NCBI RefSeq assembly: GCF_002914525.1 | Contig: NZ_LODW01000058.1 | Location: forward strand, 1 to 64,000 | Source of the DNA: Rhizobium hidalgonense | GTDB lineage: Bacteria > Pseudomonadota > Alphaproteobacteria > Rhizobiales > Rhizobiaceae | Length of the DNA stretch: 64,000 nt | Reading direction: 5' to 3' | In this document: piece after piece, positions 1-64,000 of the stretch | How positions within the stretch are numbered: position 1 is the first letter of the stretch | How the letters are laid out: each line of letters opens with the position of its first letter | Made by a program: the position numbers and the translations under genes | The notes under the pieces: generated by a model | What the model was told of the DNA's origin: nothing | Databases searched by the model: none | What the model saw: only the letters and a program-made list of their open reading frames with translations

Positions 1-10
1 CATAAAGGAA

Positions 11-26
11 GTGAATCATGATTCAC
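11..26. promoter_or_regulatory. 16-bp perfect palindrome
   Basis: GTGAATCATGATTCAC reads the same on both strands. It carries two GANTC sites (GAATC and GATTC), the target of the alphaproteobacterial CcrM adenine methylase. It lies about 180 bases before the sugar transferase gene, so it could be an operator or a methylation-sensitive site. No protein can be assigned from sequence alone. Confidence 0.35.
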
Positions 27-203
27 AAAAAACAGGAATCCCTTCTGCCACCAGATCTGCTCCAGTTACCGATCAATCATCAACCCGGTCGGCCATGGAG
101 GAATCACGATGTCTCGCAGTTGACGCGAAACGTTTTTTGACGATACGGCAAGGCGATAGCGCAAGAGCGGGTAACCGCCGGTGAGCAAGGAAGAGCTGCG
201 AAC

Positions 204-770
204 ATGGGTTTGAAACGGGCGGTGGATTTTTTCCTGGCTTTGATTGCATCGGTGATCCTGCTCGTTCCGATCCTTATCGTTGCTCTTTGTGTTCGCCTGA
301 CCTCGCCGGGACCGATCCTCTATTGGTCACGACGTGTGGGCCGTTTCAACCGGATCTTCCTGATGCCGAAATTCCGCAGCATGCGCGTCGACACGCCAAC
401 GGTCGCCACGCATCTGCTCGAAAATCCGGATCGGTTTTTGACACCCATCGGGTCGTTTCTGCGTAAATCGAGCCTCGACGAACTGCCGCAGCTCTGGTGC
501 ATTCTGGGGGGCACGATGAGTTTCGTCGGCCCACGGCCGGCACTCTACAATCAGGATGATCTGATAAAGTTGCGAACGGCTTATGGGGTCGACAAACTCC
601 TGCCCGGTTTGACCGGGTGGGCGCAGATCAACGGCCGCGACGAGTTGCCTGTTCCGGAGAAGGTGAAATTCGACATCGAATATCTCGAGCGGCGTTCATT
701 CGGCTTCGACATGCGTATCCTCTTTTTGACCGCAGAGAAGGTAATCCGCCGCAAGGGAATACGGCATTAA
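204..770 (+). CDS. polyprenyl-phosphate sugar-1-phosphate transferase
   Basis: This is a short bacterial sugar transferase of the PglC/WcaJ catalytic-domain family. It moves a sugar-1-phosphate from a nucleotide sugar to the lipid carrier and so starts assembly of an exopolysaccharide or O-antigen repeat unit at the inner membrane. One N-terminal hydrophobic segment (about residues 8-30) is followed by the family motifs KFRSM (56-60), DELPQ (92-96, with the Asp-Glu dyad) and GPRP (109-112). At 188 residues it is the minimal form, without the extra membrane domain of WbaP/WcaJ. GGAAGAGC lies at normal spacing before the ATG. The next gene, 122 bases on, is a nucleotide-sugar dehydratase, which fits one operon. 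The sugar it transfers cannot be told from sequence. Confidence 0.9.
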   Translation: MGLKRAVDFFLALIASVILLVPILIVALCVRLTSPGPILYWSRRVGRFNRIFLMPKFRSMRVDTPTVATHLLENPDRFLTPIGSFLRKSSLDELPQLWCILGGTMSFVGPRPALYNQDDLIKLRTAYGVDKLLPGLTGWAQINGRDELPVPEKVKFDIEYLERRSFGFDMRILFLTAEKVIRRKGIRH

Positions 771-892
771 GCTACCTACTTCTGATAGATAAGCGGTGCG
801 GAAGACCTTGATTTCCGATTATTTCAGTTGCGCTCATTGCAGAAAGCGACAAGAAGGTGGTTGTCTGTTGATCTGCGAGACGCTGGTAAGCA

Positions 893-2887
893 ATGCCTGA
901 AAATTCTCCCTCTGAGACATCGCGCTCACGATGGTTGTTGGTGCCGTTGCAGGCGCTCGTTGCCCCATTGCTGGCGATGCCGCGGGTTGCCAAACGCGCT
1001 CTGGCTTTGCTGGTGGATTCCAGCTTTTGTGTTCTGACGATCTGGCTGGCCTATTGCTTCCGGCTGAATGAATGGACGGTGCTGACCGGCGTGCAGTGGT
1101 TGCCGGTTTTCGTTTCGCTGTGCATGGCGCTTCCCATCTTCATCGTCATGGGCATGTATCGGGCGATCTTCCGTTATGCCAATCTGGCCGCTTTCATCAC
1201 TGTCTTAAAGGCGATTGCGATCTACGGCCTCGCCTTCATGGCGATATTCACGGCTCTCAGCGTCCCAGGCGTTCCGAGAACCGTCGGCATTCTCCAGCCT
1301 TTCCTGCTTTTGATCGGGATCGGGCTGTCGCGGCTGGGTATCCGCTACTGGCTCGGAGATGCCTACCAGCGCATCCTTCACAAGAATATGCTTGCGAAGG
1401 TGCTGATCTACGGGGCCGGCAAGGCCGGGCGGCAACTGGCGGCCGCCCTGACGAACAGCGCCGAACTCAACGTCGTCGGCTATCTGGATGATGATCCGCG
1501 CCTCAAGGGCGGCGTCATGGGTGGCTTGCCGATCTATGACCCCTCGGATCTTCCGGAGCTGGCCGAAACGCTTGGCGTGCACAATGTGCTTCTTGCTCTT
1601 CCGTCTGCATCCCGGCAGCGTCGCAACGAAATCCTGGAGCATATCCGCAAAGCCAGGGTGAATGTTCGCACATTGCCTGATCTCACGGCGCTTGCTCAGG
1701 GACGTGTCACTGTTTCCGACATTCGTGAGCTGGAGATCGAAGACCTGCTGGGGAGGGAAGCGGTCGCGCCGCGGCAGGAATTGCTCGACAAAGCAATGCG
1801 CAACAAGGTGGTGATGGTCACCGGCGCCGGCGGCTCAATCGGCGGCGAGTTATGCCGACAGATCCTGCGCAACGCGCCTTCCAGCCTGATCCTGCTCGAT
1901 CAGAACGAGTTTGCGCTCTATAATATCGATGCCGAATTGCGGAAGCTGGCCGAACTCTACGAGCATGAAAATCTGCAGATCGTCCCGATCCTCTGTTCCG
2001 TTCGCGATCAGGATCGAATGGAGCATATCATCCGGAGCTGGCGACCGCAGACCCTCTATCATGCCGCTGCCTACAAGCATGTGCCGCTCGTCGAGCATAA
2101 TGCCGTGGAGGGCATCAAGAACAACGTCATGGGTACGCTTGTTGCGGCTCGCGCGGCGCAGAAATACGGCGTCTCGAATTTCGTGCTGATCAGTACGGAC
2201 AAGGCCGTGCGTCCGACAAATGTGATGGGTGCCAGCAAGAGGCTGGCGGAGATGGTTCTGCAGGCGCTCGCCGCAGAATCGACGACCGACAGAATGCGGA
2301 CGAATTTTTCCATGGTCCGCTTCGGAAACGTCCTCGGCTCCTCCGGATCCGTCGTGCCGCTTTTCAGGCAGCAGATCAAGGAAGGCGGCCCCGTTACGCT
2401 GACACATCGCGAAATCACCCGCTATTTCATGACCATTTCGGAAGCCTCGCAGCTGGTCATCCAGGCCGGCGCGATGGGTGAGGGCGGCGATGTCTTCCTG
2501 CTCGATATGGGAGAACCCGTTCGCATTGCCGATCTTGCCCGCAAAATGGTGGAGCTGTCCGGATTGGCCGTCCGTGACGAGGATAATCCGGAAGGGGATA
2601 TCGAGCTTTCCGTTACCGGCCTCAGGCCTGGCGAGAAGCTTTATGAAGAACTGCTGATCGGGGATAATCCGGAAACAACTGAACATCCCCGGATCATGAA
2701 GGCGCGTGAGGATTTCCTTTTCTGGCCGGAGCTTTTGAAAAAGCTCAACTCGCTCAACGCGGCATTGGATCGGAACGACATGGTTGCTGCACGTATGACG
2801 TTGGCCGAGCTCGTTTCTGGCTATTCGTCGACGGGTGAGGTTTCGGATTTGGCTTTCACCGGCGCCGAAACCAATACGGCCGCCTGA
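893..2887 (+). CDS. FlaA1/CapD-type nucleotide-sugar 4,6-dehydratase, membrane-bound
   Basis: This 664-residue protein belongs to the WbpM/CapD/FlaA1 family, which converts UDP-GlcNAc-type sugars to 4-keto-6-deoxy intermediates for surface polysaccharides. The first 150 residues or so hold about four membrane segments. A first Rossmann-like domain follows (GAGKAG near residue 174), then the catalytic short-chain dehydrogenase domain starting near 305 (TGAGGSIGGE). The active-site stretch near 434-450 (STDKAVRPTNVMGASK) has the Met-x-x-x-Lys form seen in WbpM-like enzymes instead of Tyr-x-x-x-Lys. Full length for the family. It lies just downstream of the sugar transferase, so it probably makes the sugar that is transferred or a later one in the same repeat unit. 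Confidence 0.9.
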   Translation: MPENSPSETSRSRWLLVPLQALVAPLLAMPRVAKRALALLVDSSFCVLTIWLAYCFRLNEWTVLTGVQWLPVFVSLCMALPIFIVMGMYRAIFRYANLAAFITVLKAIAIYGLAFMAIFTALSVPGVPRTVGILQPFLLLIGIGLSRLGIRYWLGDAYQRILHKNMLAKVLIYGAGKAGRQLAAALTNSAELNVVGYLDDDPRLKGGVMGGLPIYDPSDLPELAETLGVHNVLLALPSASRQRRNEILEHIRKARVNVRTLPDLTALAQGRVTVSDIRELEIEDLLGREAVAPRQELLDKAMRNKVVMVTGAGGSIGGELCRQILRNAPSSLILLDQNEFALYNIDAELRKLAELYEHENLQIVPILCSVRDQDRMEHIIRSWRPQTLYHAAAYKHVPLVEHNAVEGIKNNVMGTLVAARAAQKYGVSNFVLISTDKAVRPTNVMGASKRLAEMVLQALAAESTTDRMRTNFSMVRFGNVLGSSGSVVPLFRQQIKEGGPVTLTHREITRYFMTISEASQLVIQAGAMGEGGDVFLLDMGEPVRIADLARKMVELSGLAVRDEDNPEGDIELSVTGLRPGEKLYEELLIGDNPETTEHPRIMKAREDFLFWPELLKKLNSLNAALDRNDMVAARMTLAELVSGYSSTGEVSDLAFTGAETNTAA

Positions 2888-2901
2888 GAAGCGCAGACGT
2901 C

Positions 2902-2942
2902 AAAGCGCGCCTGCGTCAGGCTTGCGTCCTGCAGCGCGCTTT
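2902..2942. terminator. possible terminator hairpin between convergent genes
   Basis: AAAGCGCGC at 2902-2910 pairs with GCGCGCTTT at 2934-2942 around a 23-base loop, just after the dehydratase stop codon. There is no clear U-tract, so it may be part of a dispersed rhizobial repeat and not a true terminator. Confidence 0.35.
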
Positions 2943-3096
2943 CGCTCTATGCAAGTCGTCATCCCAGTACAGCTGCACCCCTTCCGAAGGCATCGAAGCA
3001 ATTGCAGGAAAAGTGCGAAGCGGCTTTCCGTCCGGGATTGCATTGAAACAAAGGTTGGAGCGGTTCGGCGCTTCCGTGAAACCTGTACCGCTCTAG
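2943..3096. repeat. rhizobial intergenic palindromic elements
   Basis: Two short non-coding elements of kinds I recognise from many Rhizobium intergenic spaces lie end to end. One, around 2950-2990, resembles the 'gcatgtcgttatccc...ccgctgcacac' type. The other, around 2995-3096, resembles the 'caattccaggaaaagtgcgaagcgg...' type and ends in an inverted pair, GAGCGGT (3058-3064) and ACCGCTC (3087-3093). The stop codon of the O-antigen ligase gene lies at the edge of the second element. The assignment rests on memory of such elements; a genome search for other copies was not possible. Confidence 0.55.
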
Positions 3097-4367
3097 TTTC
3101 GAACGACGGGCACAAAGCCTGTGCTGCCGCGATCCACGCAAATAAGAGCTACCAGATAAGCGAAGATCGGATCCAGGGCCTTCTGATTGAACATAATGCC
3201 GAAGCTGCCGGTGATGACGTAGCTGCTGACGAGCAGAAGCGCGAGCGCAATGGCCAGATCCCGGCCGGGTCCGGCTTCCTTTCTCCAAGCGCCCATCACC
3301 GGCGTCGCGAGCATCAGCGACAGCGCTGCAATGCCGAAAATGCCGGCATCGATCCCCGCGGTCAGAAAACCGTTGTGGACATGCGAATAGGTCAGTTGCG
3401 GCCTTATGCTTTCGGGCAGCTCTGCCAATACCGAAGCCATCCGGTTTTGCGGGCCATAACCCGTCAACGGGTCCTTGCTGATCGCCGATACTGCGCCTTT
3501 GTACAGTGCGAATCGTGCGCTGAGCGACGTGACCTCGCCGTCGCTGCGTTCGAGCGACGCCATATTCTCCTGCAGCGCCTCGATACGATGAAGGATTTGG
3601 CCGCTGCCGAGGGCGATAAGTCCCGCAAACAGCAAAGACCCGGTGATGGCGAGGCTGCGCAAACTCAGATGGAAGCTGTGTTTGCGAAAATACCAGAGGA
3701 AAATAACGATATGAATGGGTATGACCAGCCAGGCCGAGCGCGTTCCCGACAGCAGGACGCAGCCCAGACCGGCGGCATATCCCAATATGGCAATTCTTTG
3801 CTCGACACTTTTGGGTGATTGAACGTTGAGAAGCGCGATGCCACCGAAAAGAACGCCTATGACGCCCAGTAGTGCGGCGTTCGAAGTCCCGGCCTCTGCC
3901 CTCTCCATCAGAAACATGATCTGGAGCAGACTGAAAAGAAAGGTAACGATCATGCCGATCCCTGCGCCGAGAATAAACAGTGGCACGAGGCTGCCATTGG
4001 GAGACTGGCGCATCCGCGGCAAAACCAGCCAGACCGCAAAGAAAGGCAGCAGCCGGAATATCCAGTCCAGTTCTTCGGAGTAGGGCGGATTGACGAATAT
4101 GCTGGCGATCATCACCAGCGGGTAGACCGACATGCCAGTGGCAACCAGCCGGTCGGATTTCGACAGGCTCAGGGAAAGCCGGCCCATCGCCAGACAGTAG
4201 AGGCCCCACACCATCGATCCGAGAAGGATGAACGAGTTGAAGTTCGGCGAAAGTCCGGGAAGCACGGCAAAGAGAAAGACCGCAATGCGGTTGTTCCGAT
4301 CGAGTGTGCTTCCCGTCCCATTTTCAGGATAGAGCACTGCTATCTTCAGTTGTCTGAGGTATTTCAC
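3093..4367 (-). CDS. O-antigen ligase/polymerase family membrane protein
   Basis: A 424-residue protein with about ten to twelve hydrophobic segments and a long polar loop (about residues 230-310), the shape of the Wzy_C/WaaL family. These proteins polymerise lipid-linked repeat units or ligate polysaccharide to its acceptor on the periplasmic side. The start is a GTG at 4367 preceded by AGGA. It converges on the sugar transferase/dehydratase pair and fits the same surface polysaccharide function. Ligase and polymerase cannot be told apart from sequence. The stop codon lies at the edge of a rhizobial intergenic repeat, so the last codons may derive from that element. Confidence 0.8.
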   Translation of the reverse strand: MKYLRQLKIAVLYPENGTGSTLDRNNRIAVFLFAVLPGLSPNFNSFILLGSMVWGLYCLAMGRLSLSLSKSDRLVATGMSVYPLVMIASIFVNPPYSEELDWIFRLLPFFAVWLVLPRMRQSPNGSLVPLFILGAGIGMIVTFLFSLLQIMFLMERAEAGTSNAALLGVIGVLFGGIALLNVQSPKSVEQRIAILGYAAGLGCVLLSGTRSAWLVIPIHIVIFLWYFRKHSFHLSLRSLAITGSLLFAGLIALGSGQILHRIEALQENMASLERSDGEVTSLSARFALYKGAVSAISKDPLTGYGPQNRMASVLAELPESIRPQLTYSHVHNGFLTAGIDAGIFGIAALSLMLATPVMGAWRKEAGPGRDLAIALALLLVSSYVITGSFGIMFNQKALDPIFAYLVALICVDRGSTGFVPVVRN

Positions 4368-4699
4368 TTGCCGATCCTGACCATGCTGATGCCGTTTCGC
4401 TAAGGATCGCGGTCACGCCTGTCAAGCCGGGGATTGCGTGCAATCTATGGCTTTAAGCCTCGTGGTGTTCCAGCAACAGGCCTCCATGGGCGGAGGCGGT
4501 TCTATGAAATGTCGGAATCCGACATAAAGGCCAGCTACAGCAGTAAACACGTCTGAGGTGCAGTGGGCCGAAGGTTTGGTCGGCATACATATTCGCGCAA
4601 TATCGCTGATTGCATTGAAGGCGCTACGAAGCACGGACAGAAATGATGCGTGGTCGCGGCTATACGGCCAGCTTATATGACCTCGCCGTTGTCAAAGTG
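4368..4699. other. intergenic stretch with one palindrome
   Basis: No convincing gene was found in these 332 bases. The one short reading frame on the minus strand lacks a good ribosome site and family features. The stretch holds the 17-bp palindrome at 4509-4525, listed separately, and probably the promoter of the O-antigen ligase gene. Confidence 0.5.
4509..4525. promoter_or_regulatory. 17-bp perfect palindrome, lux-box-like
   Basis: ATGTCGGAATCCGACAT is a perfect inverted repeat about 140 bases before the GTG of the O-antigen ligase gene. Size and symmetry resemble LuxR-family operators of rhizobia, but no regulator can be named from sequence. Confidence 0.4.
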
Positions 4700-4951
4700 C
4701 TATCGCCAATATCGGCCTGTCATATTTTCGGTCGATGATCGACCGAGGAGGTAGCCGAGGCCGAATGCCAGAATGCCGGTGCCGAGCAACAGGGCGCTGG
4801 CGGTATGCGGATGATCCCTGACGCCGTAGGCGACGGCGTAAGCCTCACGCTTCACCCCATCGGCGGCCGACTTCGCGGCTTTGGTTAAACCCTCTGGCTG
4901 CTCAGCCGGTTTTCCGGTGAATCCGGCGTTCAAATTCTGTTTGTCGGTCAT
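4700..4951 (-). CDS. small protein with one C-terminal membrane segment
   Basis: An 83-residue protein of unknown function. The ATG at 4951 is preceded by AGGAAAGG at good spacing; longer readings of the frame lack such a site. The first 45 residues are polar. A Gly/Leu-rich hydrophobic segment (about residues 51-69, with the GLGYLLGR end typical of small inner-membrane stress proteins) follows, then a short tail. The general design recalls DUF883/ElaB-type membrane-anchored proteins, but similarity is not strong enough to assign it. It lies 37 bases downstream of the DUF2934 gene, which suggests co-transcription. Confidence 0.7.
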   Translation of the reverse strand: MTDKQNLNAGFTGKPAEQPEGLTKAAKSAADGVKREAYAVAYGVRDHPHTASALLLGTGILAFGLGYLLGRSSTENMTGRYWR

Positions 4952-4988
4952 GTCGGGACCTTTCCTGAAATTGGCTCGAGGCGGACGT

Positions 4989-5432
4989 TCAACTCTGCTC
5001 GCGCGTGCCGGGGGAGGCTTCGCGTTGATCGGCATCCTCGAGATCCGTTTTGACGAGGAACGCATCGGTATGTTCGCGCAACGCCTCCCGCAGTGCCGCA
5101 AGATTTGGCCGATTATCGATTTCGGCCTGTACATCGAGTTCATGGGCGTCGAGTTCATGGGCGTCGAGTTCATGGGCGTCGAGTTCATGTTCCGCCAGGG
5201 TCCAATGATGCCGGTGCCGGCCTTCCGGCCTGCCTTCATTTTCCCAGAGGGAATATGCCCTTTTCCGAATTTCCTCCTCGCGGGTGGTTGCCGGCAATCC
5301 GCCGCTATGCCTGTCGGTTTCGTTTGCGTCTGGCCGGGCTTTCTCCCGTCCGCGCGCCCTCGCGACAGATGAAAATTCCGGCCGGGCGTCGCCTAGCTTT
5401 TCCTTTGTCTTGCGTCGTGCTGGGTTTTTCAT
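4989..5432 (-). CDS. DUF2934-domain protein with HELDA tandem repeats
   Basis: A hydrophilic 147-residue protein. The start at 5432 is chosen because AAGGAGACCC stands just before that ATG. The central part (EEEIRKRAYSLWENEGRPEG, about residues 53-72) matches the short DUF2934 motif found in small stress-linked proteins of rhizobia. It is followed by three HELDA repeats and a fourth HELD (about residues 82-100), encoded by 15-bp tandem repeats. The function of DUF2934 is not known. The repeat number may vary between strains. The small membrane-protein gene downstream is probably in the same transcript. Confidence 0.75.
   Translation of the reverse strand: MKNPARRKTKEKLGDARPEFSSVARARGREKARPDANETDRHSGGLPATTREEEIRKRAYSLWENEGRPEGRHRHHWTLAEHELDAHELDAHELDAHELDVQAEIDNRPNLAALREALREHTDAFLVKTDLEDADQREASPGTREQS
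5136..5189. repeat. 15-bp tandem repeat inside the DUF2934 gene
   Basis: The unit GAGTTCATGGGCGTC occurs at 5136-5150, 5151-5165 and 5166-5180 and continues as a partial copy (GAGTTCATG) to 5189. The full copies are identical. On the minus strand they encode Ala-Asp-Leu-Glu-His in reverse order, that is HELDA units in frame, so copy-number change would not shift the reading frame. Confidence 0.9.
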
Positions 5433-5536
5433 GAGGGTCTCCTTGGGGATTTCAACCAACTCGGCCGATCTAAGTTCCAAAAAAACAGTGTATTGAGGGA
5501 AGGGACCCATCACCTCGGTTGGCAAGGCAAGACAAC

Positions 5537-5553
5537 TGGTATACTAGTATGCA
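5537..5553. promoter_or_regulatory. probable GntR operator before the uxuA operon
   Basis: ATACTAGTAT (5541-5550) is a perfect palindrome set in TGGTATACTAGTATGCA, a GTAT-rich inverted repeat. It lies 20-35 bases before the GntR start codon. FadR/UxuR-type regulators bind sites of this size and often their own promoter, so autoregulation and control of uxuA are likely, but not shown. Confidence 0.5.
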
Positions 5554-5573
5554 AACAGTCTCACCGTCCTGGT

Positions 5574-6299
5574 ATGGGTATGCCGCAGGCGTCAGAAACC
5601 GAAGTTTTGGTCGTCCCGCCGCAAGAAATCGGCGGAAGGCTGCGCCGGGTCACCACGGCCGGCGCCATTTATGAGCGGCTGCATGCCAATATCGTCTCGC
5701 TGCGGATGCCGCCTGGCATGCCGCTGCAGGAAAAGCGCATCGCCGAGGATTTCGGCGTCAGCCGCACACCGGTCCGAGAGGCACTGCTCAGACTTTCCGA
5801 AGGCGGGCTGGTCGATATCTATCCGCAGTCGGGTACTGTCGTATCGCGGGTTCCGGTTTCGGCGATTCCCGAAGCCGTCGTCGTGCGCAAGGCACTCGAA
5901 GGCACAACCGTCGAGACGGCTGCTCTGAACGCCACCGCTGCCGATATCGCCCGTCTCGATGCCATCATCGCCCGGCAGCGGTCGCATGCCGCGACCGGCA
6001 ATGCTTCGAGCTTCCATGAGGAGGACGAGGCCTTTCACGAAGCAATCGCGCAGATATCGGGTTATCCCGGCATCTGGGTGATCCTGAAGACGGTCAAGGT
6101 GCAGATTGACCGGGCGCGACGGCTGACGCTGCCGGTGCTCGGACGAATGGACAATGTGGTGCATGAACATCTGATCATCCGCGATGCGCTCGCCGCCCAC
6201 GATGCTGCGGCTGCACGTGATGCGATGATCCACCACCTGAGCGCCGTCATTCCCGACGTCGACGAGCTGCGCTCGCGTTACCCCGATTATTTCTGCTGA
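5574..6299 (+). CDS. GntR/FadR-family regulator of mannonate catabolism
   Basis: A 241-residue transcription factor. An N-terminal winged helix (about residues 28-90, with EDFGVSRTPVREAL) is followed by an all-helical FCD ligand domain with the metal-site residues expected for the FadR subfamily (EEDEAFH, VVHEHL, MIHHL). ATG codons at 5574 and 5580 are both possible starts; an upstream in-frame ATG at 5493 would place the operator-like palindrome inside the gene and is less likely. The stop is 44 bases before uxuA, so the two are probably co-transcribed and this protein probably controls hexuronate degradation. The inducer is inferred from the neighbour only. Confidence 0.85.
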   Translation: MGMPQASETEVLVVPPQEIGGRLRRVTTAGAIYERLHANIVSLRMPPGMPLQEKRIAEDFGVSRTPVREALLRLSEGGLVDIYPQSGTVVSRVPVSAIPEAVVVRKALEGTTVETAALNATAADIARLDAIIARQRSHAATGNASSFHEEDEAFHEAIAQISGYPGIWVILKTVKVQIDRARRLTLPVLGRMDNVVHEHLIIRDALAAHDAAAARDAMIHHLSAVIPDVDELRSRYPDYFC

Positions 6300-6343
6300 C
6301 GGCAGATCCAGACACGAAACAAAATGCAAGGGAAGGAAGAAGC

Positions 6344-7531
6344 ATGCGGCAAGGTTGGAGATGGTTCGGGCCGGAAGCGCCGGTAACGCTGGATGATGTC
6401 CGCCAGACGGGCGCGACCAATATCGTCTCTTCGCTGCACCAGGTGCCGATCGGCAGGGCCTGGACGGAAAAGGAAGTGCGCGAGCGCCAATCGCTGATTG
6501 AGACGACGCCAGGCGACCGTTCGCCGCTCGTCTGGTCGGTGGTCGAGAGCATTCCGATTCCCGATGCCGTCAAACGCAAGGGCGGCGAGGCGAGGGGCGA
6601 AATCGAGGCGTGGATCGCCAGCCTCGAAGCGGTGGCCGCCTGCGGCATTCCGATCGTCTGCTACAATTTCATGCCGGTGGTGGACTGGACCCGCACCGAA
6701 CTCGACTTCGTGACGCCGACTGGTGCCACCGCCATGCGCTTCGATCACGAGCGCTTCGCGGCCTTCGACCTCTTCGTCCTGGAGCGGCCGGATGCGGGCC
6801 AGCAATATTCCGCGGAAGATCGCGAACGGGCCCGTGTCGTCTTCGAGGCGATGTCGGAGGCGGAGATCGCCGAGATCACCCGTATCATCACCTCGGCTCT
6901 GCCTGGTTCGACCACCGAGCCCCTCACCATTCCGGCCTTCCGGGAAAAGCTGGTCGCCTATAGCGGCATCGACGCCGCCCGGCTGCGCCGGCATCTGATC
7001 GAATTCCTGGAGGCGGTGACGCCGGCTGCCGAAGCCCGCGGCGTCAAGCTGACGCTGCATCCGGATGATCCGCCGCGTTCGCTGTTCGGCCTTCCCCGCA
7101 TCGCTTCGACGAGCGATGATTATGCCGCTCTCTTCGATGCGGTGCCGTCACCGGCGAACGGCATGTGTTACTGCACCGGCAGTCTCGGCGTGCGCGCTGA
7201 GAACGACCTGCCGGCGATCGCCCGCCGCTTTGCTTCGCGCATACACTTCGCCCATCTGCGTGCCACGACCCGCGAGGGCGACGGCCGGACCTTCCATGAA
7301 AGCGCGCATCTCGAAGGCGACGTCGACATGGTTGCGGTGCTCCGGGAGTTGGTGGCGGAAGATAAGCGCCGCAGTGCCGAGGACACCATCGTCTTCCGCT
7401 CGGACCACGGCCATCGCATGCTCGACGATCTCGACAAAACAGTCACCCCCGGCTATCCGGCGATCGGCCGCATGCGCGGCCTTGCCGAACTGCGCGGCAT
7501 CCTGCATGCGCTGGGCGCCCCGCCGAACTGA
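6344..7531 (+). CDS. uxuA: mannonate dehydratase
   Basis: UxuA dehydrates D-mannonate to 2-keto-3-deoxy-D-gluconate in the glucuronate branch of hexuronate breakdown, in the cytoplasm. The 395-residue product has the family start (WFGPEAPVTLDDVRQTGA), the stretch GIPIVCYNFMPVVDWTRT, the LHPDDPP segment and the metal-binding RSDHGHRM stretch near the C-terminus. Full length. GGAAGGAAGAAGC precedes the ATG. The usual partner genes (uxaC, uxuB, transporter) are not in this window. An aldose-1-epimerase family gene lies 4 kb away but is not linked by an operon. Confidence 0.95.
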   Translation: MRQGWRWFGPEAPVTLDDVRQTGATNIVSSLHQVPIGRAWTEKEVRERQSLIETTPGDRSPLVWSVVESIPIPDAVKRKGGEARGEIEAWIASLEAVAACGIPIVCYNFMPVVDWTRTELDFVTPTGATAMRFDHERFAAFDLFVLERPDAGQQYSAEDRERARVVFEAMSEAEIAEITRIITSALPGSTTEPLTIPAFREKLVAYSGIDAARLRRHLIEFLEAVTPAAEARGVKLTLHPDDPPRSLFGLPRIASTSDDYAALFDAVPSPANGMCYCTGSLGVRAENDLPAIARRFASRIHFAHLRATTREGDGRTFHESAHLEGDVDMVAVLRELVAEDKRRSAEDTIVFRSDHGHRMLDDLDKTVTPGYPAIGRMRGLAELRGILHALGAPPN

Positions 7532-7568
7532 GGGCGCCCGGATCGCCGCCCTGCGCCAGCGGAAATCG

Positions 7569-7605
7569 GCGCGCTCTGAAGTCCAAGCGGTACTTCAGAG
7601 CGCGC
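7569..7605. terminator. 14-bp hairpin between convergent uxuA and tetR genes
   Basis: GCGCGCTCTGAAGT (7569-7582) pairs perfectly with ACTTCAGAGCGCGC (7592-7605) around a 9-base loop. The stop codon of the TetR gene lies inside the right arm. No long U-tract follows on either strand, so it may end transcripts from both sides only partly, or protect 3' ends. Confidence 0.5.
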
Positions 7606-8242
7606 AACCCTTCAAAAATAGATCGGTGCACATCTTCGCCCGTGCCGCGATCGCATCGATCTTCGGCGGCGGCTCCTGGCGCAGCATCGCGGCGCGCTGC
7701 GGCTCCATGATCATCATGCCGCGCAGCATGCCGCAGGCCGCATGCGGATCGTTGAGTGTTATCAGTCCACGCTCGATCTGCCTGCGCAGCCAGTCCTCCA
7801 TCAGCGTGTTGGTCCTGACGATAGCCTTCTCATAAAAGCTATTGGCGATCTCCGGAAAGCGGTCGGACTCACTGATGACGAGCCGGGTGACGGTGATCGT
7901 ATCCAGTGACAGTGCCAGCATGCCATAGGCCGTCAGCATACGTTCCAGCCCCTGCCTGAGATCCGCTACGGCGAGCGTCCCGGGGTCAAGCGCCATGAGG
8001 AAGCGTCCGGTCCGCTCCGTGACCATCTCGGAAAAGAGGTCCGCCTTCGTTGGAAACAGGCGGTAGAGCGTCTTGGTCGAAACCCCTGCGTCTTGTGCGA
8101 TTGCAGCGATGCTTGCCGCGGCATAGCCGCTCTCATGAAACTGCCTGTTCGCCGCCTCGATGATGACGTTTCTCGTATCGTCGTCGCAGCGGATTTGCGG
8201 TCGGCCTCGGGGCCTCTTCTCGATTTCGTGATTTTGGACCAT
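7595..8242 (-). CDS. TetR-family repressor of the adjacent efflux pump
   Basis: A 215-residue protein with a TetR N-terminal helix-turn-helix (about residues 20-65, AIAQDAGVSTKTLYRLFPTK) and a helical ligand domain of the AcrR type. The ATG at 8242 was chosen because longer readings run back over the operator region. It is divergent from the emrA-like gene with 136 bases between the starts, which hold several inverted TTTTCCAAA copies, so it most likely represses the pump genes and itself until a toxic ligand binds. Confidence 0.88.
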   Translation of the reverse strand: MVQNHEIEKRPRGRPQIRCDDDTRNVIIEAANRQFHESGYAAASIAAIAQDAGVSTKTLYRLFPTKADLFSEMVTERTGRFLMALDPGTLAVADLRQGLERMLTAYGMLALSLDTITVTRLVISESDRFPEIANSFYEKAIVRTNTLMEDWLRRQIERGLITLNDPHAACGMLRGMMIMEPQRAAMLRQEPPPKIDAIAARAKMCTDLFLKGCAL

Positions 8243-8245
8243 GAC

Positions 8246-8313
8246 AATTTTCCAAATTCTCGTTGACATCCATTTTCTAATACATATTTTGGAAAACATC
8301 AAGTTTCCTAAAT
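8246..8313. promoter_or_regulatory. divergent promoter with repeated TetR operator-like sites
   Basis: An AT-rich stretch holds TTTTCCAAA (8248-8256), its inverse TTTGGAAAA (8288-8296) and variants TTTTCTAATA (8273-8282) and TTTCCTAAAT (8304-8313). A -35-like TTGACA lies at 8263-8268 with TATTTT 16 bases further on (8285-8290), pointing to the efflux genes. The site layout fits a repressor that covers this promoter. Confidence 0.5.
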
Positions 8314-8378
8314 TGCATTCCATTCGAATTCAAAGGCCGCGGCCGATAGCGACAGCGACCACTCCCAGGAGAGAGACA

Positions 8379-9560
8379 ATGTCCATCAAAACCCTGCAGG
8401 CTCTGAACAACAACGCGCCTGCCTCGGAAATCACGGCGGAAGCCGCACCCGCAACCCTTGACGCCGGCAACGCGCCCCGCATCACTGAGGCCGTCGTCGT
8501 ATCGGAGCCTGCCGTTCGCAAGCGCCGTGGCCGGGGATTGCTGCTGGGCGCAACGGCTGTCGTCCTGATCGCTGCAGGCGCCTATTACGGCCACGACTAC
8601 TGGACAGTCGGCCGCTTTCACATCTCGACCGACGATGCCTATGTGAAGGCCGACAATACGACCGTCGCACCGAAGGTTTCGGGCTATCTCGCCGAAGTGC
8701 TCGTCAGCGATAATCAGCTGGTCAAGGCTGGTCAGCCGCTTGCGCGCATCGACGACCGCGACTTCAAGGCCGCTCTCGATCAGGCAAGCGCCGATGTCGC
8801 CGCGGCCGAGGCAACGCTCAACGCCAAGCAGGCTTCGCTTGATATCCAGCAGTCGGCAATCGCCGCCGCCCGCGCGACGGTTGACGTCGACCGCGCGAAC
8901 GAAACTTTCGCCGAGCAAAACAACAAGCGTTATTCGAACCTGGCCACCAGCGGCTACGCCCCGGTCCAGACGGCGCAGCAGGCCGCTTCGCAGATTGCCG
9001 CCGCCCAGGCAACGATCGTTCGCGACAGCGCTTCGCTCGACGCCGCCGTCAAGCAGGTCGATCTCTTGAACGCCGAGCTTGCCCAGGCGAAGGCTGCGCT
9101 TGCCCGCAGCCAGGCCGTGCAGCATCAAGCCGAGCTGAACCTCTCCTATGCAACGATCACAGCACCCGTCGACGGCACGGTCGGCAACCGGACGCTGCGT
9201 GTCGGCCAGTATGTTCAGGCCGGAACCCAACTCATGGCGGTCGTGCCGACGAGCGCGGTCTATGTGATTGCCAACTATAAGGAAACGCAGCTCACCGACG
9301 TCCGTGCCGGCCAGCCCGTGGAGATCGAGGTCGATACCTTCCCGGGCCGTACCTATCGCGGCCGGGTCGACAGCCTCGCTCCGGCAAGCGGCCAGGAATT
9401 TGCCCTGCTGCCGCCCGATAACGCCACCGGCAACTTCACCAAGGTCGTCCAGCGCATCCCGGTCAAAATCGTGCTCGACGGCGACGCCGCCATGAGTGGC
9501 GACCTGCGCCCCGGCATGTCCGTCCAACCGAGCATCGATACCAAGAACGACCGCAGCTAG
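8379..9560 (+). CDS. HlyD/EmrA-family periplasmic adaptor of an efflux pump
   Basis: A 393-residue membrane fusion protein that links an inner-membrane pump to the outer membrane. A cytoplasmic N-terminal tail of about 45 residues is followed by one membrane segment (about 48-67). Then come the biotinyl-lipoyl-like half motif (VAPKVSGYLAEVLVSDNQLV), a long Ala/Gln-rich coiled-coil hairpin (about 135-255) and the second half motif (ITAPVDGTVGNRTLRVGQYV). The start at 8379 is preceded by AGGAGAGAG. The DHA2 pump gene begins 23 bases after the stop, so both form one operon under the divergent TetR regulator. Substrates are unknown. Confidence 0.92.
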   Translation: MSIKTLQALNNNAPASEITAEAAPATLDAGNAPRITEAVVVSEPAVRKRRGRGLLLGATAVVLIAAGAYYGHDYWTVGRFHISTDDAYVKADNTTVAPKVSGYLAEVLVSDNQLVKAGQPLARIDDRDFKAALDQASADVAAAEATLNAKQASLDIQQSAIAAARATVDVDRANETFAEQNNKRYSNLATSGYAPVQTAQQAASQIAAAQATIVRDSASLDAAVKQVDLLNAELAQAKAALARSQAVQHQAELNLSYATITAPVDGTVGNRTLRVGQYVQAGTQLMAVVPTSAVYVIANYKETQLTDVRAGQPVEIEVDTFPGRTYRGRVDSLAPASGQEFALLPPDNATGNFTKVVQRIPVKIVLDGDAAMSGDLRPGMSVQPSIDTKNDRS

Positions 9561-9583
9561 GCCGGGAGCGAGGAGTTCGTGTC

Positions 9584-11167
9584 ATGTCCACCATCGCAGC
9601 AACAACCTTAGCCATATCGCAGCCGCGCGCCAGCACCCGGGAATGGATCGCCGTTCTCGCCGGCATGATCGGCGCCTTCATGGCGATCCTCAACATCCAG
9701 ATCACCAATGCGTCCCTCCTCGACATCGAGGGTGGCATCGGAACGGGCGTCGACAACGGCGCCTGGATCTCCACCTCCTACTTGATCGGCGAAATCGTCG
9801 TCATTCCGCTGACTGCCTATTTCAGCGGTGTTTTCTCGTTCCGCCGTTATATCCTCGTCAACTCCGTGCTTTTCCCGCTGTTCTCCATCGCCTGTGCCTT
9901 CGCCCATGATCTCGGCACGATGATCGTGCTACGCGGCCTGCAGGGCTTTGCCGGCGGTGTACTGATCCCGATGGCTTTCACCATGGTTCTGACCAAGCTG
10001 CCGAAATCGCAGCAGCCGCTCGGCCTCGCTATCTTCGCGCTTTCGGTCACCTTCGCACCGGCGATCGGCCCGACCATCGGCGGTTATCTCACCGAAAACT
10101 ATGGCTGGCAGACGATTTTCTTCATCAATGCCGTCCCGAGCGCGATCATGGTGGTGGCGCTCGCCCTGACGCTCGACAAGCAGCCGATGCAGCTTGGTCT
10201 GCTGAGGGAAGGCGATTGGGCCGGTATCTTCACCATGGCGATCGGTCTTTCGGCACTGCAGACGGTGCTTGAAGAAGGCAACAAGGAGGACTGGTTCTCC
10301 TCGCCCTTCATCGTCAAGCTGAGTATCGTCGCCTTCGTCTTCCTCGCCGCCTTCATCTGGATCGAGCTCACCGTCAAGAAGCCGCTGGTCAAGCTCAGCC
10401 TGCTGAGGCAGCGCAACTTCGGCATTGGTGTTGCGGTCAACGTGCTTGTCGGCGTCGCTCTCTTCGGCAGCGTCTACATCCTGCCGCAATATCTCGGCCA
10501 GGTGCAGCGCTACAATGCCGAGCAGATCGGCAACGTGCTGGCCTGGACCGGTCTGCCGCAACTGCTGCTCATCCCACTCGTGCCGATGATGATGAAACGC
10601 TTCGATGCGCGTTACATCGGTTTTCTCGGTATCTCGATCTTCGCGATCAGCTGCTTCATGAACGTCATGCTTTCGGCCGATACCGCCGGCGACCAGTTCT
10701 GGATCCCGAACATCGTTCGCGCGATCGGCCAGGCGCTGGTGCTAACGCCGATCACCGCTATCACCACCGCCGGCATCGCAGCCGCCGACGCGGCCGCCGC
10801 TTCGGGCCTGACCAACATGCTGCGCAATCTCGGCGGGGCGGTCGGCACGGCAACGCTCGGCACGGTTCTGACCAAGCGCGAGCAGTTCCACTCCAACATC
10901 ATCGGCCAGTCGATAACGCTCGGCCGCGATGAAGTCCGCAACCGCCTCGACCAGGTGACCGGCTACTTCATGTCGCACGGCGTCTCCGACCATGCGGTCG
11001 CAACGCAGAAAGCTGTGGTGGCGCTCGGGCAGATCGTCAAACGCCAGGCCCTAATTATGGGCTTCAGCGATACCTTCGCCGTTATCGGCACGGTGCTTGC
11101 CATTGCTGCCATTGCCTTGCTCTTCGCCCAGAAGCCACGCGCAGGTGCAGGCGCCGGCGCCCACTGA
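9584..11167 (+). CDS. DHA2-family (EmrB-type) drug:proton antiporter
   Basis: A 527-residue major facilitator protein with about 14 predicted membrane segments, the size and layout of EmrB. Proton-driven export of amphipathic toxic compounds works together with the adaptor encoded just upstream. The family's motif C region is visible around FAPAIGPTIGGYL. GAGGAG precedes the ATG. In rhizobia such EmrAB pairs often export plant-made phenolics or flavonoids, but that is knowledge of relatives and is not shown here. Confidence 0.92.
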   Translation: MSTIAATTLAISQPRASTREWIAVLAGMIGAFMAILNIQITNASLLDIEGGIGTGVDNGAWISTSYLIGEIVVIPLTAYFSGVFSFRRYILVNSVLFPLFSIACAFAHDLGTMIVLRGLQGFAGGVLIPMAFTMVLTKLPKSQQPLGLAIFALSVTFAPAIGPTIGGYLTENYGWQTIFFINAVPSAIMVVALALTLDKQPMQLGLLREGDWAGIFTMAIGLSALQTVLEEGNKEDWFSSPFIVKLSIVAFVFLAAFIWIELTVKKPLVKLSLLRQRNFGIGVAVNVLVGVALFGSVYILPQYLGQVQRYNAEQIGNVLAWTGLPQLLLIPLVPMMMKRFDARYIGFLGISIFAISCFMNVMLSADTAGDQFWIPNIVRAIGQALVLTPITAITTAGIAAADAAAASGLTNMLRNLGGAVGTATLGTVLTKREQFHSNIIGQSITLGRDEVRNRLDQVTGYFMSHGVSDHAVATQKAVVALGQIVKRQALIMGFSDTFAVIGTVLAIAAIALLFAQKPRAGAGAGAH

Positions 11168-11217
11168 AGGTCGGCCTCCGCATTGTTTCCCAACGAGCGC
11201 AGAAGCATGACAGGGAA

Positions 11218-11247
11218 AGCCCTCCTTCGCCCGAAGGAGGGCTCTTT
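11218..11247. terminator. strong hairpin terminator between convergent genes
   Basis: AGCCCTCCTTC (11218-11228) pairs with GAAGGAGGGCT (11233-11243) around a four-base loop and is followed by CTTTGT on the plus strand; the minus strand gives a similar structure. It separates the efflux pump gene from the convergent aldose-epimerase gene and could serve both. Confidence 0.8.
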
Positions 11248-11258
11248 GTGACGGCCTG

Positions 11259-12125
11259 TTACGGAATCTCGACCGTGAAGGCGAAGCTTGCCACGCCGCC
11301 CGGCGCCAGGATGGTCGTGGAGGGACGTTTCGACAGTTCGGTCGAACCTCCGCCCTCCGCAGCCGTTCCATGCCAAGGCTCGATGCAGATGAACGGCGCA
11401 CCCGGTTTGGTCCACAAGGCAAGGTTGGGCAGGTTCTTGAAGCCAAATAGCAAGCTCGGTCCGCTTTCGGCGCCGTAACGCAGCCCTTCGCCGGCACCTT
11501 GCGGGAAGATCATCGCATCCTGCTCGAACATCGCATGATCCAGCATCAGCCGGCCGGCATTGAACGGCGAGGGCAGCGACGCAGGGTTGATCAGGCCACC
11601 CTCCAGCCGTACGAGCTCCGGCTCGCCTTGATTGTCGAGTGTAACCGTATGGGCCTGCCCGGCGGCACCGGGCAACGGCCAGGCGAAAGCCGGATGGAAG
11701 CCCAGCCCGAACGGCATCGCCTTGCTGTCGCGATTGGTAACCTCTGCCGTCACCGTCAAAATGCGGCCCTCGACCGCATGCTCCAAGGTCAGCTGAAAAT
11801 CGAATGGATACACTGCTCTCGTGGCTTCGGAGGCGACCAGCTGGTGCCGGCACATCGTTGCCGTGGATGCTGCAAGTCTAAACTCGCTCCGGCGGGCAAA
11901 ACCATGCTGGGCCATCGGGTAGACCGCGCCGTCGATCGCGATCTTGTCATCCGGAGCCTTGCCGACGATCGGAAACAGGATCGGCGACCGCCCGGTCCAG
12001 AAGGCTGCATCGCCCGTCCACAGCCAGGAGCGTCCGTCGCTTGACGTAAGCGACTGCATCTCGGCGCCAAGGGGAGAGATGTCGACGGTGAGATCCTGAT
12101 TGCCGATCCGGATTAAGGTTGGCAT
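11259..12125 (-). CDS. aldose 1-epimerase family protein (LacX-like)
   Basis: A 288-residue protein of the galactose-mutarotase superfamily, LacX/YihR-like branch. It is expected to interconvert anomers of a sugar or act on a modified hexose in the cytoplasm. Visible family traits are the early LGAEMQSL stretch, GFARRSEF with the conserved His before it, GFHPAF with the catalytic-type His, and IEPWHG near the end. The start at 12125 has AAGGGAA upstream; a longer reading lacks a ribosome site. It stands alone, converging on the efflux operon. The exact sugar is unknown. Confidence 0.85.
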   Translation of the reverse strand: MPTLIRIGNQDLTVDISPLGAEMQSLTSSDGRSWLWTGDAAFWTGRSPILFPIVGKAPDDKIAIDGAVYPMAQHGFARRSEFRLAASTATMCRHQLVASEATRAVYPFDFQLTLEHAVEGRILTVTAEVTNRDSKAMPFGLGFHPAFAWPLPGAAGQAHTVTLDNQGEPELVRLEGGLINPASLPSPFNAGRLMLDHAMFEQDAMIFPQGAGEGLRYGAESGPSLLFGFKNLPNLALWTKPGAPFICIEPWHGTAAEGGGSTELSKRPSTTILAPGGVASFAFTVEIP

Positions 12126-12234
12126 CGCAATTCCCTTTCGCGCTGGTTCGGTACCAAGCCATACCTTTCCGCACCAGGGATTTCCACTCAATAGGTGGAG
12201 CGCGCGGTGGTGTGATCATGTTGTTGGGCGGACG

Positions 12235-12579
12235 CTATTTCCTGATCGCACCCAATCTTGCGAGCACTTCATTCGGGATTCCGTAGCGCTGAATGGCATC
12301 GCGATTGTTGCGCAGCCCGCAGATCTCGCGCTGGATGAAGAATGCCCAGACGGCATCGGAGGCTGCATTGAGCAGCCTCTCGTGTTCCTCGGCACTCTGG
12401 CGCTCGGCGGCCCAAGCCTTCAGCGCTGCAAGCGCCGCTTCCACCTTCAGCCCGTGACGCCCGAGCGCATCGGCACGTTCGGCCATCAGCTCGTATTCGA
12501 GGACGTTGAAGCCGTTTCTATCCTGCTGGGATTGTCTGAGGGTTGCGGCGGACGAACGCTCATTGGCACGAATTCCCTT
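12235..12579 (-). pseudogene. DUF6665-like gene, start region apparently frameshifted
   Basis: The frame ending at 12235 encodes a clear helical domain (NGFNVLEYELMAERADALGR... to LARLGAIRK) that I recognise as DUF6665-like, of unknown function. The first in-frame ATG (12486) would leave only 83 residues and cut the conserved beginning. The only sensible start signals, AAGGGAA followed by GTG/ATG at 12569 and 12563 and coding for a family-like MSVRPPQ, lie in a different frame that stops soon after. This suggests a one-base indel near 12530-12545, either real or a sequencing error. The frame also runs far upstream against the ABC-F gene, which I treat as chance. If intact, the product would be about 105-110 residues. 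Confidence 0.5.
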
Positions 12580-12705
12580 CGGCGAAGGCCACGATCTTAG
12601 CCAATCCGGCTCGACAGATCGAGAGGGTTCGAACGGGTCTATCCCGTCATTTCCATGCGTGGCATAAGGGCGCCGAAAAAACTTTCCCCCTGGGCCCAGC
12701 ACATC

Positions 12706-14328
12706 ATGATTCGTATCGAGAATATCAGCAAACAGCTCAGCCACCGGATCCTCTTCATCGAGGCATCGGCAGCCCTCAACAGAGGCGAGAAGATCGGTCT
12801 CGTCGGCCCGAATGGCGCCGGCAAAACGACGATCTTCAGGATGATCAACGGTGAGGAACAGCCCGATGAGGGGCAGGTGTCCTGCGAGAAGGGCGTTACC
12901 ATCGGCTATTTCAACCAGGACGTCGGCGAGATGGCGGGGCACAGTGCCGTCGCCGAGGTGATGAACGGCGCCGGTCCGGTCAGCATCGTTGCCGGCGAGT
13001 TACGCGAGCTGGAGGCCGCCATGGCCGATCCCGAGCAGGCCGACGACATGGATAAGATCATCGAGCGTTATGGCGAGGTGCAGGCGCGCTATGAGGAGCT
13101 TGACGGCTATGCGCTCGAAGGCCGCGCCCGCGAAGTGCTCGCGGGCTTAAGCTTCAGCCAGGAGATGATGGACGGCGACGTCGGTGCGCTGTCGGGCGGC
13201 TGGAAGATGCGCGTGGCGCTCGCCCGCATCCTGTTGGCGCGACCCGACGTCATGCTGCTCGACGAGCCGAGCAACCATCTGGATCTCGAAAGCCTGATCT
13301 GGCTGGAAGAGTTCCTGAAGGGATACGAAGGCGCGCTGCTGATGACCTCGCACGACCGCGAGTTCATGAACCGGATCATCACCAAGATCATCGAGATCGA
13401 CGGCGGCACATTGACGACCTATTCGGGCGATTACGAATTCTACGAGCAGCAGCGGGCGCAGAACGAAAAGCAGCAGCAGGCCCAGTTCGAGCGTCAGCAG
13501 GCGATGCTCGCCAAGGAAATCAAGTTCATCGAGCGGTTCAAGGCGCGCGCCTCGCATGCCTCGCAGGTGCAGAGCCGCGTCAAGAAACTGGAAAAGATCG
13601 ACCGGGTGGAGCCGCCCAAGCGCCGGCAGTCGGTCGCTTTCGAATTCCAGTCGGCGCCGCGATCCGGCGAGGACGTGGTCAGCTTGAAGAACGTACACAA
13701 GAAATACGGTAGCCGAAGCATCTATGAAGGGCTTGATTTCATGGTGCGGCGGCGGGAACGCTGGTGCATCATGGGCATCAACGGCGCCGGCAAGTCGACA
13801 CTGCTGAAACTGGTGACCGGTACCGCCGAGCCAGATGAAGGCAGCGTCGCGCTCGGTGCCAGCGTCAAGATGGGCTATTTCGCCCAGCACGCCATGGATA
13901 TTCTCGATGGCGAGCACACCGTCTTCCAATCCCTGGAAGACCGGTTTCCCCAGGCGGGGCAGGGGCCTTTGCGGGCGCTTGCCGGATGTTTCGGCTTTTC
14001 CGGCGACGACGTCGAGAAGCGGTGCCGCGTGTTGTCGGGCGGCGAGAAGGCGCGGCTGGTCATGGCAATGATGCTGTTCGACCCGCCGAACCTCTTGGTG
14101 CTCGACGAGCCGACGAACCATCTCGACCTCGACACCAAGGAGATGCTGATCAAGGCGCTGTCGCAATATGAGGGCACCATGCTGTTCGTCTCGCATGACC
14201 GGCATTTCCTCGCCGCACTTTCCAATCGGGTGCTGGAGCTGACGCCTGAGGGCATCCATCAATATGGCGGCGGCTATACGGAATATGTGGCGCGCACCGG
14301 CCACGAGGCGCCGGGTCTTAGGAGCTGA
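12706..14328 (+). CDS. ABC-F family ATPase (translation factor type)
   Basis: A 540-residue soluble protein with two ABC ATPase domains and no membrane part, as in ABC-F proteins (EttA, Uup, YbiT), which act on the ribosome. Domain 1 has Walker A GPNGAGKT near residue 34, signature LSGGWKMR and DEPSNHLD. A charged Gln/Lys-rich linker follows (about 240-310). Domain 2 has GINGAGKST, LSGGEKARL and DEPTNHLD. The ATG at 12706 is chosen because the ABC domain begins there (MIRIENISK); there is no strong ribosome site. The linker without a long C-terminal coiled coil fits the YbiT-like branch better than Uup. Specific ribosomal role unknown. Confidence 0.9.
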   Translation: MIRIENISKQLSHRILFIEASAALNRGEKIGLVGPNGAGKTTIFRMINGEEQPDEGQVSCEKGVTIGYFNQDVGEMAGHSAVAEVMNGAGPVSIVAGELRELEAAMADPEQADDMDKIIERYGEVQARYEELDGYALEGRAREVLAGLSFSQEMMDGDVGALSGGWKMRVALARILLARPDVMLLDEPSNHLDLESLIWLEEFLKGYEGALLMTSHDREFMNRIITKIIEIDGGTLTTYSGDYEFYEQQRAQNEKQQQAQFERQQAMLAKEIKFIERFKARASHASQVQSRVKKLEKIDRVEPPKRRQSVAFEFQSAPRSGEDVVSLKNVHKKYGSRSIYEGLDFMVRRRERWCIMGINGAGKSTLLKLVTGTAEPDEGSVALGASVKMGYFAQHAMDILDGEHTVFQSLEDRFPQAGQGPLRALAGCFGFSGDDVEKRCRVLSGGEKARLVMAMMLFDPPNLLVLDEPTNHLDLDTKEMLIKALSQYEGTMLFVSHDRHFLAALSNRVLELTPEGIHQYGGGYTEYVARTGHEAPGLRS

Positions 14329-14378
14329 CGATTATTTTCGTGCGGCATGTCGAAACCGTCGGCATCCGGCGAGGGCAG

Positions 14379-14551
14379 TCGCGGTCCTGCTGACGATCAA
14401 GGTCGACGATGTTTATGCAGTCTGCGCGGAGCTGCGCAGGCTTGGCGTGACGCTGCTCAATGGACCGGTCGATCGTCCCTGCGGCCGCCGTACGGCGGCC
14501 TTTGCGGATCCGTCCGGCCACGTCTGGGAGGTCGCGCAGATACTGCGCTAA
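14379..14551 (+). pseudogene. C-terminal remnant of a VOC (glyoxalase-like) gene
   Basis: About 57 codons read as the end of a VOC/glyoxalase-fold protein: IKVDDVYAVCAELRRLGV, then AAFADPSGHVWEVAQ with the metal-site Glu. The first half of the fold is missing and the frame has no start of its own, as it joins an unrelated stretch after the ABC-F stop. It is most likely a 5'-truncated relic. Confidence 0.65.
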
Positions 14552-14683
14552 GTGTTGCATCCAAGGCCTTGGCGAGCCGCTTCCATCACCCGAAGGGCGG
14601 ATTCTGCGGCTATTGCCACGATGATGACCAAATTCCGTGGTGTTCGGAGCCCTCTTCATGCAATCGGGGACGGGCGCATCAGC

Positions 14684-15211
14684 ATGGACTGGATAAATCG
14701 CTATATCGATCAGCCGCTACTGCACGGCGCGGCGGGCTTGTTGCGGAGCTGGCATCTTCGGACGCGGCAACCGCCGGAACTGCTGGAGCCGACGTGGAAT
14801 CTCGTCGTGCTTTCCTTTCTGCTGATCGCGAGCGGGCAGGTCCTGGCCGGCAAGCCTTTCGCGCTCGGTGTTGCCGCGCTGATCATGCTGGCGCTGCCGT
14901 CCGCGCGAAAACTGCTTTCGGTGATGAAGGCGAGCGGAGGCGGCTACGGCGCCCGGGAATACAAGTCGTTGAGAGCACGCGCCATCGCCAAACGTGAGGC
15001 GGAGTGGTCGGTGCGGATCATCGTCCTGTTTTGCTCTGCCTGCCTTCCCTTCTTCACCCGCATCGACGATCCGGCGGGAGCCTGTTTCATGCTGGGGGCA
15101 AGCATCTGGTTCGTCCTGACCGGGCCGCTCAAGGCCTATCTCGAGGCGGCCGAGCCCCCCGAGCCGAATGAAGGCGACCGGATGTTCAGCGGCGCTTTTT
15201 ATTTCGGCTGA
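14684..15211 (+). CDS. hypothetical protein with four hydrophobic segments
   Basis: A 175-residue protein I do not recognise. It has two hydrophobic pairs (about residues 44-75 and 110-145) separated by a basic, polar stretch (90-108), and an acidic tail (EAAEPPEPNEGD). An inner-membrane location is likely. The ATG at 14684 gives MDWINRYIDQ as a natural beginning; the ribosome site (GGGGACGGG) is weak. No operon partner is obvious. Confidence 0.65.
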   Translation: MDWINRYIDQPLLHGAAGLLRSWHLRTRQPPELLEPTWNLVVLSFLLIASGQVLAGKPFALGVAALIMLALPSARKLLSVMKASGGGYGAREYKSLRARAIAKREAEWSVRIIVLFCSACLPFFTRIDDPAGACFMLGASIWFVLTGPLKAYLEAAEPPEPNEGDRMFSGAFYFG

Positions 15212-15311
15212 ACCGGGCCGATGCGGCGTTGCATGCGCCGGGCCCGAGAGGGACAGGGAACCAAATGGGGCGGCCTCCGTTATCTCCGCAGCAACGTAAA
15301 AGGAGATTGCG

Positions 15312-15476
15312 ATGCTTTATTACGCTCTGGTGTTTCTCGTTGTGGCCTTGATAGCCGGCGTCCTCGGATTTGGCGGTATAGCAGGGGCTTCAGCTTCTAT
15401 TGCCCAGGTTCTGTTCTTCATTTTCCTGGTGCTGTTCGTGGTATCGCTCGTCATGCGCTTTATGCGCAGAGTATAG
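15312..15476 (+). CDS. DUF1328 small membrane protein (YtjA-like)
   Basis: A 54-residue protein beginning [16 protein letters not shown] and made of two hydrophobic segments joined by a Gly-rich turn ([13 protein letters not shown]), which is the DUF1328/YtjA pattern. These are common small inner-membrane proteins of proteobacteria, often stress-induced, with unknown function. AAAAGGAG stands before the ATG and a strong terminator follows the stop within 20 bases, so it is a one-gene transcript. Confidence 0.9.
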
Positions 15477-15494
15477 CGCGAATGGAATAAGTAT

Positions 15495-15530
15495 AAAAAC
15501 CCGGCGAGCACATCGCCGGGTTTTTCTTTA
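15495..15530 (+). terminator. intrinsic terminator after the DUF1328 gene
   Basis: AAAACCCGGCGA (from 15496) pairs with TCGCCGGGTTTTT around a short GCACA loop, followed by TTTTTCTTT. The A-rich left flank makes it usable on both strands, so it may also end the minus-strand EF-hand gene transcript. Confidence 0.9.
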
Positions 15531-15556
15531 TTGCCGCATCCGGTTTGACGCCGCCC

Positions 15557-15913
15557 TCACTGGAGGTTCCCGTTACGATCATGGTCGGCTGTCGCGAAAT
15601 CCGCCATGACCCGCTGCATGAATTCGCTTCGGCTGATGCCGCCATTGTGGTTGGCGTCGGTCAAGGAGAATTGCTCGACGGTCAGGATCTGAACCGTCTC
15701 ATCGGACTGAAGGCTGCCATCCTTGTTCTTGTCGAGACTTCCGAATGCCGTGCCCATGAAGGTTTCGTATTCGGAGCGATCGACCGTCTTGCTGGCATTG
15801 CCGTCGAGTCGGTCCATCTGGCCCTGATACATCGATCCGGGCTGCTGTTGTTGTGCTGCTGCCCCAAGGCATTGGCACAGGATAAGTGTCGTCGCGAAAG
15901 CCAAGGTCTTCAT
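15557..15913 (-). CDS. periplasmic EF-hand calcium-binding protein
   Basis: A 118-residue protein with a signal peptide (about residues 1-20, cut near GAAAQ). It then has EF-hand loops at 61-72 (DKNKDGSLQSDE) and 86-97 (DANHNGGISRSE), a degenerate one near 37-48, and a last loop that starts at 110 (DHDRNGNL) and is cut by the stop codon. It probably binds calcium in the periplasm; no enzyme domain is visible. The ATG at 15913 is preceded by GGGGAAGGAT. The lipoprotein gene ends 20 bases upstream on the same strand, so both are probably transcribed together. Confidence 0.85.
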   Translation of the reverse strand: MKTLAFATTLILCQCLGAAAQQQQPGSMYQGQMDRLDGNASKTVDRSEYETFMGTAFGSLDKNKDGSLQSDETVQILTVEQFSLTDANHNGGISRSEFMQRVMADFATADHDRNGNLQ

Positions 15914-15933
15914 CGTTTGATATCCTTCCCCCA

Positions 15934-16182
15934 TTATCGGCAAGCCAGACGATTGCCGACGAAACCGCCACCGCCTATGCCGGCTCCAATAGCAAGCACC
16001 TGTCCGGTTCCAGCCCCGATCGTGCTGCCGATCAGACCGCCGACAATCGCGCCGCCGACGGTTCCGGCAATACAGCCGAATTCGGAATTGTGATCCGCGA
16101 CCGCCTGTGATGTCGGCCCGGACTGGCAGCCAGAGATGGCAAGGCATCCCGCAAGCATGATGTTTGTCGTGCGTATGCGCAT
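15934..16182 (-). CDS. glycine-zipper lipoprotein (17-kDa antigen type)
   Basis: An 82-residue protein with a lipoprotein signal: basic start, hydrophobic stretch and LAISGC, giving lipid attachment at Cys19. The mature part is a glycine-zipper membrane segment (GGAIVGGLIGSTIGAGTG), as in SlyB/Rickettsia 17-kDa surface antigen proteins. It probably sits in the outer membrane and supports envelope integrity. GGGAGG precedes the ATG. The EF-hand gene follows in the same direction. Confidence 0.85.
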   Translation of the reverse strand: MRIRTTNIMLAGCLAISGCQSGPTSQAVADHNSEFGCIAGTVGGAIVGGLIGSTIGAGTGQVLAIGAGIGGGGFVGNRLACR

Positions 16183-16755
16183 GTTTCCCTCCCGATAAAT
16201 ATACCCGCCATCTGCAAAAGAGACCGGTGGGTGTACGATTGTTCGGTCCCTGCGAAGCTATCGCCTGATTATATCGCTGAAATTCAGACTTTATTTCTGT
16301 TCGAACAGAAGGAGAATTCCGGAAAACAACCGGACATTCTGCGGCAGTGCAAAGCAATCACGCCATTTCCCCCGCCGTTACAGTCTTGCAGGGAGAATAC
16401 TTCCAAATAGTACAGCTGTAGACCCCGAATGGCAACCTGCGCGGTCATCATCGCAATCGGCAACAGGGCGCTCGTCCGGAAAAGACGATGGCGATCGCAA
16501 TCGTGCCTTTCCGGCAACCATTCCTGACAACATCATGAAATAACCGGATGACGTGAATTAGTGCCTTTGAAATGTCCCAATGGGGCTGAACCGTAGGCAT
16601 GTTTGTCGCTCGTGCCCTCCCATGCGCTTCGACAGGCGATGCGAAAAGGATGCCGGTTCCGGATCGTTTAGTGGTTCCGTCCGTTATCTGTAGCCGAATC
16701 TGGTGGCGAGTAGCCGGGTATTTTGCTCCCGTCACGATTTGAGAAGGAGACACTT
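16183..16755. other. intergenic stretch, no gene recognised
   Basis: About 570 bases between divergent genes. Short open frames on both strands lack family similarity, good starts or consistent codon use. The part near 16270-16420 is more AT-rich and may contain the promoter of the lipoprotein gene; the part just before 16756 serves the DUF992 gene. No tRNA or clear RNA structure was seen. Confidence 0.5.
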
Positions 16756-17277
16756 ATGAAGAAGACTTTTGCGACGGCGTTTGCCGCGGTATCATTGAGC
16801 CTCATCGGCGCGGCGGCGGTCAATGCCGCCGACCCGGTCACCAGGACATATGAAGAGCCGGACCTGCGCAACGGCGTGAAGATCGGTTACCTCACCTGCG
16901 ATATCGGCGGCGGCACGGGTTATGTGCTCGGTTCATCCAAGGAGGCCGATTGCATCTTCCAGTCGACCGTCGGCAACGAGCTTACGGATCGTTATACCGG
17001 CGAAGTGAGAAAACTCGGCATCGACCTCGGTTTCACCACGCGCAGCCGGTTGATCTGGGCCGTGTTTGCGCCGACGGCCGGTTATCATCGCGGATCGCTC
17101 GCCGGCCTCTATGTCGGCGCCACCGCCGAGGCGACGCTCGGCGCCGGTGTTGGCGCCAATCTCCTGGTTGGCGGCACCTCCGGCTCGATCCATCTGCAGA
17201 CGGTCAGCCTGACCGGCCAGCTTGGCCTTAACGTCGCGGCCGGCAGTGCCTCGATGACGCTGACGGCCGACAATTGA
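16756..17277 (+). CDS. DUF992 periplasmic protein
   Basis: A 173-residue secreted protein with a signal peptide (residues 1-24, cut after AVNA). The mature part has the DUF992 pattern: GYLTCDIGGGTGYVLGSSKEADCIF with a conserved Cys pair, then Gly/Ala-rich strands (GATAEATLGAGVGANLLVGG). DUF992 proteins are widespread in Rhizobiales and of unknown function. GAGAAGGAGA is well placed before the ATG. A GC-rich hairpin follows the stop. Confidence 0.88.
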   Translation: MKKTFATAFAAVSLSLIGAAAVNAADPVTRTYEEPDLRNGVKIGYLTCDIGGGTGYVLGSSKEADCIFQSTVGNELTDRYTGEVRKLGIDLGFTTRSRLIWAVFAPTAGYHRGSLAGLYVGATAEATLGAGVGANLLVGGTSGSIHLQTVSLTGQLGLNVAAGSASMTLTADN

Positions 17278-17287
17278 TATGCCTTTT

Positions 17288-17322
17288 GGCGCCCCGCCGC
17301 GTTGCGGCGCGGCAGGGGCGCC
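17288..17322 (+). terminator. GC-rich hairpin after the DUF992 gene
   Basis: GGCGCCCC (17288-17295) pairs with GGGGCGCC (17315-17322), with a second inner pairing GCCGC/GCGGC and a bulge. No U-tract follows, so it is a weak or factor-aided terminator candidate. Confidence 0.45.
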
Positions 17323-17375
17323 ACTCCTCCGAAGGGCCTTTCACGCCGCAACTTGCCTCAGCCGGTCACGATATT

Positions 17376-17843
17376 ATGAATATTCGCATGGCAACGCCTG
17401 ACGAGGACGACATCCTGGTGAGGCACTATCTGAAGATTTGGGACAGCTACGGCACGCCGCCGGAACATTACAGGCCAGATGCGGTGGCACGGATCTTGTC
17501 TTTCATCAGCAGCGGCCGCGAGCAGCGACGTCTGACTTCGTTCCTTGCCATCGTCGAAGGCGAAATCGCCGGTTCCGTATCCTGCCAGCTGCACCAGTCG
17601 CCGTTTCCCGAAGTCATCCGGGAAGAACAGCAGCTGCATGGTTACATCTGGTCCGTCTATGTCGCGGACGCCTTCCGACGGCGCGGCATCGCGCAGGCGC
17701 TGACCGGCAGGGCGGCCGACTATCTGAAATCGATCGGCTGCACGACCACTGTCCTCCACGCCTCGGAGGCCGGCGAGCCGGTCTATCGGACCGTCGGTTT
17801 CGAACTGGCGAAGGAAATGCGCCTGCAGTTTCCGGCGGAGTAA
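17376..17843 (+). CDS. GNAT-family N-acetyltransferase
   Basis: A 155-residue acetyltransferase of the GNAT fold. The acetyl-CoA site is seen as VADAFRRRGIAQALTGRA (about residues 100-117; the Arg-Arg-Arg-Gly-Ile-Ala pattern of motif A), after a central strand pair around AIVEGEIAGSVSCQL. The C-terminal VYRTVGFE is typical. The ATG at 17376 is the natural start of the fold; an in-frame extension overlaps the upstream hairpin. The substrate is not predictable. It converges on the LysR gene. Confidence 0.85.
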   Translation: MNIRMATPDEDDILVRHYLKIWDSYGTPPEHYRPDAVARILSFISSGREQRRLTSFLAIVEGEIAGSVSCQLHQSPFPEVIREEQQLHGYIWSVYVADAFRRRGIAQALTGRAADYLKSIGCTTTVLHASEAGEPVYRTVGFELAKEMRLQFPAE

Positions 17844-17858
17844 CGAAGGGTCTTCCGT

Positions 17859-18794
17859 TTATGTTTTTGCCCGGCCGGGTGCGACAAAAGTGGCGATCGT
17901 TGTCTCGTCATGGCCGGCCTCGCGCAGGAAGCGGCTGGCAAATTCGATGGCGGGGCTTCTCAGCGCATCGTCTGGTCGGATCAGATGAAAGGCCACGTGA
18001 TAATCGAGCGTCCGGTCCGAGACGGCGACGACGCGCCCGTCGGCAAGTGCGGCGTCCGATAGAGGTGGCCGGGCAAGCGCGATGCCAAGCCCTTGCGCGC
18101 AGGCATCGATCACCAGATTGTAATCCTCGAAGCGCCGGTCATGGCCGCGCGGGATATAGTCGACGCCCTCGCGGGCAAGCCAGCGGCGCCAGCCTTCGAT
18201 ATTCGAATCGTGGAGGATCGGCAGATCGAGCAGCGAAAGGGCGTCGGAGCGCGGGCCGAGCCGGTCCGCCAGGGCCGGGGCGGCGATCGGAAACGACTTC
18301 TCCTGCCAGAGCGGCAGGGCGCGCACGCCGGCCCACGGCCCCTTGCCGCAGCGGATGGCAAGGTCCGTGCCTTCGCCGAAATCCGCCAGCCGGTGTTCGA
18401 GCGTCAGTTCGACATGCAGCTCGTTTCCTTCGAGCTTCGGCAGACGCCGAAACAGCCACAAAGAGGCGACGGAGGGTGTCACCGAAAGACGCACCACCGC
18501 CTTGTTCCGCCGAGGCAGCCAGCGCTCGCCGCTATTGCCGAGCAGGGCAAGCGCTTCCTCCGCCCGCGCGAAAAACCGCATGCCCTCCGGGGTCAGGCGC
18601 ACGCCTCTGGCCTCGCGGGCAAACAGGCGCACCCCCATCCAGCGCTCGAGGCGGGAGACCTGGCGCGACACCGCGCCATGAGTGATGCCGCTTTCCTCGG
18701 CCGCGGCGGAAAACGAGCCGAGACGGGCGGCACGTGCAAAGGTCTCGAGCGTATCGAGTGGCGGCAGAACCTGCGAGCTGTGAACCATATGCAC
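17859..18794 (-). CDS. LysR-family transcription regulator (GcvA-like)
   Basis: A 311-residue LysR protein: winged helix at about residues 12-70 (ARLGSFSAAAEESGITHGAVSRQVSRLE) and a two-lobed effector domain typical of the GcvA group (IRCGKGPWAGVRALPL). It is divergent from the EamA transporter gene with 77 bases between the starts, the usual layout for a LysR regulator and its target. The small effector is unknown. Confidence 0.9.
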   Translation of the reverse strand: MHMVHSSQVLPPLDTLETFARAARLGSFSAAAEESGITHGAVSRQVSRLERWMGVRLFAREARGVRLTPEGMRFFARAEEALALLGNSGERWLPRRNKAVVRLSVTPSVASLWLFRRLPKLEGNELHVELTLEHRLADFGEGTDLAIRCGKGPWAGVRALPLWQEKSFPIAAPALADRLGPRSDALSLLDLPILHDSNIEGWRRWLAREGVDYIPRGHDRRFEDYNLVIDACAQGLGIALARPPLSDAALADGRVVAVSDRTLDYHVAFHLIRPDDALRSPAIEFASRFLREAGHDETTIATFVAPGRAKT

Positions 18795-18871
18795 ATTTGA
18801 TCATCGATTGCGATGCTTTTCAAGCACGCATCGAAGGCCTATCCATTGGCTCATCACATATGGAGGCGAAA

Positions 18872-19777
18872 ATGAGCATGGCTGCAAGCGCACCGGTTTC
18901 GGCGAAAGAGCAAGGCAAGTTCGACCTGGTGGCATTTGCGGCGATCGTCGTCACCATCCTCTTCTGGGCATCGTCCTTCGTGGTAATCCGCATCTGTCTC
19001 GGGCCGCTGACGCCGATCGAACTGGCAACGGCGCGTTATGTCGCCGCTGGTGCCATCGCGCTGGTCTATCTCGCCCTCTATCGGCCGATGCCGGAAAAGC
19101 GCGATTTCCTCCGCCTCTCCGTCGCCGCCGTGCTCTTCATCGCCGCCTATGCGGTTCTGTTGAACACCGGCGAGCAGACCGTTGCGGCCGGGCCGGCGAG
19201 CTTCATCATCAATACCATGCCGGTCTTCACCGCCCTGATCGCCACGTTCGCGCTCGGCGAGCGCTTCGGACGCTGGGGCTGGGCCGGTACCGCGGTGTCC
19301 TTCGGCGGCGTAGCGTTGATTGCGGTTTCCTCCGAGGGCGGCTTCAAGCTCGATCCGAATGCCGTCCTTATCCTTGGCGCAGCGCTCTGCTCGGCGATCG
19401 CCAGCGTGTTGCAGAAGCCGCTGCTCGGGCGGCTACCGGCCCTTGCCGTCACCGCCTGGATCCTGCTGATCGGTTCCGTGCCGCTGTTTCCGGCTGTTCC
19501 AGCGACGATCCATGCAATGGCCGCCGCACCGGCTGAGGTGAACTGGGGTGTTGCCTATCTCGTCATCTTCCCGACGGCGATCGGCTACCTCACCTGGGCG
19601 ATCGCGCTGAAGCGCCTGTCAGCCGCCCGCGCTTCGAATTTCCTCTATGGCGTTCCGCCGGTCGCCACGCTGATCGGGTTCGTCTGGCTCGGCGAGACGC
19701 CGACGGTGCTGGGCGCGGTCGGCGGTGTCATGGCAATCCTCGGCGTGCTCGTCGTCAACGTGATGCGGAAGCGATAG
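18872..19777 (+). CDS. EamA/DMT-superfamily inner-membrane exporter
   Basis: A 301-residue protein with ten predicted membrane segments in two EamA repeats (first about 20-145, second about 160-295), the RhaT/YdcZ-type drug/metabolite transporter layout. It probably exports an amino acid or related metabolite. The ATG at 18872 is chosen because GGAGG lies 6 bases upstream, inside the reading that would start at 18860. The divergent LysR gene is the likely regulator. Confidence 0.88.
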   Translation: MSMAASAPVSAKEQGKFDLVAFAAIVVTILFWASSFVVIRICLGPLTPIELATARYVAAGAIALVYLALYRPMPEKRDFLRLSVAAVLFIAAYAVLLNTGEQTVAAGPASFIINTMPVFTALIATFALGERFGRWGWAGTAVSFGGVALIAVSSEGGFKLDPNAVLILGAALCSAIASVLQKPLLGRLPALAVTAWILLIGSVPLFPAVPATIHAMAAAPAEVNWGVAYLVIFPTAIGYLTWAIALKRLSAARASNFLYGVPPVATLIGFVWLGETPTVLGAVGGVMAILGVLVVNVMRKR

Positions 19778-19818
19778 ACACAAATCGGTCCGGAAGGTGA
19801 TCATGTCTTACCCCAGAT

Positions 19819-20451
19819 CTAGCGGAGCAGTCCGTCCCGCCCAAACTCATCCCAACCCCGTAGCTGTGCGGACGCTTCCTCGGTGAGTTCTTGCGATGCC
19901 GCAGCCGCCTTATTGTCACTCTTCAGCGAACGCGTCAGCTTCGCCTTGTAGGCCGCCCTCCGCCTGTTTTCCATGGCGGCCGCGGTGTCCTCTTCACGCC
20001 ACTCTTCGACAGCGCCTCGGTCGAGCAGATCCTCGACCATCCGTGGTTCGAAGACGTGGAAGGTAATCTGCCTGGCGCGGCCTCGAAGCTTCACCGTACG
20101 CGTTCCCGCGCTGGGCAGGCGACCGTCCTGCAGCCAGCGACGCCTCTCGGTCGTTGAGATCGTCAGGATGTCCTCGATTTCGCGCGGGATCACCGGCAGG
20201 CTTTCGACACCTTGGAGCGATTTCGCAATGACTGCCGAGGCATGACGAAACTCGCTCCTCGCGCTTTCAGGCATTGTCAGCGTGAAAACCGTCCCGCTGA
20301 TGTCGAGCGATTTTCGGAGGGGCGAGGGGAGGCGCGCACGGATTTCCAAGAGGATTCCCTTGGCACGCACTGAAGACCCTAGCGTGGCCGCGGGCGGGAG
20401 CGCCCACGTTTCGACCAGTGCAGGAGTGTCATTCTTCTTGTTTTTCGCCAT
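19819..20451 (-). CDS. hypothetical protein, basic C-terminal part
   Basis: A 210-residue protein not assigned to a family. The start at 20451 (MAKNKKND) is preferred over an upstream in-frame ATG at 20487. The middle (about 95-125: REIEDILTISTTERRRWLQD) could form a helix-turn-helix-like unit with a following wing, and the C-terminal third is rich in Arg, Lys and Glu (ENRRRAAYKAKLTRSLKSDN), so nucleic-acid binding is possible but weakly supported. It is divergent from the large cyclase gene and converges on the EamA gene. Confidence 0.6.
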   Translation of the reverse strand: MAKNKKNDTPALVETWALPPAATLGSSVRAKGILLEIRARLPSPLRKSLDISGTVFTLTMPESARSEFRHASAVIAKSLQGVESLPVIPREIEDILTISTTERRRWLQDGRLPSAGTRTVKLRGRARQITFHVFEPRMVEDLLDRGAVEEWREEDTAAAMENRRRAAYKAKLTRSLKSDNKAAAASQELTEEASAQLRGWDEFGRDGLLR

Positions 20452-20611
20452 GCGCAAAGAGATGGGATCAAGGCGCAGCCCCGTCAACGCTCACCGCGTT
20501 TTACATCGACCTCCTCGATCCCCGCCAAAACGAACAGCTCCTGCGCCACAGCGTGGTACGACGACGGCGTTCGTGGTATTTTTTGAGAACGGTGGAGCGG
20601 GATCAACGTCG

Positions 20612-23600
20612 ATGCAGACGATTGAGGATTGGCTAGGTCAACTCGGTCTCGGCAAGTACGCCGACGCTTTCGTCGGGAATGACGTCGATCTGAGAGCGCT
20701 CCCTCATCTTGCCGAATCTGACCTCCAGGAGCTCGGCGTCTCGCTTGGGCACCGGAAGATTATTCTGGCTGCTATAGACCGGCTTGCGCATCAAGGTCCC
20801 GGCGAGCAGCCTCCTGCTCCGGCCGTTACCGAGGCCCAATCCGAAGCGGCGGCTGACCGGCGACTGCTCAGCGTGCTCTTCTGCGACCTGGTCGGGTCGA
20901 CAGCGCTGTCCGCGCAGCTCGACCCGGAAGACATGCACGAGCTGACCCGCCGCTATCAGGATAGCGTCGCCGGCGCAGTCACGCGCTTCGGAGGCTACGT
21001 CGCCAAATATCTCGGAGATGGCGTGCTTGCCTATTTCGGATGGCCAATGGCCTACGAGGACCATGCAGAGCGTTCAATTCGAGCCGGCCTCGAGGCGATG
21101 GCCGCCGTCGACGCCCTGCAGTCTCCTAGCGCGCAACAATTGAAGGCGCGCATCGGCATCGCATCCGGGCGCGTGGTCGTTGGCGACACCGACGGCAGCG
21201 CGAAGGAACGTGCATCGATCGCCGGAGACACTCCCAACCTGGCCGCACGTCTGCAGGCCGCGGCCGCCCCAGGCCAGATCGTGGTCTCCGACAGCACCCG
21301 CCGCCTCGCTGGGCAGTCGTTCGAAATCGAGAGCCTCGGCACGCAGGAGCTCAAAGGCTTCACCTCGCCCATTGCGCTGTTCGAAGTCCGCGGTCAGCGA
21401 GAGGTGGACAGCCGTTTCGAAGCCGCGCATGCCAGCGGGCTTTCGAAATTTGTCGGCCGCGTCAGTGAGATCGGCCTGCTGCTGGAACGGTGGGAGTTAG
21501 CGAAAGCCGGGCAAGGCCAGGCGGTCTTCCTGTCGGGGGAGGCTGGTATTGGGAAATCGCGCCTTATCGAGGCTTTCGAAGAACGTCTGCAAGGGTCACA
21601 GCATGAACTCATCCGATTGCAATGTTCGCCCTATCACGTGACATCGGCCTTTTACCCGATCGTCGAGCGACTGAGCCGGCTCGCGTCGTTTTCGCCGGCA
21701 GATGATCGGAACACGCGCGTCGAAAAGTTTCTCACCCTTGTTCGCCGCTACGGCGAAAACCCCTGCGACGTTGGCGCGATCTACGCCGAGCTGCTTTCGC
21801 TCGACCTCGGCGACGAGTTCAGGCCGCCTGATCTCTCCGCGCACCAGCGCAAAGAAATTCTCGTCCGCACATTGGCGAACCGTCTGCTGCTTGCGGCCAG
21901 GATCGCACCGGTGCTCATGGTTTGCGAGGACGCGCACTGGATGGACCCGTCCACCAGCGAAGTGCTGAGAGAACTCGTCAGCCGGCTTCACGGCGCCGCC
22001 GCCCTTGTCGTTGTGACCCACCGACCGGAATGGAGCGCGAACTGGGCAAGCGGACTGGCGCAGGCGACGACGCTCTCCGTTGGGCGCTTGACCAGGCAGC
22101 AGATGCGCGAGTTGATCGAGTCCATGGTGTCCGACATTCCCGAACAGCTCGCCGAAAGGATTGCGGAGCGGACGGACGGAGTGCCGCTGTTCGTCGAGGA
22201 GTTGACCCGCTCGGTCGTGGAGAGCGGAAAACCGTCATCGCTGGACGCAGAGATCCCGGACAGTCTGCAAGGCTCCCTCATGACTCGTCTCGATCATTTG
22301 TCGACCACGGCCAAGGAAATCGCGCAAATTGCCGCCGTCATAGGCAGGGAATTCGATCGCGGCCTTCTTTCGAAGATAGCCGGCCTGGACGACCGGGCGC
22401 TGGAGAAAGCGCTGAACCAGCTCGAGTCCAGCCAGATCGTCGTCGAAGGCGGCGTCTTGCACGACGCTCTCGTTTTTCGACATGCGCTGATTCAGGATGC
22501 GGCCTACCAATCGCTCCTCAACCGGCGCCGGCGCCATTTCCACGAGAAGATCGCCAGGGTGCTCGTCGAACAATATGACGATGTCGCTGCCACCCAGCCC
22601 GAGCTCATCGCCCAGCACTACGAGAAAGCGCAGCGGATTGAGCTCGCGCTTCCCTACTGGATGAAGGCTGGAGAACGCGCCCTCGCACGATCAGCCAACT
22701 ACGAGGCGGTCGACCATTTCCAGAATGCCTTGGCAATCGCAGAGCAACTGCCTGAAGGAGCTGAGCGGCAAAGGGACCTGCTCACCGCGATCCTAAAACT
22801 CGGCGACGCCCTTTTCGCTGCGGGTCGCATGACGGATTCGCTGGCGAAATACAGGCTGGCCGCCCCATTGGCACGCAAAGCGGCCGACACGCAGGCCTTT
22901 GTTCGCGCGGTGATTGGTCTTGACGGATCCAAATTCCTCTCCTCGAATTCGCTTGCCGAAACGGTGCCGCTTCTCGAGGAAGCCCTCGAGATGGTTGAAC
23001 CTGCGGATCTAAGTTCACGGTGTCAGCTTCTCAGCCGCCTTGCGCGAGCATACACCTACCTGAGCGACAGCAAGAACGCGGCAAAATGCCATGGAGAAGG
23101 GATAGAACTGGCCCGGCGGGTTGGCGATAAGACTGCGCTTGTGGAGCTCTCCGCACTGCCATTCCTGACGCCGGCACCGGTTAAGTCCGTTAGCGAGAGA
23201 AACGACCGGATCGCACGCATAGATGAAATAAGACGCCTCGCGGGTGAGATCGATGACGACGACGTGCAAAGCCGAGCGCTTTCAGTCGACGCCTATGTCT
23301 CGACGGAACTCGGCGATCGCGCACGCGCCGATCGGGCGGTTGACGCGCTGGACGAACTTGGTACCAAGCGGCAGCATCTCAACGTCCAGTTCTACGCTCG
23401 CATCGCAAGAGCGATGATGGCCATACTCGATGGAAGGTTCGCGGCTGCGGAGGAGTTTGCTGAAGACGCGCTGAAGCTCGGCATGCAGACCCTTGGCGTT
23501 GCGCCCGAGGGCGTTTACGGCATGCAGATGTTCGCGATCCGACGGGAGCAGAGCCGCCTCTCGGAGGTCGCACCGGTCATGAAACTGTTGATTGAGGAAC

Positions 23601-24139
23601 ACCCGGACGAAACTACCTGGCTGCCGGGTTTTGCGTTGGTTGCCTTTGACCTGGGCTATCGGGATGCGGCTCAAAGAAGGTTGAGCGAGCTTGCCCGCAC
23701 CCGCTTCGCCCTTCCGCTTGACGGAAAGCGGAGTGCATCCCTCTCGTTCCTGACAGAAGTCGCTGCCGGTCTCGCCGATACGGACGCTGCTAGAACCCTC
23801 TATAAGCTTATGCTCGACTACAAGGAGATGACCGTCACGATCGGTATGGCAACCGTTTGCTTCGGCGCGGCCAGCCGCTATTTGGGAGTGTTGGCAGCGG
23901 CGCTGGGCGAATTCGACAGAGCGTCGGAGCACTTTGAGCATGCGCTCGAAATGAACGCGGCGATCGGTTCGCGGCCGTGGCTCGCGCACACAGAGGCAGA
24001 TTATGCGGACTTGCTAATGAAAATAGGTAGCCGGGCCGCGATAAAGAGAGCAATGTTGCTATCCGAGAATGCCCGGTCAACCGCGGCCGAACTGGGAATG
24101 GTCCGGCTGCAACAGCGACTGAAGCCAACGATGCATTAG
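20612..24139 (+). CDS. SAM domain - class III nucleotide cyclase - ATPase - repeat protein
   Basis: A 1175-residue multidomain protein. Residues 1-60 form a SAM domain (IEDWLGQLGLGKYADAF, with LGHRKIIL), usually for protein-protein contacts. Residues about 85-260 are a class III adenylate/guanylate cyclase domain: FCDLVGST (90-97) and LGDG (134-137) supply the two metal Asp residues, and GDTPNLAARLQ carries the usual Asn/Arg region. From about 270 an AAA/STAND-type ATPase follows, Walker A GEAGIGKS at 309-316 and Walker B-like VLMVCEDAHW. The remaining 600 residues are helical TPR-like repeats. Such proteins are thought to couple signal sensing by repeats and ATPase to cyclic nucleotide output. 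Start ATG 20612 begins the SAM domain; longer readings overlap the divergent gene. Both metal Asp residues are present, so activity is plausible. Confidence 0.88.
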   Translation: MQTIEDWLGQLGLGKYADAFVGNDVDLRALPHLAESDLQELGVSLGHRKIILAAIDRLAHQGPGEQPPAPAVTEAQSEAAADRRLLSVLFCDLVGSTALSAQLDPEDMHELTRRYQDSVAGAVTRFGGYVAKYLGDGVLAYFGWPMAYEDHAERSIRAGLEAMAAVDALQSPSAQQLKARIGIASGRVVVGDTDGSAKERASIAGDTPNLAARLQAAAAPGQIVVSDSTRRLAGQSFEIESLGTQELKGFTSPIALFEVRGQREVDSRFEAAHASGLSKFVGRVSEIGLLLERWELAKAGQGQAVFLSGEAGIGKSRLIEAFEERLQGSQHELIRLQCSPYHVTSAFYPIVERLSRLASFSPADDRNTRVEKFLTLVRRYGENPCDVGAIYAELLSLDLGDEFRPPDLSAHQRKEILVRTLANRLLLAARIAPVLMVCEDAHWMDPSTSEVLRELVSRLHGAAALVVVTHRPEWSANWASGLAQATTLSVGRLTRQQMRELIESMVSDIPEQLAERIAERTDGVPLFVEELTRSVVESGKPSSLDAEIPDSLQGSLMTRLDHLSTTAKEIAQIAAVIGREFDRGLLSKIAGLDDRALEKALNQLESSQIVVEGGVLHDALVFRHALIQDAAYQSLLNRRRRHFHEKIARVLVEQYDDVAATQPELIAQHYEKAQRIELALPYWMKAGERALARSANYEAVDHFQNALAIAEQLPEGAERQRDLLTAILKLGDALFAAGRMTDSLAKYRLAAPLARKAADTQAFVRAVIGLDGSKFLSSNSLAETVPLLEEALEMVEPADLSSRCQLLSRLARAYTYLSDSKNAAKCHGEGIELARRVGDKTALVELSALPFLTPAPVKSVSERNDRIARIDEIRRLAGEIDDDDVQSRALSVDAYVSTELGDRARADRAVDALDELGTKRQHLNVQFYARIARAMMAILDGRFAAAEEFAEDALKLGMQTLGVAPEGVYGMQMFAIRREQSRLSEVAPVMKLLIEEHPDETTWLPGFALVAFDLGYRDAAQRRLSELARTRFALPLDGKRSASLSFLTEVAAGLADTDAARTLYKLMLDYKEMTVTIGMATVCFGAASRYLGVLAAALGEFDRASEHFEHALEMNAAIGSRPWLAHTEADYADLLMKIGSRAAIKRAMLLSENARSTAAELGMVRLQQRLKPTMH

Positions 24140-24179
24140 GACCAACAGTTCGCTGCTTTGGTGGGAGGAAGGTCTCGTC

Positions 24180-24440
24180 ATGCCACGCTACATCATCGAA
24201 AGAAACTTTGCAGAACAGCTCGATCTATCAAAAGAGGGGGTCGAGGAAATCAACCTGATCAACGATCAGGAAGGAGTGAAGTGGATTTTTTCGTTCCTCA
24301 GCGCGGACAGAAAAAAGACTTACTGCCTTTACGAGGCGCCCAGTACGCAAGCCATTCTCGCCGCGGCCCGGAGGAACAATGTCCCCGCGGATGTCATCAT
24401 AGAGGTCAGCGAGGAAATCGGTCCCAATATGTTTGCTTAG
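24180..24440 (+). CDS. DUF4242 small protein
   Basis: An 86-residue protein with the DUF4242 pattern (MPRYIIERNF at the start, KTYCLYEAPS in the middle, ending in an acidic helix). Family members of known structure form a ferredoxin-like dimer fold, one of which binds nickel; function is unsettled. It begins 40 bases after the cyclase stop with GGGAGGAAGG upstream, so it is probably in the same transcript. Confidence 0.85.
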   Translation: MPRYIIERNFAEQLDLSKEGVEEINLINDQEGVKWIFSFLSADRKKTYCLYEAPSTQAILAAARRNNVPADVIIEVSEEIGPNMFA

Positions 24441-24621
24441 CGCTCCTCGGCCAGCACAGGCGTCAGGCGCTGCCGCGAAGGCTGCCAGAACGAACTGGTG
24501 GCCGTCGTTATCCGCCTTGTGTCCTCTCAAAGGCTGCGGGTCCAGAATTTTCGGGTGGTCAGTCTGAACTTAAATGGAAGGCGATATCAGCAGATAAGCA
24601 TTGCGCAGGCGTTCGCTTTCT

Positions 24622-24633
24622 TTAAAACGAAAG
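24622..24633 (-). promoter_or_regulatory. GlpR-type operator upstream of glpR
   Basis: On the minus strand this reads CTTTCGTTTTAA, identical to the 12 bases at 25587-25598 before glpD. With GCTTTC just upstream it forms an imperfect inverted repeat. It lies about 20 bases before the glpR ATG, so autoregulation is likely. Confidence 0.5.
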
Positions 24634-24654
24634 CAGATCGAAAGGTGCCTGCTC

Positions 24655-25428
24655 ATGTTCTTGACCGACCGGCAAACTGAAATCGTGGAAATAGCGAAAT
24701 CGAGCGGCAGGGTCCTGGTCGAGGAGCTCGCTTCCCGCTTTTCGGTGACGCCGCAGACGATCCGCAAGGACTTGAACGATCTCTGCGATGCGCAGGTGCT
24801 GACGCGCATCCATGGCGGCGCCACATTCCCGAGCGGCACCGAGAACGTCAAATACGAGGCACGCCGGCAGATCGCCGCTTCCGAGAAACAGGCGATCGGC
24901 ATGGCTGCGGTCGAACTGATCCCGAGCGGCGCCTCGCTCTTCATCAATATCGGAACGACGACCGAGGCGGTGGGCGAGGCGCTCGCCAACCATCACGAGT
25001 TGATGGTCATCACCAATAATATAAATGTCGCCAACAGGTTGCGCTTGCTGCCGGCGATCGAGGTGGTGATCGCCGGTGGCGTCGTGCGCGGTTCGGACGG
25101 CGGCATCGTCGGCGAAGCGGCAGTCGATTTCATCCGCCAGTTCAAGGTCGATTATGCCGTGATCGGCGCGTCGGCGATCGATATGGACGGCGCGCTTCTC
25201 GACTATGACTTTCGCGAGGTGAAGGTCGCCCAGGCGATCATCGCCAATGCCCGGCATGTCATTCTGGTTGCCGATTCGACCAAGTTCGAGCGCACGGCAC
25301 CGGTCAGGATCGGCCAGCTTTCTCAGGTTCATACCTTCATTACCGATCACTGTCCGGCGCCGTCGATCCGCAATCTCTGCCTCGAGAATAATGTGAAGCT
25401 GATCGAAACGAACGCTAGATCGCGCTAA
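24655..25428 (+). CDS. glpR: DeoR-family repressor of the glycerol regulon
   Basis: A 257-residue DeoR/GlpR-type regulator: N-terminal helix-turn-helix (about residues 20-55, LASRFSVTPQTIRKDLNDLC), then the DeoRC sugar-phosphate sensing domain (INIGTTTEAVGEAL, VGEAAVDFIRQF, the ISGASAID-like VIGASAID, and DSTKFERTAPV). The likely ligand is glycerol-3-phosphate, inferred from the adjacent glpD operon. ATG 24655 begins the DNA-binding domain. Matching TTTCGTTTT sites before this gene and before glpD support control of both. Confidence 0.9.
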   Translation: MFLTDRQTEIVEIAKSSGRVLVEELASRFSVTPQTIRKDLNDLCDAQVLTRIHGGATFPSGTENVKYEARRQIAASEKQAIGMAAVELIPSGASLFINIGTTTEAVGEALANHHELMVITNNINVANRLRLLPAIEVVIAGGVVRGSDGGIVGEAAVDFIRQFKVDYAVIGASAIDMDGALLDYDFREVKVAQAIIANARHVILVADSTKFERTAPVRIGQLSQVHTFITDHCPAPSIRNLCLENNVKLIETNARSR

Positions 25429-25469
25429 TCGCGCCGCGATCTTCAGATTCGCTTGGCCCACGTGTCGGT

Positions 25470-25598
25470 CTTTCGTTTTGCGTAATCCGGGGCGACATGC
25501 ATTAGGACTTCGGCCGAGGATCTCCCGTCAGCGCCTTGTACTCTCCGTCAGTCAACCCGCGAAACATTCGTTTGACATTCGTATTGCTTTCGTTTTAA
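25470..25598 (+). promoter_or_regulatory. glpD promoter region with repeated GlpR-type sites
   Basis: Copies of a C/A-TTCGTTT motif occur at 25470-25480 (CTTTCGTTTTG), about 25565-25573 (CATTCGTTT), about 25577-25582 (CATTCGTA) and 25587-25598 (CTTTCGTTTTAA), with one further TTTCG near 25609. DeoR-type repressors commonly use such spaced direct repeats. Function is inferred from position before glpD and the copy before glpR. Confidence 0.55.
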
Positions 25599-25666
25599 CT
25601 GCCTCTACTTTCGCAATTGCGCAGGTTTTGTGCGATGCGAAATCGGCATTTGGGCTCGGAGGGGTA

Positions 25667-27181
25667 ATGGGCCGGGAGATTCACGACATATTCGTCATCG
25701 GCGGCGGCATCAACGGCTGCGGCATCGCGCGCGATGCCGTCGGGCGCGGTTATTCCGTGGCGCTGGCGGAGATGAACGATTTCGCCTCGGGCACCTCGTC
25801 GGGCGCCACCAAGCTCATTCATGGCGGCCTACGGTATCTCGAGCATTATGAGTTCCGCCTCGTGCGTGAATCGCTGATGGAGCGCGAGATCCTCTGGGCG
25901 ACGGCGCCGCACATCATCTGGCCGCTGCGCTTCGTGCTGCCCTACCACAAGGGCGGTATCCGCCCGGCCTGGTTGATCCGCCTCGGCCTCTTCCTCTACG
26001 ACCATCTCGGCGGCCGCAAGCTGCTGCCGGCGACCTCCGTGCTCGACATGCGCCGCGATCCGGCTGGCAAGCCGCTGAAAGCGCTGTTTGCCAAGGCCTT
26101 CGAATATTCCGACGGCTGGGTCGACGATGCCCGCATGGTGGTGCTGAACGCCCGCGACGCCGCCGACAAGGGAGCGACGATCATGCCGCGCACCAAGGTG
26201 GTGTCGGCAAGGCGCGAAAATGGCCTGTGGCATATCGAGACGACCGATACGGTCACCGGGCGCAATGACAGCCATCAGGCCAGAATGCTGGTCAATGCCG
26301 CCGGTCCCTGGGTCGATCATGTCATCCGTTCGGCCTTTGGCCAGAACGAGGCGCATCACGTCCGCCTCGTCCAGGGCAGCCACATCATCGTCAAGAAGAA
26401 GTTCGACGATCCCAGAGCCTATTTCTTCCAGAATCCCGACAACCGTATCATCTTCGCCATCCCCTATGAGGGCGAATTCACGCTGATCGGTACCACCGAC
26501 CGGGATTACACCGCCGATCCCAGGGATGTCCGGATCTCCGAGGAGGAGACCGTCTATCTTTGCAATGCGGCATCGGAATATTTCAAGGAGCCGGTCAGGC
26601 CCGAGGATATCGTCTGGACCTATTCGGCGGTCAGGCCGCTTTATGACGATGGCGCTTCGAAAGCGCAGGAAGCGACGCGCGATTACGTGCTGAAGCTGGA
26701 GGGCGAGGGGAGTGCCGCGCCGCTGCTCAACGTCTTCGGCGGCAAGCTCACCACCTATCGCCGGCTTTCCGAGCATGCGCTGGAAAAGATCGGTGCCGCA
26801 ATCGGCGTCAAGGGCGCCCCGTGGACGGCAAAAAGCCATCTGCCGGGCGGCGATTTCCCGGTCAAGGGTTACGAGGCCGAGGTCGCCAAGTTGAAACGGC
26901 GCTATGCGTTCCTTGCCGACCAGCATGCGCGCCGGCTGGTGCGCCGCTACGGCACGAAGGCCGAGGCGCTGCTGGGCGATGCCCGTGCGACCGAGGATCT
27001 CGGACGGTTGTTCGGCGGCGATCTCTACGAGGCCGAAGTCAAATATCTCGTCGAACATGAATGGGCCCGGCACGGCGAAGACGTGCTGTGGAGGAGAACA
27101 AAGGATGGTCTGCGCCTTTCCCAGGAGCAGGCTCAGTCACTGGAGGAGTACATGGCTGCCATACCGGCAATGGCCGGATAA
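25667..27181 (+). CDS. glpD: aerobic glycerol-3-phosphate dehydrogenase
   Basis: A 504-residue FAD enzyme that oxidises glycerol-3-phosphate to dihydroxyacetone phosphate at the inner membrane and feeds electrons to quinone. The FAD motif VIGGGINGCGIARDA (about residues 10-24) is followed by the GlpD-specific SSGATKLIHGGLRYLE, and near the C-terminal part FGGKLTTYR. Full length. GGAGGGG lies just before the ATG at 25667. It is the first gene of the glpDSTPQUV-K operon. Confidence 0.95.
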   Translation: MGREIHDIFVIGGGINGCGIARDAVGRGYSVALAEMNDFASGTSSGATKLIHGGLRYLEHYEFRLVRESLMEREILWATAPHIIWPLRFVLPYHKGGIRPAWLIRLGLFLYDHLGGRKLLPATSVLDMRRDPAGKPLKALFAKAFEYSDGWVDDARMVVLNARDAADKGATIMPRTKVVSARRENGLWHIETTDTVTGRNDSHQARMLVNAAGPWVDHVIRSAFGQNEAHHVRLVQGSHIIVKKKFDDPRAYFFQNPDNRIIFAIPYEGEFTLIGTTDRDYTADPRDVRISEEETVYLCNAASEYFKEPVRPEDIVWTYSAVRPLYDDGASKAQEATRDYVLKLEGEGSAAPLLNVFGGKLTTYRRLSEHALEKIGAAIGVKGAPWTAKSHLPGGDFPVKGYEAEVAKLKRRYAFLADQHARRLVRRYGTKAEALLGDARATEDLGRLFGGDLYEAEVKYLVEHEWARHGEDVLWRRTKDGLRLSQEQAQSLEEYMAAIPAMAG

Positions 27182-27223
27182 GGCGGCGTGTGGTCCCCGC
27201 TGCGTGGAGGCACGGGAACAGGA

Positions 27224-28303
27224 ATGCTGGAACTGCGAAACGCCGCCAAGATGGTGGGCGCGGACTATCATATCTATCCGACCGATCTGGTTCTCGAGCG
27301 CGGCACGCTGAACGTCCTGCTCGGGCCGACGCTGTCGGGCAAGACGTCGCTGATGCGGCTGATGGCCGGGCTCGACCGTCCGACTGCCGGCTCCGTTCAT
27401 TTCGACGGCGCCGATGTCACCGGCATGCCGGTGCAGAAGCGCAACGTCGCCATGGTCTACCAGCAGTTCATCAACTATCCGGCGCTGACCGTTTATGAGA
27501 ACATCGCCTCGCCGATGCGCATCTCGGGCAAGGATGCCGCGACGATCGACCGCGATGTGCGCAAGGCGGCCGAGCTTTTGAAGCTCACGCCCTATCTCGA
27601 CCGCACGCCGCTCAATCTGTCCGGCGGCCAGCAGCAGCGCACCGCGCTGGCGCGCGCCCTCGTCAAGAATGCCAGCCTGGTGCTAATGGACGAGCCGCTC
27701 GCCAATCTCGATTACAAGCTGCGTGAAGAATTGCGGCAGGAATTGCCGAAGATCTTTGCCCAGTCCGGCGCGATCTTCGTCTATGCCACGACGGAACCCT
27801 CCGAAGCTTTGCTGCTGGGCGGCAATACGGCTGCGCTCAACGAGGGTCGGATCACGCAGTTCGGCCCGACGATCGAGGTCTACCGCAATCCAATCGATCT
27901 GACGACGGCGAAAACCTTTGCCGATCCGCCACTGAATTTTATTGATCTGGTCAAATCGGCAGGCAATTTCCTGCGCGACGGCGAGTTGATTTTTGCCGTG
28001 CCGCCGCATCTTCAGAGCGTGCCGGACGGGCCGGCAACGATCGCGTTTCATCCGCATCATCTTGCACCCACCGCTCAGACGGCTAGCTCGGCGCGGCTGA
28101 CGGCACGGACACAGATTTCGGAGATCACGGGGTCGGAAAGTTTCGTTCATCTGCAATTTGCCGACACCCGCTGGGTGATGCTCGCCCACGGCATCCACAA
28201 TATCGACCCGGACACGGACATCTCCGTTTTCATCGACACGCGCCACCTGATGGCGTTCGGCGCAGACGGCCTGGCGATCACCACTGCCAGGCAGAGGGGC
28301 TAG
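27224..28303 (+). CDS. glpS: glycerol ABC importer ATPase GlpS (no H-loop His)
   Basis: A 359-residue ATPase of the MalK/UgpC type, one of two in the glycerol importer known from R. leguminosarum. Walker A is GPTLSGKT (34-41), a departure from GPSGCGKS; Q-loop Gln80; signature LSGGQ (132-136); Walker B Asp156 with Glu157. At the H-loop the usual Y-V-T-H-D reads Y-A-T-T-E (187-191), so the switch His is replaced by Thr190. The C-terminal 110 residues form the regulatory OB-like domain. It starts 42 bases after glpD. With GlpT it should form a heterodimer with one impaired ATP site. Confidence 0.92.
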   Translation: MLELRNAAKMVGADYHIYPTDLVLERGTLNVLLGPTLSGKTSLMRLMAGLDRPTAGSVHFDGADVTGMPVQKRNVAMVYQQFINYPALTVYENIASPMRISGKDAATIDRDVRKAAELLKLTPYLDRTPLNLSGGQQQRTALARALVKNASLVLMDEPLANLDYKLREELRQELPKIFAQSGAIFVYATTEPSEALLLGGNTAALNEGRITQFGPTIEVYRNPIDLTTAKTFADPPLNFIDLVKSAGNFLRDGELIFAVPPHLQSVPDGPATIAFHPHHLAPTAQTASSARLTARTQISEITGSESFVHLQFADTRWVMLAHGIHNIDPDTDISVFIDTRHLMAFGADGLAITTARQRG

Positions 28304-28312
28304 GAGAAGATC

Positions 28313-29383
28313 ATGGCACGTATCACCCTCGATCATATTCGCCATGCCTATGGGCCGAACCCGAAGAGCGAGAAGGACTACGCTCTCAAGGAAGTGCACC
28401 ACGAGTGGAACGATGGCGGCGCCTATGCGCTGCTCGGACCTTCAGGCTGCGGAAAGACCTCGCTGCTCAATATCATTTCCGGCCTTATTCAGCCGTCCGA
28501 AGGGCGCATTCTCTTCGACGGGCAGGATGTTACGAACCTGCCGACGCAGCAGCGAAATATTGCTCAGGTATTCCAGTTTCCGGTCATCTACGACACGATG
28601 ACCGTCTACGACAATCTGGCTTTCCCCTTGCGCAACCGCGGCGTCGCGGAGCCTGATGTTGATCGTCGCGTCCGCGAAATATTGGAGATGATTGATCTTG
28701 CAGACTGGGCCAAGCGTCGCGCTCGCGGTTTGACGGCGGACCAAAAGCAGAAGATTTCGCTCGGCCGCGGCCTGGTGCGCTCGGATGTGAACGCGATTCT
28801 CTTCGACGAGCCGCTCACTGTCATCGATCCGCATATGAAATGGGTGCTGCGATCGCAGCTGAAGCGGCTGCACAAGCAGTTCGGCTTTACGATGGTCTAT
28901 GTCACACATGACCAGACGGAGGCGCTGACCTTCGCCGACAAGGTGGTGGTGATGTACGATGGCGAGATCGTGCAGATCGGCACGCCGGCCGAACTCTTCG
29001 AGCGTCCGAGCCATACCTTCGTCGGCTACTTCATCGGTTCGCCGGGCATGAACTTCATGCCGGCCAAGGTGGAGGGCAGTACGGTTCGGGTCGGTGAGCA
29101 CGCGCTGACGCTCGACTATGCGCCAAAGACTTCGCAAGCGGCCAAGGTAGAGCTTGGAATCCGGCCCGAGTTTATCAGGGTCGGCCGCGAGGGCATGCCT
29201 GTGACGGTGAGCAAGGTGGAAGATATCGGCCGGCAGAGGATCGTCCGCGCCCAGTTTGCCGGCCAGCCGATCGCAATCGTCGTCCCTGAAGACGGGGAGA
29301 TTCCGGCTGATCCCCGGGTGACCTTCGAGCCATCGGCGATCAGCATTTATGCCGACTCTTGGCGCGCCGGACGGGAGGCTTGA
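28313..29383 (+). CDS. glpT: glycerol ABC importer ATPase GlpT (degenerate signature)
   Basis: A 356-residue MalK-type ATPase, the partner of GlpS. Walker A GPSGCGKT (42-49), Q-loop Gln88, Walker B Asp165 with Glu166 and H-loop His199 (YVTHD) are all canonical. The ABC signature expected as LSGGQ reads LTADQ (140-144), so both signature glycines are lost. This complements the defect in GlpS. The C-terminal regulatory domain is present. GGAGAAG precedes the ATG, 9 bases after the glpS stop. Named by homology to the R. leguminosarum glycerol operon; not to be confused with the E. coli G3P antiporter GlpT. Confidence 0.92.
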   Translation: MARITLDHIRHAYGPNPKSEKDYALKEVHHEWNDGGAYALLGPSGCGKTSLLNIISGLIQPSEGRILFDGQDVTNLPTQQRNIAQVFQFPVIYDTMTVYDNLAFPLRNRGVAEPDVDRRVREILEMIDLADWAKRRARGLTADQKQKISLGRGLVRSDVNAILFDEPLTVIDPHMKWVLRSQLKRLHKQFGFTMVYVTHDQTEALTFADKVVVMYDGEIVQIGTPAELFERPSHTFVGYFIGSPGMNFMPAKVEGSTVRVGEHALTLDYAPKTSQAAKVELGIRPEFIRVGREGMPVTVSKVEDIGRQRIVRAQFAGQPIAIVVPEDGEIPADPRVTFEPSAISIYADSWRAGREA

Positions 29384-29385
29384 TC

Positions 29386-30252
29386 ATGGAAAAAACCTGG
29401 AACAACAAAGCCTGGTTTCTGGTTCTGCCGGTCCTCGTGCTGGTGGCGTTCTCGGCTGTCATTCCCTTGATGACGGTCGTGAATTATTCCGTTCAGGACA
29501 CTTTCGGAAACAACCAGTTCTTCTGGAACGGAACGGATTGGTTTACCGAAATCCTGCATTCCGACCGGTTCTGGGCCGCCCTGCAGCGAAACCTGATTTT
29601 TTCGTTGATCATTCTCGCTCTTGAGATTCCGCTCGGTATTTTCATTGCGCTCAACATGCCGAAATCAGGCATCGGCGTGCCGGTGTGCCTGGTTCTGATG
29701 GCACTACCATTGCTGATCCCGTGGAACGTTGTCGGCACGATCTGGCAGGTGTTCGGCCGCAACGACATTGGTTTGTTCGGCTATTACATCAATGCCATCG
29801 GCTTCGATTACAACTACGTGCAGGATCCGCTCGACGCCTGGGTAACCATCATCATCATGGATGTCTGGCACTGGACGAGCCTGGTCGTCTTGCTCTGCTA
29901 TGCCGGCCTCGTTTCCATTCCGGATGCTTTTTATCAGGCAGCCAAGATCGACGGTGCGTCCCGTTGGGCGGTGTTCCGCTATATCCAGCTGCCCAAGATG
30001 AAGCGTGTTCTTCTGATCGCCGTGCTGCTGCGTTTCATGGATAGTTTCATGATCTACACCGAACCGTTTGTCGTCACGGGTGGCGGTCCGGGCAACTCGA
30101 CCACGTTCCTGTCAATCGATCTGGTCAAGACCGCGCTCGGACAGTTCGACCTCGGTCCGGCCGCTGCCATGTCGCTGATCTATTTCCTGATCATCCTGCT
30201 GCTTTCGTGGGTGTTCTACACCGTCATGACAAGCCACGACGCGGAGAATTGA
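29386..30252 (+). CDS. glpP: glycerol ABC importer permease GlpP
   Basis: A 288-residue inner-membrane permease of the MalF/UgpA type with six predicted membrane segments. The ATPase-contact EAA loop is seen as YQAAKIDGASRWAVFRYIQLP (about residues 184-204). The ATG is 2 bases after the glpT stop, showing tight coupling. Forms the channel with GlpQ. Confidence 0.92.
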   Translation: MEKTWNNKAWFLVLPVLVLVAFSAVIPLMTVVNYSVQDTFGNNQFFWNGTDWFTEILHSDRFWAALQRNLIFSLIILALEIPLGIFIALNMPKSGIGVPVCLVLMALPLLIPWNVVGTIWQVFGRNDIGLFGYYINAIGFDYNYVQDPLDAWVTIIIMDVWHWTSLVVLLCYAGLVSIPDAFYQAAKIDGASRWAVFRYIQLPKMKRVLLIAVLLRFMDSFMIYTEPFVVTGGGPGNSTTFLSIDLVKTALGQFDLGPAAAMSLIYFLIILLLSWVFYTVMTSHDAEN

Positions 30253-30253
30253 A

Positions 30254-31165
30254 ATGAGCGCCTCCAACGAAACGACAGCGAGCCGAAAGATCTCAGGCGT
30301 TACCAGTGTCGCAAGCGGTCTCTCCTCCGATGAAGTCAGCCGTATGATGCGCCGGCGCGGCGAGGAATCGCGCTGGTGGTGGCTGGTTCCGACGATCTAT
30401 ATCATCGTGCTCCTGCTGCCGATCTATTGGCTCGTCAACATGAGCTTCAAGACCAACGCGGAAATCGTCAATTCTCTGACGCTTTATCCTCATAACCCGA
30501 CGATCGCCAATTACGTGACGATCTTCACGGAGAAGGCGTGGTATTCCGGCTACATCAATTCGATCACCTATGTGGTCATGAACATGGTGATCTCGGTGGC
30601 GGCCGCGTTGCCGGCGGCCTATGCCTTCTCCCGGTATCGCTTCCTCGGCGACAAGCATCTCTTCTTCTGGCTGCTGACGAACCGGATGGCGCCGCCGGCA
30701 GTTTTTGCCCTTCCGTTCTTCCAGCTCTACTCAGCCTTTGGGCTGATCGACACGCATATCGCAGTGGCGCTTGCCCACTGCTTGTTCAACGTGCCGCTGG
30801 CGGTCTGGATCCTTGAAGGCTTCATGTCCGGGGTGCCGAAGGAAATCGACGAGACGGCCTATATCGATGGCTACTCGTTCCCGCGGTTTTTCCTGAAGAT
30901 CTTCACGCCGCTGATTGCGAGCGGCATAGGTGTCGCCTGCTTCTTCTGCTTCATGTTCTCCTGGGTCGAGTTGCTGATCGCCCGAACGCTGACGACGACC
31001 GACGCGAAGCCGATTGCTGCCACCATGACCCGTACCGTCTCTGCATCCGGCATGGACTGGGGTCTGCTGGCCGCCGCAGGTGTTCTGACCTTGATCCCGG
31101 GGGCGCTGGTGATCTGGTTTGTACGCAACTACATTGCCAAGGGCTTCGCCCTGGGGAGGGTTTGA
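30254..31165 (+). CDS. glpQ: glycerol ABC importer permease GlpQ
   Basis: A 303-residue permease of the MalG/UgpE type with six membrane segments after a polar N-terminal stretch of about 40 residues. The EAA loop appears as DETAYIDGYSFPRFFLKIFTP. It begins one base after glpP and its stop overlaps the glpU start. Pairs with GlpP. The name follows the rhizobial operon and is unrelated to the E. coli phosphodiesterase GlpQ. Confidence 0.92.
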   Translation: MSASNETTASRKISGVTSVASGLSSDEVSRMMRRRGEESRWWWLVPTIYIIVLLLPIYWLVNMSFKTNAEIVNSLTLYPHNPTIANYVTIFTEKAWYSGYINSITYVVMNMVISVAAALPAAYAFSRYRFLGDKHLFFWLLTNRMAPPAVFALPFFQLYSAFGLIDTHIAVALAHCLFNVPLAVWILEGFMSGVPKEIDETAYIDGYSFPRFFLKIFTPLIASGIGVACFFCFMFSWVELLIARTLTTTDAKPIAATMTRTVSASGMDWGLLAAAGVLTLIPGALVIWFVRNYIAKGFALGRV

Positions 31166-31461
31166 TGAGCTATTCGCTTCCCGATTTTTCATGGATGGCG
31201 TGGACCTGGCCGACGGCCGCCTTCTTCATCGTCATCGTATTGCTGCTGATTGGCATGGGGGCATGGGAATATGCCGTGCCGGGCGGCAATCCGCGGATCG
31301 GAATCCTGCGCTTCGAGACGACGCGCGGTGACCGGCTTTTCCTTTCGCTGCTCGGCAGCGCCTTTATCCATCTTGCCTGGCTTGGTCTCGTTGGATCAAG
31401 CCTCTGGTGGGCTCTCGCTCTCTCCGTTGCCTACGCCATCGGCGTATTCCGCTACGTGTGA
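31165..31461 (+). CDS. glpU: DUF2160 small membrane protein GlpU
   Basis: A 98-residue protein with three hydrophobic segments (about 12-31, 55-72, 74-95) and the DUF2160 pattern (WMAWTWPTAAFF, GMGAWEYAVPGGNPR). It lies in nearly all rhizobial glycerol importer operons between the permeases and binding protein. Its role is unknown; an accessory membrane subunit is possible. The ATG at 31165 shares a base with the glpQ stop (TGATG). Confidence 0.9.
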   Translation: MSYSLPDFSWMAWTWPTAAFFIVIVLLLIGMGAWEYAVPGGNPRIGILRFETTRGDRLFLSLLGSAFIHLAWLGLVGSSLWWALALSVAYAIGVFRYV

Positions 31462-31541
31462 GGCAAGTTGATGCAGATGGCCGGGGGTATTTCTGGCCGC
31501 CTGATACGTGAAGACTGCAATCGCAAACCTGGGAGGATCTC

Positions 31542-33266
31542 ATGCGAAGGCATTTATTGACGACGACAGCAGCGGTACTGCTGGCCATGACCGGGTCGGC
31601 TTATGCCGGCATGGACGAGGCAAAGACTTTTCTGGATAAAGAGATCGGCGACGTGTCGACGCTCTCTCGCGCCGACCAGGAAAAGGAAATGCAGTGGTTC
31701 ATCGATGCTGCGAAGCCCCTGCAGGGGATGGACATCAAGGTTGTTTCTGAAACCTTGACCACTCACCAGTACGAGTCCCAGGTGCTGGCTCCAGCCTTTA
31801 CGGCGATCACCGGGATCAAGGTCACGCACGACGTCATCCAGGAAGGTGACGTAGTCGAGAAGATCCAGACCCAGATGCAGACCGGTCAGAACCTTTATGA
31901 CGGCTGGGTCAATGACTCCGACTTGATCGGTACGCATTGGCGCTATCAGCAGGTGCGCAACCTGACCGACTGGATGGCCGGCGAAGGCAAGGACGTTACC
32001 AACCCCGGCCTCGATATCGACGACTTCATTGGCACCAAGTTTACCACTGCACCGGACAAGAAGCTCTACCAGCTTCCAGACCAGCAATTCGCCAACCTCT
32101 ACTGGTTCCGCTACGACTGGTTCAACGACGAGAAGAACAAGGCCGATTTCAAGGCGAAATACGGCTACGATCTCGGCGTTCCGGTCAACTGGTCGGCCTA
32201 CGAAGACATTGCCGAATTCTTTACCGGCCGTGACGTGAACGGCAAGAAGGTCTTCGGCCATATGGACTACGGCAAGAAGGACCCGTCGCTCGGCTGGCGC
32301 TTCACCGACGCCTGGCTGTCGATGGCCGGCAACGGCGATAAGGGCCTGCCGAACGGTCTTCCGGTCGATGAATGGGGCATCAAGGTCGACGAGAAGTCGC
32401 GCCCCGTCGGCTCATGCGTTGCCCGCGGCGGTGACACCAATGGCCCGGCGTCTGTCTACTCTATCCAGAAGTATCTGGATTGGTTGAAGGCCTATGCACC
32501 GCCGGAAGCTCAGGGCATGACCTTCTCGGAATCGGGTCCGGTTCCGGCACAGGGTAACGTCGCGCAGCAGATCTTCTGGTACACCGCATTTACCGCAGAC
32601 ATGGTCAAGCCTGGCCTGCCTGTCATGAATGAAGACGGGACGCCGAAATGGCGCATGGCACCGAGCCCGCATGGCGTTTACTGGAAAGACGGCATGAAGC
32701 TCGGGTACCAGGACGTCGGTTCCTGGACGCTGATGAAATCGACCCCGACGGATCGCGCAAAAGCTGCCTGGCTCTATGCACAGTTCGTGACCTCCAAGAC
32801 GGTTGACGTGAAGAAGAGCCAGCTCGGTCTCACCTTCATCCGCGAATCCACCATTCGCGACAAGAGCTTTACGGAGCGCGCTCCGAAGCTCGGCGGTCTG
32901 ATCGAGTTCTATCGCTCGCCGGCCCGTGTTCAGTGGTCGCCAACCGGCACCAACGTTCCCGATTATCCGAAGCTGGCTCAGCTTTGGTGGCAGGCCATCG
33001 GTGACGCCGCGGCCGGCGCCAAGACGCCGCAGGAAGCCATGGATTCTCTTTGCGGCGAGCAGGAGAAGGTCATGGGCCGTATCGAGAAATCGGGCGTTCA
33101 GGGCGATATCGGACCGAAACTGGCCGAAGAGCACGATCTCGACTACTGGAACAAGGATGCCGTCGCAAAGGGCAACCTTGCGCCGCAGCTGAAGATCGAG
33201 AACGAGAAGGAAAAGCCGGTCACGGTCAACTACGACGAACTCGTCAAGAGCTGGCAGTCGAAGTAA
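31542..33266 (+). CDS. glpV: glycerol-binding periplasmic protein GlpV
   Basis: A 574-residue periplasmic binding protein with a signal peptide cut after SAYA (about residue 23). It belongs to the large extracellular solute-binding type 1 fold but is longer than MalE (about 400), as is usual for the glycerol operon member. GGGAGGAT precedes the ATG. It captures glycerol for GlpSTPQ. Confidence 0.92.
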   Translation: MRRHLLTTTAAVLLAMTGSAYAGMDEAKTFLDKEIGDVSTLSRADQEKEMQWFIDAAKPLQGMDIKVVSETLTTHQYESQVLAPAFTAITGIKVTHDVIQEGDVVEKIQTQMQTGQNLYDGWVNDSDLIGTHWRYQQVRNLTDWMAGEGKDVTNPGLDIDDFIGTKFTTAPDKKLYQLPDQQFANLYWFRYDWFNDEKNKADFKAKYGYDLGVPVNWSAYEDIAEFFTGRDVNGKKVFGHMDYGKKDPSLGWRFTDAWLSMAGNGDKGLPNGLPVDEWGIKVDEKSRPVGSCVARGGDTNGPASVYSIQKYLDWLKAYAPPEAQGMTFSESGPVPAQGNVAQQIFWYTAFTADMVKPGLPVMNEDGTPKWRMAPSPHGVYWKDGMKLGYQDVGSWTLMKSTPTDRAKAAWLYAQFVTSKTVDVKKSQLGLTFIRESTIRDKSFTERAPKLGGLIEFYRSPARVQWSPTGTNVPDYPKLAQLWWQAIGDAAAGAKTPQEAMDSLCGEQEKVMGRIEKSGVQGDIGPKLAEEHDLDYWNKDAVAKGNLAPQLKIENEKEKPVTVNYDELVKSWQSK

Positions 33267-33275
33267 GGCCAACCT

Positions 33276-33335
33276 TGGCCGGAGGCGACGAGGCTTCCGG
33301 CCACCACTTCTTGCCACCGGCATCCAGCCGGTGGC
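33276..33335 (+). promoter_or_regulatory. two hairpins between glpV and glpK
   Basis: TGGCCGGA (33276-33283) pairs with TCCGGCCA (33296-33303), and GCCACCGGC (33313-33321) pairs perfectly with GCCGGTGGC (33327-33335) around a 5-base loop. There is no U-tract. They could protect the 3' end of the transporter mRNA, so that the abundant binding protein is made in excess over GlpK. Confidence 0.55.
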
Positions 33336-33418
33336 ACTCACAATCTTTCTCTCATGAAACGTCCGCGTCCTGCCGACCAACAGCAGGCTGAGCGTCTTCG
33401 TGCGAGCCGGAGACGGAT

Positions 33419-34921
33419 ATGAGCGGCTATATTCTTGCAATCGACCAGGGCACCACGTCTTCACGCACGATCATCTTCGATGGCGAAATGAAGATGGCCG
33501 GCTCGGCCCAGGCGGAGATCACCCAATATTATCCGCAGCCTGGATGGGTGGAGCATGATGCCGGCGAAATCTGGCAATCCGTCGTCGACACGGCGCGCAA
33601 GGCGATCACCGATGCCGGTCTTGATGCCGCCGCCATTGCCGCGATCGGCATCACCAATCAGCGCGAAACGGCTGTCGTCTGGGACCGCAGGTCGGGCGCG
33701 CCGCTTCACCGGGCGATCGTCTGGCAGGACAGGCGCACGGCCGAAATGTGCGAGAGCCTGAAGGCCGACGGATATGAGAAGCTGTTCAGCGCCAAGACCG
33801 GCCTGCTGCTTGACCCCTATTTCTCCGGAACCAAGCTGCGCTGGCTGCTCGACAATGTCGATGGCCTGCGGGAGAAGGCGGAGGCAGGCGAGGTCTGCTT
33901 CGGCACGATCGACAGCTGGCTGATCTACAAGCTGACGGACGGCCGCGTGCACGCCACCGACGCGACCAATGCGTCGCGAACGTTGCTTTATAATATCGAC
34001 GACGGCGTTTGGGACGAGGAGCTTCTGGGCATTCTGGGCATTCCCTCTGCCATGCTTCCCGAGGTCAAGGAATGCGCCGATGATTTCGGCCGCGCTGACA
34101 AGGCGCTGTTCGGTGCCGAGCTTCCGATCCTCGGCGTTGCCGGTGACCAGCAGGCGGCGGCCGTGGGCAATGCCTGCTTCGAGCCCGGCATGATGAAATC
34201 CACCTATGGCACCGGTTGCTTTGCCCTGCTGAACACCGGCCGGGATCGTGTTTCCTCCTCCAACCGGATGCTGACCACGATCGCCTGCCGCCTCGACGGC
34301 GAGACGACCTACGCGCTCGAAGGCTCGATCTTTATCGCCGGTGCCGCCGTGCAATGGCTGCGTGACGGTCTCGGCATCATCGATCAGGCGTCGGAGGCGG
34401 GCGTGCTTGCGGCCAAGGCCGATCCCGGGCAGCAGGTCTATATTGTTCCGGCATTCACCGGCCTTGGCGCGCCCTATTGGGATCCGAACGCGCGCGGCGC
34501 GATCTTCGGCCTGACGCGAAACAGCGGCCCGGCGGAATTTGCCCGCGCCGTGCTCGAATCCGTCGCCTACCAGACACTCGACTTGCTGGTGGCGATGAAG
34601 AAGGACTGGGGCGTCAACCAGCTGGAAACCGTGCTGCGCGTCGATGGCGGCATGGCGGCTTCGGATTGGACGATGCAGTGCCTGGCCGACATGACCGGAA
34701 ATCCCGTCGACCGCTCGGCGATCCGCGAGACGACGGCGCTGGGAGCCGCCTGGCTTGCCGGCTCGAAAGCCGGCATCTGGCCGAGCAAGAAGAATTTCGC
34801 CAAGGCCTGGGCTTGCGACCGCCGCTTCAACCCCTCGATGGAGGAGACCGAGCGCCAGGCAAAAATTATCGGCTGGAAGAATGCGGTGTCGCGGATGATT
34901 TCGGACACCTCGGCGGGCTGA
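33419..34921 (+). CDS. glpK: glycerol kinase
   Basis: A 500-residue FGGY-family kinase that phosphorylates glycerol to glycerol-3-phosphate, trapping it for GlpD. It shows the phosphate-binding [14 protein letters not shown] (about 6-19), [12 protein letters not shown], the metal/substrate [11 protein letters not shown] region, and the C-terminal FGGY-type segment [13 protein letters not shown]. Full length. It lies 152 bases after glpV, behind two hairpins, and converges on the sugar importer operon. Confidence 0.96.
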
Positions 34922-34948
34922 CACCTATCCCGGATACGGCTTCATCTC

Positions 34949-35950
34949 TTATGCGCTGCCGGCGGCTTTCCTGTTGACGAAGCTGAGCGCGAGTACTGCG
35001 AAGATCAGTGTTCCCGTGCCGACCTGCTGCCAATAGAAGTTCAGATCGGTCAGCAGCAGCCCGTTGGCGACGATGCTGAGCAGCAATGCGCCGAGAACGG
35101 TGCCGCCGACATTCGGCCGCCCGAGCGGACTGAGCGTCGTGCCGATGAAAGTGGCGCCGATGGCGTTCAGCAGGAAGGCATTGCCCGAGGAGGGGATGTA
35201 GGTGGTGACCGTCGCGGTCAGGATCAGGCCGGCGATGGCTGCGATCATACCGACCAGAATGAAAGTCACGGCGACATGCGCCGGCGCGGCGATGCCGGAA
35301 TAGCGCACGACGCCCGGCTGGATGCCGATCGACAGAATGACGCGGCCGAACCGGGTGTGGGCAAAAACGACGGCGGCGGCGGCGATGACGACAATGGCAA
35401 CGGCAAGCGGCACCGGGAAGCCGGCGAGGGCGCCGTGGCCGAGGAAACGGAAGGCTTCCGGCACGCCGTTCGGCGGCAGATAGACCGGATTGCCGCCATT
35501 GGTCAGCAATTGCTGGACGCTGCGGCCGATGAACAGCGTGCCGAGCGTGGCAAGGAACGGCGACACGCCGATCCCGGAAATCAGCAGCGCGTTGAAGGCG
35601 CCGACAAGCGCTCCGGCCGCAAGCCCGGCAAATGCGGCGATTGCCACCGGTTGGCCGGCGAGCACGAGCGAGACGAAGGCGAAACTGGCGAAATCCATCG
35701 CCGTTCCCGCGGACAGATCGATGCCGCCCGACGCCACAGCGAAAGTCATGGCTATCGAGACGATGGCCAGCAGCGTGAAATTGTTGACCAGGATGCTCTG
35801 CAGGTTGGCAAGCGTCAGGAATGTCGGCGTTATCAAGGAAAAGGCAGCGAATACCGCAATCAGGGCGAGGATCAGCCCATAGCGCACCAGGCCGCCGGCG
35901 ATGAGGCGCGGCAAGCCGACGGCGGGGGAAGGGGAGGTTTGCAGCGACAT
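34949..35950 (-). CDS. sugar ABC importer permease (RbsC type)
   Basis: A 333-residue permease of the BPD_transp_2 (ribose/xylose) family with about eight to ten membrane segments. Typical stretches are FAVASGGIDLSAGTAMDFASF and NVGGTVLGALLLSIVANGL. It is the last gene of a four-gene importer operon and starts 2 bases after the other permease. Two different RbsC-like subunits suggest a heterodimeric channel. Confidence 0.9.
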   Translation of the reverse strand: MSLQTSPSPAVGLPRLIAGGLVRYGLILALIAVFAAFSLITPTFLTLANLQSILVNNFTLLAIVSIAMTFAVASGGIDLSAGTAMDFASFAFVSLVLAGQPVAIAAFAGLAAGALVGAFNALLISGIGVSPFLATLGTLFIGRSVQQLLTNGGNPVYLPPNGVPEAFRFLGHGALAGFPVPLAVAIVVIAAAAVVFAHTRFGRVILSIGIQPGVVRYSGIAAPAHVAVTFILVGMIAAIAGLILTATVTTYIPSSGNAFLLNAIGATFIGTTLSPLGRPNVGGTVLGALLLSIVANGLLLTDLNFYWQQVGTGTLIFAVLALSFVNRKAAGSA

Positions 35951-35952
35951 GA

Positions 35953-36972
35953 TCAGGCCTCCTGCCGGCGCAGCAGCGTGGTGGCGGAAACGACGATGAG
36001 AATGAGCACGCCCTGAATGCCGCTGACCAGCGTGCTTGAAATGTTCAGCAGCTGGAAACCGTTAGTGAGGAAGCCGACCAGCAGGGCTGAGAGCAGCGTC
36101 CCGGTGGCCGTGGGAACCAGCCGGCGCGAAAAGACCGAGCCGAGCAGGGCTGTCACGACAATGGGCAACAGCATCTCGCCCGAGCCGGTCGTGCTGCCGC
36201 TCAGATAGGAAACCGACAGGATACCGGCGATGCCGCCGGTGAGGCCGCTGGCGACGAAGGCGCCGGCGAGCAGACGGCGAAGCGGGAGACCGGCGGCACG
36301 TGCCGCATCCGGAAACTCACCGACCGCGTAGAGGCGCAGGCCGAGTGGGGTATATTGCACGATCGCCGCGGTGATCGCTGTGAAGCCGAGGAGCACATAG
36401 GCAAGAACAGGAATGCCGAAAACGTCCGAGGCCGAAAGCGCCGACAGGAAAGGCGTCGAAGCCGGAAGGACGGTATTGCCGGTCAGCACCAATTCCAGGC
36501 CGGCGACGACGTTCATCACGGCAAGCGTGGCCAGCAGCGGCACGATGCCGGCATAGACCACGGCGATGGCATTGACTGTGCCGATCAGCGCACCAGTCGA
36601 GATCGCTGCCGCAATCGCCGCCGTGTCGCCGTAGCCGAGTTGCGTCAGGCTCGCATAGACGGCGCCGCTGAGGCCCATATTGGCAGCGAGCGACAGGTCG
36701 ATGCCGCCGGTGACGACATTGGAGCCGCCGGCGATCAGCACGACCGTCAGGCCGATGGCAAGCACCCCTGAGATCGTCGATTGGCCAAGCACATTGCCGA
36801 TATTGCCGATGCTGAAGAAATAGGGAGCGGTGAGCGAAAAGACGATCAGGATGGCGGCGAATGCGATCAACGATCCGAAGCGCAATGCCGTAGCCGCAAA
36901 GTTGCCGGCCCGCCGGTGAGGGGGTTCCGAAACGGAAAAATCGGAAGGCGCGAATTCCACTTCAGCCGACAT
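35953..36972 (-). CDS. sugar ABC importer permease (RbsC type)
   Basis: A 339-residue permease of the same family as its downstream partner (shared GGIDLSLAANMGLSGAVYA pattern) with a longer polar N-terminus. The ATG at 36972 has GAGGGA upstream and overlaps the end of the ATPase gene by 11 bases, a sign of translational coupling. Confidence 0.9.
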   Translation of the reverse strand: MSAEVEFAPSDFSVSEPPHRRAGNFAATALRFGSLIAFAAILIVFSLTAPYFFSIGNIGNVLGQSTISGVLAIGLTVVLIAGGSNVVTGGIDLSLAANMGLSGAVYASLTQLGYGDTAAIAAAISTGALIGTVNAIAVVYAGIVPLLATLAVMNVVAGLELVLTGNTVLPASTPFLSALSASDVFGIPVLAYVLLGFTAITAAIVQYTPLGLRLYAVGEFPDAARAAGLPLRRLLAGAFVASGLTGGIAGILSVSYLSGSTTGSGEMLLPIVVTALLGSVFSRRLVPTATGTLLSALLVGFLTNGFQLLNISSTLVSGIQGVLILIVVSATTLLRRQEA

Positions 36973-38512
36973 GGCGATGTCCCTCGGATGATCCGGTCGA
37001 TTGAGCCAGTACGGCATCCGCAGTGGTCTCCGATGAAATGAATTCCCGCACCACGCGCCCGCGGAAGAGCACAAGAATGCGATCGGTTATGCCGACGAGT
37101 TCGGGCAGATCGGACGACAGCACGATGACGCCGGCGCCGCGCGCCGCGAGTTCGCCGATCAGCGTGTAGATCTCGACCTTGGAGCCGATGTCGACGCCGA
37201 CCGTCGGCTCATCGAGAAGATAGATCTCGGAATGGCGGCTCAGCCATTTGGCGATGGCGATCTTCTGCTGGTTGCCGCCCGAAAGCGTGCGCAGCAAAGC
37301 GTCGCGCCCATTGGTTTTCACCTGCAGCCGCGTGATCAGAGCATCGACCTCGCGCTGTTCGCGTTTGCGGTCGAGAAAGCCGAAACGCGTGAAGCGGCCA
37401 AGGCTGGAAAGGCTGGTATTTTCCGCAACGCTGAGATCGAGCGCGACGCCGTGGCGGCGCCGGTCCTCCGGCACCAATGCGATCTCGTGGTCGGCCGCCT
37501 GCGTGGGATTGGCGAAGCGGGCGCTCTTGCCGCGAATCTCGATACGACCGTAGGCCGAGGTCTCGAGTCCGAAGAGGGTGCGGACCAGTTCCTTGGCGCC
37601 GGAGCCGAGCAGGCCGGTGAGGCCCAGCACCTCGCCGCGGTGAAGCGTGAAGCTGACGTCGCCGTATTTTCCCGGCGCTGACAACCGCGCGACCTTGAGG
37701 ATCTCGTCGCCCGGCGTCACCTGAGGCTTCGGAAACATCTCCTTGATGTCGCGCTCGACCATTAGCCGTGCAATCGCTGAGGCCGAAGTCTCGCCGATCG
37801 GCACAGAGGCAACATCAAGCCCGTTGCGCAGCACGGTGACGTGATCGCAGAGCTCTTCGATTTCGTGCAGGTAATGCGAGATATAGATGATGGTAACGCC
37901 TTCGTCACGCAGACGCCGGATCAGCCGGAAGAGGATATCGGCCTCACGGCGCACCAATGCGGCCGTCGGCTCGTCGAAGACGAGCACTTTCGGCTGATTG
38001 AGGAGGGCGCGGATAATTTGCACGATCTGCTTTTCGGCGGTCGACAGCTCGCTGATCAGAGCCGCGTTCGGCAACCGGATGCCGAAATAGTCATTGAGAA
38101 TATCGGTCGCGCGGCGCTGCATCAGACGCCGGTCGAGGAAAGGCGTGCCCGCAATGCGCGGTTCCCGGCCGAGAAACAGGGCTTCTCCGACGGTGAAGGT
38201 CGGGACCAGCAGCCGATCCTGGTGAATGAAATGGATACCGAGTTCTTCGGCAAGATGCGGCGTCAGCCTGTCGAAGGTCTGTCCCCCGATCTCGATGCGG
38301 CCGCCATCCGGCTGGTAAAGACCGGCCAGCAGCTTGATCAGCGTCGACTTGCCGGCGCCGTTCTGGCCGACGAGGCCGTGGATGGTGCCGCGCCTGACGA
38401 GCAGCGATGCGCCGGCCAGCGCTTGCGCGCCGCCGAAGTGCTTGACGATGCCTTCGAAGCGGATGATGTCGTCGCACGCCGTCACCGGCTGCTTCAAGGA
38501 AATGGCCGTCAT
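36962..38512 (-). CDS. sugar ABC importer double ATPase (RbsA type)
   Basis: A 516-residue protein with two fused ABC domains, as in RbsA/XylG/AraG. Domain 1: Walker A GQNGAGKST, a weak signature (LSTAEKQ) and DEPTAAL. Domain 2: degenerate Walker A (GLLGSGAKEL), a normal signature LSGGNQQK and DEPTVGVD. This pairing is standard in the family. It powers the two RbsC-like permeases. ATG 38512 is chosen over a longer reading without family match. Confidence 0.92.
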   Translation of the reverse strand: MTAISLKQPVTACDDIIRFEGIVKHFGGAQALAGASLLVRRGTIHGLVGQNGAGKSTLIKLLAGLYQPDGGRIEIGGQTFDRLTPHLAEELGIHFIHQDRLLVPTFTVGEALFLGREPRIAGTPFLDRRLMQRRATDILNDYFGIRLPNAALISELSTAEKQIVQIIRALLNQPKVLVFDEPTAALVRREADILFRLIRRLRDEGVTIIYISHYLHEIEELCDHVTVLRNGLDVASVPIGETSASAIARLMVERDIKEMFPKPQVTPGDEILKVARLSAPGKYGDVSFTLHRGEVLGLTGLLGSGAKELVRTLFGLETSAYGRIEIRGKSARFANPTQAADHEIALVPEDRRRHGVALDLSVAENTSLSSLGRFTRFGFLDRKREQREVDALITRLQVKTNGRDALLRTLSGGNQQKIAIAKWLSRHSEIYLLDEPTVGVDIGSKVEIYTLIGELAARGAGVIVLSSDLPELVGITDRILVLFRGRVVREFISSETTADAVLAQSTGSSEGHRHVG

Positions 38513-38573
38513 GTCGATCTCTCCGGGCAGATTCCGAGCGATCCGGTCACGGCCGGATCGCTCGGGAGCCTTG

Positions 38574-39587
38574 TCAGCCGATGCCGAGCTTCTTGGTGAC
38601 TTCGCCGACATTGGCCTTGTTGGCGAGCAGGGCCGAAACATAGGTCTCGCGCGGCAGGGTCTGGCCGGCGAGCAGCTTGGCGACGTTGCGGATGGCGGTG
38701 CGGCCGATTTCCGCCGGCTGCTGCGCGACGTCGGCGCCGGCCGGTGAATTCGGATCGGCAACGAGCTGCAGTACCTCAGGGCTGCCATCGACGCCGTAGG
38801 TGCGGATTTCGGTCCGCCCGGCGGCAGCCAGAGCCTGGGTCGCGCCCAGTTGCGGAATATCCCAGGCCGACCAGATCGCCTTGATCGAACCCTTTTCCGG
38901 ATACTTGTTAAGGATTGCGGTGATCTGCGTGAAGGCGTCCTGCACGGTATTCGGGATGACGTCGCGCAGCTCCGGCTGGAGGATTTTCACCTTCGGGAAA
39001 TATTTGACGACATTGACCAGCTGATCGTAGCGAATCGCGCAAGGGGTGACGCCGTAAAAGCCGTTGAAGACGACGATATTGCCTTCGCCGCCGATATCGG
39101 AGACGAGCTGCAGCGCCAGGTCCTTGCCGATGCCCCAGTTGTCGGAGGTAGTGTTGTTGATCGAGTTGGTCGAGCCGACGTCGACGGTCAGAACCGGGAT
39201 GCCGGCGTCACGCGCCTTCTTCAGCCAGGGATCGATGACGCTGAGCGTGCCGAGGATCTGGACGATCGCATCCGGCTTCTGGGCAATCAGCGTCTGCAAC
39301 TGCGAAACCAGCTTGCCGTCGTTGCGTCCGGCATCGACGGCGATCGGCTCACCCCCGAGGCGCTTTACCTCGTCGATCTGGGCGTTATAGGCCTGCAGGT
39401 CGAAAAAGTGATCGGTGCCGGTTGCGCTGATGGCGATGCGTTTGCCCTTCAGCGACAGCTCGTCGCCGGCTGCAAAGACCGGCTTCTGCCCGACCAGTGA
39501 TGCACCCGCGACGGCGACCCCGGCCGCTGCGGACAGTTTCAACAGATCTCGTCTTCCGAAGCGGCTTCCGGACTTGTCGTTGCTCAT
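38574..39587 (-). CDS. sugar-binding periplasmic protein, Tat-exported
   Basis: A 337-residue periplasmic binding protein of the ribose/galactose type 1 fold (Peripla_BP_4). The N-terminus carries a twin-arginine signal (GRRDLLKLSAAAGVAVAGA), so it is probably exported folded. ATG 39587 is preceded by GGAGAGAG. First gene of the importer operon; the divergent AraC regulator probably controls it. The sugar cannot be predicted. Confidence 0.9.
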   Translation of the reverse strand: MSNDKSGSRFGRRDLLKLSAAAGVAVAGASLVGQKPVFAAGDELSLKGKRIAISATGTDHFFDLQAYNAQIDEVKRLGGEPIAVDAGRNDGKLVSQLQTLIAQKPDAIVQILGTLSVIDPWLKKARDAGIPVLTVDVGSTNSINNTTSDNWGIGKDLALQLVSDIGGEGNIVVFNGFYGVTPCAIRYDQLVNVVKYFPKVKILQPELRDVIPNTVQDAFTQITAILNKYPEKGSIKAIWSAWDIPQLGATQALAAAGRTEIRTYGVDGSPEVLQLVADPNSPAGADVAQQPAEIGRTAIRNVAKLLAGQTLPRETYVSALLANKANVGEVTKKLGIG

Positions 39588-39998
39588 TACCACTCTCTCC
39601 AATTAATTATGTCTATAGATTAAATGGATTAATGCGGATGAATAGGAACGAATTTCCAAAAGAACGATCTCCTGGGAAAAGAGTGGACGGAACAAAAGAA
39701 AATCCCTGGCCGCGATTTGCCGCGACTGAGAATGACTTCGGATGCCCCGACGATCTGGCGACTGGGTCCGCCGCCACTGATCAAGAAGAAGATGCAGTGC
39801 ATAATTCTTGCGCATGTGCCCAAATTTGCCGAGGAAAAATTCCTGCTAAGCGCGGTGCAGTGTGGCGCGACAGCGAGTGTGAAATCAGGATTTAGATGAG
39901 CACGATCTGGCTTTATGCCACAACGTTGATATCGAACGCGAAGCTTTGATTCCACTTGGCGCGCAACTTGCCTCTCCCCCGTCAGGGAGAGTGAAACA
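39588..39998. other. divergent regulatory region, no gene recognised
   Basis: About 410 bases between the sugar-binding protein gene and the AraC regulator gene. Short open frames here lack start signals and family features. AT-rich patches near 39598-39640 probably hold the importer promoter. No clear inverted repeat was found. Confidence 0.5.
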
Positions 39999-40862
39999 AT
40001 GCCCGATATCGACCCGACGATTTTCTCAATAAGCCGGCCATCCCTTGGAGGCTACAGGGCCTTCGTTCAACGCGACATGATCGTCGAGACCTATCGCAGC
40101 GCCGCGGGGCAAATGGTTTCGAGGGGCTCCCTTCATAGAATATCGATCAATCGAACGGCCCATGGCAAATATGCCTATCGGCTTGGAACAGGGGCATTCC
40201 GCAAAGTCGAGCGACCGCCGTTCACCCTGGGATTTCAACCCGCCGCCACGGTTCTTGAAGTCGATGGGGATGCGGCGGATTATATCTCGATCTTCCAGTC
40301 ACCTGCGCTCTACAGCAGCATTGGCGGCTCCCAATTTGATCCCGAGCATTGGGATAATGATGCACTCAGCGCCACGACGGATCCGACAACACTGCAGGTC
40401 GCGCTGTCCCTTGCATTTGTCGCCGGGAAGACCGAGCGCGACGACCCGCTTTTGATGCAGCACCTGGGGATGGCGCTTGCCTGTTGCGTTGTAAAGCTGC
40501 TGGGCGCCAAACCTGAAGCCGGCGATCGTCCGCTGACGTCGGACAATCTCCGACGGGTGATCGATTACATCGAGAACCTGCTTGGCAAATCCGATCTGAG
40601 TGTCGAGGAGCTGGCCGGGGTGGCCCATATGAGCCCCTTTCATTTCAGCCGGGAATTCAAACGGGCGGCAGGGATGGCGCCGCATCGCTTCGTTCTGGAA
40701 CGCAGGATCGAGCGGGCGCGACTTTACCTCGCAGATGGCAAGGAAACGCTCGCAAACATCGCTTACGCCACAGGCTTTTCGAGCCAGGCGCATTTCTCCA
40801 GCGTCTTCCGTCGTCTGATCGGGGCGACACCGAAGGAGTACCGACGATCGGTCCGTCTTTGA
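39999..40862 (+). CDS. AraC-family transcription regulator
   Basis: A 287-residue activator with the usual two helix-turn-helix units at the C-terminus (LSVEELAGVAHMSPFHFSRE near 200-220 and ANIAYATGFSSQAHFSSVF near 249-267). The N-terminal 180 residues have no family match that I recognise, so the signal is unknown. It is divergent from the sugar importer, its likely target, though the VOC/ABC genes downstream are also possible. Confidence 0.88.
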   Translation: MPDIDPTIFSISRPSLGGYRAFVQRDMIVETYRSAAGQMVSRGSLHRISINRTAHGKYAYRLGTGAFRKVERPPFTLGFQPAATVLEVDGDAADYISIFQSPALYSSIGGSQFDPEHWDNDALSATTDPTTLQVALSLAFVAGKTERDDPLLMQHLGMALACCVVKLLGAKPEAGDRPLTSDNLRRVIDYIENLLGKSDLSVEELAGVAHMSPFHFSREFKRAAGMAPHRFVLERRIERARLYLADGKETLANIAYATGFSSQAHFSSVFRRLIGATPKEYRRSVRL

Positions 40863-40969
40863 GCCGGCAGCCGCCGATCGCAAATCAGCAATTTTTCGAA
40901 AGACAACCGCACGAATTTGAAATCTCTTGAGGCTGCGGTCTGCGAGGCTTTTCCCACCAGGAGGCCTAT

Positions 40970-41416
40970 ATGACCGCTTTTGCCCAAGCCAATCCGATTA
41001 CCGATATCTGCTTTTTGGTCGAGGATATTGACCGGGCGTCGGACTTTTATGTCGAACGGCTTGGCTTCAAACCACGCCGCCGGGCTCCCGGCTTTGCCGA
41101 TTTCAAAGGAGCGGGTGTGACACTGGCACTCTGGCAAATCGAGCATATTGCCGAGTTTACCGGCGTCTCGGGCCTTCGCGCGCCCCCAGGCGTGCACAAG
41201 GCTTGCGCGGCCATCGAGCTCGCCTCGCCGGAGCAGGTCGATGCTGCTTATCAGGAGCTGAAGGCCGCGGGCGTGCTCTTCCAGGCGCCGCCACAGGACT
41301 ATGTCTGGAACGCGAGATGCTGCTATTTCGCCGATCCCGATGACAATCTCTGGGAAATCTATGCATGGTCCGCAGGCGGCCCGATCGGCGACATCGAACC
41401 GCAAGAGCGAGTGTAA
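40970..41416 (+). CDS. VOC-family (glyoxalase-like) protein
   Basis: A 148-residue protein with two beta-alpha-beta-beta-beta halves of the VOC fold (ITDICFLVEDIDRASDFYVE at the start; FADPDDNLWEIYAW near the end with the metal-site Glu). Such proteins are metal enzymes or resistance proteins. AGGAGG precedes the ATG. The ABC importer genes begin 47 bases on, so it may modify the imported substrate. The substrate is unknown. Confidence 0.85.
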   Translation: MTAFAQANPITDICFLVEDIDRASDFYVERLGFKPRRRAPGFADFKGAGVTLALWQIEHIAEFTGVSGLRAPPGVHKACAAIELASPEQVDAAYQELKAAGVLFQAPPQDYVWNARCCYFADPDDNLWEIYAWSAGGPIGDIEPQERV

Positions 41417-41463
41417 GCGGCCCGGCCAGCCGTCCAACAATTCAACAAGGGGAAGGCAAGCAA

Positions 41464-42510
41464 ATGAACCGGGATGACAGGAAAATCGTGGTCGATAGGC
41501 GCACTGTCCTGAAGGGCGGAGCCTTTGCCCTTGCTGCTGCGTCGGCGGGGATCAGCGTGTTTGTGCCTCGTCATTCGAACGCCGCCGCATCCAAGGTCGT
41601 CGTCAAATACGATTGGCTGATGAGCAACGGACAGATCGGCGATATCGTCGCAGTCAAGCAAGGCCTGTTCGAGGCCGAGGGGCTCGACGTCGAGTTTTCC
41701 CCCGGCGGTCCCAATTCGGCAACGGTGCCACCCGTGATTACGGGTGATGCGCAGCTCGGCCAATTCTCCGATTCGGCACAGCTTCTTCTTGCCCGGTCAT
41801 CCGGCGTGCCGATCAAGATCTTCGCCTGCGGTTTCCGCATGGCGCCTTTCGCCTTTTATTCGCTCCCCAAGGCGCCGATCCGCACCGTCGAGGATATGGT
41901 CGGCAAGCGCATCGGCATCCAGCCGACGGCCCGTTATGTGCTCGATGCTATCCTGCTGAAGAACAAGATCGATCCCTCGAGCCTGACCATCACTAATATC
42001 GGCTTCGACATGACGCCGCTGATGACCGGCCAGGTCGATGCGGTGACCGGATGGATCACCAACACCCAGGCCCTTTCCATCATCGGCCCCGACCGCATCG
42101 ATCTGATGATGAAGGATACAGGCCTGCCCTCCTACGCGAACGTCTATTTTGCCACTGACGATGCCGTGAGCGGCCATGCGGAGACACTGGCAAAGGTGCT
42201 GCGTGCCCTCGCCAAGGGCTGGGCCTGGACGCATGAACATCCTGAAGAGGCGGTCAAATTGACGGTGGAGGCCTATCCGCAGCTCGATCTTGCCGTGGAG
42301 CTGAAGACAGTACCGCGCATATTGTCGCTGAGCTTCGACGCAGCGACCGGTAAGGATGGCTGGGGCAGCTTCGATCCGGCAGCTCTTGCTGAGCAGATTT
42401 CCGTTTACGACAAGATCGGCCAGTTCAAGAGCGGCGCGCCGAAGCTGGAGGACTGCTATACGACCAGGATCCTGGACATGACGGCGGATGACCGTCCGAA
42501 GATTGCGTGA
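41464..42510 (+). CDS. NMT1/SsuA-type periplasmic binding protein
   Basis: A 348-residue binding protein of the NMT1/THI5-like group, used in importers for sulfonates, taurine, nitrate, aromatic acids or pyrimidines. The N-terminus has a twin-arginine signal (DRRTVLKGGAFALAAAS). Typical stretches are QGLFEAEGLDVEF and FDMTPLMTGQVDAVTGW. AAGGGGAAGG precedes the ATG. It is followed by its ATPase and permease. Confidence 0.88.
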   Translation: MNRDDRKIVVDRRTVLKGGAFALAAASAGISVFVPRHSNAAASKVVVKYDWLMSNGQIGDIVAVKQGLFEAEGLDVEFSPGGPNSATVPPVITGDAQLGQFSDSAQLLLARSSGVPIKIFACGFRMAPFAFYSLPKAPIRTVEDMVGKRIGIQPTARYVLDAILLKNKIDPSSLTITNIGFDMTPLMTGQVDAVTGWITNTQALSIIGPDRIDLMMKDTGLPSYANVYFATDDAVSGHAETLAKVLRALAKGWAWTHEHPEEAVKLTVEAYPQLDLAVELKTVPRILSLSFDAATGKDGWGSFDPAALAEQISVYDKIGQFKSGAPKLEDCYTTRILDMTADDRPKIA

Positions 42511-42519
42511 GAGAGCGGA

Positions 42520-43304
<785 letters not shown>

Positions 43305-43308
<4 letters not shown>

Positions 43309-44075
43309 CGCATCGTCCGCTGTCCCTTGCCGAGGCCGTCGGCCTTCCTGTTATTGGCGCCCTTTCGCTGCTCCTCGCCTGGCAATGGCTGGTGCCGGCC
43401 CTCGGTATTCCCAGCTATATCGTCCCGACGCCGCTGGCGATCCTGCGTACGCTTGCAAGCGAATGGCGCTTCCTGCTGTCGAACGCCGTTCCGACATGGG
43501 GCGAGGCGGGCCTCGGTTTCCTCTTGGGCAATAGTCTCGCCGTGGTCCTGGCGGTTGCCTTCGCCTATAATCCGCGGTTCCAGGCCGCCTATTTCCCCGT
43601 TGTCCTGCTCTTCAATACGATTCCCGTGCTTGCGCTCGCGCCGATCATTATCCTCATCTTCGGCCTCGGCATGTTTCCGAAAGTCATCATCGCTGCTCTC
43701 ATCTGCTTCTTCCCAACCCTGGTGAATACTGCCCGGGGCCTCAATCTGGCGACTGCGAGCGAGCTTGACCTGATGCATGTGCTTTCCGCGAGCGGCTGGG
43801 AGACGTTCTGGCGCCTGCGCGCTCCACGGTCGGCCCCCTTGCTCTTTGCGTCGTTGCGCATTTCCGCAACCACCTGTGTGATCGGCGCGATCGTCGGGGA
43901 GTGGATCGGCTCGAACCAGGGGCTGGGTGCTGTCATCATCCAGTCGACATTCAATTATCAGGCCGAAAGGCTCTTTGCCGCCGTCGTGCTTGCCTCCTTC
44001 TCCGGTATCGTCTTTTTTGCCGGTGTTGCCCAGATCGAACGGATTTTCCGACGGCTGCAGTTAGGGCGAAGCTGA
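43305..44075 (+). CDS. SsuC/TauC-type ABC permease
   Basis: A 256-residue inner-membrane permease with about six hydrophobic segments and the family stretch LNLATASELDLMHVLSASGW in the ATPase-contact loop. Its start overlaps the ATPase stop by four bases. It completes the three-gene importer. The terminator at 44166 probably ends this operon. Confidence 0.92.
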
Positions 44076-44165
44076 AAGCGTTCAATGCGGTCAACACATC
44101 TCGATGGCTCTAGCTCGTCGCCAGGGTGGGCGTGGCCGAAACGCTAACGCTCTCCAGGATATGAC

Positions 44166-44196
44166 AAGGCCTCCCGCTGTTGTCTCGGGAGGCCTT
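44166..44196. terminator. bidirectional terminator hairpin
   Basis: AAGGCCTCCCG (44166-44176) pairs perfectly with CGGGAGGCCTT (44186-44196) around a 9-base loop and is followed by GTTCC. It sits 90 bases after the SsuC-type permease gene and just after the stop of the convergent AlaRS-like pseudogene. Confidence 0.75.
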
Positions 44197-44203
44197 GTTC
44201 CGG

Positions 44204-45030
44204 CTATTCGTCCATCGTTTCCCGGATGTCGGAGAGATCGATGCCATGGGTGTCGAACCACCAGTCGGGACTCATTTCAGCATAGCGGTGACGCAGGCGC
44301 AGATATTGTACGCGCCCGCGTCTGGCGTCGACCTCTTCCTGAAAAAGGGATGATCGAGCGTGCCGCCCATTTTGTAGATGCGGCGGAGCAGCTTTCGCAA
44401 GACGTAGCCCTGCTCCTTGTTGCCTGGTTGGAGGCGCTGTCTACAACCGTCATCACAGTCTCGCATAACGTCTCCAGCGCAAGGTCTTGCGGCGTGCCGT
44501 TAACGATCAAGTCGAGACGTTCTGCGCCGAAGCCGACGTCGATGCTGGTTCCGGGCGGATTGGCGATGTTTCCGATCTCGACACCATCCTTGTAGAACTC
44601 GGGTACAGTATCCGCTGATGCTGCCATCGCTTCACCTGCAATCCGGATCGGCAACAATGGCCATACGTCCGCCACAGAGCGGCGTCCATTGGCCAGGCGG
44701 TTGGGATGGATCGTCGCGTGATCCGGCACGATGCCCAGCGTTCGGAGAAAATTCAAGCCAGAAATCGATGGCGCTGCCGACGGTCATTTCCCGGAAGGAG
44801 AAAAGGCCGAGCATGGTGAAGTGGAGAAATCGCCGATCTCGTCAAGGTCGCTCATGCGCAGGCAGGCACCTGGCTGTTTGCAACAGTTCCGCTGTAGGAA
44901 GGATCGGAGAAGAGGGGTTTATATTGCTGCATGCCGGCGCTGCAGAAGAGGTGGTGTTATCATGCGGCCGTACGGATTCGATGCGTGCGCCTTCGGGGAA
45001 GACAGCGATCTTCGGCGCTAACAGCAATCC
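44204..45030 (-). pseudogene. alanyl-tRNA-synthetase-like gene, many frameshifts
   Basis: Joined frames on the minus strand spell the catalytic core of an AlaRS-like class II synthetase. In order: a stretch ending VRPHDNTT; LFCSAGMQQYKPLFSDP; LDEIGDFST; MLGLFSFREMTVGSAIDFWL; RTLGIVPDHATIHPNRL; then VEIGNI.., IDVGFGAERLDL; GYVLRKLLRRIYKMGG; and WWFDTHGIDLSDI, which matches the AlaRS 'YDTYGFPLDL' region. It ends at a TAG (44204-44206). Single-base losses or gains break the frame at about 44950, 44865, 44830, 44745, 44415 and 44335. The editing and C-terminal domains of true AlaRS are absent, so it was a short paralogue, not the housekeeping gene. Its former job is unknown. Confidence 0.75.
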
Positions 45031-45119
45031 GCCGCCACAGGCCAGCCTGCAAATGATGCTCTTGATCATTGGCTCAGTTGAGACTAAATATAACCTCAAG
45101 TGAAGAGGAGCCGTTGCCC

Positions 45120-45551
45120 ATGGTAGGATTTTCTATGGTCGCCGACGTTCTAGGATTGCCCGCCAGGGAGCCGGCGTCGCGCTCCGCCTTCGGCCTGCTC
45201 TCCAGCATCGAGGCTGGATTGCCGGTCAAGGCGCTCGACCGCATGGCGCTGCTTCTGGCGCCAGGCGACGCCCAGTTCAAATACCGGCTGGTTCCGAAGG
45301 CCACCTACGAGCGGCGCAAGTCCAAGCATCGGCTTTCCTCCGACGAGGGCGTGAAGCTCGCCCGGCTCGCGCGCGTCTGGGGCCTGGCGCTCGATGTCTG
45401 GCAGGCCGAGGCCGAGGCGCGTGATTTCCTGTTTCGTCCGCATGCGATGCTGGAGGACAGGCGGCCGATCGATGTCGTCATCCAGAGCGAGATCGGCGGG
45501 GAGCTCGTGCTTGATATCCTTGCAAGCCTGAAATACGGCAGCGCTGCGTGA
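45120..45551 (+). CDS. Xre/MbcA/ParS-type antitoxin (DUF2384)
   Basis: A 143-residue antitoxin of the Xre-RES toxin-antitoxin class. The N-terminal part is helical with a Cro-like fold, and the C-terminal DUF2384 region (RLARVWGLALDVWQAEAEARDFLFRPHAMLEDRRPIDV in several pieces) blocks the toxin active site. ATG 45120 follows GAGGAG at somewhat long spacing; a TTG at 45114 is closer. Its TGA overlaps the toxin GTG. It binds its own promoter in known systems. Confidence 0.88.
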   Translation: MVGFSMVADVLGLPAREPASRSAFGLLSSIEAGLPVKALDRMALLLAPGDAQFKYRLVPKATYERRKSKHRLSSDEGVKLARLARVWGLALDVWQAEAEARDFLFRPHAMLEDRRPIDVVIQSEIGGELVLDILASLKYGSAA

Positions 45552-46030
45552 GCGCACAGCTTCTTGACCGAACGCTGACATCCGTTCGTATTGGTGATCC
45601 CAACGGAACCTACCCGATCTTCGATGCCACCGGCTCGACCATCGCGCCGGGGCGGTGGAACACCTCGGGCAGCCCGATCATCTATACGAGCCAACACTAT
45701 TCGACCGCGCTGCTCGAAAAGCTCGTCCACGGCAGCGGCAGGCTGCCACCCAACCAGCATTACGTCACGATCACCATACCGCGCGGGCTCAGCTACGAGG
45801 TCTTCTCCGAACCCGCCTTGCCGGGCTGGGACAGCATGCCGGCGAACGCTAGCAAGACATTCGGCGAACGCTGGTGCCAGGAGAGGCGCAGCGCCATCCT
45901 GCTGGTCCCAAGCGCAGTCGCCCGCGTCGATAACAACATATTGATCAATCCGGCCCATCCGGAATTCCCATCGATCACGGTCAGCCTCCACCAGCCCGTC
46001 TTCTGGGATCGCCGTCTGTTCGGGGTGTGA
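45548..46030 (+). CDS. RES-domain toxin
   Basis: A 160-residue RES-domain toxin. Characterised family members degrade NAD+ and stop growth when free of antitoxin. Expected conserved residues are visible: Arg14 (VRIGD), GRWN (35-38), Glu57 in LLEKLVH, and Ser in RRSAILLVPSAV followed by NNILINPAHPEF. It appears complete and intact. The GTG start overlaps the antitoxin stop by four bases, the usual coupling. Confidence 0.9.
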   Translation: MSAQLLDRTLTSVRIGDPNGTYPIFDATGSTIAPGRWNTSGSPIIYTSQHYSTALLEKLVHGSGRLPPNQHYVTITIPRGLSYEVFSEPALPGWDSMPANASKTFGERWCQERRSAILLVPSAVARVDNNILINPAHPEFPSITVSLHQPVFWDRRLFGV

Positions 46031-46282
46031 TGGGCAGGCTTTCAGCACGTAGCATCCTGTGAACTTGCCGGTTATCCTGGCATCCGCAGATGTTCTTAAG
46101 AAGCCGTCCATCGGCTTACGGCAATGTCCGGCGATGCGGGCGAGGTCCGAACCTCGTCATCATCATTTACCTTAAAAAGTAAGGTCAATTTGGTGCGTAG
46201 CTATGACGCACGGCGGTCCAATTGACTCTCAGCATTTGGCATGTAATTGCTGATCCGATTTTTAAGAATTCAAGTAGAATAT
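46031..46282. other. AT-rich intergenic region before a polysaccharide module
   Basis: About 250 bases without a gene. Base composition drops in GC from about 46140 onward and stays lower into the next gene. It probably holds the promoter for the pyruvyl transferase gene and may mark the edge of a transferred segment. No integrase site, direct repeat or tRNA was seen. Confidence 0.5.
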
Positions 46283-47368
46283 ATGTATCATCTCGGCGAA
46301 CTTGTAATACGACGACAGCAAGAAAAGTTGATTAAATCGGTAAGGAAATTTGTTAGTAAAGGACAGCCTTACGTTATAATGGATTTTCCATCTGCCAAGG
46401 ATCCTGGGCACCACGCGAGTTGGCTGGGATTGGCTAGGGTATTATACGAAGTAACGGGACGGCATCCGGTGCTTACCGGTGGCGTGGCCAAAAGTATTGA
46501 TGAAGTAAAAAATACTCCTGGCGACGCGCCAATATTTATTTGTGGGTGGTCAGACTTCGGAGACGGGCGAATCGGCAGGGACGATATTCGTTTTCGTCTG
46601 GCATGCAGATATCCGGACCGAACCATCATTCAGATGCCTCAAACCATCGATTTCGCCAACGATGCACTTCTGGAATACGCCAAGCGTACGATTGGAAGGC
46701 ATCGCAAATTTTTCTTTATGACCCGCGATGAGCAGAGTTTTGGGCTGGCAAAAGCGAATTTCGATTGCGATGTCGAGGCTGGCCCGGACACGGCATTCAG
46801 CATCGAGCTGCTTAAACCGTTCGAAGCTGATCCTATGAGGCTACTGTACGTGATGCAGCCTTTTGGAGATGACGACGTTGATATAGCCGAAGCGCGAGCG
46901 ATTGCAGACGGCCCCCTTACCAATTGGATCAATGGTCCGGATAGTTTGTGGCGCCTGCGCAAGTCGAGTGTCGTCAAGGCGGCAATGCGGCGTGGCTTTA
47001 GCCGTGCCCAGATGGTGTCCCAACATCACGAGGATGTCGCTGCTCGGTATGTCGATTATGGCGTGAGGATGCTGTCCGGCGCGCAACGGATCATCACCAA
47101 CCGTTTACATGGTCATATTCTCTGTCTTTTGCTCAATAAGCCGCATGTCGCGGTTGCGAGAAACGGAAGTAGGCTGCACGACGCCATCGGTAGCTGGGCT
47201 AGCGACAGTCCTCTGGTGGAGAAAGCGACAAATGCCGGTGAACTTTTAGCGGCAATGTCTCGCCTTCCGTATGAGATGAACGGAACTTGGTACAAGTCAA
47301 GTAGACCCATGGATCTGAGCCCCAGCCTTCCTGCGCGAGATCTAGTCCCTCATCCCTCGATCGTTTGA
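46283..47368 (+). CDS. polysaccharide pyruvyl transferase family protein
   Basis: A 361-residue member of the PF04230 family (ExoV, CsaB), which adds pyruvate ketals to sugars of surface polysaccharides. Visible traits: FICGWSDFGDGRIG early, the central IQMPQTI, FMTRDEQSFGLAKA, and the C-terminal RIITNRLHGHILCLLL with the conserved Arg-x-His. ATG 46283 is chosen; an in-frame TTG at 46247 is possible. Codon use is more AT-rich than in neighbours, suggesting horizontal origin. The flippase gene starts 20 bases after its stop. Confidence 0.82.
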   Translation: MYHLGELVIRRQQEKLIKSVRKFVSKGQPYVIMDFPSAKDPGHHASWLGLARVLYEVTGRHPVLTGGVAKSIDEVKNTPGDAPIFICGWSDFGDGRIGRDDIRFRLACRYPDRTIIQMPQTIDFANDALLEYAKRTIGRHRKFFFMTRDEQSFGLAKANFDCDVEAGPDTAFSIELLKPFEADPMRLLYVMQPFGDDDVDIAEARAIADGPLTNWINGPDSLWRLRKSSVVKAAMRRGFSRAQMVSQHHEDVAARYVDYGVRMLSGAQRIITNRLHGHILCLLLNKPHVAVARNGSRLHDAIGSWASDSPLVEKATNAGELLAAMSRLPYEMNGTWYKSSRPMDLSPSLPARDLVPHPSIV

Positions 47369-47388
47369 TTCCCAGTAGGAGCTCAGTT

Positions 47389-48915
47389 TTGTCGGTTGCA
47401 CGAGACGATGATATTCTATTCAGCCATGTCAATAAGAACCGATCCTCGGCGGCTGTAACGGGTGCCTTTTGGTCGGCGATGAGCACGCTTATCCCGACAG
47501 TCCTTACCTTCGCAGTTTTCGTGGTGACGTCTCGAGTCCTCCAGCCTCAAGATTTCGGTCTTGTCGCGCTGGCATTCAGCATCGTGTCGTTTGCCGGCAG
47601 TTTTGGACCGACCGCATTTGGCGAAGCGATCATACAGCGAGCCGAAATAAGGCGAAGCCACCTCGATACGATATTCCTGCTTTCGCTTGCTTTTTCATTT
47701 TTGATCTACGGAGTTTTGTGTGCAGCCGCTTCGCCTATCGCGGCCTACGTGGGACATAAGGAAATCACGTCCCTTATCTACATCATGGGATTGAAGGTAT
47801 TCTTCGACTTCACGGCCGTCGTTCCGAATGCGATCGTCAACAGGAAGATGTCATTCCATCTGGTCGCCGTCCGAACTGTTATCGCCACCATTACGTCTGG
47901 TTGCATTTGCCTTGTTTTGGTTCTCGCCGGTTTCGGGTTGTGGGCGCTTGCAATTGCGCAGATCGCGGCCACCGCGGCATCATGCGGCGCTGCTTTCTGG
48001 GGTGCAGGGTGGTCGCCGGGGCTTCACGTGAAGAGAGAAAGCCTGAACGACCTGCTGCACTACGGCTTTTTTGCATCCGGCACTCGATTTTTACAGACGA
48101 TGAGCTTGGACAATTTGATCATCGGCGTGCTCTTGAGCCCGTCAGCGCTCGGTATTTACAATTTCTCGAAGCGCTTGTTCGATATGATCAACAATGTCAT
48201 CGCTGGGGGCTTAACTTCTGTCACCCATGTCTTGCTATCCTCATTGCGGAGCGATCCGAAGAAGGTTCGAGAAGCATTTCTGATGGCGACGTTTGGCTGT
48301 GCCCTGGTTTCCTACCCGGTCTTCATTGGCCTTGCTGCCGTTGCCGATGATGCGATCACGACAATTTTCGGTGCGCATTGGATCGAGGCCGTTTGGCCGG
48401 TTCGGTTCTACTGCGTTATCGGGTTGATGGCCGGGATCGGCTACGTGCAGGCATCCTTGATCAAGAGCCAGGGGGAGATGGATTGGTGGTTCTACTACCA
48501 GCTGGCACGAAATCTCCTCACGCTCGTAACGATCGCAGCTCTTTATCCTTATGGCGTCACAACAGTTGTTTTCGCCATTATGATCGAAGTTCTGTTGTTT
48601 TGGCCGATCACCAGCTGGAAGGTTTCGCGCCATATAGAGCTGAGTGTCGGGGCCTATCTGATGCAATTCCTTCGGCCAAGCCTGGCTTGTGCGGGAATGG
48701 TCGCTGTGGTTTTGCTGCTGCATGAATCGCTCGTCCATTGGTCGCCTTATCCACGATTGGCCGTGGAAATCGTCGCCGGCGGAATTGCATACTGCTGCCT
48801 GATCTTTGTTCTGTGCAGATCTCATCTCAATGTCTTGATCGGCAGCATAAAGCAGGTACGACAGCGCAAAACCAACAGGGACGAGATTGTCGACCCTGTG
48901 GCACATCAATCGTGA
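47389..48915 (+). CDS. Wzx-type polysaccharide flippase
   Basis: A 508-residue membrane protein with about 12-14 hydrophobic segments of the Polysacc_synt_3/MviN-like type. It would flip lipid-linked repeat units across the inner membrane. The start is a TTG at 47389 with AGGAG seven bases upstream; the frame is open back to 47365 but lacks a ribosome site there. Immediately follows the pyruvyl transferase gene. Confidence 0.88.
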   Translation: MSVARDDDILFSHVNKNRSSAAVTGAFWSAMSTLIPTVLTFAVFVVTSRVLQPQDFGLVALAFSIVSFAGSFGPTAFGEAIIQRAEIRRSHLDTIFLLSLAFSFLIYGVLCAAASPIAAYVGHKEITSLIYIMGLKVFFDFTAVVPNAIVNRKMSFHLVAVRTVIATITSGCICLVLVLAGFGLWALAIAQIAATAASCGAAFWGAGWSPGLHVKRESLNDLLHYGFFASGTRFLQTMSLDNLIIGVLLSPSALGIYNFSKRLFDMINNVIAGGLTSVTHVLLSSLRSDPKKVREAFLMATFGCALVSYPVFIGLAAVADDAITTIFGAHWIEAVWPVRFYCVIGLMAGIGYVQASLIKSQGEMDWWFYYQLARNLLTLVTIAALYPYGVTTVVFAIMIEVLLFWPITSWKVSRHIELSVGAYLMQFLRPSLACAGMVAVVLLLHESLVHWSPYPRLAVEIVAGGIAYCCLIFVLCRSHLNVLIGSIKQVRQRKTNRDEIVDPVAHQS

Positions 48916-49050
48916 TATCGGGACTCCTCCGTTGCGACCTGCCTTGCGGAGAAGCTACTGATACGTAAAGCAGCGGTCGGCACACACGTCACTTTCAGTC
49001 CACTGCATTGAACGCCGCTCAGGCACAAGCGAAATAGGGTAATCGATCAG

Positions 49051-50142
49051 ATGACCAGTCTCGACCGCGGTTATTCGCCATCGACCATTGACGACGCAGG
49101 AGTGTCGATTCCCGAGCGCAGCCGTTACTATTCCCTGGATGCAATGCGCGGGTTTGCCGCTATTTGTGTTGTCGCTACACATTTCCAGGAACGATATGCC
49201 CCATCGGCCTATCTGGCTGTCGACTTTTTCTTCGTTCTCAGTGGATTTATTATCGCGGAGATTTATGGAAAACGGCTTGCGCGTGGCCTGCCATTCCCCG
49301 CGTTCATGGCGGCTCGAATCAAGCGCCTTTATCCGCTCTATCTGATCGGAATTTTGGTCGGTCTCGTCCAGATCATACTGTTAACAAGCTGGGGTCTGCG
49401 AGATCAAAGCGTGGTTGACCTGCTGGTGTCGACCGTTGCCAACGGGGTTTTTCTGCCCAGCCCGATGTATTTCCTTCAAACCAACCCGATGCAAGGGATG
49501 TTTCCAATCAACGGTCCAGCATGGTCGATGTTCTGGGAACTGTTGGTGAACATAGTCTTTGCGCTATGGCTTTTCCGGCTCTCTGTTCGCGCCCTTTGCG
49601 AAGTCGCACTGGTTTCGGCTGCGCTTTTGGTTTTTGTGGGTCTTAATTACGGTATGCTGAATATCGGCTGGGAATGGCCTTCAGCGGTAGGTGGTCTCCC
49701 AAGGGTCATGTTTTCATTTACTGTAGGGGTCGTGATCAGCCGTCTATTCGGTGGAATGCCGGCCTGGAGCAAAGGTTGGACGGCGATCGTGCCGTGCCTT
49801 CTCCTGATGGTTTTCATGGCCGCACCGGTTCCTTCCCTGCTGCGGCCCTACTACGATTTGACCTTCGCGATAGCTCTGGCGCCGCTCACCGTGATGCTTG
49901 GCCTCTTTCTGGAGATGCCGGCAAAAGCAGATAGGTTGGCGACATGGGTTGGCTATATCTCCTACCCCGTCTACATCCTGCACCGCGGTGTGATCGGTGT
50001 TTTCAAGCCAGTCGCCGGGTCGATCGGATTGAGCGGCCCTCTCGCCTTTCTCGTGCTTCTGAGTGCAGTCCTATGTTTCGCTTACGGAACTGCTCGTCTC
50101 GTAGACAAAACGATGGCCATGCGGGCTCGGCCAGCTCGATAA
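49051..50142 (+). CDS. acyltransferase 3 family membrane protein
   Basis: A 363-residue protein of the acyltransferase 3 family (OafA, ExoZ), with about ten membrane segments. The catalytic-type His is seen in the opening block LDAMRGFAAICVVATHF, and the family's VDFFFVLSGFII and ARIKRLYPLYL follow. It probably acetylates or acylates sugars of the same polysaccharide. It lies 135 bases after the flippase gene. Confidence 0.9.
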   Translation: MTSLDRGYSPSTIDDAGVSIPERSRYYSLDAMRGFAAICVVATHFQERYAPSAYLAVDFFFVLSGFIIAEIYGKRLARGLPFPAFMAARIKRLYPLYLIGILVGLVQIILLTSWGLRDQSVVDLLVSTVANGVFLPSPMYFLQTNPMQGMFPINGPAWSMFWELLVNIVFALWLFRLSVRALCEVALVSAALLVFVGLNYGMLNIGWEWPSAVGGLPRVMFSFTVGVVISRLFGGMPAWSKGWTAIVPCLLLMVFMAAPVPSLLRPYYDLTFAIALAPLTVMLGLFLEMPAKADRLATWVGYISYPVYILHRGVIGVFKPVAGSIGLSGPLAFLVLLSAVLCFAYGTARLVDKTMAMRARPAR

Positions 50143-50164
50143 GCCGCAAACAGATGTCGTATGA

Positions 50165-51151
50165 TCACGCCCTGGGCCGTGGCGAGCGGGCCATCAGCCG
50201 GGCATAGGCGATGGCCGACAGCATGTTGACATGGTTGGCTTTGCCGGTGCCGGCAATGTCGAAGGCTGTGCCGTGATCGACCGAGACGCGGTCGATCGGC
50301 AGGCCGAGCGAGACGTTGACCGCCGTCTCGAAGGCGACGAGCTTGATCGGGATATGGCCCTGGTCGTGATATTGGGCAATGACCAGATCGAAGGCGCCAT
50401 TATAGGCGCGGGCGAACACCGTGTCGGCGGAGATCGGGCCGACGACGTCGATACCGCTAGCCTGTGCCTGCTCGACGGCGGGTGCCAGGAATTCCGTGTC
50501 CTCGGTGCCGAACAGGCCGTTTTCGCCGCAATGCGGATTGAGGCCGGCGACGGCGATGCGCGCCTTCTTACCAAGGCGCAGGAAGTGCTTGTGACCGGCT
50601 TCGATGGTGGCCAGAACCCGCTCGGTCTTGGCGCGTTCGATCGCCCCCTTCAGCGAGATATGGGTGGAGACATGGATGGTGTTCAGCCGCTCGGAGGCAA
50701 GCAGCATGAACGAACTCTTCGAGCCGGTCAGATGGGCGAGAAGCCCGGTGTGCCCGTCATGGTGATGGCCGGCAAGGTTCATCGCTTCCTTGTTGATCGG
50801 CGCGGTGACGATGACATCGGCCTCACCAGCCATGGCAAGATCGACGGCGCGGGTGATATAACGCACCGAGGCATCGCCGGCGACGGGGCTGACCTTACCG
50901 ATTTCGGGCAGGGCCGCGCCGAGCACGACTTCGTCGACGGCGATCATGCCATCGCCCGCATCGGCAGGCCCGAATTTGAGGCCGGTGCTGCAGACGCGAT
51001 CGGCGCGCTCCAGCGCTTCGACATTGCCGACGATGACAAAATCGCGGCGCTCTTTGCTGGGAAGGGCCGCCAAGGCCTTGACGATCACTTCGGGGCCGAC
51101 GCCGGAGGGATCGCCGAGCGTCACTGCGACTTTCGCATTCCTGTCCATCAT
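50165..51151 (-). CDS. pdxA2: PdxA2-type four-carbon acid-sugar phosphate dehydrogenase
   Basis: A 328-residue member of the PdxA family. It has [11 protein letters not shown] at the start, the metal-binding His stretch [25 protein letters not shown] and [14 protein letters not shown]. Housekeeping PdxA makes vitamin B6, but this gene stands in a cluster with a DUF1537 kinase. That combination is known from D-threonate and erythronate pathways, where PdxA2 oxidises and decarboxylates the 4-phosphate to dihydroxyacetone phosphate. The ATG at 51151 follows GAAGGG. It begins 12 bases after the Fe-dehydrogenase stop, so they are one operon. Assignment as PdxA2 is by context. Confidence 0.8.
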
Positions 51152-51162
51152 CAATATCCCTT

Positions 51163-52296
51163 CTAGAACGCCGCTGTGTAGATCGAGCGAATGTCGGCGC
51201 GCGTGAGATCGCGCGGATTGTTGTCGAGCAGCCGGCGGATGGCAAAGGCATCGTCGGCCATGGCGTCGAGATCGCTTTCCGGCACGCCGAGGCCGGAGAG
51301 TTTCATCTCGATGCCGAGTTCGGCGCAGAAAGCGTAGGCCGCATCGAAGACGGATGCGATGTTGTCAGAGGACTGGCGCCCAAGTGCTTCCATCACCGCT
51401 TTTGTCTTTTCCGGGGCCGACGGGGTGTTGAAGGCGAGTACATGTGGGAAGATCAGCGCATTCGCCGCACCATGCGCCACATGCCAGCGCGTGCCGAGGG
51501 GATAGGCGAGCGCATGGCCGCCGGCGGTGTTGACCGGGCCGAGGCAGAAGCCGCCGTACAGCGAGGCGAGCGAAAGGCCGGCGCGCGCTTCGGCGTCGTT
51601 GCCGTCCTTGACGGCGCGGGCGAGATATTTGCCGACGAGCCGCGTTCCCTCGATCGCATAGATGTCGACCATCGGATGGGCTTTGCGGTTGGTGAAGGCC
51701 TCGACGCAATGAGCCATCGCGTCGATGCCGGTGGCAGCCGTAGTCCGCGCCGGCACGGTGAAGGTCAGGGCCGGATCGATGACGGCTATATCGGCCAGCA
51801 TGTGCAGGCTTTCGACGGCAAGCTTCGCCATCGTGTTGGGATCGGTGACCAGTGCGCGGATGCCTGCCTCGCTGCCGGTGCCCGAGGTCGTCGGCACCTG
51901 GGCGAGCGCTGCCTTGCGCGGCCCGTGCACCTTGTTCGGGCCGACGACCTCATGCAGCGTCTGCGCGGAGCCGGCAAGAACGGCGGCAAGTTTTGCCAGA
52001 TCCATGGCGCTGCCACCGCCGAAGCCGACAATGAGTTCGGCATCGGCGCCATTGGCCGCCGCCAGGACTTTTTCGAGGTTGGCGGTATCCGGCTCGGGCG
52101 TCACTTCGGAAAAGACGGTGACTTCGCCCGTGAGTTCCAGCACATCGATACGCGAAGCGTTGAAAGCGTCGGAGATGACAAGCGCACGCCTATAGCCTTT
52201 TTCGGCAGCCCATTTGCCGAGCTTGCCCGCCGTGCCGATGCCGAATTCGATCAGATGCGGCCGAACGATCGTGATCGGCGAATCCAAGCTGGCCAT
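51163..52296 (-). CDS. iron-containing alcohol dehydrogenase
   Basis: A 377-residue group III alcohol dehydrogenase. The NAD-binding [12 protein letters not shown] (about 93-104) and metal-site region [11 protein letters not shown], followed by [10 protein letters not shown] and [14 protein letters not shown], are all present. The family includes maleylacetate reductases and hydroxyacid dehydrogenases, so a hydroxyl/keto acid step in the same pathway is likely. GGGAGGA is well placed before the ATG. It is followed closely by pdxA2. Substrate unknown. Confidence 0.88.
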
Positions 52297-52652
52297 GAAC
52301 CAGTCCTCCCTGCAAGATCTTGCGGCAACAATTTCGTCGCCCTCTTTTATTGTAAAGTTGTAAGATCAATGTCAAGCCGGCATTCCAAGGCGCGGAAGTT
52401 TTTATCGTCTGATTGTGGTCGGTTAGGCTTTGAAGCTGCGTTTCCGCGTCACAATCTATCGCGATATCATAATGTTAACAAGTATATGTCGACGGAGGGG
52501 TCTTCCGGGGACGAAAGACCGGGTGACCGTTTGCCGGCGCATGGCTCTTGTCAAATTGCTGTCGCTTAGTCGCTCCAGCGCCGGTGGCCCTGCATCCTTT
52601 CGGGCCCGATCGGATGCAGGTTTACAATCTTCCGGCCGCCGCTTCGATCAGA
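52297..52652. other. intergenic region with an internal promoter
   Basis: About 356 bases between the sialidase-like gene and the Fe-dehydrogenase gene on the minus strand. It holds a promoter-like element at 52349-52375, listed separately, and an AT-rich patch near 52450-52490. No gene was recognised. Confidence 0.55.
52349..52375 (-). promoter_or_regulatory. promoter/operator of the Fe-dehydrogenase-pdxA2 unit
   Basis: On the minus strand TTGACA (52375-52370) and TACAAT (52354-52349) form a promoter with a short, 15-base spacer. CTTTACAATAAA here closely matches ATTTACAATAAC at 54988-54999, so the same regulator may act at both. The forward strand shows a direct repeat TTGTAA-AG-TTGTAA. 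Confidence 0.5.
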
Positions 52653-53837
52653 TCAGGGCAGCGATCGCGGGGCCAGGCGCACATATTTGATGGCGCGCCG
52701 GTAATAGGTGTAGGCGATATGGAGTGTGCCGTCGCCGCCCTCGATGATCGAGGGATAGGAGAATTCGCGATTCAGCGAATCCTTCGAATTGTTGCTGAGG
52801 CAGAAGCCATCGCCGGTATCGAGATCGATGCGATGCGGAAAGCTCTTGCCGCCATCCCTAGAGATCGCCAGGCTGAGCGGCGCCCGGGGCACGCCCCAGA
52901 CCGCCTTGCGGCCGATATCGGCGACAACAGTGGTCTCTCCCGCCTCGCCACCCTCGATTTCGTCATAGAGCGACTGGCGGCGTGCGTCCGACATCGTCGC
53001 ATTCGAATGGTTATAAACCATTGCGATTGCTCCATCATTCAGGACGGTGGCCTGGATCGAGGAGTTGTTGTTCGGCAGTTCGGTCGGCGCGGGCGCGCTC
53101 CACGTTTCGCCGCCGTCGGACGATCGGCTGGAAAGGATGCTCTCGGCGAAACGATTGCGGTAGAAGGCGATCATTTCGTCGCCGCCGAGCGGCAGGATGT
53201 TCATGTGCACGGCACCGATACTGTCTGGAATATCGTGCATCTGCCAGCTTTCGCCGCCGTTCCGCGAGATCAGCACCGCTGCCGTATCGGCGTCGCCGCT
53301 CCAGCGCTGGCCGTTGAGGCCGACGCAGCGGAAGACCGGAAGCAGCCAGTCGCCCCGTCCGTTGACGACGATCGGCTGGCGAACGAATGTGCCGGGACTG
53401 CCGCAGAGGACCCTGACCAGCCCAAAGCTTTTGCCGCCATCGTCCGATATGCGGCATTTGACAACGGACCCGTCCTGATTGCCCGAGGTTTGCGAGGTAT
53501 AGAGCAGCCAAGTCTTTCCGTCAGGAGCATTGAAAATCAATGGATTCTGCTCGGATTTCTGTGGGTCGTCGCTCATCTTCTCCGGCTCGGACCAGCGCTC
53601 GGCGTCCGGTGCTAACCGCGACATGTAAATCGAAATATCGCCCATGCCCTCCATCGTGCCGCCGAACCAGACGCAGGTCAGCGTTCCGTCGGGCAGAAAA
53701 GCGAGATTTGCCGCATGGTTCTGGATGCAGGGCGAGGGCAGGTAGGCGTCGGCCCGGCCCTCGATGGCGGGGCGAGGGGTGATAAGCCCGGTCATCATGG
53801 CGGGCACGACTTCCGAAGGCAGGCCGGTAAAGCTCAT
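52653..53837 (-). CDS. sialidase-like (BNR repeat) protein, cytoplasmic
   Basis: A 394-residue six-bladed propeller-type protein of the BNR_2 sialidase-like group. Four Asp-box motifs are visible (SDDGGKSF, SRNGGESW, SSDGGETW, SRDGGKSF), and the C-terminal YPSIIEGGDGTLHIAYTYYRR is typical. There is no signal peptide and no FRIP motif of classical sialidases, so it probably acts inside the cell on an imported conjugate; true sialidase activity is doubtful. ATG 53837 follows GAGGAG. It begins 11 bases after the aldolase stop, in the same operon. Confidence 0.82.
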   Translation of the reverse strand: MSFTGLPSEVVPAMMTGLITPRPAIEGRADAYLPSPCIQNHAANLAFLPDGTLTCVWFGGTMEGMGDISIYMSRLAPDAERWSEPEKMSDDPQKSEQNPLIFNAPDGKTWLLYTSQTSGNQDGSVVKCRISDDGGKSFGLVRVLCGSPGTFVRQPIVVNGRGDWLLPVFRCVGLNGQRWSGDADTAAVLISRNGGESWQMHDIPDSIGAVHMNILPLGGDEMIAFYRNRFAESILSSRSSDGGETWSAPAPTELPNNNSSIQATVLNDGAIAMVYNHSNATMSDARRQSLYDEIEGGEAGETTVVADIGRKAVWGVPRAPLSLAISRDGGKSFPHRIDLDTGDGFCLSNNSKDSLNREFSYPSIIEGGDGTLHIAYTYYRRAIKYVRLAPRSLP

Positions 53838-53848
53838 GGCGGGTCTCC

Positions 53849-54754
53849 TCAAGGCAGCTTGGCATAGCTTTCGGCAAGTGCGGCGTAGTCCGCCTCGCCG
53901 AGCGGCATCAGCGGCGGGCGCGTTCGGCTCCAGGCGGGATTGCCCGTCTTCAGCCCCACCATTGCCTTGATGGTCGGGATCTGGACGTAGGAGTTGGAAA
54001 GCGTGCGATAGGCGTTGATACGCGCCTGCGCCGCCTCGACATCGGCGGCGCGCGCCTCGTCATGGACGTGGTCGTAGATGGTGCGCAGCGAATCCGCCAC
54101 CAGATTGGAGGTGGCGGTGATGCAGCCGGCGCCGCCGGCCTTCAGCAGCGGCAGCAGCAGCGGATCGGCGCCCGCCAGCACCGAAAAACCGGGATGCGCG
54201 GCGATAATGGCCTGCATGTTATTGAAATCGCCGGCAGATTCCTTGATGCCGACGACCGTTTCCGGGAAGGCGGCAATCAGCCGGCCGATCAGCGGAATGG
54301 ACAGCGGCACGCCCGAGACCTGCGGGATATGATAGAGGATGACCCGAAGGCGCGTGTCGGCGACCTTTTCCAGCACCTGCGAATAGGCGGCGAACAGGCC
54401 GTCGTCAGAAACGCCCTTGTAATAGAATGGCGGCAGCATCACCACCTTGGTGACACCGAGCGACAGCGCGTGCCGGGTCAGTTCCACGGTCTCCGGAATG
54501 GCGACGACCCCGGTGCCCGGCAGAAGCCTGTCGGCCGGAATGCCGGCCTTCACGGCCGCTTCCAGAATGGCGCGGCGCTCGGCTCCGGAGAAGGAATTGG
54601 CCTCGCCCGTCGTACCGAGCAGGGCCACGCCATGACATCCTTCAGCCAGCAGCTGCCGGCAATGATCGGTGAAAAGCGCCAAATCCGGCGTGTTGTCTGC
54701 CGTCAGCGGCGTCGCGGCCGCACTGAAGACGCCTGTGATCCTGTGATGGCTCAT
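53849..54754 (-). CDS. DHDPS/N-acetylneuraminate lyase family aldolase
   Basis: A 301-residue class I aldolase. It has the family GTTGEANSFS motif (about 46-55), the Tyr of YHIP (about 135-138) and the Schiff-base Lys in VVGIKESAGDF (about 164). Members cleave or make 2-keto-3-deoxy acids with pyruvate, or make dihydrodipicolinate. The catabolic setting argues against lysine synthesis. It is first in the minus-strand operon with the sialidase-like gene. ATG 54754 has GGGGAT upstream. Actual substrate unknown. Confidence 0.88.
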   Translation of the reverse strand: MSHHRITGVFSAAATPLTADNTPDLALFTDHCRQLLAEGCHGVALLGTTGEANSFSGAERRAILEAAVKAGIPADRLLPGTGVVAIPETVELTRHALSLGVTKVVMLPPFYYKGVSDDGLFAAYSQVLEKVADTRLRVILYHIPQVSGVPLSIPLIGRLIAAFPETVVGIKESAGDFNNMQAIIAAHPGFSVLAGADPLLLPLLKAGGAGCITATSNLVADSLRTIYDHVHDEARAADVEAAQARINAYRTLSNSYVQIPTIKAMVGLKTGNPAWSRTRPPLMPLGEADYAALAESYAKLP

Positions 54755-54977
54755 CCTATCCCCTTCGGCGCGTCCTGTCTTGCCGATCCGCGGTCGATCC
54801 GCCCGGCTGCGCATCCGATTGTCTTCGTCTGTTTGCGATGGAGTGCTAAGAACTTTTCCATTGCGGCGATTTTGTCAAGAAGACAAAGTGCCTTCATGGG
54901 AGAGTAAAAAATTATCTATTTGTTATTGCTGCAATATTTTTCAGCATATATTTTGCCTGAATGAAAACCGCGATTTT

Positions 54978-54999
54978 TTGTTGACATATTTACAATAAC
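54978..54999. promoter_or_regulatory. operator/promoter between divergent catabolic operons
   Basis: TTGTTGACATATTTACAA (54978-54995) is an imperfect inverted repeat with TTGT/ACAA ends and includes a -35-like TTGACA (54981-54986). Its right part TTTACAATAA recurs before the Fe-dehydrogenase gene. A FadR-type GntR regulator encoded at 61848 is the natural candidate to bind it. Confidence 0.5.
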
Positions 55000-55081
55000 G
55001 AGAGAACCATAAGGAACGGATTGTGCTGCGCCTGGCAGGTGCAGGGAGAGCGCCGCCGAATTCACCGTGGGAGGGAATGCC

Positions 55082-56719
55082 ATGTCTTTTGATCAATCTG
55101 ATAAAACCAATCTATCGCGTCGCAACGCACTGAAGCTCGGTCTTGCGGCCGGCGTCGGGCTCACCGTGTTCGGGATGAATGCCCGCATCGTGATGGCTGA
55201 CGAGGGCCAGGTCCTGAAAGTCGCACATCCGGCCTTCGACCAGGACTGGTCACCGCTGCGCGGCGGCGGCAGAACCTTCCGCTGGAATTCGATCTGGTGG
55301 GCAGCGCCGATGTATTTCGACAGTGAAGGCAATATCAAGCCTTACGTCTTTACCAGCTGGGAATCGGCCGACAACACGGTGTGGACCTTCAAGATCGACC
55401 CCAAGGCGGTTTTCTCTGATGGCAGCAAGATCACCGCGGCCGACGTCAAGGGATCGTGGGAAGTCGCCTCGATGCCGAACACCAAGAGCCAGCGCGCCGA
55501 CCAGGTGCTGAGCAAGGTCAAGGGTTATGCCGAAATCGCCGCCGGCTCCGGCAAAGAGCTGACCGGTGTCGCAACACCCGACGAGGGAACGGTCGTCGTG
55601 ACGCTTGGTGCCGCCGATCCGATCTTCTTCATGCGCCTGGCAAATCACATCGCGCCGATCACCAAGGCGTCGCAGTCGCGCGGCAGCGACGGCGAGGAGA
55701 TCATCGACTGGTACAAGCCCGACAGCAAGCCGGTGTTCTCCGGCCCCTTCAAGCTGACCAGCATCGATATAGACGCCGGCAAGCTCACCTTCGAGCCGAA
55801 TGAGAACTTCTTCGGGCCGAAGCCGAAGCTCGCGCGCATCGAGGTCACCTCGATCGAGGATAATGTGACGGCGACATCGCTGATCAAATCCGGCGAGTTC
55901 AATGCCCATACCGAGCTGGTCACCTCGACGATCATCCAGGATCTCGGCCCGGAATTCTCGGCCGGCCCGCTGATCCCGACCAGCCAGCACTTCTGGTTCA
56001 ACATCTCCCGCGCGCCGATGGATGACCCGAAGGTCCGCCAGGCGCTGATCATGGCGGTCGACCGCGACGGTCTGTTCAAGGCGTCTTATCCGGATGGGCC
56101 GCACAAGAAGGCCGACCAGATCCTCAACTCGGTTCCAGGCGCCGAGAATTCCGGCTTCGAGCCCTTTCCCTATGATCCGGCAGCCGCCAAGAAGCTGCTT
56201 GCCGAGTCGAGCTATGGCGGACCAGAGCGCCTGCCGAAAATCATGTTCGTCGGCATCTCGGCGCCGGCCATTCAGGCCGCCGCCCAGTTCATTGCCGAGC
56301 AATGGCGCCAGAACCTCGGCATCACTGCGGTCGACATGAAGCCGCAGCAGGACGCCTATGCCGGTCCGGACCAGAATTCGGTCCAGATCTTCCGCGACGA
56401 CGTCGGCACCCGCGTTCCCGATGCCGTCTCCTATCTGGCGGGCTGCATCGCCTCGACCTCGTCGAACGCGCAGAACAAGCTCGGCGGGTATAAAAACGAC
56501 AAGGTCGACAGCGCCCTTGCCGAAGCGACGACCAAGGCCGCGGACGATCCGCAGCGCATCGCTCTCGCCCAGCAAGCCCAGAAGGCGTTCCGCGACGATT
56601 GGGCCTTCATCCCGTGGTATTCTCAGGCGATGTCGCGCTGGGCCACCAAGGAAGTCAAGGGTCTGGACAAGAACCTCGACTGGCAGATCGTCGAGCCGTG
56701 GAACATTTCGATCGGTTGA
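55082..56719 (+). CDS. oligopeptide-type periplasmic binding protein
   Basis: A 545-residue SBP_bac_5 protein (DppA/OppA type) with a twin-arginine signal (SRRNALKLGLAAGVGLTVFG, residues about 12-31) cut near MADEG. The family binds peptides but also many sugar conjugates, opines and oligosaccharides. GGGAGGGAATG precedes the ATG. First gene of the plus-strand operon, divergent from the aldolase. Its ligand is probably the compound degraded by the cluster. Confidence 0.9.
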   Translation: MSFDQSDKTNLSRRNALKLGLAAGVGLTVFGMNARIVMADEGQVLKVAHPAFDQDWSPLRGGGRTFRWNSIWWAAPMYFDSEGNIKPYVFTSWESADNTVWTFKIDPKAVFSDGSKITAADVKGSWEVASMPNTKSQRADQVLSKVKGYAEIAAGSGKELTGVATPDEGTVVVTLGAADPIFFMRLANHIAPITKASQSRGSDGEEIIDWYKPDSKPVFSGPFKLTSIDIDAGKLTFEPNENFFGPKPKLARIEVTSIEDNVTATSLIKSGEFNAHTELVTSTIIQDLGPEFSAGPLIPTSQHFWFNISRAPMDDPKVRQALIMAVDRDGLFKASYPDGPHKKADQILNSVPGAENSGFEPFPYDPAAAKKLLAESSYGGPERLPKIMFVGISAPAIQAAAQFIAEQWRQNLGITAVDMKPQQDAYAGPDQNSVQIFRDDVGTRVPDAVSYLAGCIASTSSNAQNKLGGYKNDKVDSALAEATTKAADDPQRIALAQQAQKAFRDDWAFIPWYSQAMSRWATKEVKGLDKNLDWQIVEPWNISIG

Positions 56720-56850
56720 TCCGGAGCAATCGTTCCTGGCGATAAACGCGCGGAGGCTGCAAGGCCTTCGCGCAAATTTCAAGAAGAGATGCGATCTGCC
56801 GGGCGTCGGCCAAGGACGGGACCGCATCGAACAACAGGTGGGAGGTGGCC

Positions 56851-57807
56851 TTGCTGCGCTACGTGCTAACCCGGTTTGCCATCTGGATTCCATCCGTTCT
56901 GGTGGTGATGCTGGCCGTCTACGCGCTGGCCTTCTATGGCGCCGGCGACCCGATCAAGCTGATCTTCCTGCGCGCCCCGGGCGATGTCGCCTATAATCCG
57001 CAGCGCATCGAAGCCATCCGCGAAAGCGCCGGTCTCAACCGGCCCTTCATCGAGCAGTTCGGCCTTTACCTCTGGAACCTGCTGCACGGCCAGTTCGGCA
57101 ATTCGCTGACCTCGGGCCGCGCCGTCTGGGCAATGGTCTCGGCTGCTGCGCCCGTCTCCTTTCAGCTCGCCCTCTGTTCGATCATCCTGACGACCGTCGT
57201 CGCGATCCCGCTCGGCATGATCGCCGCGCTGAACCAGAATTCGCGGCTCGATTACGCCATTCTGGGCTCGGCGCTTTTCCTCTGGGCGATCCCGGCCTAT
57301 GTCGCCGGCCCGCTGCTGATGGTCGGCCTCATCGTGCTGCTGCCGGGTGCAAGCGTTCCCTATGGCTGGGGCGGCATCTTCGATGTGCGCATCCTGCTGC
57401 CGTTGCTCGTGCTGTCCTTCCAGCCGATCGCGCTGATCGTGCGCCAGACCCGGGCTGCCGTCATCGAGGTGCTGTCGGAGGATTTCGTCCGCACCGCCCG
57501 CGCCAAGGGCGTGCCGGAGATCATCGTGGCGCTTCGCCACATCCTGAGGCCGGTGTTGACGCCTGTCGTGACGCAGCTCGGCCTGATTATGATCACCATC
57601 GTCAACGGCGCGATCTTCGTCGAACTGGTCTTTGGCCTGCCGGGTCTCGGGCGCCTGACGGTGCAGGCGCTGATCAATTCCGACTATCCTGTCATCCTTG
57701 CGATCACGCTGATCGGATCGTTCCTGGTGATGGTGTCGAACCTTTTGGTCGACGTGCTCTATCCGCTGCTCGATCCGCGCGCCAACGATTCAAGAAGGAG
57801 CCGCTGA
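56851..57807 (+). CDS. DppB-type ABC permease
   Basis: A 318-residue permease with six membrane segments and the family ends (LLRYVLTRFAIWIPS; VNGAIFVELVFGLPGLGRL). A TTG at 56851 is chosen because GGAGG ends five bases before it; the GTG at 56845 would overlap the ribosome site. Works with the DppC-type permease. Confidence 0.9.
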   Translation: MLRYVLTRFAIWIPSVLVVMLAVYALAFYGAGDPIKLIFLRAPGDVAYNPQRIEAIRESAGLNRPFIEQFGLYLWNLLHGQFGNSLTSGRAVWAMVSAAAPVSFQLALCSIILTTVVAIPLGMIAALNQNSRLDYAILGSALFLWAIPAYVAGPLLMVGLIVLLPGASVPYGWGGIFDVRILLPLLVLSFQPIALIVRQTRAAVIEVLSEDFVRTARAKGVPEIIVALRHILRPVLTPVVTQLGLIMITIVNGAIFVELVFGLPGLGRLTVQALINSDYPVILAITLIGSFLVMVSNLLVDVLYPLLDPRANDSRRSR

Positions 57808-57809
57808 CC

Positions 57810-58765
57810 ATGTCCGCCATCCCTCTTTCCACCACCGAAGCCGTCGAGGAGCCGTCGGTCAGCCTGTGGCGCGACGCCTGGTACCGGCTGAAGCGCAACA
57901 AGCTCGCCATCTTCGGGCTGATCGTCGTGTTGATCCTCGCCTTCACGGCAATCTTCGGTCCTTACCTTACGCCCTACGACTATCTGAGCCAGGATCTCAA
58001 CGCCCGCAACGCGTTGCCGTCGATGAGCCATCTCTTCGGAACCGACGATCTCGGCCGCGACGTCTTCAGCCGCGTTGTCTTTGGCACGCGGACCGCTTTC
58101 CTCGTCGCCGTCATCGTCACCTTCTTCGCGGTGCTGATCGGCCTCACGCTCGGCGCCGTTGCCGGTTTCTTCGGCAATCCCTTCGACCGCGTCATCATGT
58201 GGCTGACCGACGTGACGATGTCGGTTCCCAACTTGCTGCTCGTCGTCGTCATCAACGCATCGCTGAAATCGCCGATCACCCGCTGGATGGAGGCGCGTTA
58301 CCTCGAGACCCTCAATCCCTTCTACCGCCAGACCATATGGGTGGATTTCATCCTGGTCTTCGGGTCGATGGCGCTGATCTCCTGGCCGCCTTATGCTCGT
58401 CTGGTGCGCGCCCAGGTGCTGTCGATCCGCAGCCGGCCCTATATTACCGCGGCGCAGGCGCTCGGCCTGTCGAACTGGGTCATCATCAAGCGGTATGTCG
58501 TGCCGAATGCGCTGGGGCCGCTGATCGTCTCGGTCAGCGCCGGTCTCGGCACGGCGATGGTGCTGGAAAGCGCCTTCAGCTTCCTCGGCGTCGGCGTCAA
58601 TCCGCCGACCCCGAGCTGGGGCAACATGATCTCGGACGGCCTTCGCGTCTGGCAGCATTATCCGCATCTTCTCGCCGCTCCGGCGGCCGTGCTCGGCCTT
58701 GCCTCGGTTGCCTTCAGCTTCCTCGGCGACGGTCTTAACGACGCGCTCAATCCGCGGGGCAGCAA

Positions 58766-58769
<4 letters not shown>
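57810..58769 (+). CDS. DppC-type ABC permease
   Basis: A 319-residue permease with the DppC N-terminal pattern (WYRLKRNKLAIFGLIVV), FGTDDLGRDVFSRVVFGTR and AFSFLGVGVNPPTPSWG. It begins two bases after the DppB-type gene, and its stop overlaps the next start. Confidence 0.92.
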
Positions 58770-59769
<1,000 letters not shown>

Positions 59770-59773
<4 letters not shown>

Positions 59774-60765
59774 TGGGTGCTCAACCGCTGCTCAAGATCG
59801 AAAACCTGGTCAAGCATTTCCACGTCAAGCTGGGCGCCTTCGGTGAGCGCTCGGCAACTGTCTATGCGCTCGACAATGTCAATCTCGACATCATGGAAGG
59901 CGAGACGCTGAGCCTCGTCGGCGAATCCGGCTGCGGCAAGTCGACGACCGGCTTCACCATCCTCAATCTCTACAAGGCGACCAGCGGCAAGGTCGTCTAC
60001 AAGGGTCAGGATCTCGCGACGCTCGACGAAAGGCAGATGCGGCCGTTCCGCCGTGACTTGCAGATCGTCTTCCAGGACCCTTATTCGACGCTCAATCCGC
60101 GCATGACGGTGGGCGAGGCAATCGGCGAGCCGATCCTCTTCCACAAGCTCTGCACAAAAGCCGAACTCAAGGAGCGGGTGGCGGCGCTGCTGACTGATGT
60201 CGGCCTGCCCACACGCTTTGCCCAGCGTTACCCGCACGAGCTTTCCGGCGGACAGCGCCAGCGCGTCGTCATTGCCCGGGCGCTCGCCTGCCAGCCGAAA
60301 TTCATCGTCTGCGACGAGGCGATTTCGGCGCTTGACGTGTCGATCCAGGCGCAGATCATCAACCTGCTGCTCGATCTGCAGGAGAAATACGGGCTGACCT
60401 ATCTGTTCATCGCCCATGATCTGGCGGTGGTGCGCCATATCAGCACCCGCGTCGGCGTCATGTATCTCGGACGGCTTGCCGAACTTGCCAGCCGCGAGGA
60501 GCTGTTCGACAATCCGTTGCATCCCTATACCAGGGCGCTGCTGTCGGCCGTCCCGGAGACCGATCCGGAGCATGAGCGCAGCCGCCAGCGCCAGATTCTG
60601 CAGGGCGACGTCCCGAGCCCGCTGAACCCGCCGTCGGGCTGCCGTTTCCACACCCGCTGCCCGATCGCCATGGATGTCTGCAGCAAGGTCATTCCTGTCT
60701 GGAAGGAAGCAACGCCCGGCCACCTCGTCGCCTGTCATGCCGTCAGTACGGGTGAGATTCCATGA
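59770..60765 (+). CDS. DppF-type ABC ATPase
   Basis: A 331-residue partner ATPase: Walker [11 protein letters not shown]-loop [10 protein letters not shown], signature LSGGQRQR, Walker [11 protein letters not shown] (the DEA form usual for DppF), H-loop FIAHD, and the C-terminal oligo_HPY region ([15 protein letters not shown]). ATGATG start overlaps the DppD-type stop; the stop overlaps the kinase ATG, so the kinase is translationally coupled to the importer. Confidence 0.93.
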
Positions 60766-61826
60766 CGCTGAAGGCCGCGATCATTGCCGACGATCTGACG
60801 GGCGCGCTCGATACCGGCACGCCCTTCGCCGCCGCCGGCCTTTCAGTCGCGGTCGCCGTCGATGTCGAGGCAGCCCGGGATGCGATCGCCACCGGCTGCG
60901 ATGTCGTCGTCGTCAACACCGCTTCGCGCGCGCTGAACGAGCGCGAGGCTGCCGAAAGGATCCGACTGGCGGTGGAGATGCTGGGCGGCGCGAAGCCCGG
61001 TATCGTCATGAAGAAGATCGACTCCCGGCTGAAGGGCAATGTCGCGGCTGAAAGTCTGGCGCTGGCAGGTGCGCTGGGCCTGAAGAACATTCTGGTGGCG
61101 CCTGCCATTCCCGATCAGGAGCGCCTGACCTACCGCGGCTGCGTCGTCGGCCGCGGTGTCGACAGGCCGTTGCCGATTGCCGATCTGTTCGCGGGTGCGG
61201 ACAATGTTGTGGTTGCCGATGCCGCAGACGATACCGATCTCGATCAGATCGTCGAGGGTCATGTCTGGCTGACGACGCTTGGGGTCGGTGCGCGCGGCCT
61301 CGGTGCGGCATTCGCTCGCCAGCTCGGTGAACCACCAGGGCGACGGCCGGTGACGGAATTTGCGGCGACCGCGCGCACGCTGTTTGCCTTCGGCTCGCGC
61401 GATCCGATCACCTCAGCCCAGATGAACCGGCTCGAAGCCTCGGGCGCCCTACGTATGGTGGTGGATGCTCCGATGGGGCAGATCGAATGCGGGGAGGGCT
61501 TGGCGCTGCCGGTTCTGCTGCGCTGCAGCGGCGACATGGCAGCCGATGCGATGCTCGTCGCCGGTGATTTTGCCGCAGGCGTTAAAAGGGTGATCGACGA
61601 TACCAGGCCCGATATGCTGATGGTCGGCGGCGGCGATACGGCGCTTGCGGTTTTCCGTGCATTGGGGGTGAGGGTGCTCATGCCGAAGGGCGAAATCGAG
61701 GCCGGCATTCCCTGGTTCGATGTCACGGCCGCCGACGGGCGGTCTTTTCGATGCGCCGTCAAGTCGGGGGGCTTCGGTAAGCCGGATAGTTTGTTAAAAC
61801 TGGTTCTTCGGAATCAGGCGGCATAA
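60762..61826 (+). CDS. DUF1537 four-carbon acid-sugar kinase
   Basis: A 354-residue DUF1537 (OtnK/DtnK/LtnK-like) kinase, a family shown to phosphorylate C4 acid sugars such as D-threonate, D-erythronate or L-threonate/3-keto derivatives. The N-terminal substrate domain shows IADDLTGALDTG and MKKIDSRLKGN; the C-terminal nucleotide domain shows VGGGDTALAVFRALG. It is shorter than typical members (about 420 residues), mostly in the middle, so its substrate may differ. It overlaps the importer ATPase gene by four bases. PdxA2 at the far end of the cluster is the expected next enzyme. Confidence 0.85.
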   Translation: MTLKAAIIADDLTGALDTGTPFAAAGLSVAVAVDVEAARDAIATGCDVVVVNTASRALNEREAAERIRLAVEMLGGAKPGIVMKKIDSRLKGNVAAESLALAGALGLKNILVAPAIPDQERLTYRGCVVGRGVDRPLPIADLFAGADNVVVADAADDTDLDQIVEGHVWLTTLGVGARGLGAAFARQLGEPPGRRPVTEFAATARTLFAFGSRDPITSAQMNRLEASGALRMVVDAPMGQIECGEGLALPVLLRCSGDMAADAMLVAGDFAAGVKRVIDDTRPDMLMVGGGDTALAVFRALGVRVLMPKGEIEAGIPWFDVTAADGRSFRCAVKSGGFGKPDSLLKLVLRNQAA

Positions 61827-61847
61827 GATACCGCCGGGGAGAATGAC

Positions 61848-62612
61848 GTGGTTGAAGTGAATGGCGATTCTTTGAACGCGGATGCCGGCCCGCCGGGCAA
61901 GCCCGAACGCGGCAAAGCCGTCAAGCTGGTCGACCGCGTCTTCGACCACTTGCTCGAGCGTATCCGCGGCGGGAACTATCCGCCGGATTCGCGCCTGCCC
62001 GGCGAACATGAACTTGCCTCGATGCTAGGTGTTTCCAGGCCGATCATCCGCGACGCGCTCGCCCGCCTGCGCGATCGGGGCATGGTCTATGCCCGCCAAG
62101 GCGCCGGCACCTTCGTCAGCGCCCATGGATCGCCGACGACGCAGCTTGCCTATTCGCCTGTTAAGACCATCGCCGACATTCAGCGCTGCTACGAATTCCG
62201 CCTGACGATCGAGCCGGCCGCCGCCTATTTTGCCGCCAAGCGGCGCAACGAGCAGGCGATCCAGAAGATTGCCAGCGCCCTTGCCGATCTGCGCGAGGCG
62301 ACCAGCCATCAGCTTCACCGCACAGATGCCGATTTCATCTTCCACCGCGCGGTGACGGAGGCTGCCAACAACCATTATTACACCGCTTCGATCGATGCGC
62401 TGAAAGCCCATATCGCCGTCGGCATGCATCTCCACGGCCTCTCCCTGCTCGGCCCGCGCCAGGGGCTGGAACAGGTCTACGAAGAGCATAACGCCATCTA
62501 CAAGGCGATCGCGGACGGGCGGGCCGACGACGCGCAAAGGCTGATGAAGGCGCATCTCGAAGGCTCCCGCGACCGTCTGTTCGAGGGCAGGGCACTCGAC
62601 CTGTCCTTCTGA
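61848..62612 (+). CDS. GntR/FadR-family regulator of the acid-sugar cluster
   Basis: A 254-residue regulator: winged helix (about 22-90, GNYPPDSRLPGEHELASMLG and VSRPIIRDAL) and an FCD ligand domain (YEFRLTIEPAAA, the TDADFIFHRAV metal-site part, and RLMKAHLEGS at the end). The start is a GTG at 61848 with GGGGAGAAT upstream. It closes the plus-strand operon, so it probably senses a pathway intermediate and controls both operons through TTTACAATAA-type sites. Confidence 0.88.
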   Translation: MVEVNGDSLNADAGPPGKPERGKAVKLVDRVFDHLLERIRGGNYPPDSRLPGEHELASMLGVSRPIIRDALARLRDRGMVYARQGAGTFVSAHGSPTTQLAYSPVKTIADIQRCYEFRLTIEPAAAYFAAKRRNEQAIQKIASALADLREATSHQLHRTDADFIFHRAVTEAANNHYYTASIDALKAHIAVGMHLHGLSLLGPRQGLEQVYEEHNAIYKAIADGRADDAQRLMKAHLEGSRDRLFEGRALDLSF

Positions 62613-62670
62613 GGCAGATCGGCCGCCCGGATCGTCGGGATACCCGAGACGTTGCCTCCGCCTTCCCAGC

Positions 62671-63160
62671 TTATTTGTTGAGTTCTTTGGCCATCTCGAG
62701 GTGATGTTCCAGAGCAAGTCGCCATAGCGCTTGAACAGATCGATCGCGTCTTCGTGGGCAGGTCCTGGTCTGAGTGATATTGCTTGTTGAAGTCGTCCCC
62801 CTGCAGGCCGTTCAGCTTGTCGAGCATGCTCTGCTGATCGGACGTCATAGCGCTCGGAAGCGTGGCTTTGACCTTGCCGCCGAAACCAGTGCCTCGAGTT
62901 CGTCGGTGGTCTTCTGGTGGTCGGTGACCATTTGCTGGGCGAACGCCTTGGTCGCATCGTCGCCGCGCTCGACGGCAAGCTTGCTGGAGGCAATTTCAAA
63001 CATATCGCTGGTGGCTGCCTCCTTGACGAAATCCTCGGTTTTTCGCGGGACGCCGATCAGAGAATTGACACCGGTCTTTTCGGCCGCGGATTGTGCAAAG
63101 GCCGGGACGCCAAACGCGAGGGCGAGCGAGGCGATAACGAGGCGTGGACAGGCTGAGGGT
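62671..63160 (-). pseudogene. DUF4142 periplasmic protein gene, decayed
   Basis: Minus-strand frames join to a DUF4142 protein: a signal peptide end (LVIASLALAFGVPAFAQ), the core FVKEAATSDMFEIASSKLAV and FAQQMVTDHQKTTDEL, then in another frame MLDKLNGLQGDDFNKQY, then AHEDAIDLFKRYG, and in a third frame the end EHHLEMAKELNK with TAA at 62671-62673. At least three frameshifts and a loss of about 15 codons near 62715 disrupt it, and no start codon remains in the right frame. DUF4142 function is unknown. Confidence 0.78.
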
Positions 63161-63173
63161 TCCCCTTTTTGTT

Positions 63174-63626
63174 TCAGCCGGATGTCTGCTTCTTGATGAT
63201 GCTGATGTTGCCGCTCACTTCGAGGATGGCAAATTTTATCTCTGTCACGCTCTCGATGCCCTCCTGGCTTCGAGCCGCTTGCATGACATCTTCCTTCTGC
63301 AGGCGGGCTCCTTTGAGCGCGCCTTCGTCGTAGACGCCATCAGTCACCAGGATGGTCGGAACCCCATCGATAATATGAGCAGCGCGAGGCCACCACCTCT
63401 TCACGTAGGAGAGGCCGATGTCGGTGGTAAACAGCGTCAGGATCAAGATAACGGCGTTGGTAATCGAGAAGTCGTCGCCCAGCATCGCCTGCTGCGTTGT
63501 TTCGGAGATAACCAGCACGATGACCAGGTCGAATGGCGTCATCTGGGCCAATGTCCGTCGCCCCGACAAGCGGATGATCACGAGCAGCGTGAAATAAATT
63601 GCCAGTCCGCGGAATACTGCATCCAC
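63174..63626 (-). CDS. DUF421/YetF-like membrane protein
   Basis: A 150-residue protein with three N-terminal membrane segments (from LAIYFTLLVIIRLSG) and the family motifs SGRRTLAQMTPFDLVIVLVISE and QQAMLG, then the soluble DUF421 end (VPTILVTDGVYDEGALKGARL). The GTG at 63626 gives the usual family start and lies 10 bases after the upstream stop; a GTG at 63677 would overlap that gene. Function unknown, linked to spore or stress membranes in other bacteria. Confidence 0.82.
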   Translation of the reverse strand: MDAVFRGLAIYFTLLVIIRLSGRRTLAQMTPFDLVIVLVISETTQQAMLGDDFSITNAVILILTLFTTDIGLSYVKRWWPRAAHIIDGVPTILVTDGVYDEGALKGARLQKEDVMQAARSQEGIESVTEIKFAILEVSGNISIIKKQTSG

Positions 63627-63636
63627 CGTGCCGCCC

Positions 63637-64000
63637 TCATGGAAAGATGAAAGTGGATTGGCTACGGACCTCTCCACCCAGGCCGATGGAGGCGCGACGA
63701 GCGCCGGCGAGTTGCGTTTGCAGACGGAACACGATCTGCGTCGGCCCCGTCGGATCGGCCGGGAACACGTAGCCTATCCGGCCCTCGCGCGCGAAGGTCG
63801 CCTTCTGGGGCGGATCGATGCCCTGAACCGAGAAAGTTTGAAGAAAGGCGGCATCGACTGTGAAGACCCTGTCTTCGGATGACGCCGTGAAGTTCACCGT
63901 CATATCCTCGGGAGCATTCCACCGGGAGATGATGGGAAAGTCCACGGACCCATCCGATAACAGCAATGTTTGCCGTGAAAACGGGCCGCCTCTTCCAAGT
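63637..64000 (-). CDS. partial gene cut by the window end, unknown function
   Basis: The last 120 codons of a gene that continues beyond the right edge; the frame is open to the last base. The visible part reads as beta-rich, soluble protein (VDFPIISRWNAPEDMTVNFT, then DRVFTVDAAFLQTF) with no domain I recognise. It ends 10 bases before the DUF421 gene, which suggests co-transcription. The TTG at 63966 is an unlikely start. Confidence 0.6.
   Translation of the reverse strand, partial: LGRGGPFSRQTLLLSDGSVDFPIISRWNAPEDMTVNFTASSEDRVFTVDAAFLQTFSVQGIDPPQKATFAREGRIGYVFPADPTGPTQIVFRLQTQLAGARRASIGLGGEVRSQSTFIFP

What the first reader, a model, noticed from the sequence alone, without database searches (positions are those of the whole stretch)
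52653..53837. Sialidase-like propeller without export signal or FRIP motif
Four Asp-boxes and the BNR_2 end are clear, yet there is no signal peptide and no FRIP-type arginine motif. An intracellular propeller next to a NAL-family aldolase suggests action on an imported nonulosonate-like or acid-sugar conjugate, possibly not as a sialidase.
Basis: partly seen in the sequence, partly recalled or inferred. Interest (0 to 1): 0.5.

Follow-up and report, generated by a model that had tools for sequence, protein, structure and literature searches.

The report
Rewired sialidase in a sugar-acid pathway
A rhizobium-like bacterium carries a sialidase-shaped enzyme inside the cell, with an altered active site, in a gene cluster that looks built to eat an unusual plant cell-wall sugar acid, probably Dha, for which I found no described breakdown route.

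Summary
Window 52653-53837(-) encodes a 394-aa BNR_2 protein with four Asp-box-like motifs, a good ATG/Shine-Dalgarno start, no hydrophobic signal-like N-terminus and no FRIP motif. The AF2 model (pLDDT 90) has the GH33 sialidase fold (Z 36.9, 2.3 A, 310 residues). By sequence alignment the catalytic set is rewired: R227, R318 and Y361 are kept, but Arg1 is His41, the acid/base position Glu63 and the Tyr-activating Glu His211. I do not file it in GH33.

Related loci share a gene set: propeller, NAL/DapA aldolase, Fe-ADH, DUF1537 four-carbon-acid kinase, PdxA and an importer. All four partner families are present in 78 of 94 loci, 19 of 27 dereplicated, 17 of 40 in a genome sample, and 0 of 20 control loci. 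Two Pantoea PdxA copies pass the D-threonate-4-phosphate dehydrogenase cut-off, though no kinase was found beside them. Caballeronia fuses kinase and PdxA.

Best reading: the set degrades a C7 2-keto-3-deoxy-aldarate to pyruvate and D-threonate, hence DHAP. Of eight configurations only D-lyxo (Dha of pectin RG-II) and D-xylo give D-threonate. The propeller would cleave an imported Dha ketoside. The gene set is well supported; Dha and the propeller's chemistry are inference.

The parts
52653..53837 (-). sialidase-fold propeller, 394 aa, probably cytoplasmic; proposed Dha (2-keto-3-deoxy-aldarate) ketosidase
   Evidence: BNR_2 E 1.2e-64; AF2 pLDDT 90.1 (38); Z 36.9 to M. viridifaciens sialidase (48); conserved H41 E63 D67 H211 R227 R318 Y361 (101)
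53849..54754 (-). NAL/DapA-family aldolase (ORF can be read from 54814; the start of the R. johnstonii homologue suggests 54754); proposed to split the C7 acid into pyruvate and a tetruronate
   Evidence: DHDPS E 9.2e-46; below the cut-offs of the seven NCBIfam models it matches (4); DapA-family match in 89 of 94 related loci (102)
51163..52296 (-). iron-containing alcohol dehydrogenase; proposed tetruronate reductase giving D-threonate
   Evidence: Fe-ADH and ADH_Fe_C domains; match in 86 of 94 related loci (102)
50165..51154 (-). PdxA paralogue; proposed 4-phospho-D-threonate dehydrogenase (PdxA2-like)
   Evidence: PdxA E 1.9e-95 (3); one of three PdxA-family genes in the genome (50); match in 86 of 94 related loci (102)
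55067..56719 (+). oligopeptide-type ABC transporter, solute-binding protein
   Evidence: SBP_bac_5 E 1.4e-60
56845..60765 (+). two permeases (56845-57807, 57810-58769) and two ATPases (58766-59773, 59770-60765) of the same importer
   Evidence: ORFs; the corresponding genes are annotated so in R. johnstonii 3841
60762..61826 (+). DUF1537 four-carbon-acid kinase; proposed D-threonate kinase
   Evidence: SBD_N 2.7e-29, NBD_C 3.1e-14 (3); best NCBIfam model D-threonate kinase 131 bits, under its cut-off of 450 (4)
61848..62612 (+). FadR/GntR-type regulator
   Evidence: GntR and FCD domains

Best explanation
The propeller is the first cytoplasmic enzyme of a catabolic cluster for a seven-carbon 2-keto-3-deoxy-aldarate, most likely Dha (3-deoxy-D-lyxo-hept-2-ulosaric acid) of pectin RG-II. 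A small Dha ketoside enters through the oligopeptide-type ABC importer. The sialidase-fold propeller binds the 2-carboxylate with R227 and R318 and cleaves the ketosidic bond with Y361, activated by His211 in place of the usual Glu, with Glu63 as acid/base. The NAL-type aldolase splits free Dha into pyruvate and D-threuronate. Fe-ADH reduces that to D-threonate, the DUF1537 kinase makes 4-phospho-D-threonate, and the PdxA paralogue oxidises and decarboxylates it to dihydroxyacetone phosphate. Shown by computation: fold, replaced residues (by alignment), recurring gene set, domain families, the stereochemical match. Inferred: substrate, ketosidase chemistry, residue roles, order of steps.
For: Gene set: aldolase, Fe-ADH, PdxA and kinase all matched in 78 of 94 loci, 19 of 27 after 75% dereplication, 17 of 40 genome-sample loci, against 0 of 20 loci around weakly related propellers. 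Two Pantoea PdxA copies score 653 and 659 bits against the D-threonate-4-phosphate dehydrogenase cut-off of 583. Caballeronia fuses kinase and PdxA in one 768-aa protein. Aldolase + Fe-ADH + C4-acid kinase + PdxA implies pyruvate plus a C4 acid, so a C7 diacid; of eight 3-deoxy-heptulosarates only D-lyxo and D-xylo give D-threonate. Dha is D-lyxo (passage, 89). In Pantoea a YhcH homologue follows the propeller; YhcH opens cyclic Neu5Ac and KDN for an NAL aldolase (passages, 85). In one genus, PdxA and Fe-ADH relatives lie about 5.4 kb apart in a second locus in 11 of 11 genomes; the five of these loci fetched all match aldolase, Fe-ADH, PdxA, kinase, GntR and a tripartite-tricarboxylate-type binding protein, with no propeller match, so the propeller looks like a front-end module. 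A Streptomyces relative sits with an apiosidase-domain protein and, on the other strand, a GH28. GH143, a Dha hydrolase, is described as acting on a seven-carbon sialic acid analogue (passage, 95). GH33 homology: 33, 47, 48, 54, 97.
Against: The two Pantoea loci whose PdxA passes the D-threonate cut-off show no kinase match in the stretch (L032, L157), and two further Pantoea loci (L115, L116) match none of the four partners within 10 kb. The Streptomyces and Pseudoroseomonas loci match the aldolase but not Fe-ADH, PdxA or kinase, so the apiosidase/GH28 hint comes from one locus without the full set. In the sample 23 of 40 loci lack at least one of the four, and four match none, three of them on stretches of 18-20 kb. 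The window's kinase is short (354 aa) and its PdxA and kinase score under the D-threonate cut-offs. No arabinosidase or pectinase is annotated in the comparable R. johnstonii stretch. D-xylo is as good as D-lyxo by stereochemistry. The replaced residues could mean a lyase or isomerase. The solved chain 5mqr, which I recall to be the GH143-containing enzyme, matches the family profile only at E 0.008.
Confidence: 0.42

Rival explanations
1. Same pathway, but the propeller is a lyase, anomerase, lactonase or isomerase acting on the free or conjugated acid, using His41, His211 or Tyr361 as bases and the arginines as carboxylate neutralisers.
For: The catalytic Glu and Arg1 positions are both His. 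Propeller lyases use a His base with an Arg neutraliser (PL42, passages). An anomerase is known to serve an NAL aldolase (passages, 85).
Against: PL42 is seven-bladed and BNR_4; this is the sialidase fold. In Pantoea both the propeller and a YhcH homologue are present, so a pure anomerase role would be redundant there.
Confidence: 0.26
2. Different acid sugar: the cluster degrades another ulosonate or acid-sugar conjugate (for example the D-xylo epimer, or a compound whose C4-acid part and 2-keto-3-deoxy part are separate).
For: The specificity of the window's aldolase, kinase and PdxA is unproven; the aldolase and kinase score below every curated cut-off listed, and the PdxA passes only the general pdxA model. 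Some loci carry only part of the set (103).
Against: A single C7 diacid explains all four enzymes at once; Dha is a natural D-lyxo compound of plants (passage, 89).
Confidence: 0.22
3. A true sialidase (Neu5Ac, Kdn, Kdo or other ulosonate ketosidase) that happens to be cytoplasmic.
For: Sialidase fold and BNR_2; many public records call it exo-alpha-sialidase.
Against: Arg1, acid/base Asp and Glu positions replaced (33, 55, 101). Aldol cleavage of Kdo or Neu5Ac would give D-arabinose or ManNAc, which need no C4-acid kinase and PdxA (established chemistry).
Confidence: 0.1

Closest known systems
GH33 sialidases (M. viridifaciens sialidase, NanC, IT-sialidase)
   Same: sialidase fold, Asp-boxes, two triad arginines and the tyrosine position
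   Different: Arg1 position is His41, acid/base position Glu63, Glu position His211; no export signal seen (55, 88, 101)
GH143 Dha hydrolase of B. thetaiotaomicron (family from passage; the gene name BT1020 and its link to 5mqr are recalled)
   Same: proposed substrate Dha; weak profile match E 0.008 to 5mqr/5mqs
   Different: bimodular gut enzyme acting on RG-II; kinship to this family not established here
GH181 sialidase (Akkermansia Amuc_1547)
   Same: a GH33-related propeller whose catalytic residues were replaced (passages)
   Different: GH181 replaces the third Arg and the Tyr with Gln; here Arg1 and Glu are replaced
D-threonate catabolism, D-threonate kinase plus 4-phospho-D-threonate dehydrogenase
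   Same: DUF1537 kinase and PdxA-family gene in one cluster; DHAP as product (passages; PdxA2 as the dehydrogenase is recalled)
   Different: here joined to an aldolase and an Fe-ADH, with a propeller in front
Sialic acid catabolism (NanA aldolase with YhcH anomerase)
   Same: NAL-family aldolase; YhcH homologue in Pantoea loci
   Different: no C4-acid branch in the sialic acid route (established knowledge)

Membership tests
GH33 | sialidase fold with Asp-boxes | tested here: met
GH33 | triad of three arginines | tested here: not met
   R227 and R318 align with Arg2 and Arg3, but no R[ILV]P motif exists and the Arg1 position falls on His41, 33 of 33 in A1; the Arg1 mapping rests on a weak alignment
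GH33 | Tyr nucleophile with a Glu partner | tested here: not met
   Tyr361 kept 33 of 33 (its alignment with NanA is weak); the Glu position is His in 31 and Gln in 2 of 33
GH33 | Asp acid/base | tested here: inconclusive
   Glu63 aligns with an IT-sialidase Asp in a weak alignment, E 0.55
GH33 | hydrolysis of sialic acid ketosides | not testable with these tools
   needs an assay
GH143 | sequence or fold kinship to the Dha hydrolase domain | tested here: inconclusive
   only a short match, E 0.008, to 5mqr
GH143 | Dha hydrolase activity | not testable with these tools
   needs an assay
GH181 | Gln in place of the Tyr and the third Arg | tested here: not met
   Tyr361 and Arg318 are kept
PL42 | seven-bladed BNR_4 propeller | tested here: not met
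   BNR_2 and the sialidase fold instead
D-threonate-4-phosphate dehydrogenase (NF002891) | score over curated cut-off 583 | tested here: not met
   window copy 305 bits; two Pantoea copies 653 and 659 pass, four other cluster copies 303-336 do not
D-threonate kinase (NF047819) | score over curated cut-off 450 | tested here: not met
   window 131 bits; four cluster relatives 96-160
DUF1537 kinase family | SBD_N and NBD_C domains | tested here: met

The most novel reading that the evidence does not exclude
A complete bacterial catabolic pathway for the rare RG-II sugar Dha, ending in DHAP through D-threonate, fronted by a new cytoplasmic sialidase-fold ketosidase family with a His/Glu/His-rewired active site.
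Probability: 0.38. Interest if true: 0.75.

Novelty: new variant of a known kind. Interest (0 to 1): 0.6.

Why it matters
Dha occurs in the RG-II of plants, and I found no paper in the held library describing its catabolism (searches; of 168 papers in one search only 20 were listed). If true, it gives a function to a family that public records call exo-alpha-sialidase in rhizobia, Agrobacterium, Pantoea and others, links RG-II turnover to root-associated bacteria, and offers a propeller with a replaced catalytic set to compare with GH33, GH143 and GH181. Each step can be tested with purified enzymes.

Tried and rejected
A first structure job without an alignment failed (pLDDT 32.8); the second, with 36 sequences including the query, worked. 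PL42 membership was rejected on fold and Pfam family. Kdo and Neu5Ac were rejected as preferred substrates because their aldol products are not C4 acids. A link to published rhizosphere expression was looked for: the only gene found, pRL90085, is a CUT2-family transporter, not part of this cluster (search 69, passage). No row titled as the GH143 enzyme appeared among the 50 listed or the 60 listed; that does not exclude kinship. Residue-level structural superposition and pocket geometry could not be done, because the box holds no model coordinates and searches list no residue pairs; the residue mapping rests on sequence alignments only.

Choice of rows. The 80 loci are the best 80 of 582 confirmed relatives, so they lean to close relatives. 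Six loci (L032, L034, L035, L039, L155, L157) supplied query proteins for and match those by construction. For the 40-locus sample I took 35 of the 50 long matches (left out: the query genome, six close relatives, and G330, G367, G370, G393, G333, G320, G223, G346) and 5 new ones; some of these genomes may also lie behind loci. The control took 20 weak matches (14, 6); weak matches in ten other genomes (G618, G601, G637, G400, G554, G615, G607, G503, G211, G089) and fragments in G223, G273 and G370 were not used. In the control 17 of 20 loci reach 60 bits with the propeller query, and one (L218) has no propeller match at all.

The first two rivals were raised by 0.01 and 0.02 accordingly.

Full report
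The gene. Window 52653-53837 on the minus strand is a 394-aa ORF with ATG at 53837 and a good Shine-Dalgarno sequence. It matches Pfam BNR_2 over the whole domain at E 1.2e-64 and no NCBIfam model at E 0.001. Four Asp-box-like motifs are present, there is no R[ILV]P motif, and no N-terminal hydrophobic run in it or in 12 annotated homologues. It is the only close relative of its kind in its genome (one match; a second, weak BNR_2 match).

Fold. A model from 36 sequences including the query reached pLDDT 90.1 and pTM 0.91. Of the 50 Foldseek rows shown, 49 are sialidases or neuraminidases by title and one (4j9t) is a designed metalloprotein. VIA-align gives Z 36.9, rmsd 2.3 A over 310 residues to the M. 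viridifaciens sialidase. A family profile finds NanC at E 4.7e-12, and a broader profile at 2.6e-17.

Active site. Sequence alignment places His211 on a NanC glutamate and Arg227 on a NanC arginine, and Arg318 on chain index 296 of an M. viridifaciens chain, i.e. residue 342 if the numbering starts the chain at 47. Tyr361 falls on a tyrosine of NanA in a very weak local alignment, 0.3 bits. Glu63 falls on an Asp of the IT-sialidase, and His41 falls at the place of its FRIP arginine by ungapped extension of that weak alignment. The roles of these reference residues are recalled. In 33 family sequences H41, E63, D67, R227, R318 and Y361 are invariant, and position 211 is His in 31 and Gln in 2. 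In a 14-sequence set reaching 21% identity, E63, R227 and Y361 are invariant, H41 is 13 of 14 (one gap), and position 211 is Gln in 8 and His in 6. So the protein keeps part of the GH33 set and replaces the rest; with two defining features not met I do not file it in GH33. GH181 is a precedent for such drift (passages).

Neighbourhood. The window cluster holds, on one strand, the NAL/DapA aldolase, propeller, Fe-ADH and PdxA, and on the other an oligopeptide-type ABC importer, a DUF1537 kinase and a GntR regulator. R. johnstonii 3841 has the same order. Agrobacterium, Methylobacterium, Aminobacter, a Comamonadaceae strain, Caballeronia, Roseomonas and Martelella carry rearranged versions with other importers or regulators; Pantoea carries a version without a kinase match. 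The loci are mostly proteobacterial and nested by ancestry, so these counts are not independent events.

Exceptions. Sixteen of the 94 loci and 23 of the 40 lack at least one partner. Among the 94, L040, L115 and L116 match none of the four; L115 and L116 are Pantoea and keep the propeller, a sodium symporter, an SDR and YhcH. L036 (Pseudoroseomonas) and L037 (Streptomyces) match only the aldolase. In the sample L163, L171, L172 and L173 match none (L171 is a 4.6-kb contig). Nine sample loci of one genus match propeller, aldolase, kinase and importer but neither PdxA nor Fe-ADH in the 20-kb stretch. In 11 of 11 genomes of that genus PdxA (62-64% identity) and Fe-ADH (55-59%) relatives lie about 5.4 kb apart elsewhere. 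Five of these second loci were fetched: all five match aldolase, Fe-ADH, PdxA, kinase, GntR and, at 92-110 bits, the tripartite-tricarboxylate-type binding protein, and none matches the propeller. The core route thus exists without the propeller, which fits a front-end role. Whether the missing genes of the other loci lie elsewhere in their genomes was not tested.

Chemistry. Kinase and PdxA are fused in Caballeronia. Two Pantoea PdxA copies pass the curated D-threonate-4-phosphate dehydrogenase cut-off, 653 and 659 against 583, but their loci show no kinase match. The window's own PdxA and kinase do not pass the D-threonate cut-offs, and the genome has three PdxA-family genes. NAL-type cleavage giving pyruvate and a C4 aldehyde-acid, reduced by Fe-ADH to a C4 acid, needs a C7 2-keto-3-deoxy-aldarate. 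Of eight configurations, D-lyxo and D-xylo give D-threonate. The D-lyxo compound is Dha, in plants found to date only in RG-II (passage). In Pantoea a YhcH-family gene follows the propeller; YhcH opens cyclic Neu5Ac and KDN for the NAL aldolase (passages). In a Streptomyces plasmid a propeller relative (37%) lies in a run with an aldolase, an oligopeptide-type importer and an apiosidase-domain protein, with a GH28 nearby on the other strand. GH143 is a known Dha hydrolase (passage).

Mechanism. I propose a cytoplasmic Dha ketosidase feeding this route. My estimates: that the propeller belongs to an acid-sugar pathway with these partners about 0.85; a C7 diacid about 0.6; ketosidase on Dha about 0.42. 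The closest rival is the same pathway with a lyase or isomerase role for the propeller.

Literature. One search found two papers with its three terms; the one opened only lists Dha as an RG-II sugar (passage), the other was seen in the listing. One search found ten papers holding two or more of its six terms, and none of the ten holds 'heptulosar'. Searches listed nothing on Dha breakdown by title or abstract start (40: 20 of 168 listed). The founding DUF1537 paper is not held, so it may discuss related clusters that I could not see.

Noticed in passing
window 45069-46030 (+): Two adjacent ORFs that by eye and by place resemble the Xre-like antitoxin and RES NAD+ phosphorylase pair annotated beside the same cluster in R. 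johnstonii; no family search was run.
   Followed up: no
window 46247-50142 (+): ORFs that by eye resemble polysaccharide pyruvyl transferase, a flippase and an acyltransferase, perhaps a surface polysaccharide cluster.
   Followed up: no
L200:6322-15842 and L202:6594-16034 (also L201, L203, L204): Second locus of one genus with Fe-ADH, tripartite-type binding protein, aldolase, PdxA, GntR and DUF1537 kinase and no propeller match.
   Followed up: partly
L115 and L116: Pantoea loci with propeller, sodium symporter, SDR and YhcH but none of the four partner enzymes within 10 kb.
   Followed up: partly
L131-L149: Distant propellers (26-31%) share H.., EG..D and SYP-like motifs; many have an N-terminal hydrophobic stretch by eye that could be a membrane anchor.
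   Followed up: partly
L215 (G569:C6:21000-40999): A distant propeller (31%) with weak DapA-family (74 bits) and tripartite-transporter (105 bits) matches nearby, maybe a sister system.
   Followed up: no
L158:8137-10122: Spirosoma protein fusing a sulfatase-modifying-factor-like domain to BNR_2, near SusCD-type genes and a DHDPS-family gene.
   Followed up: no
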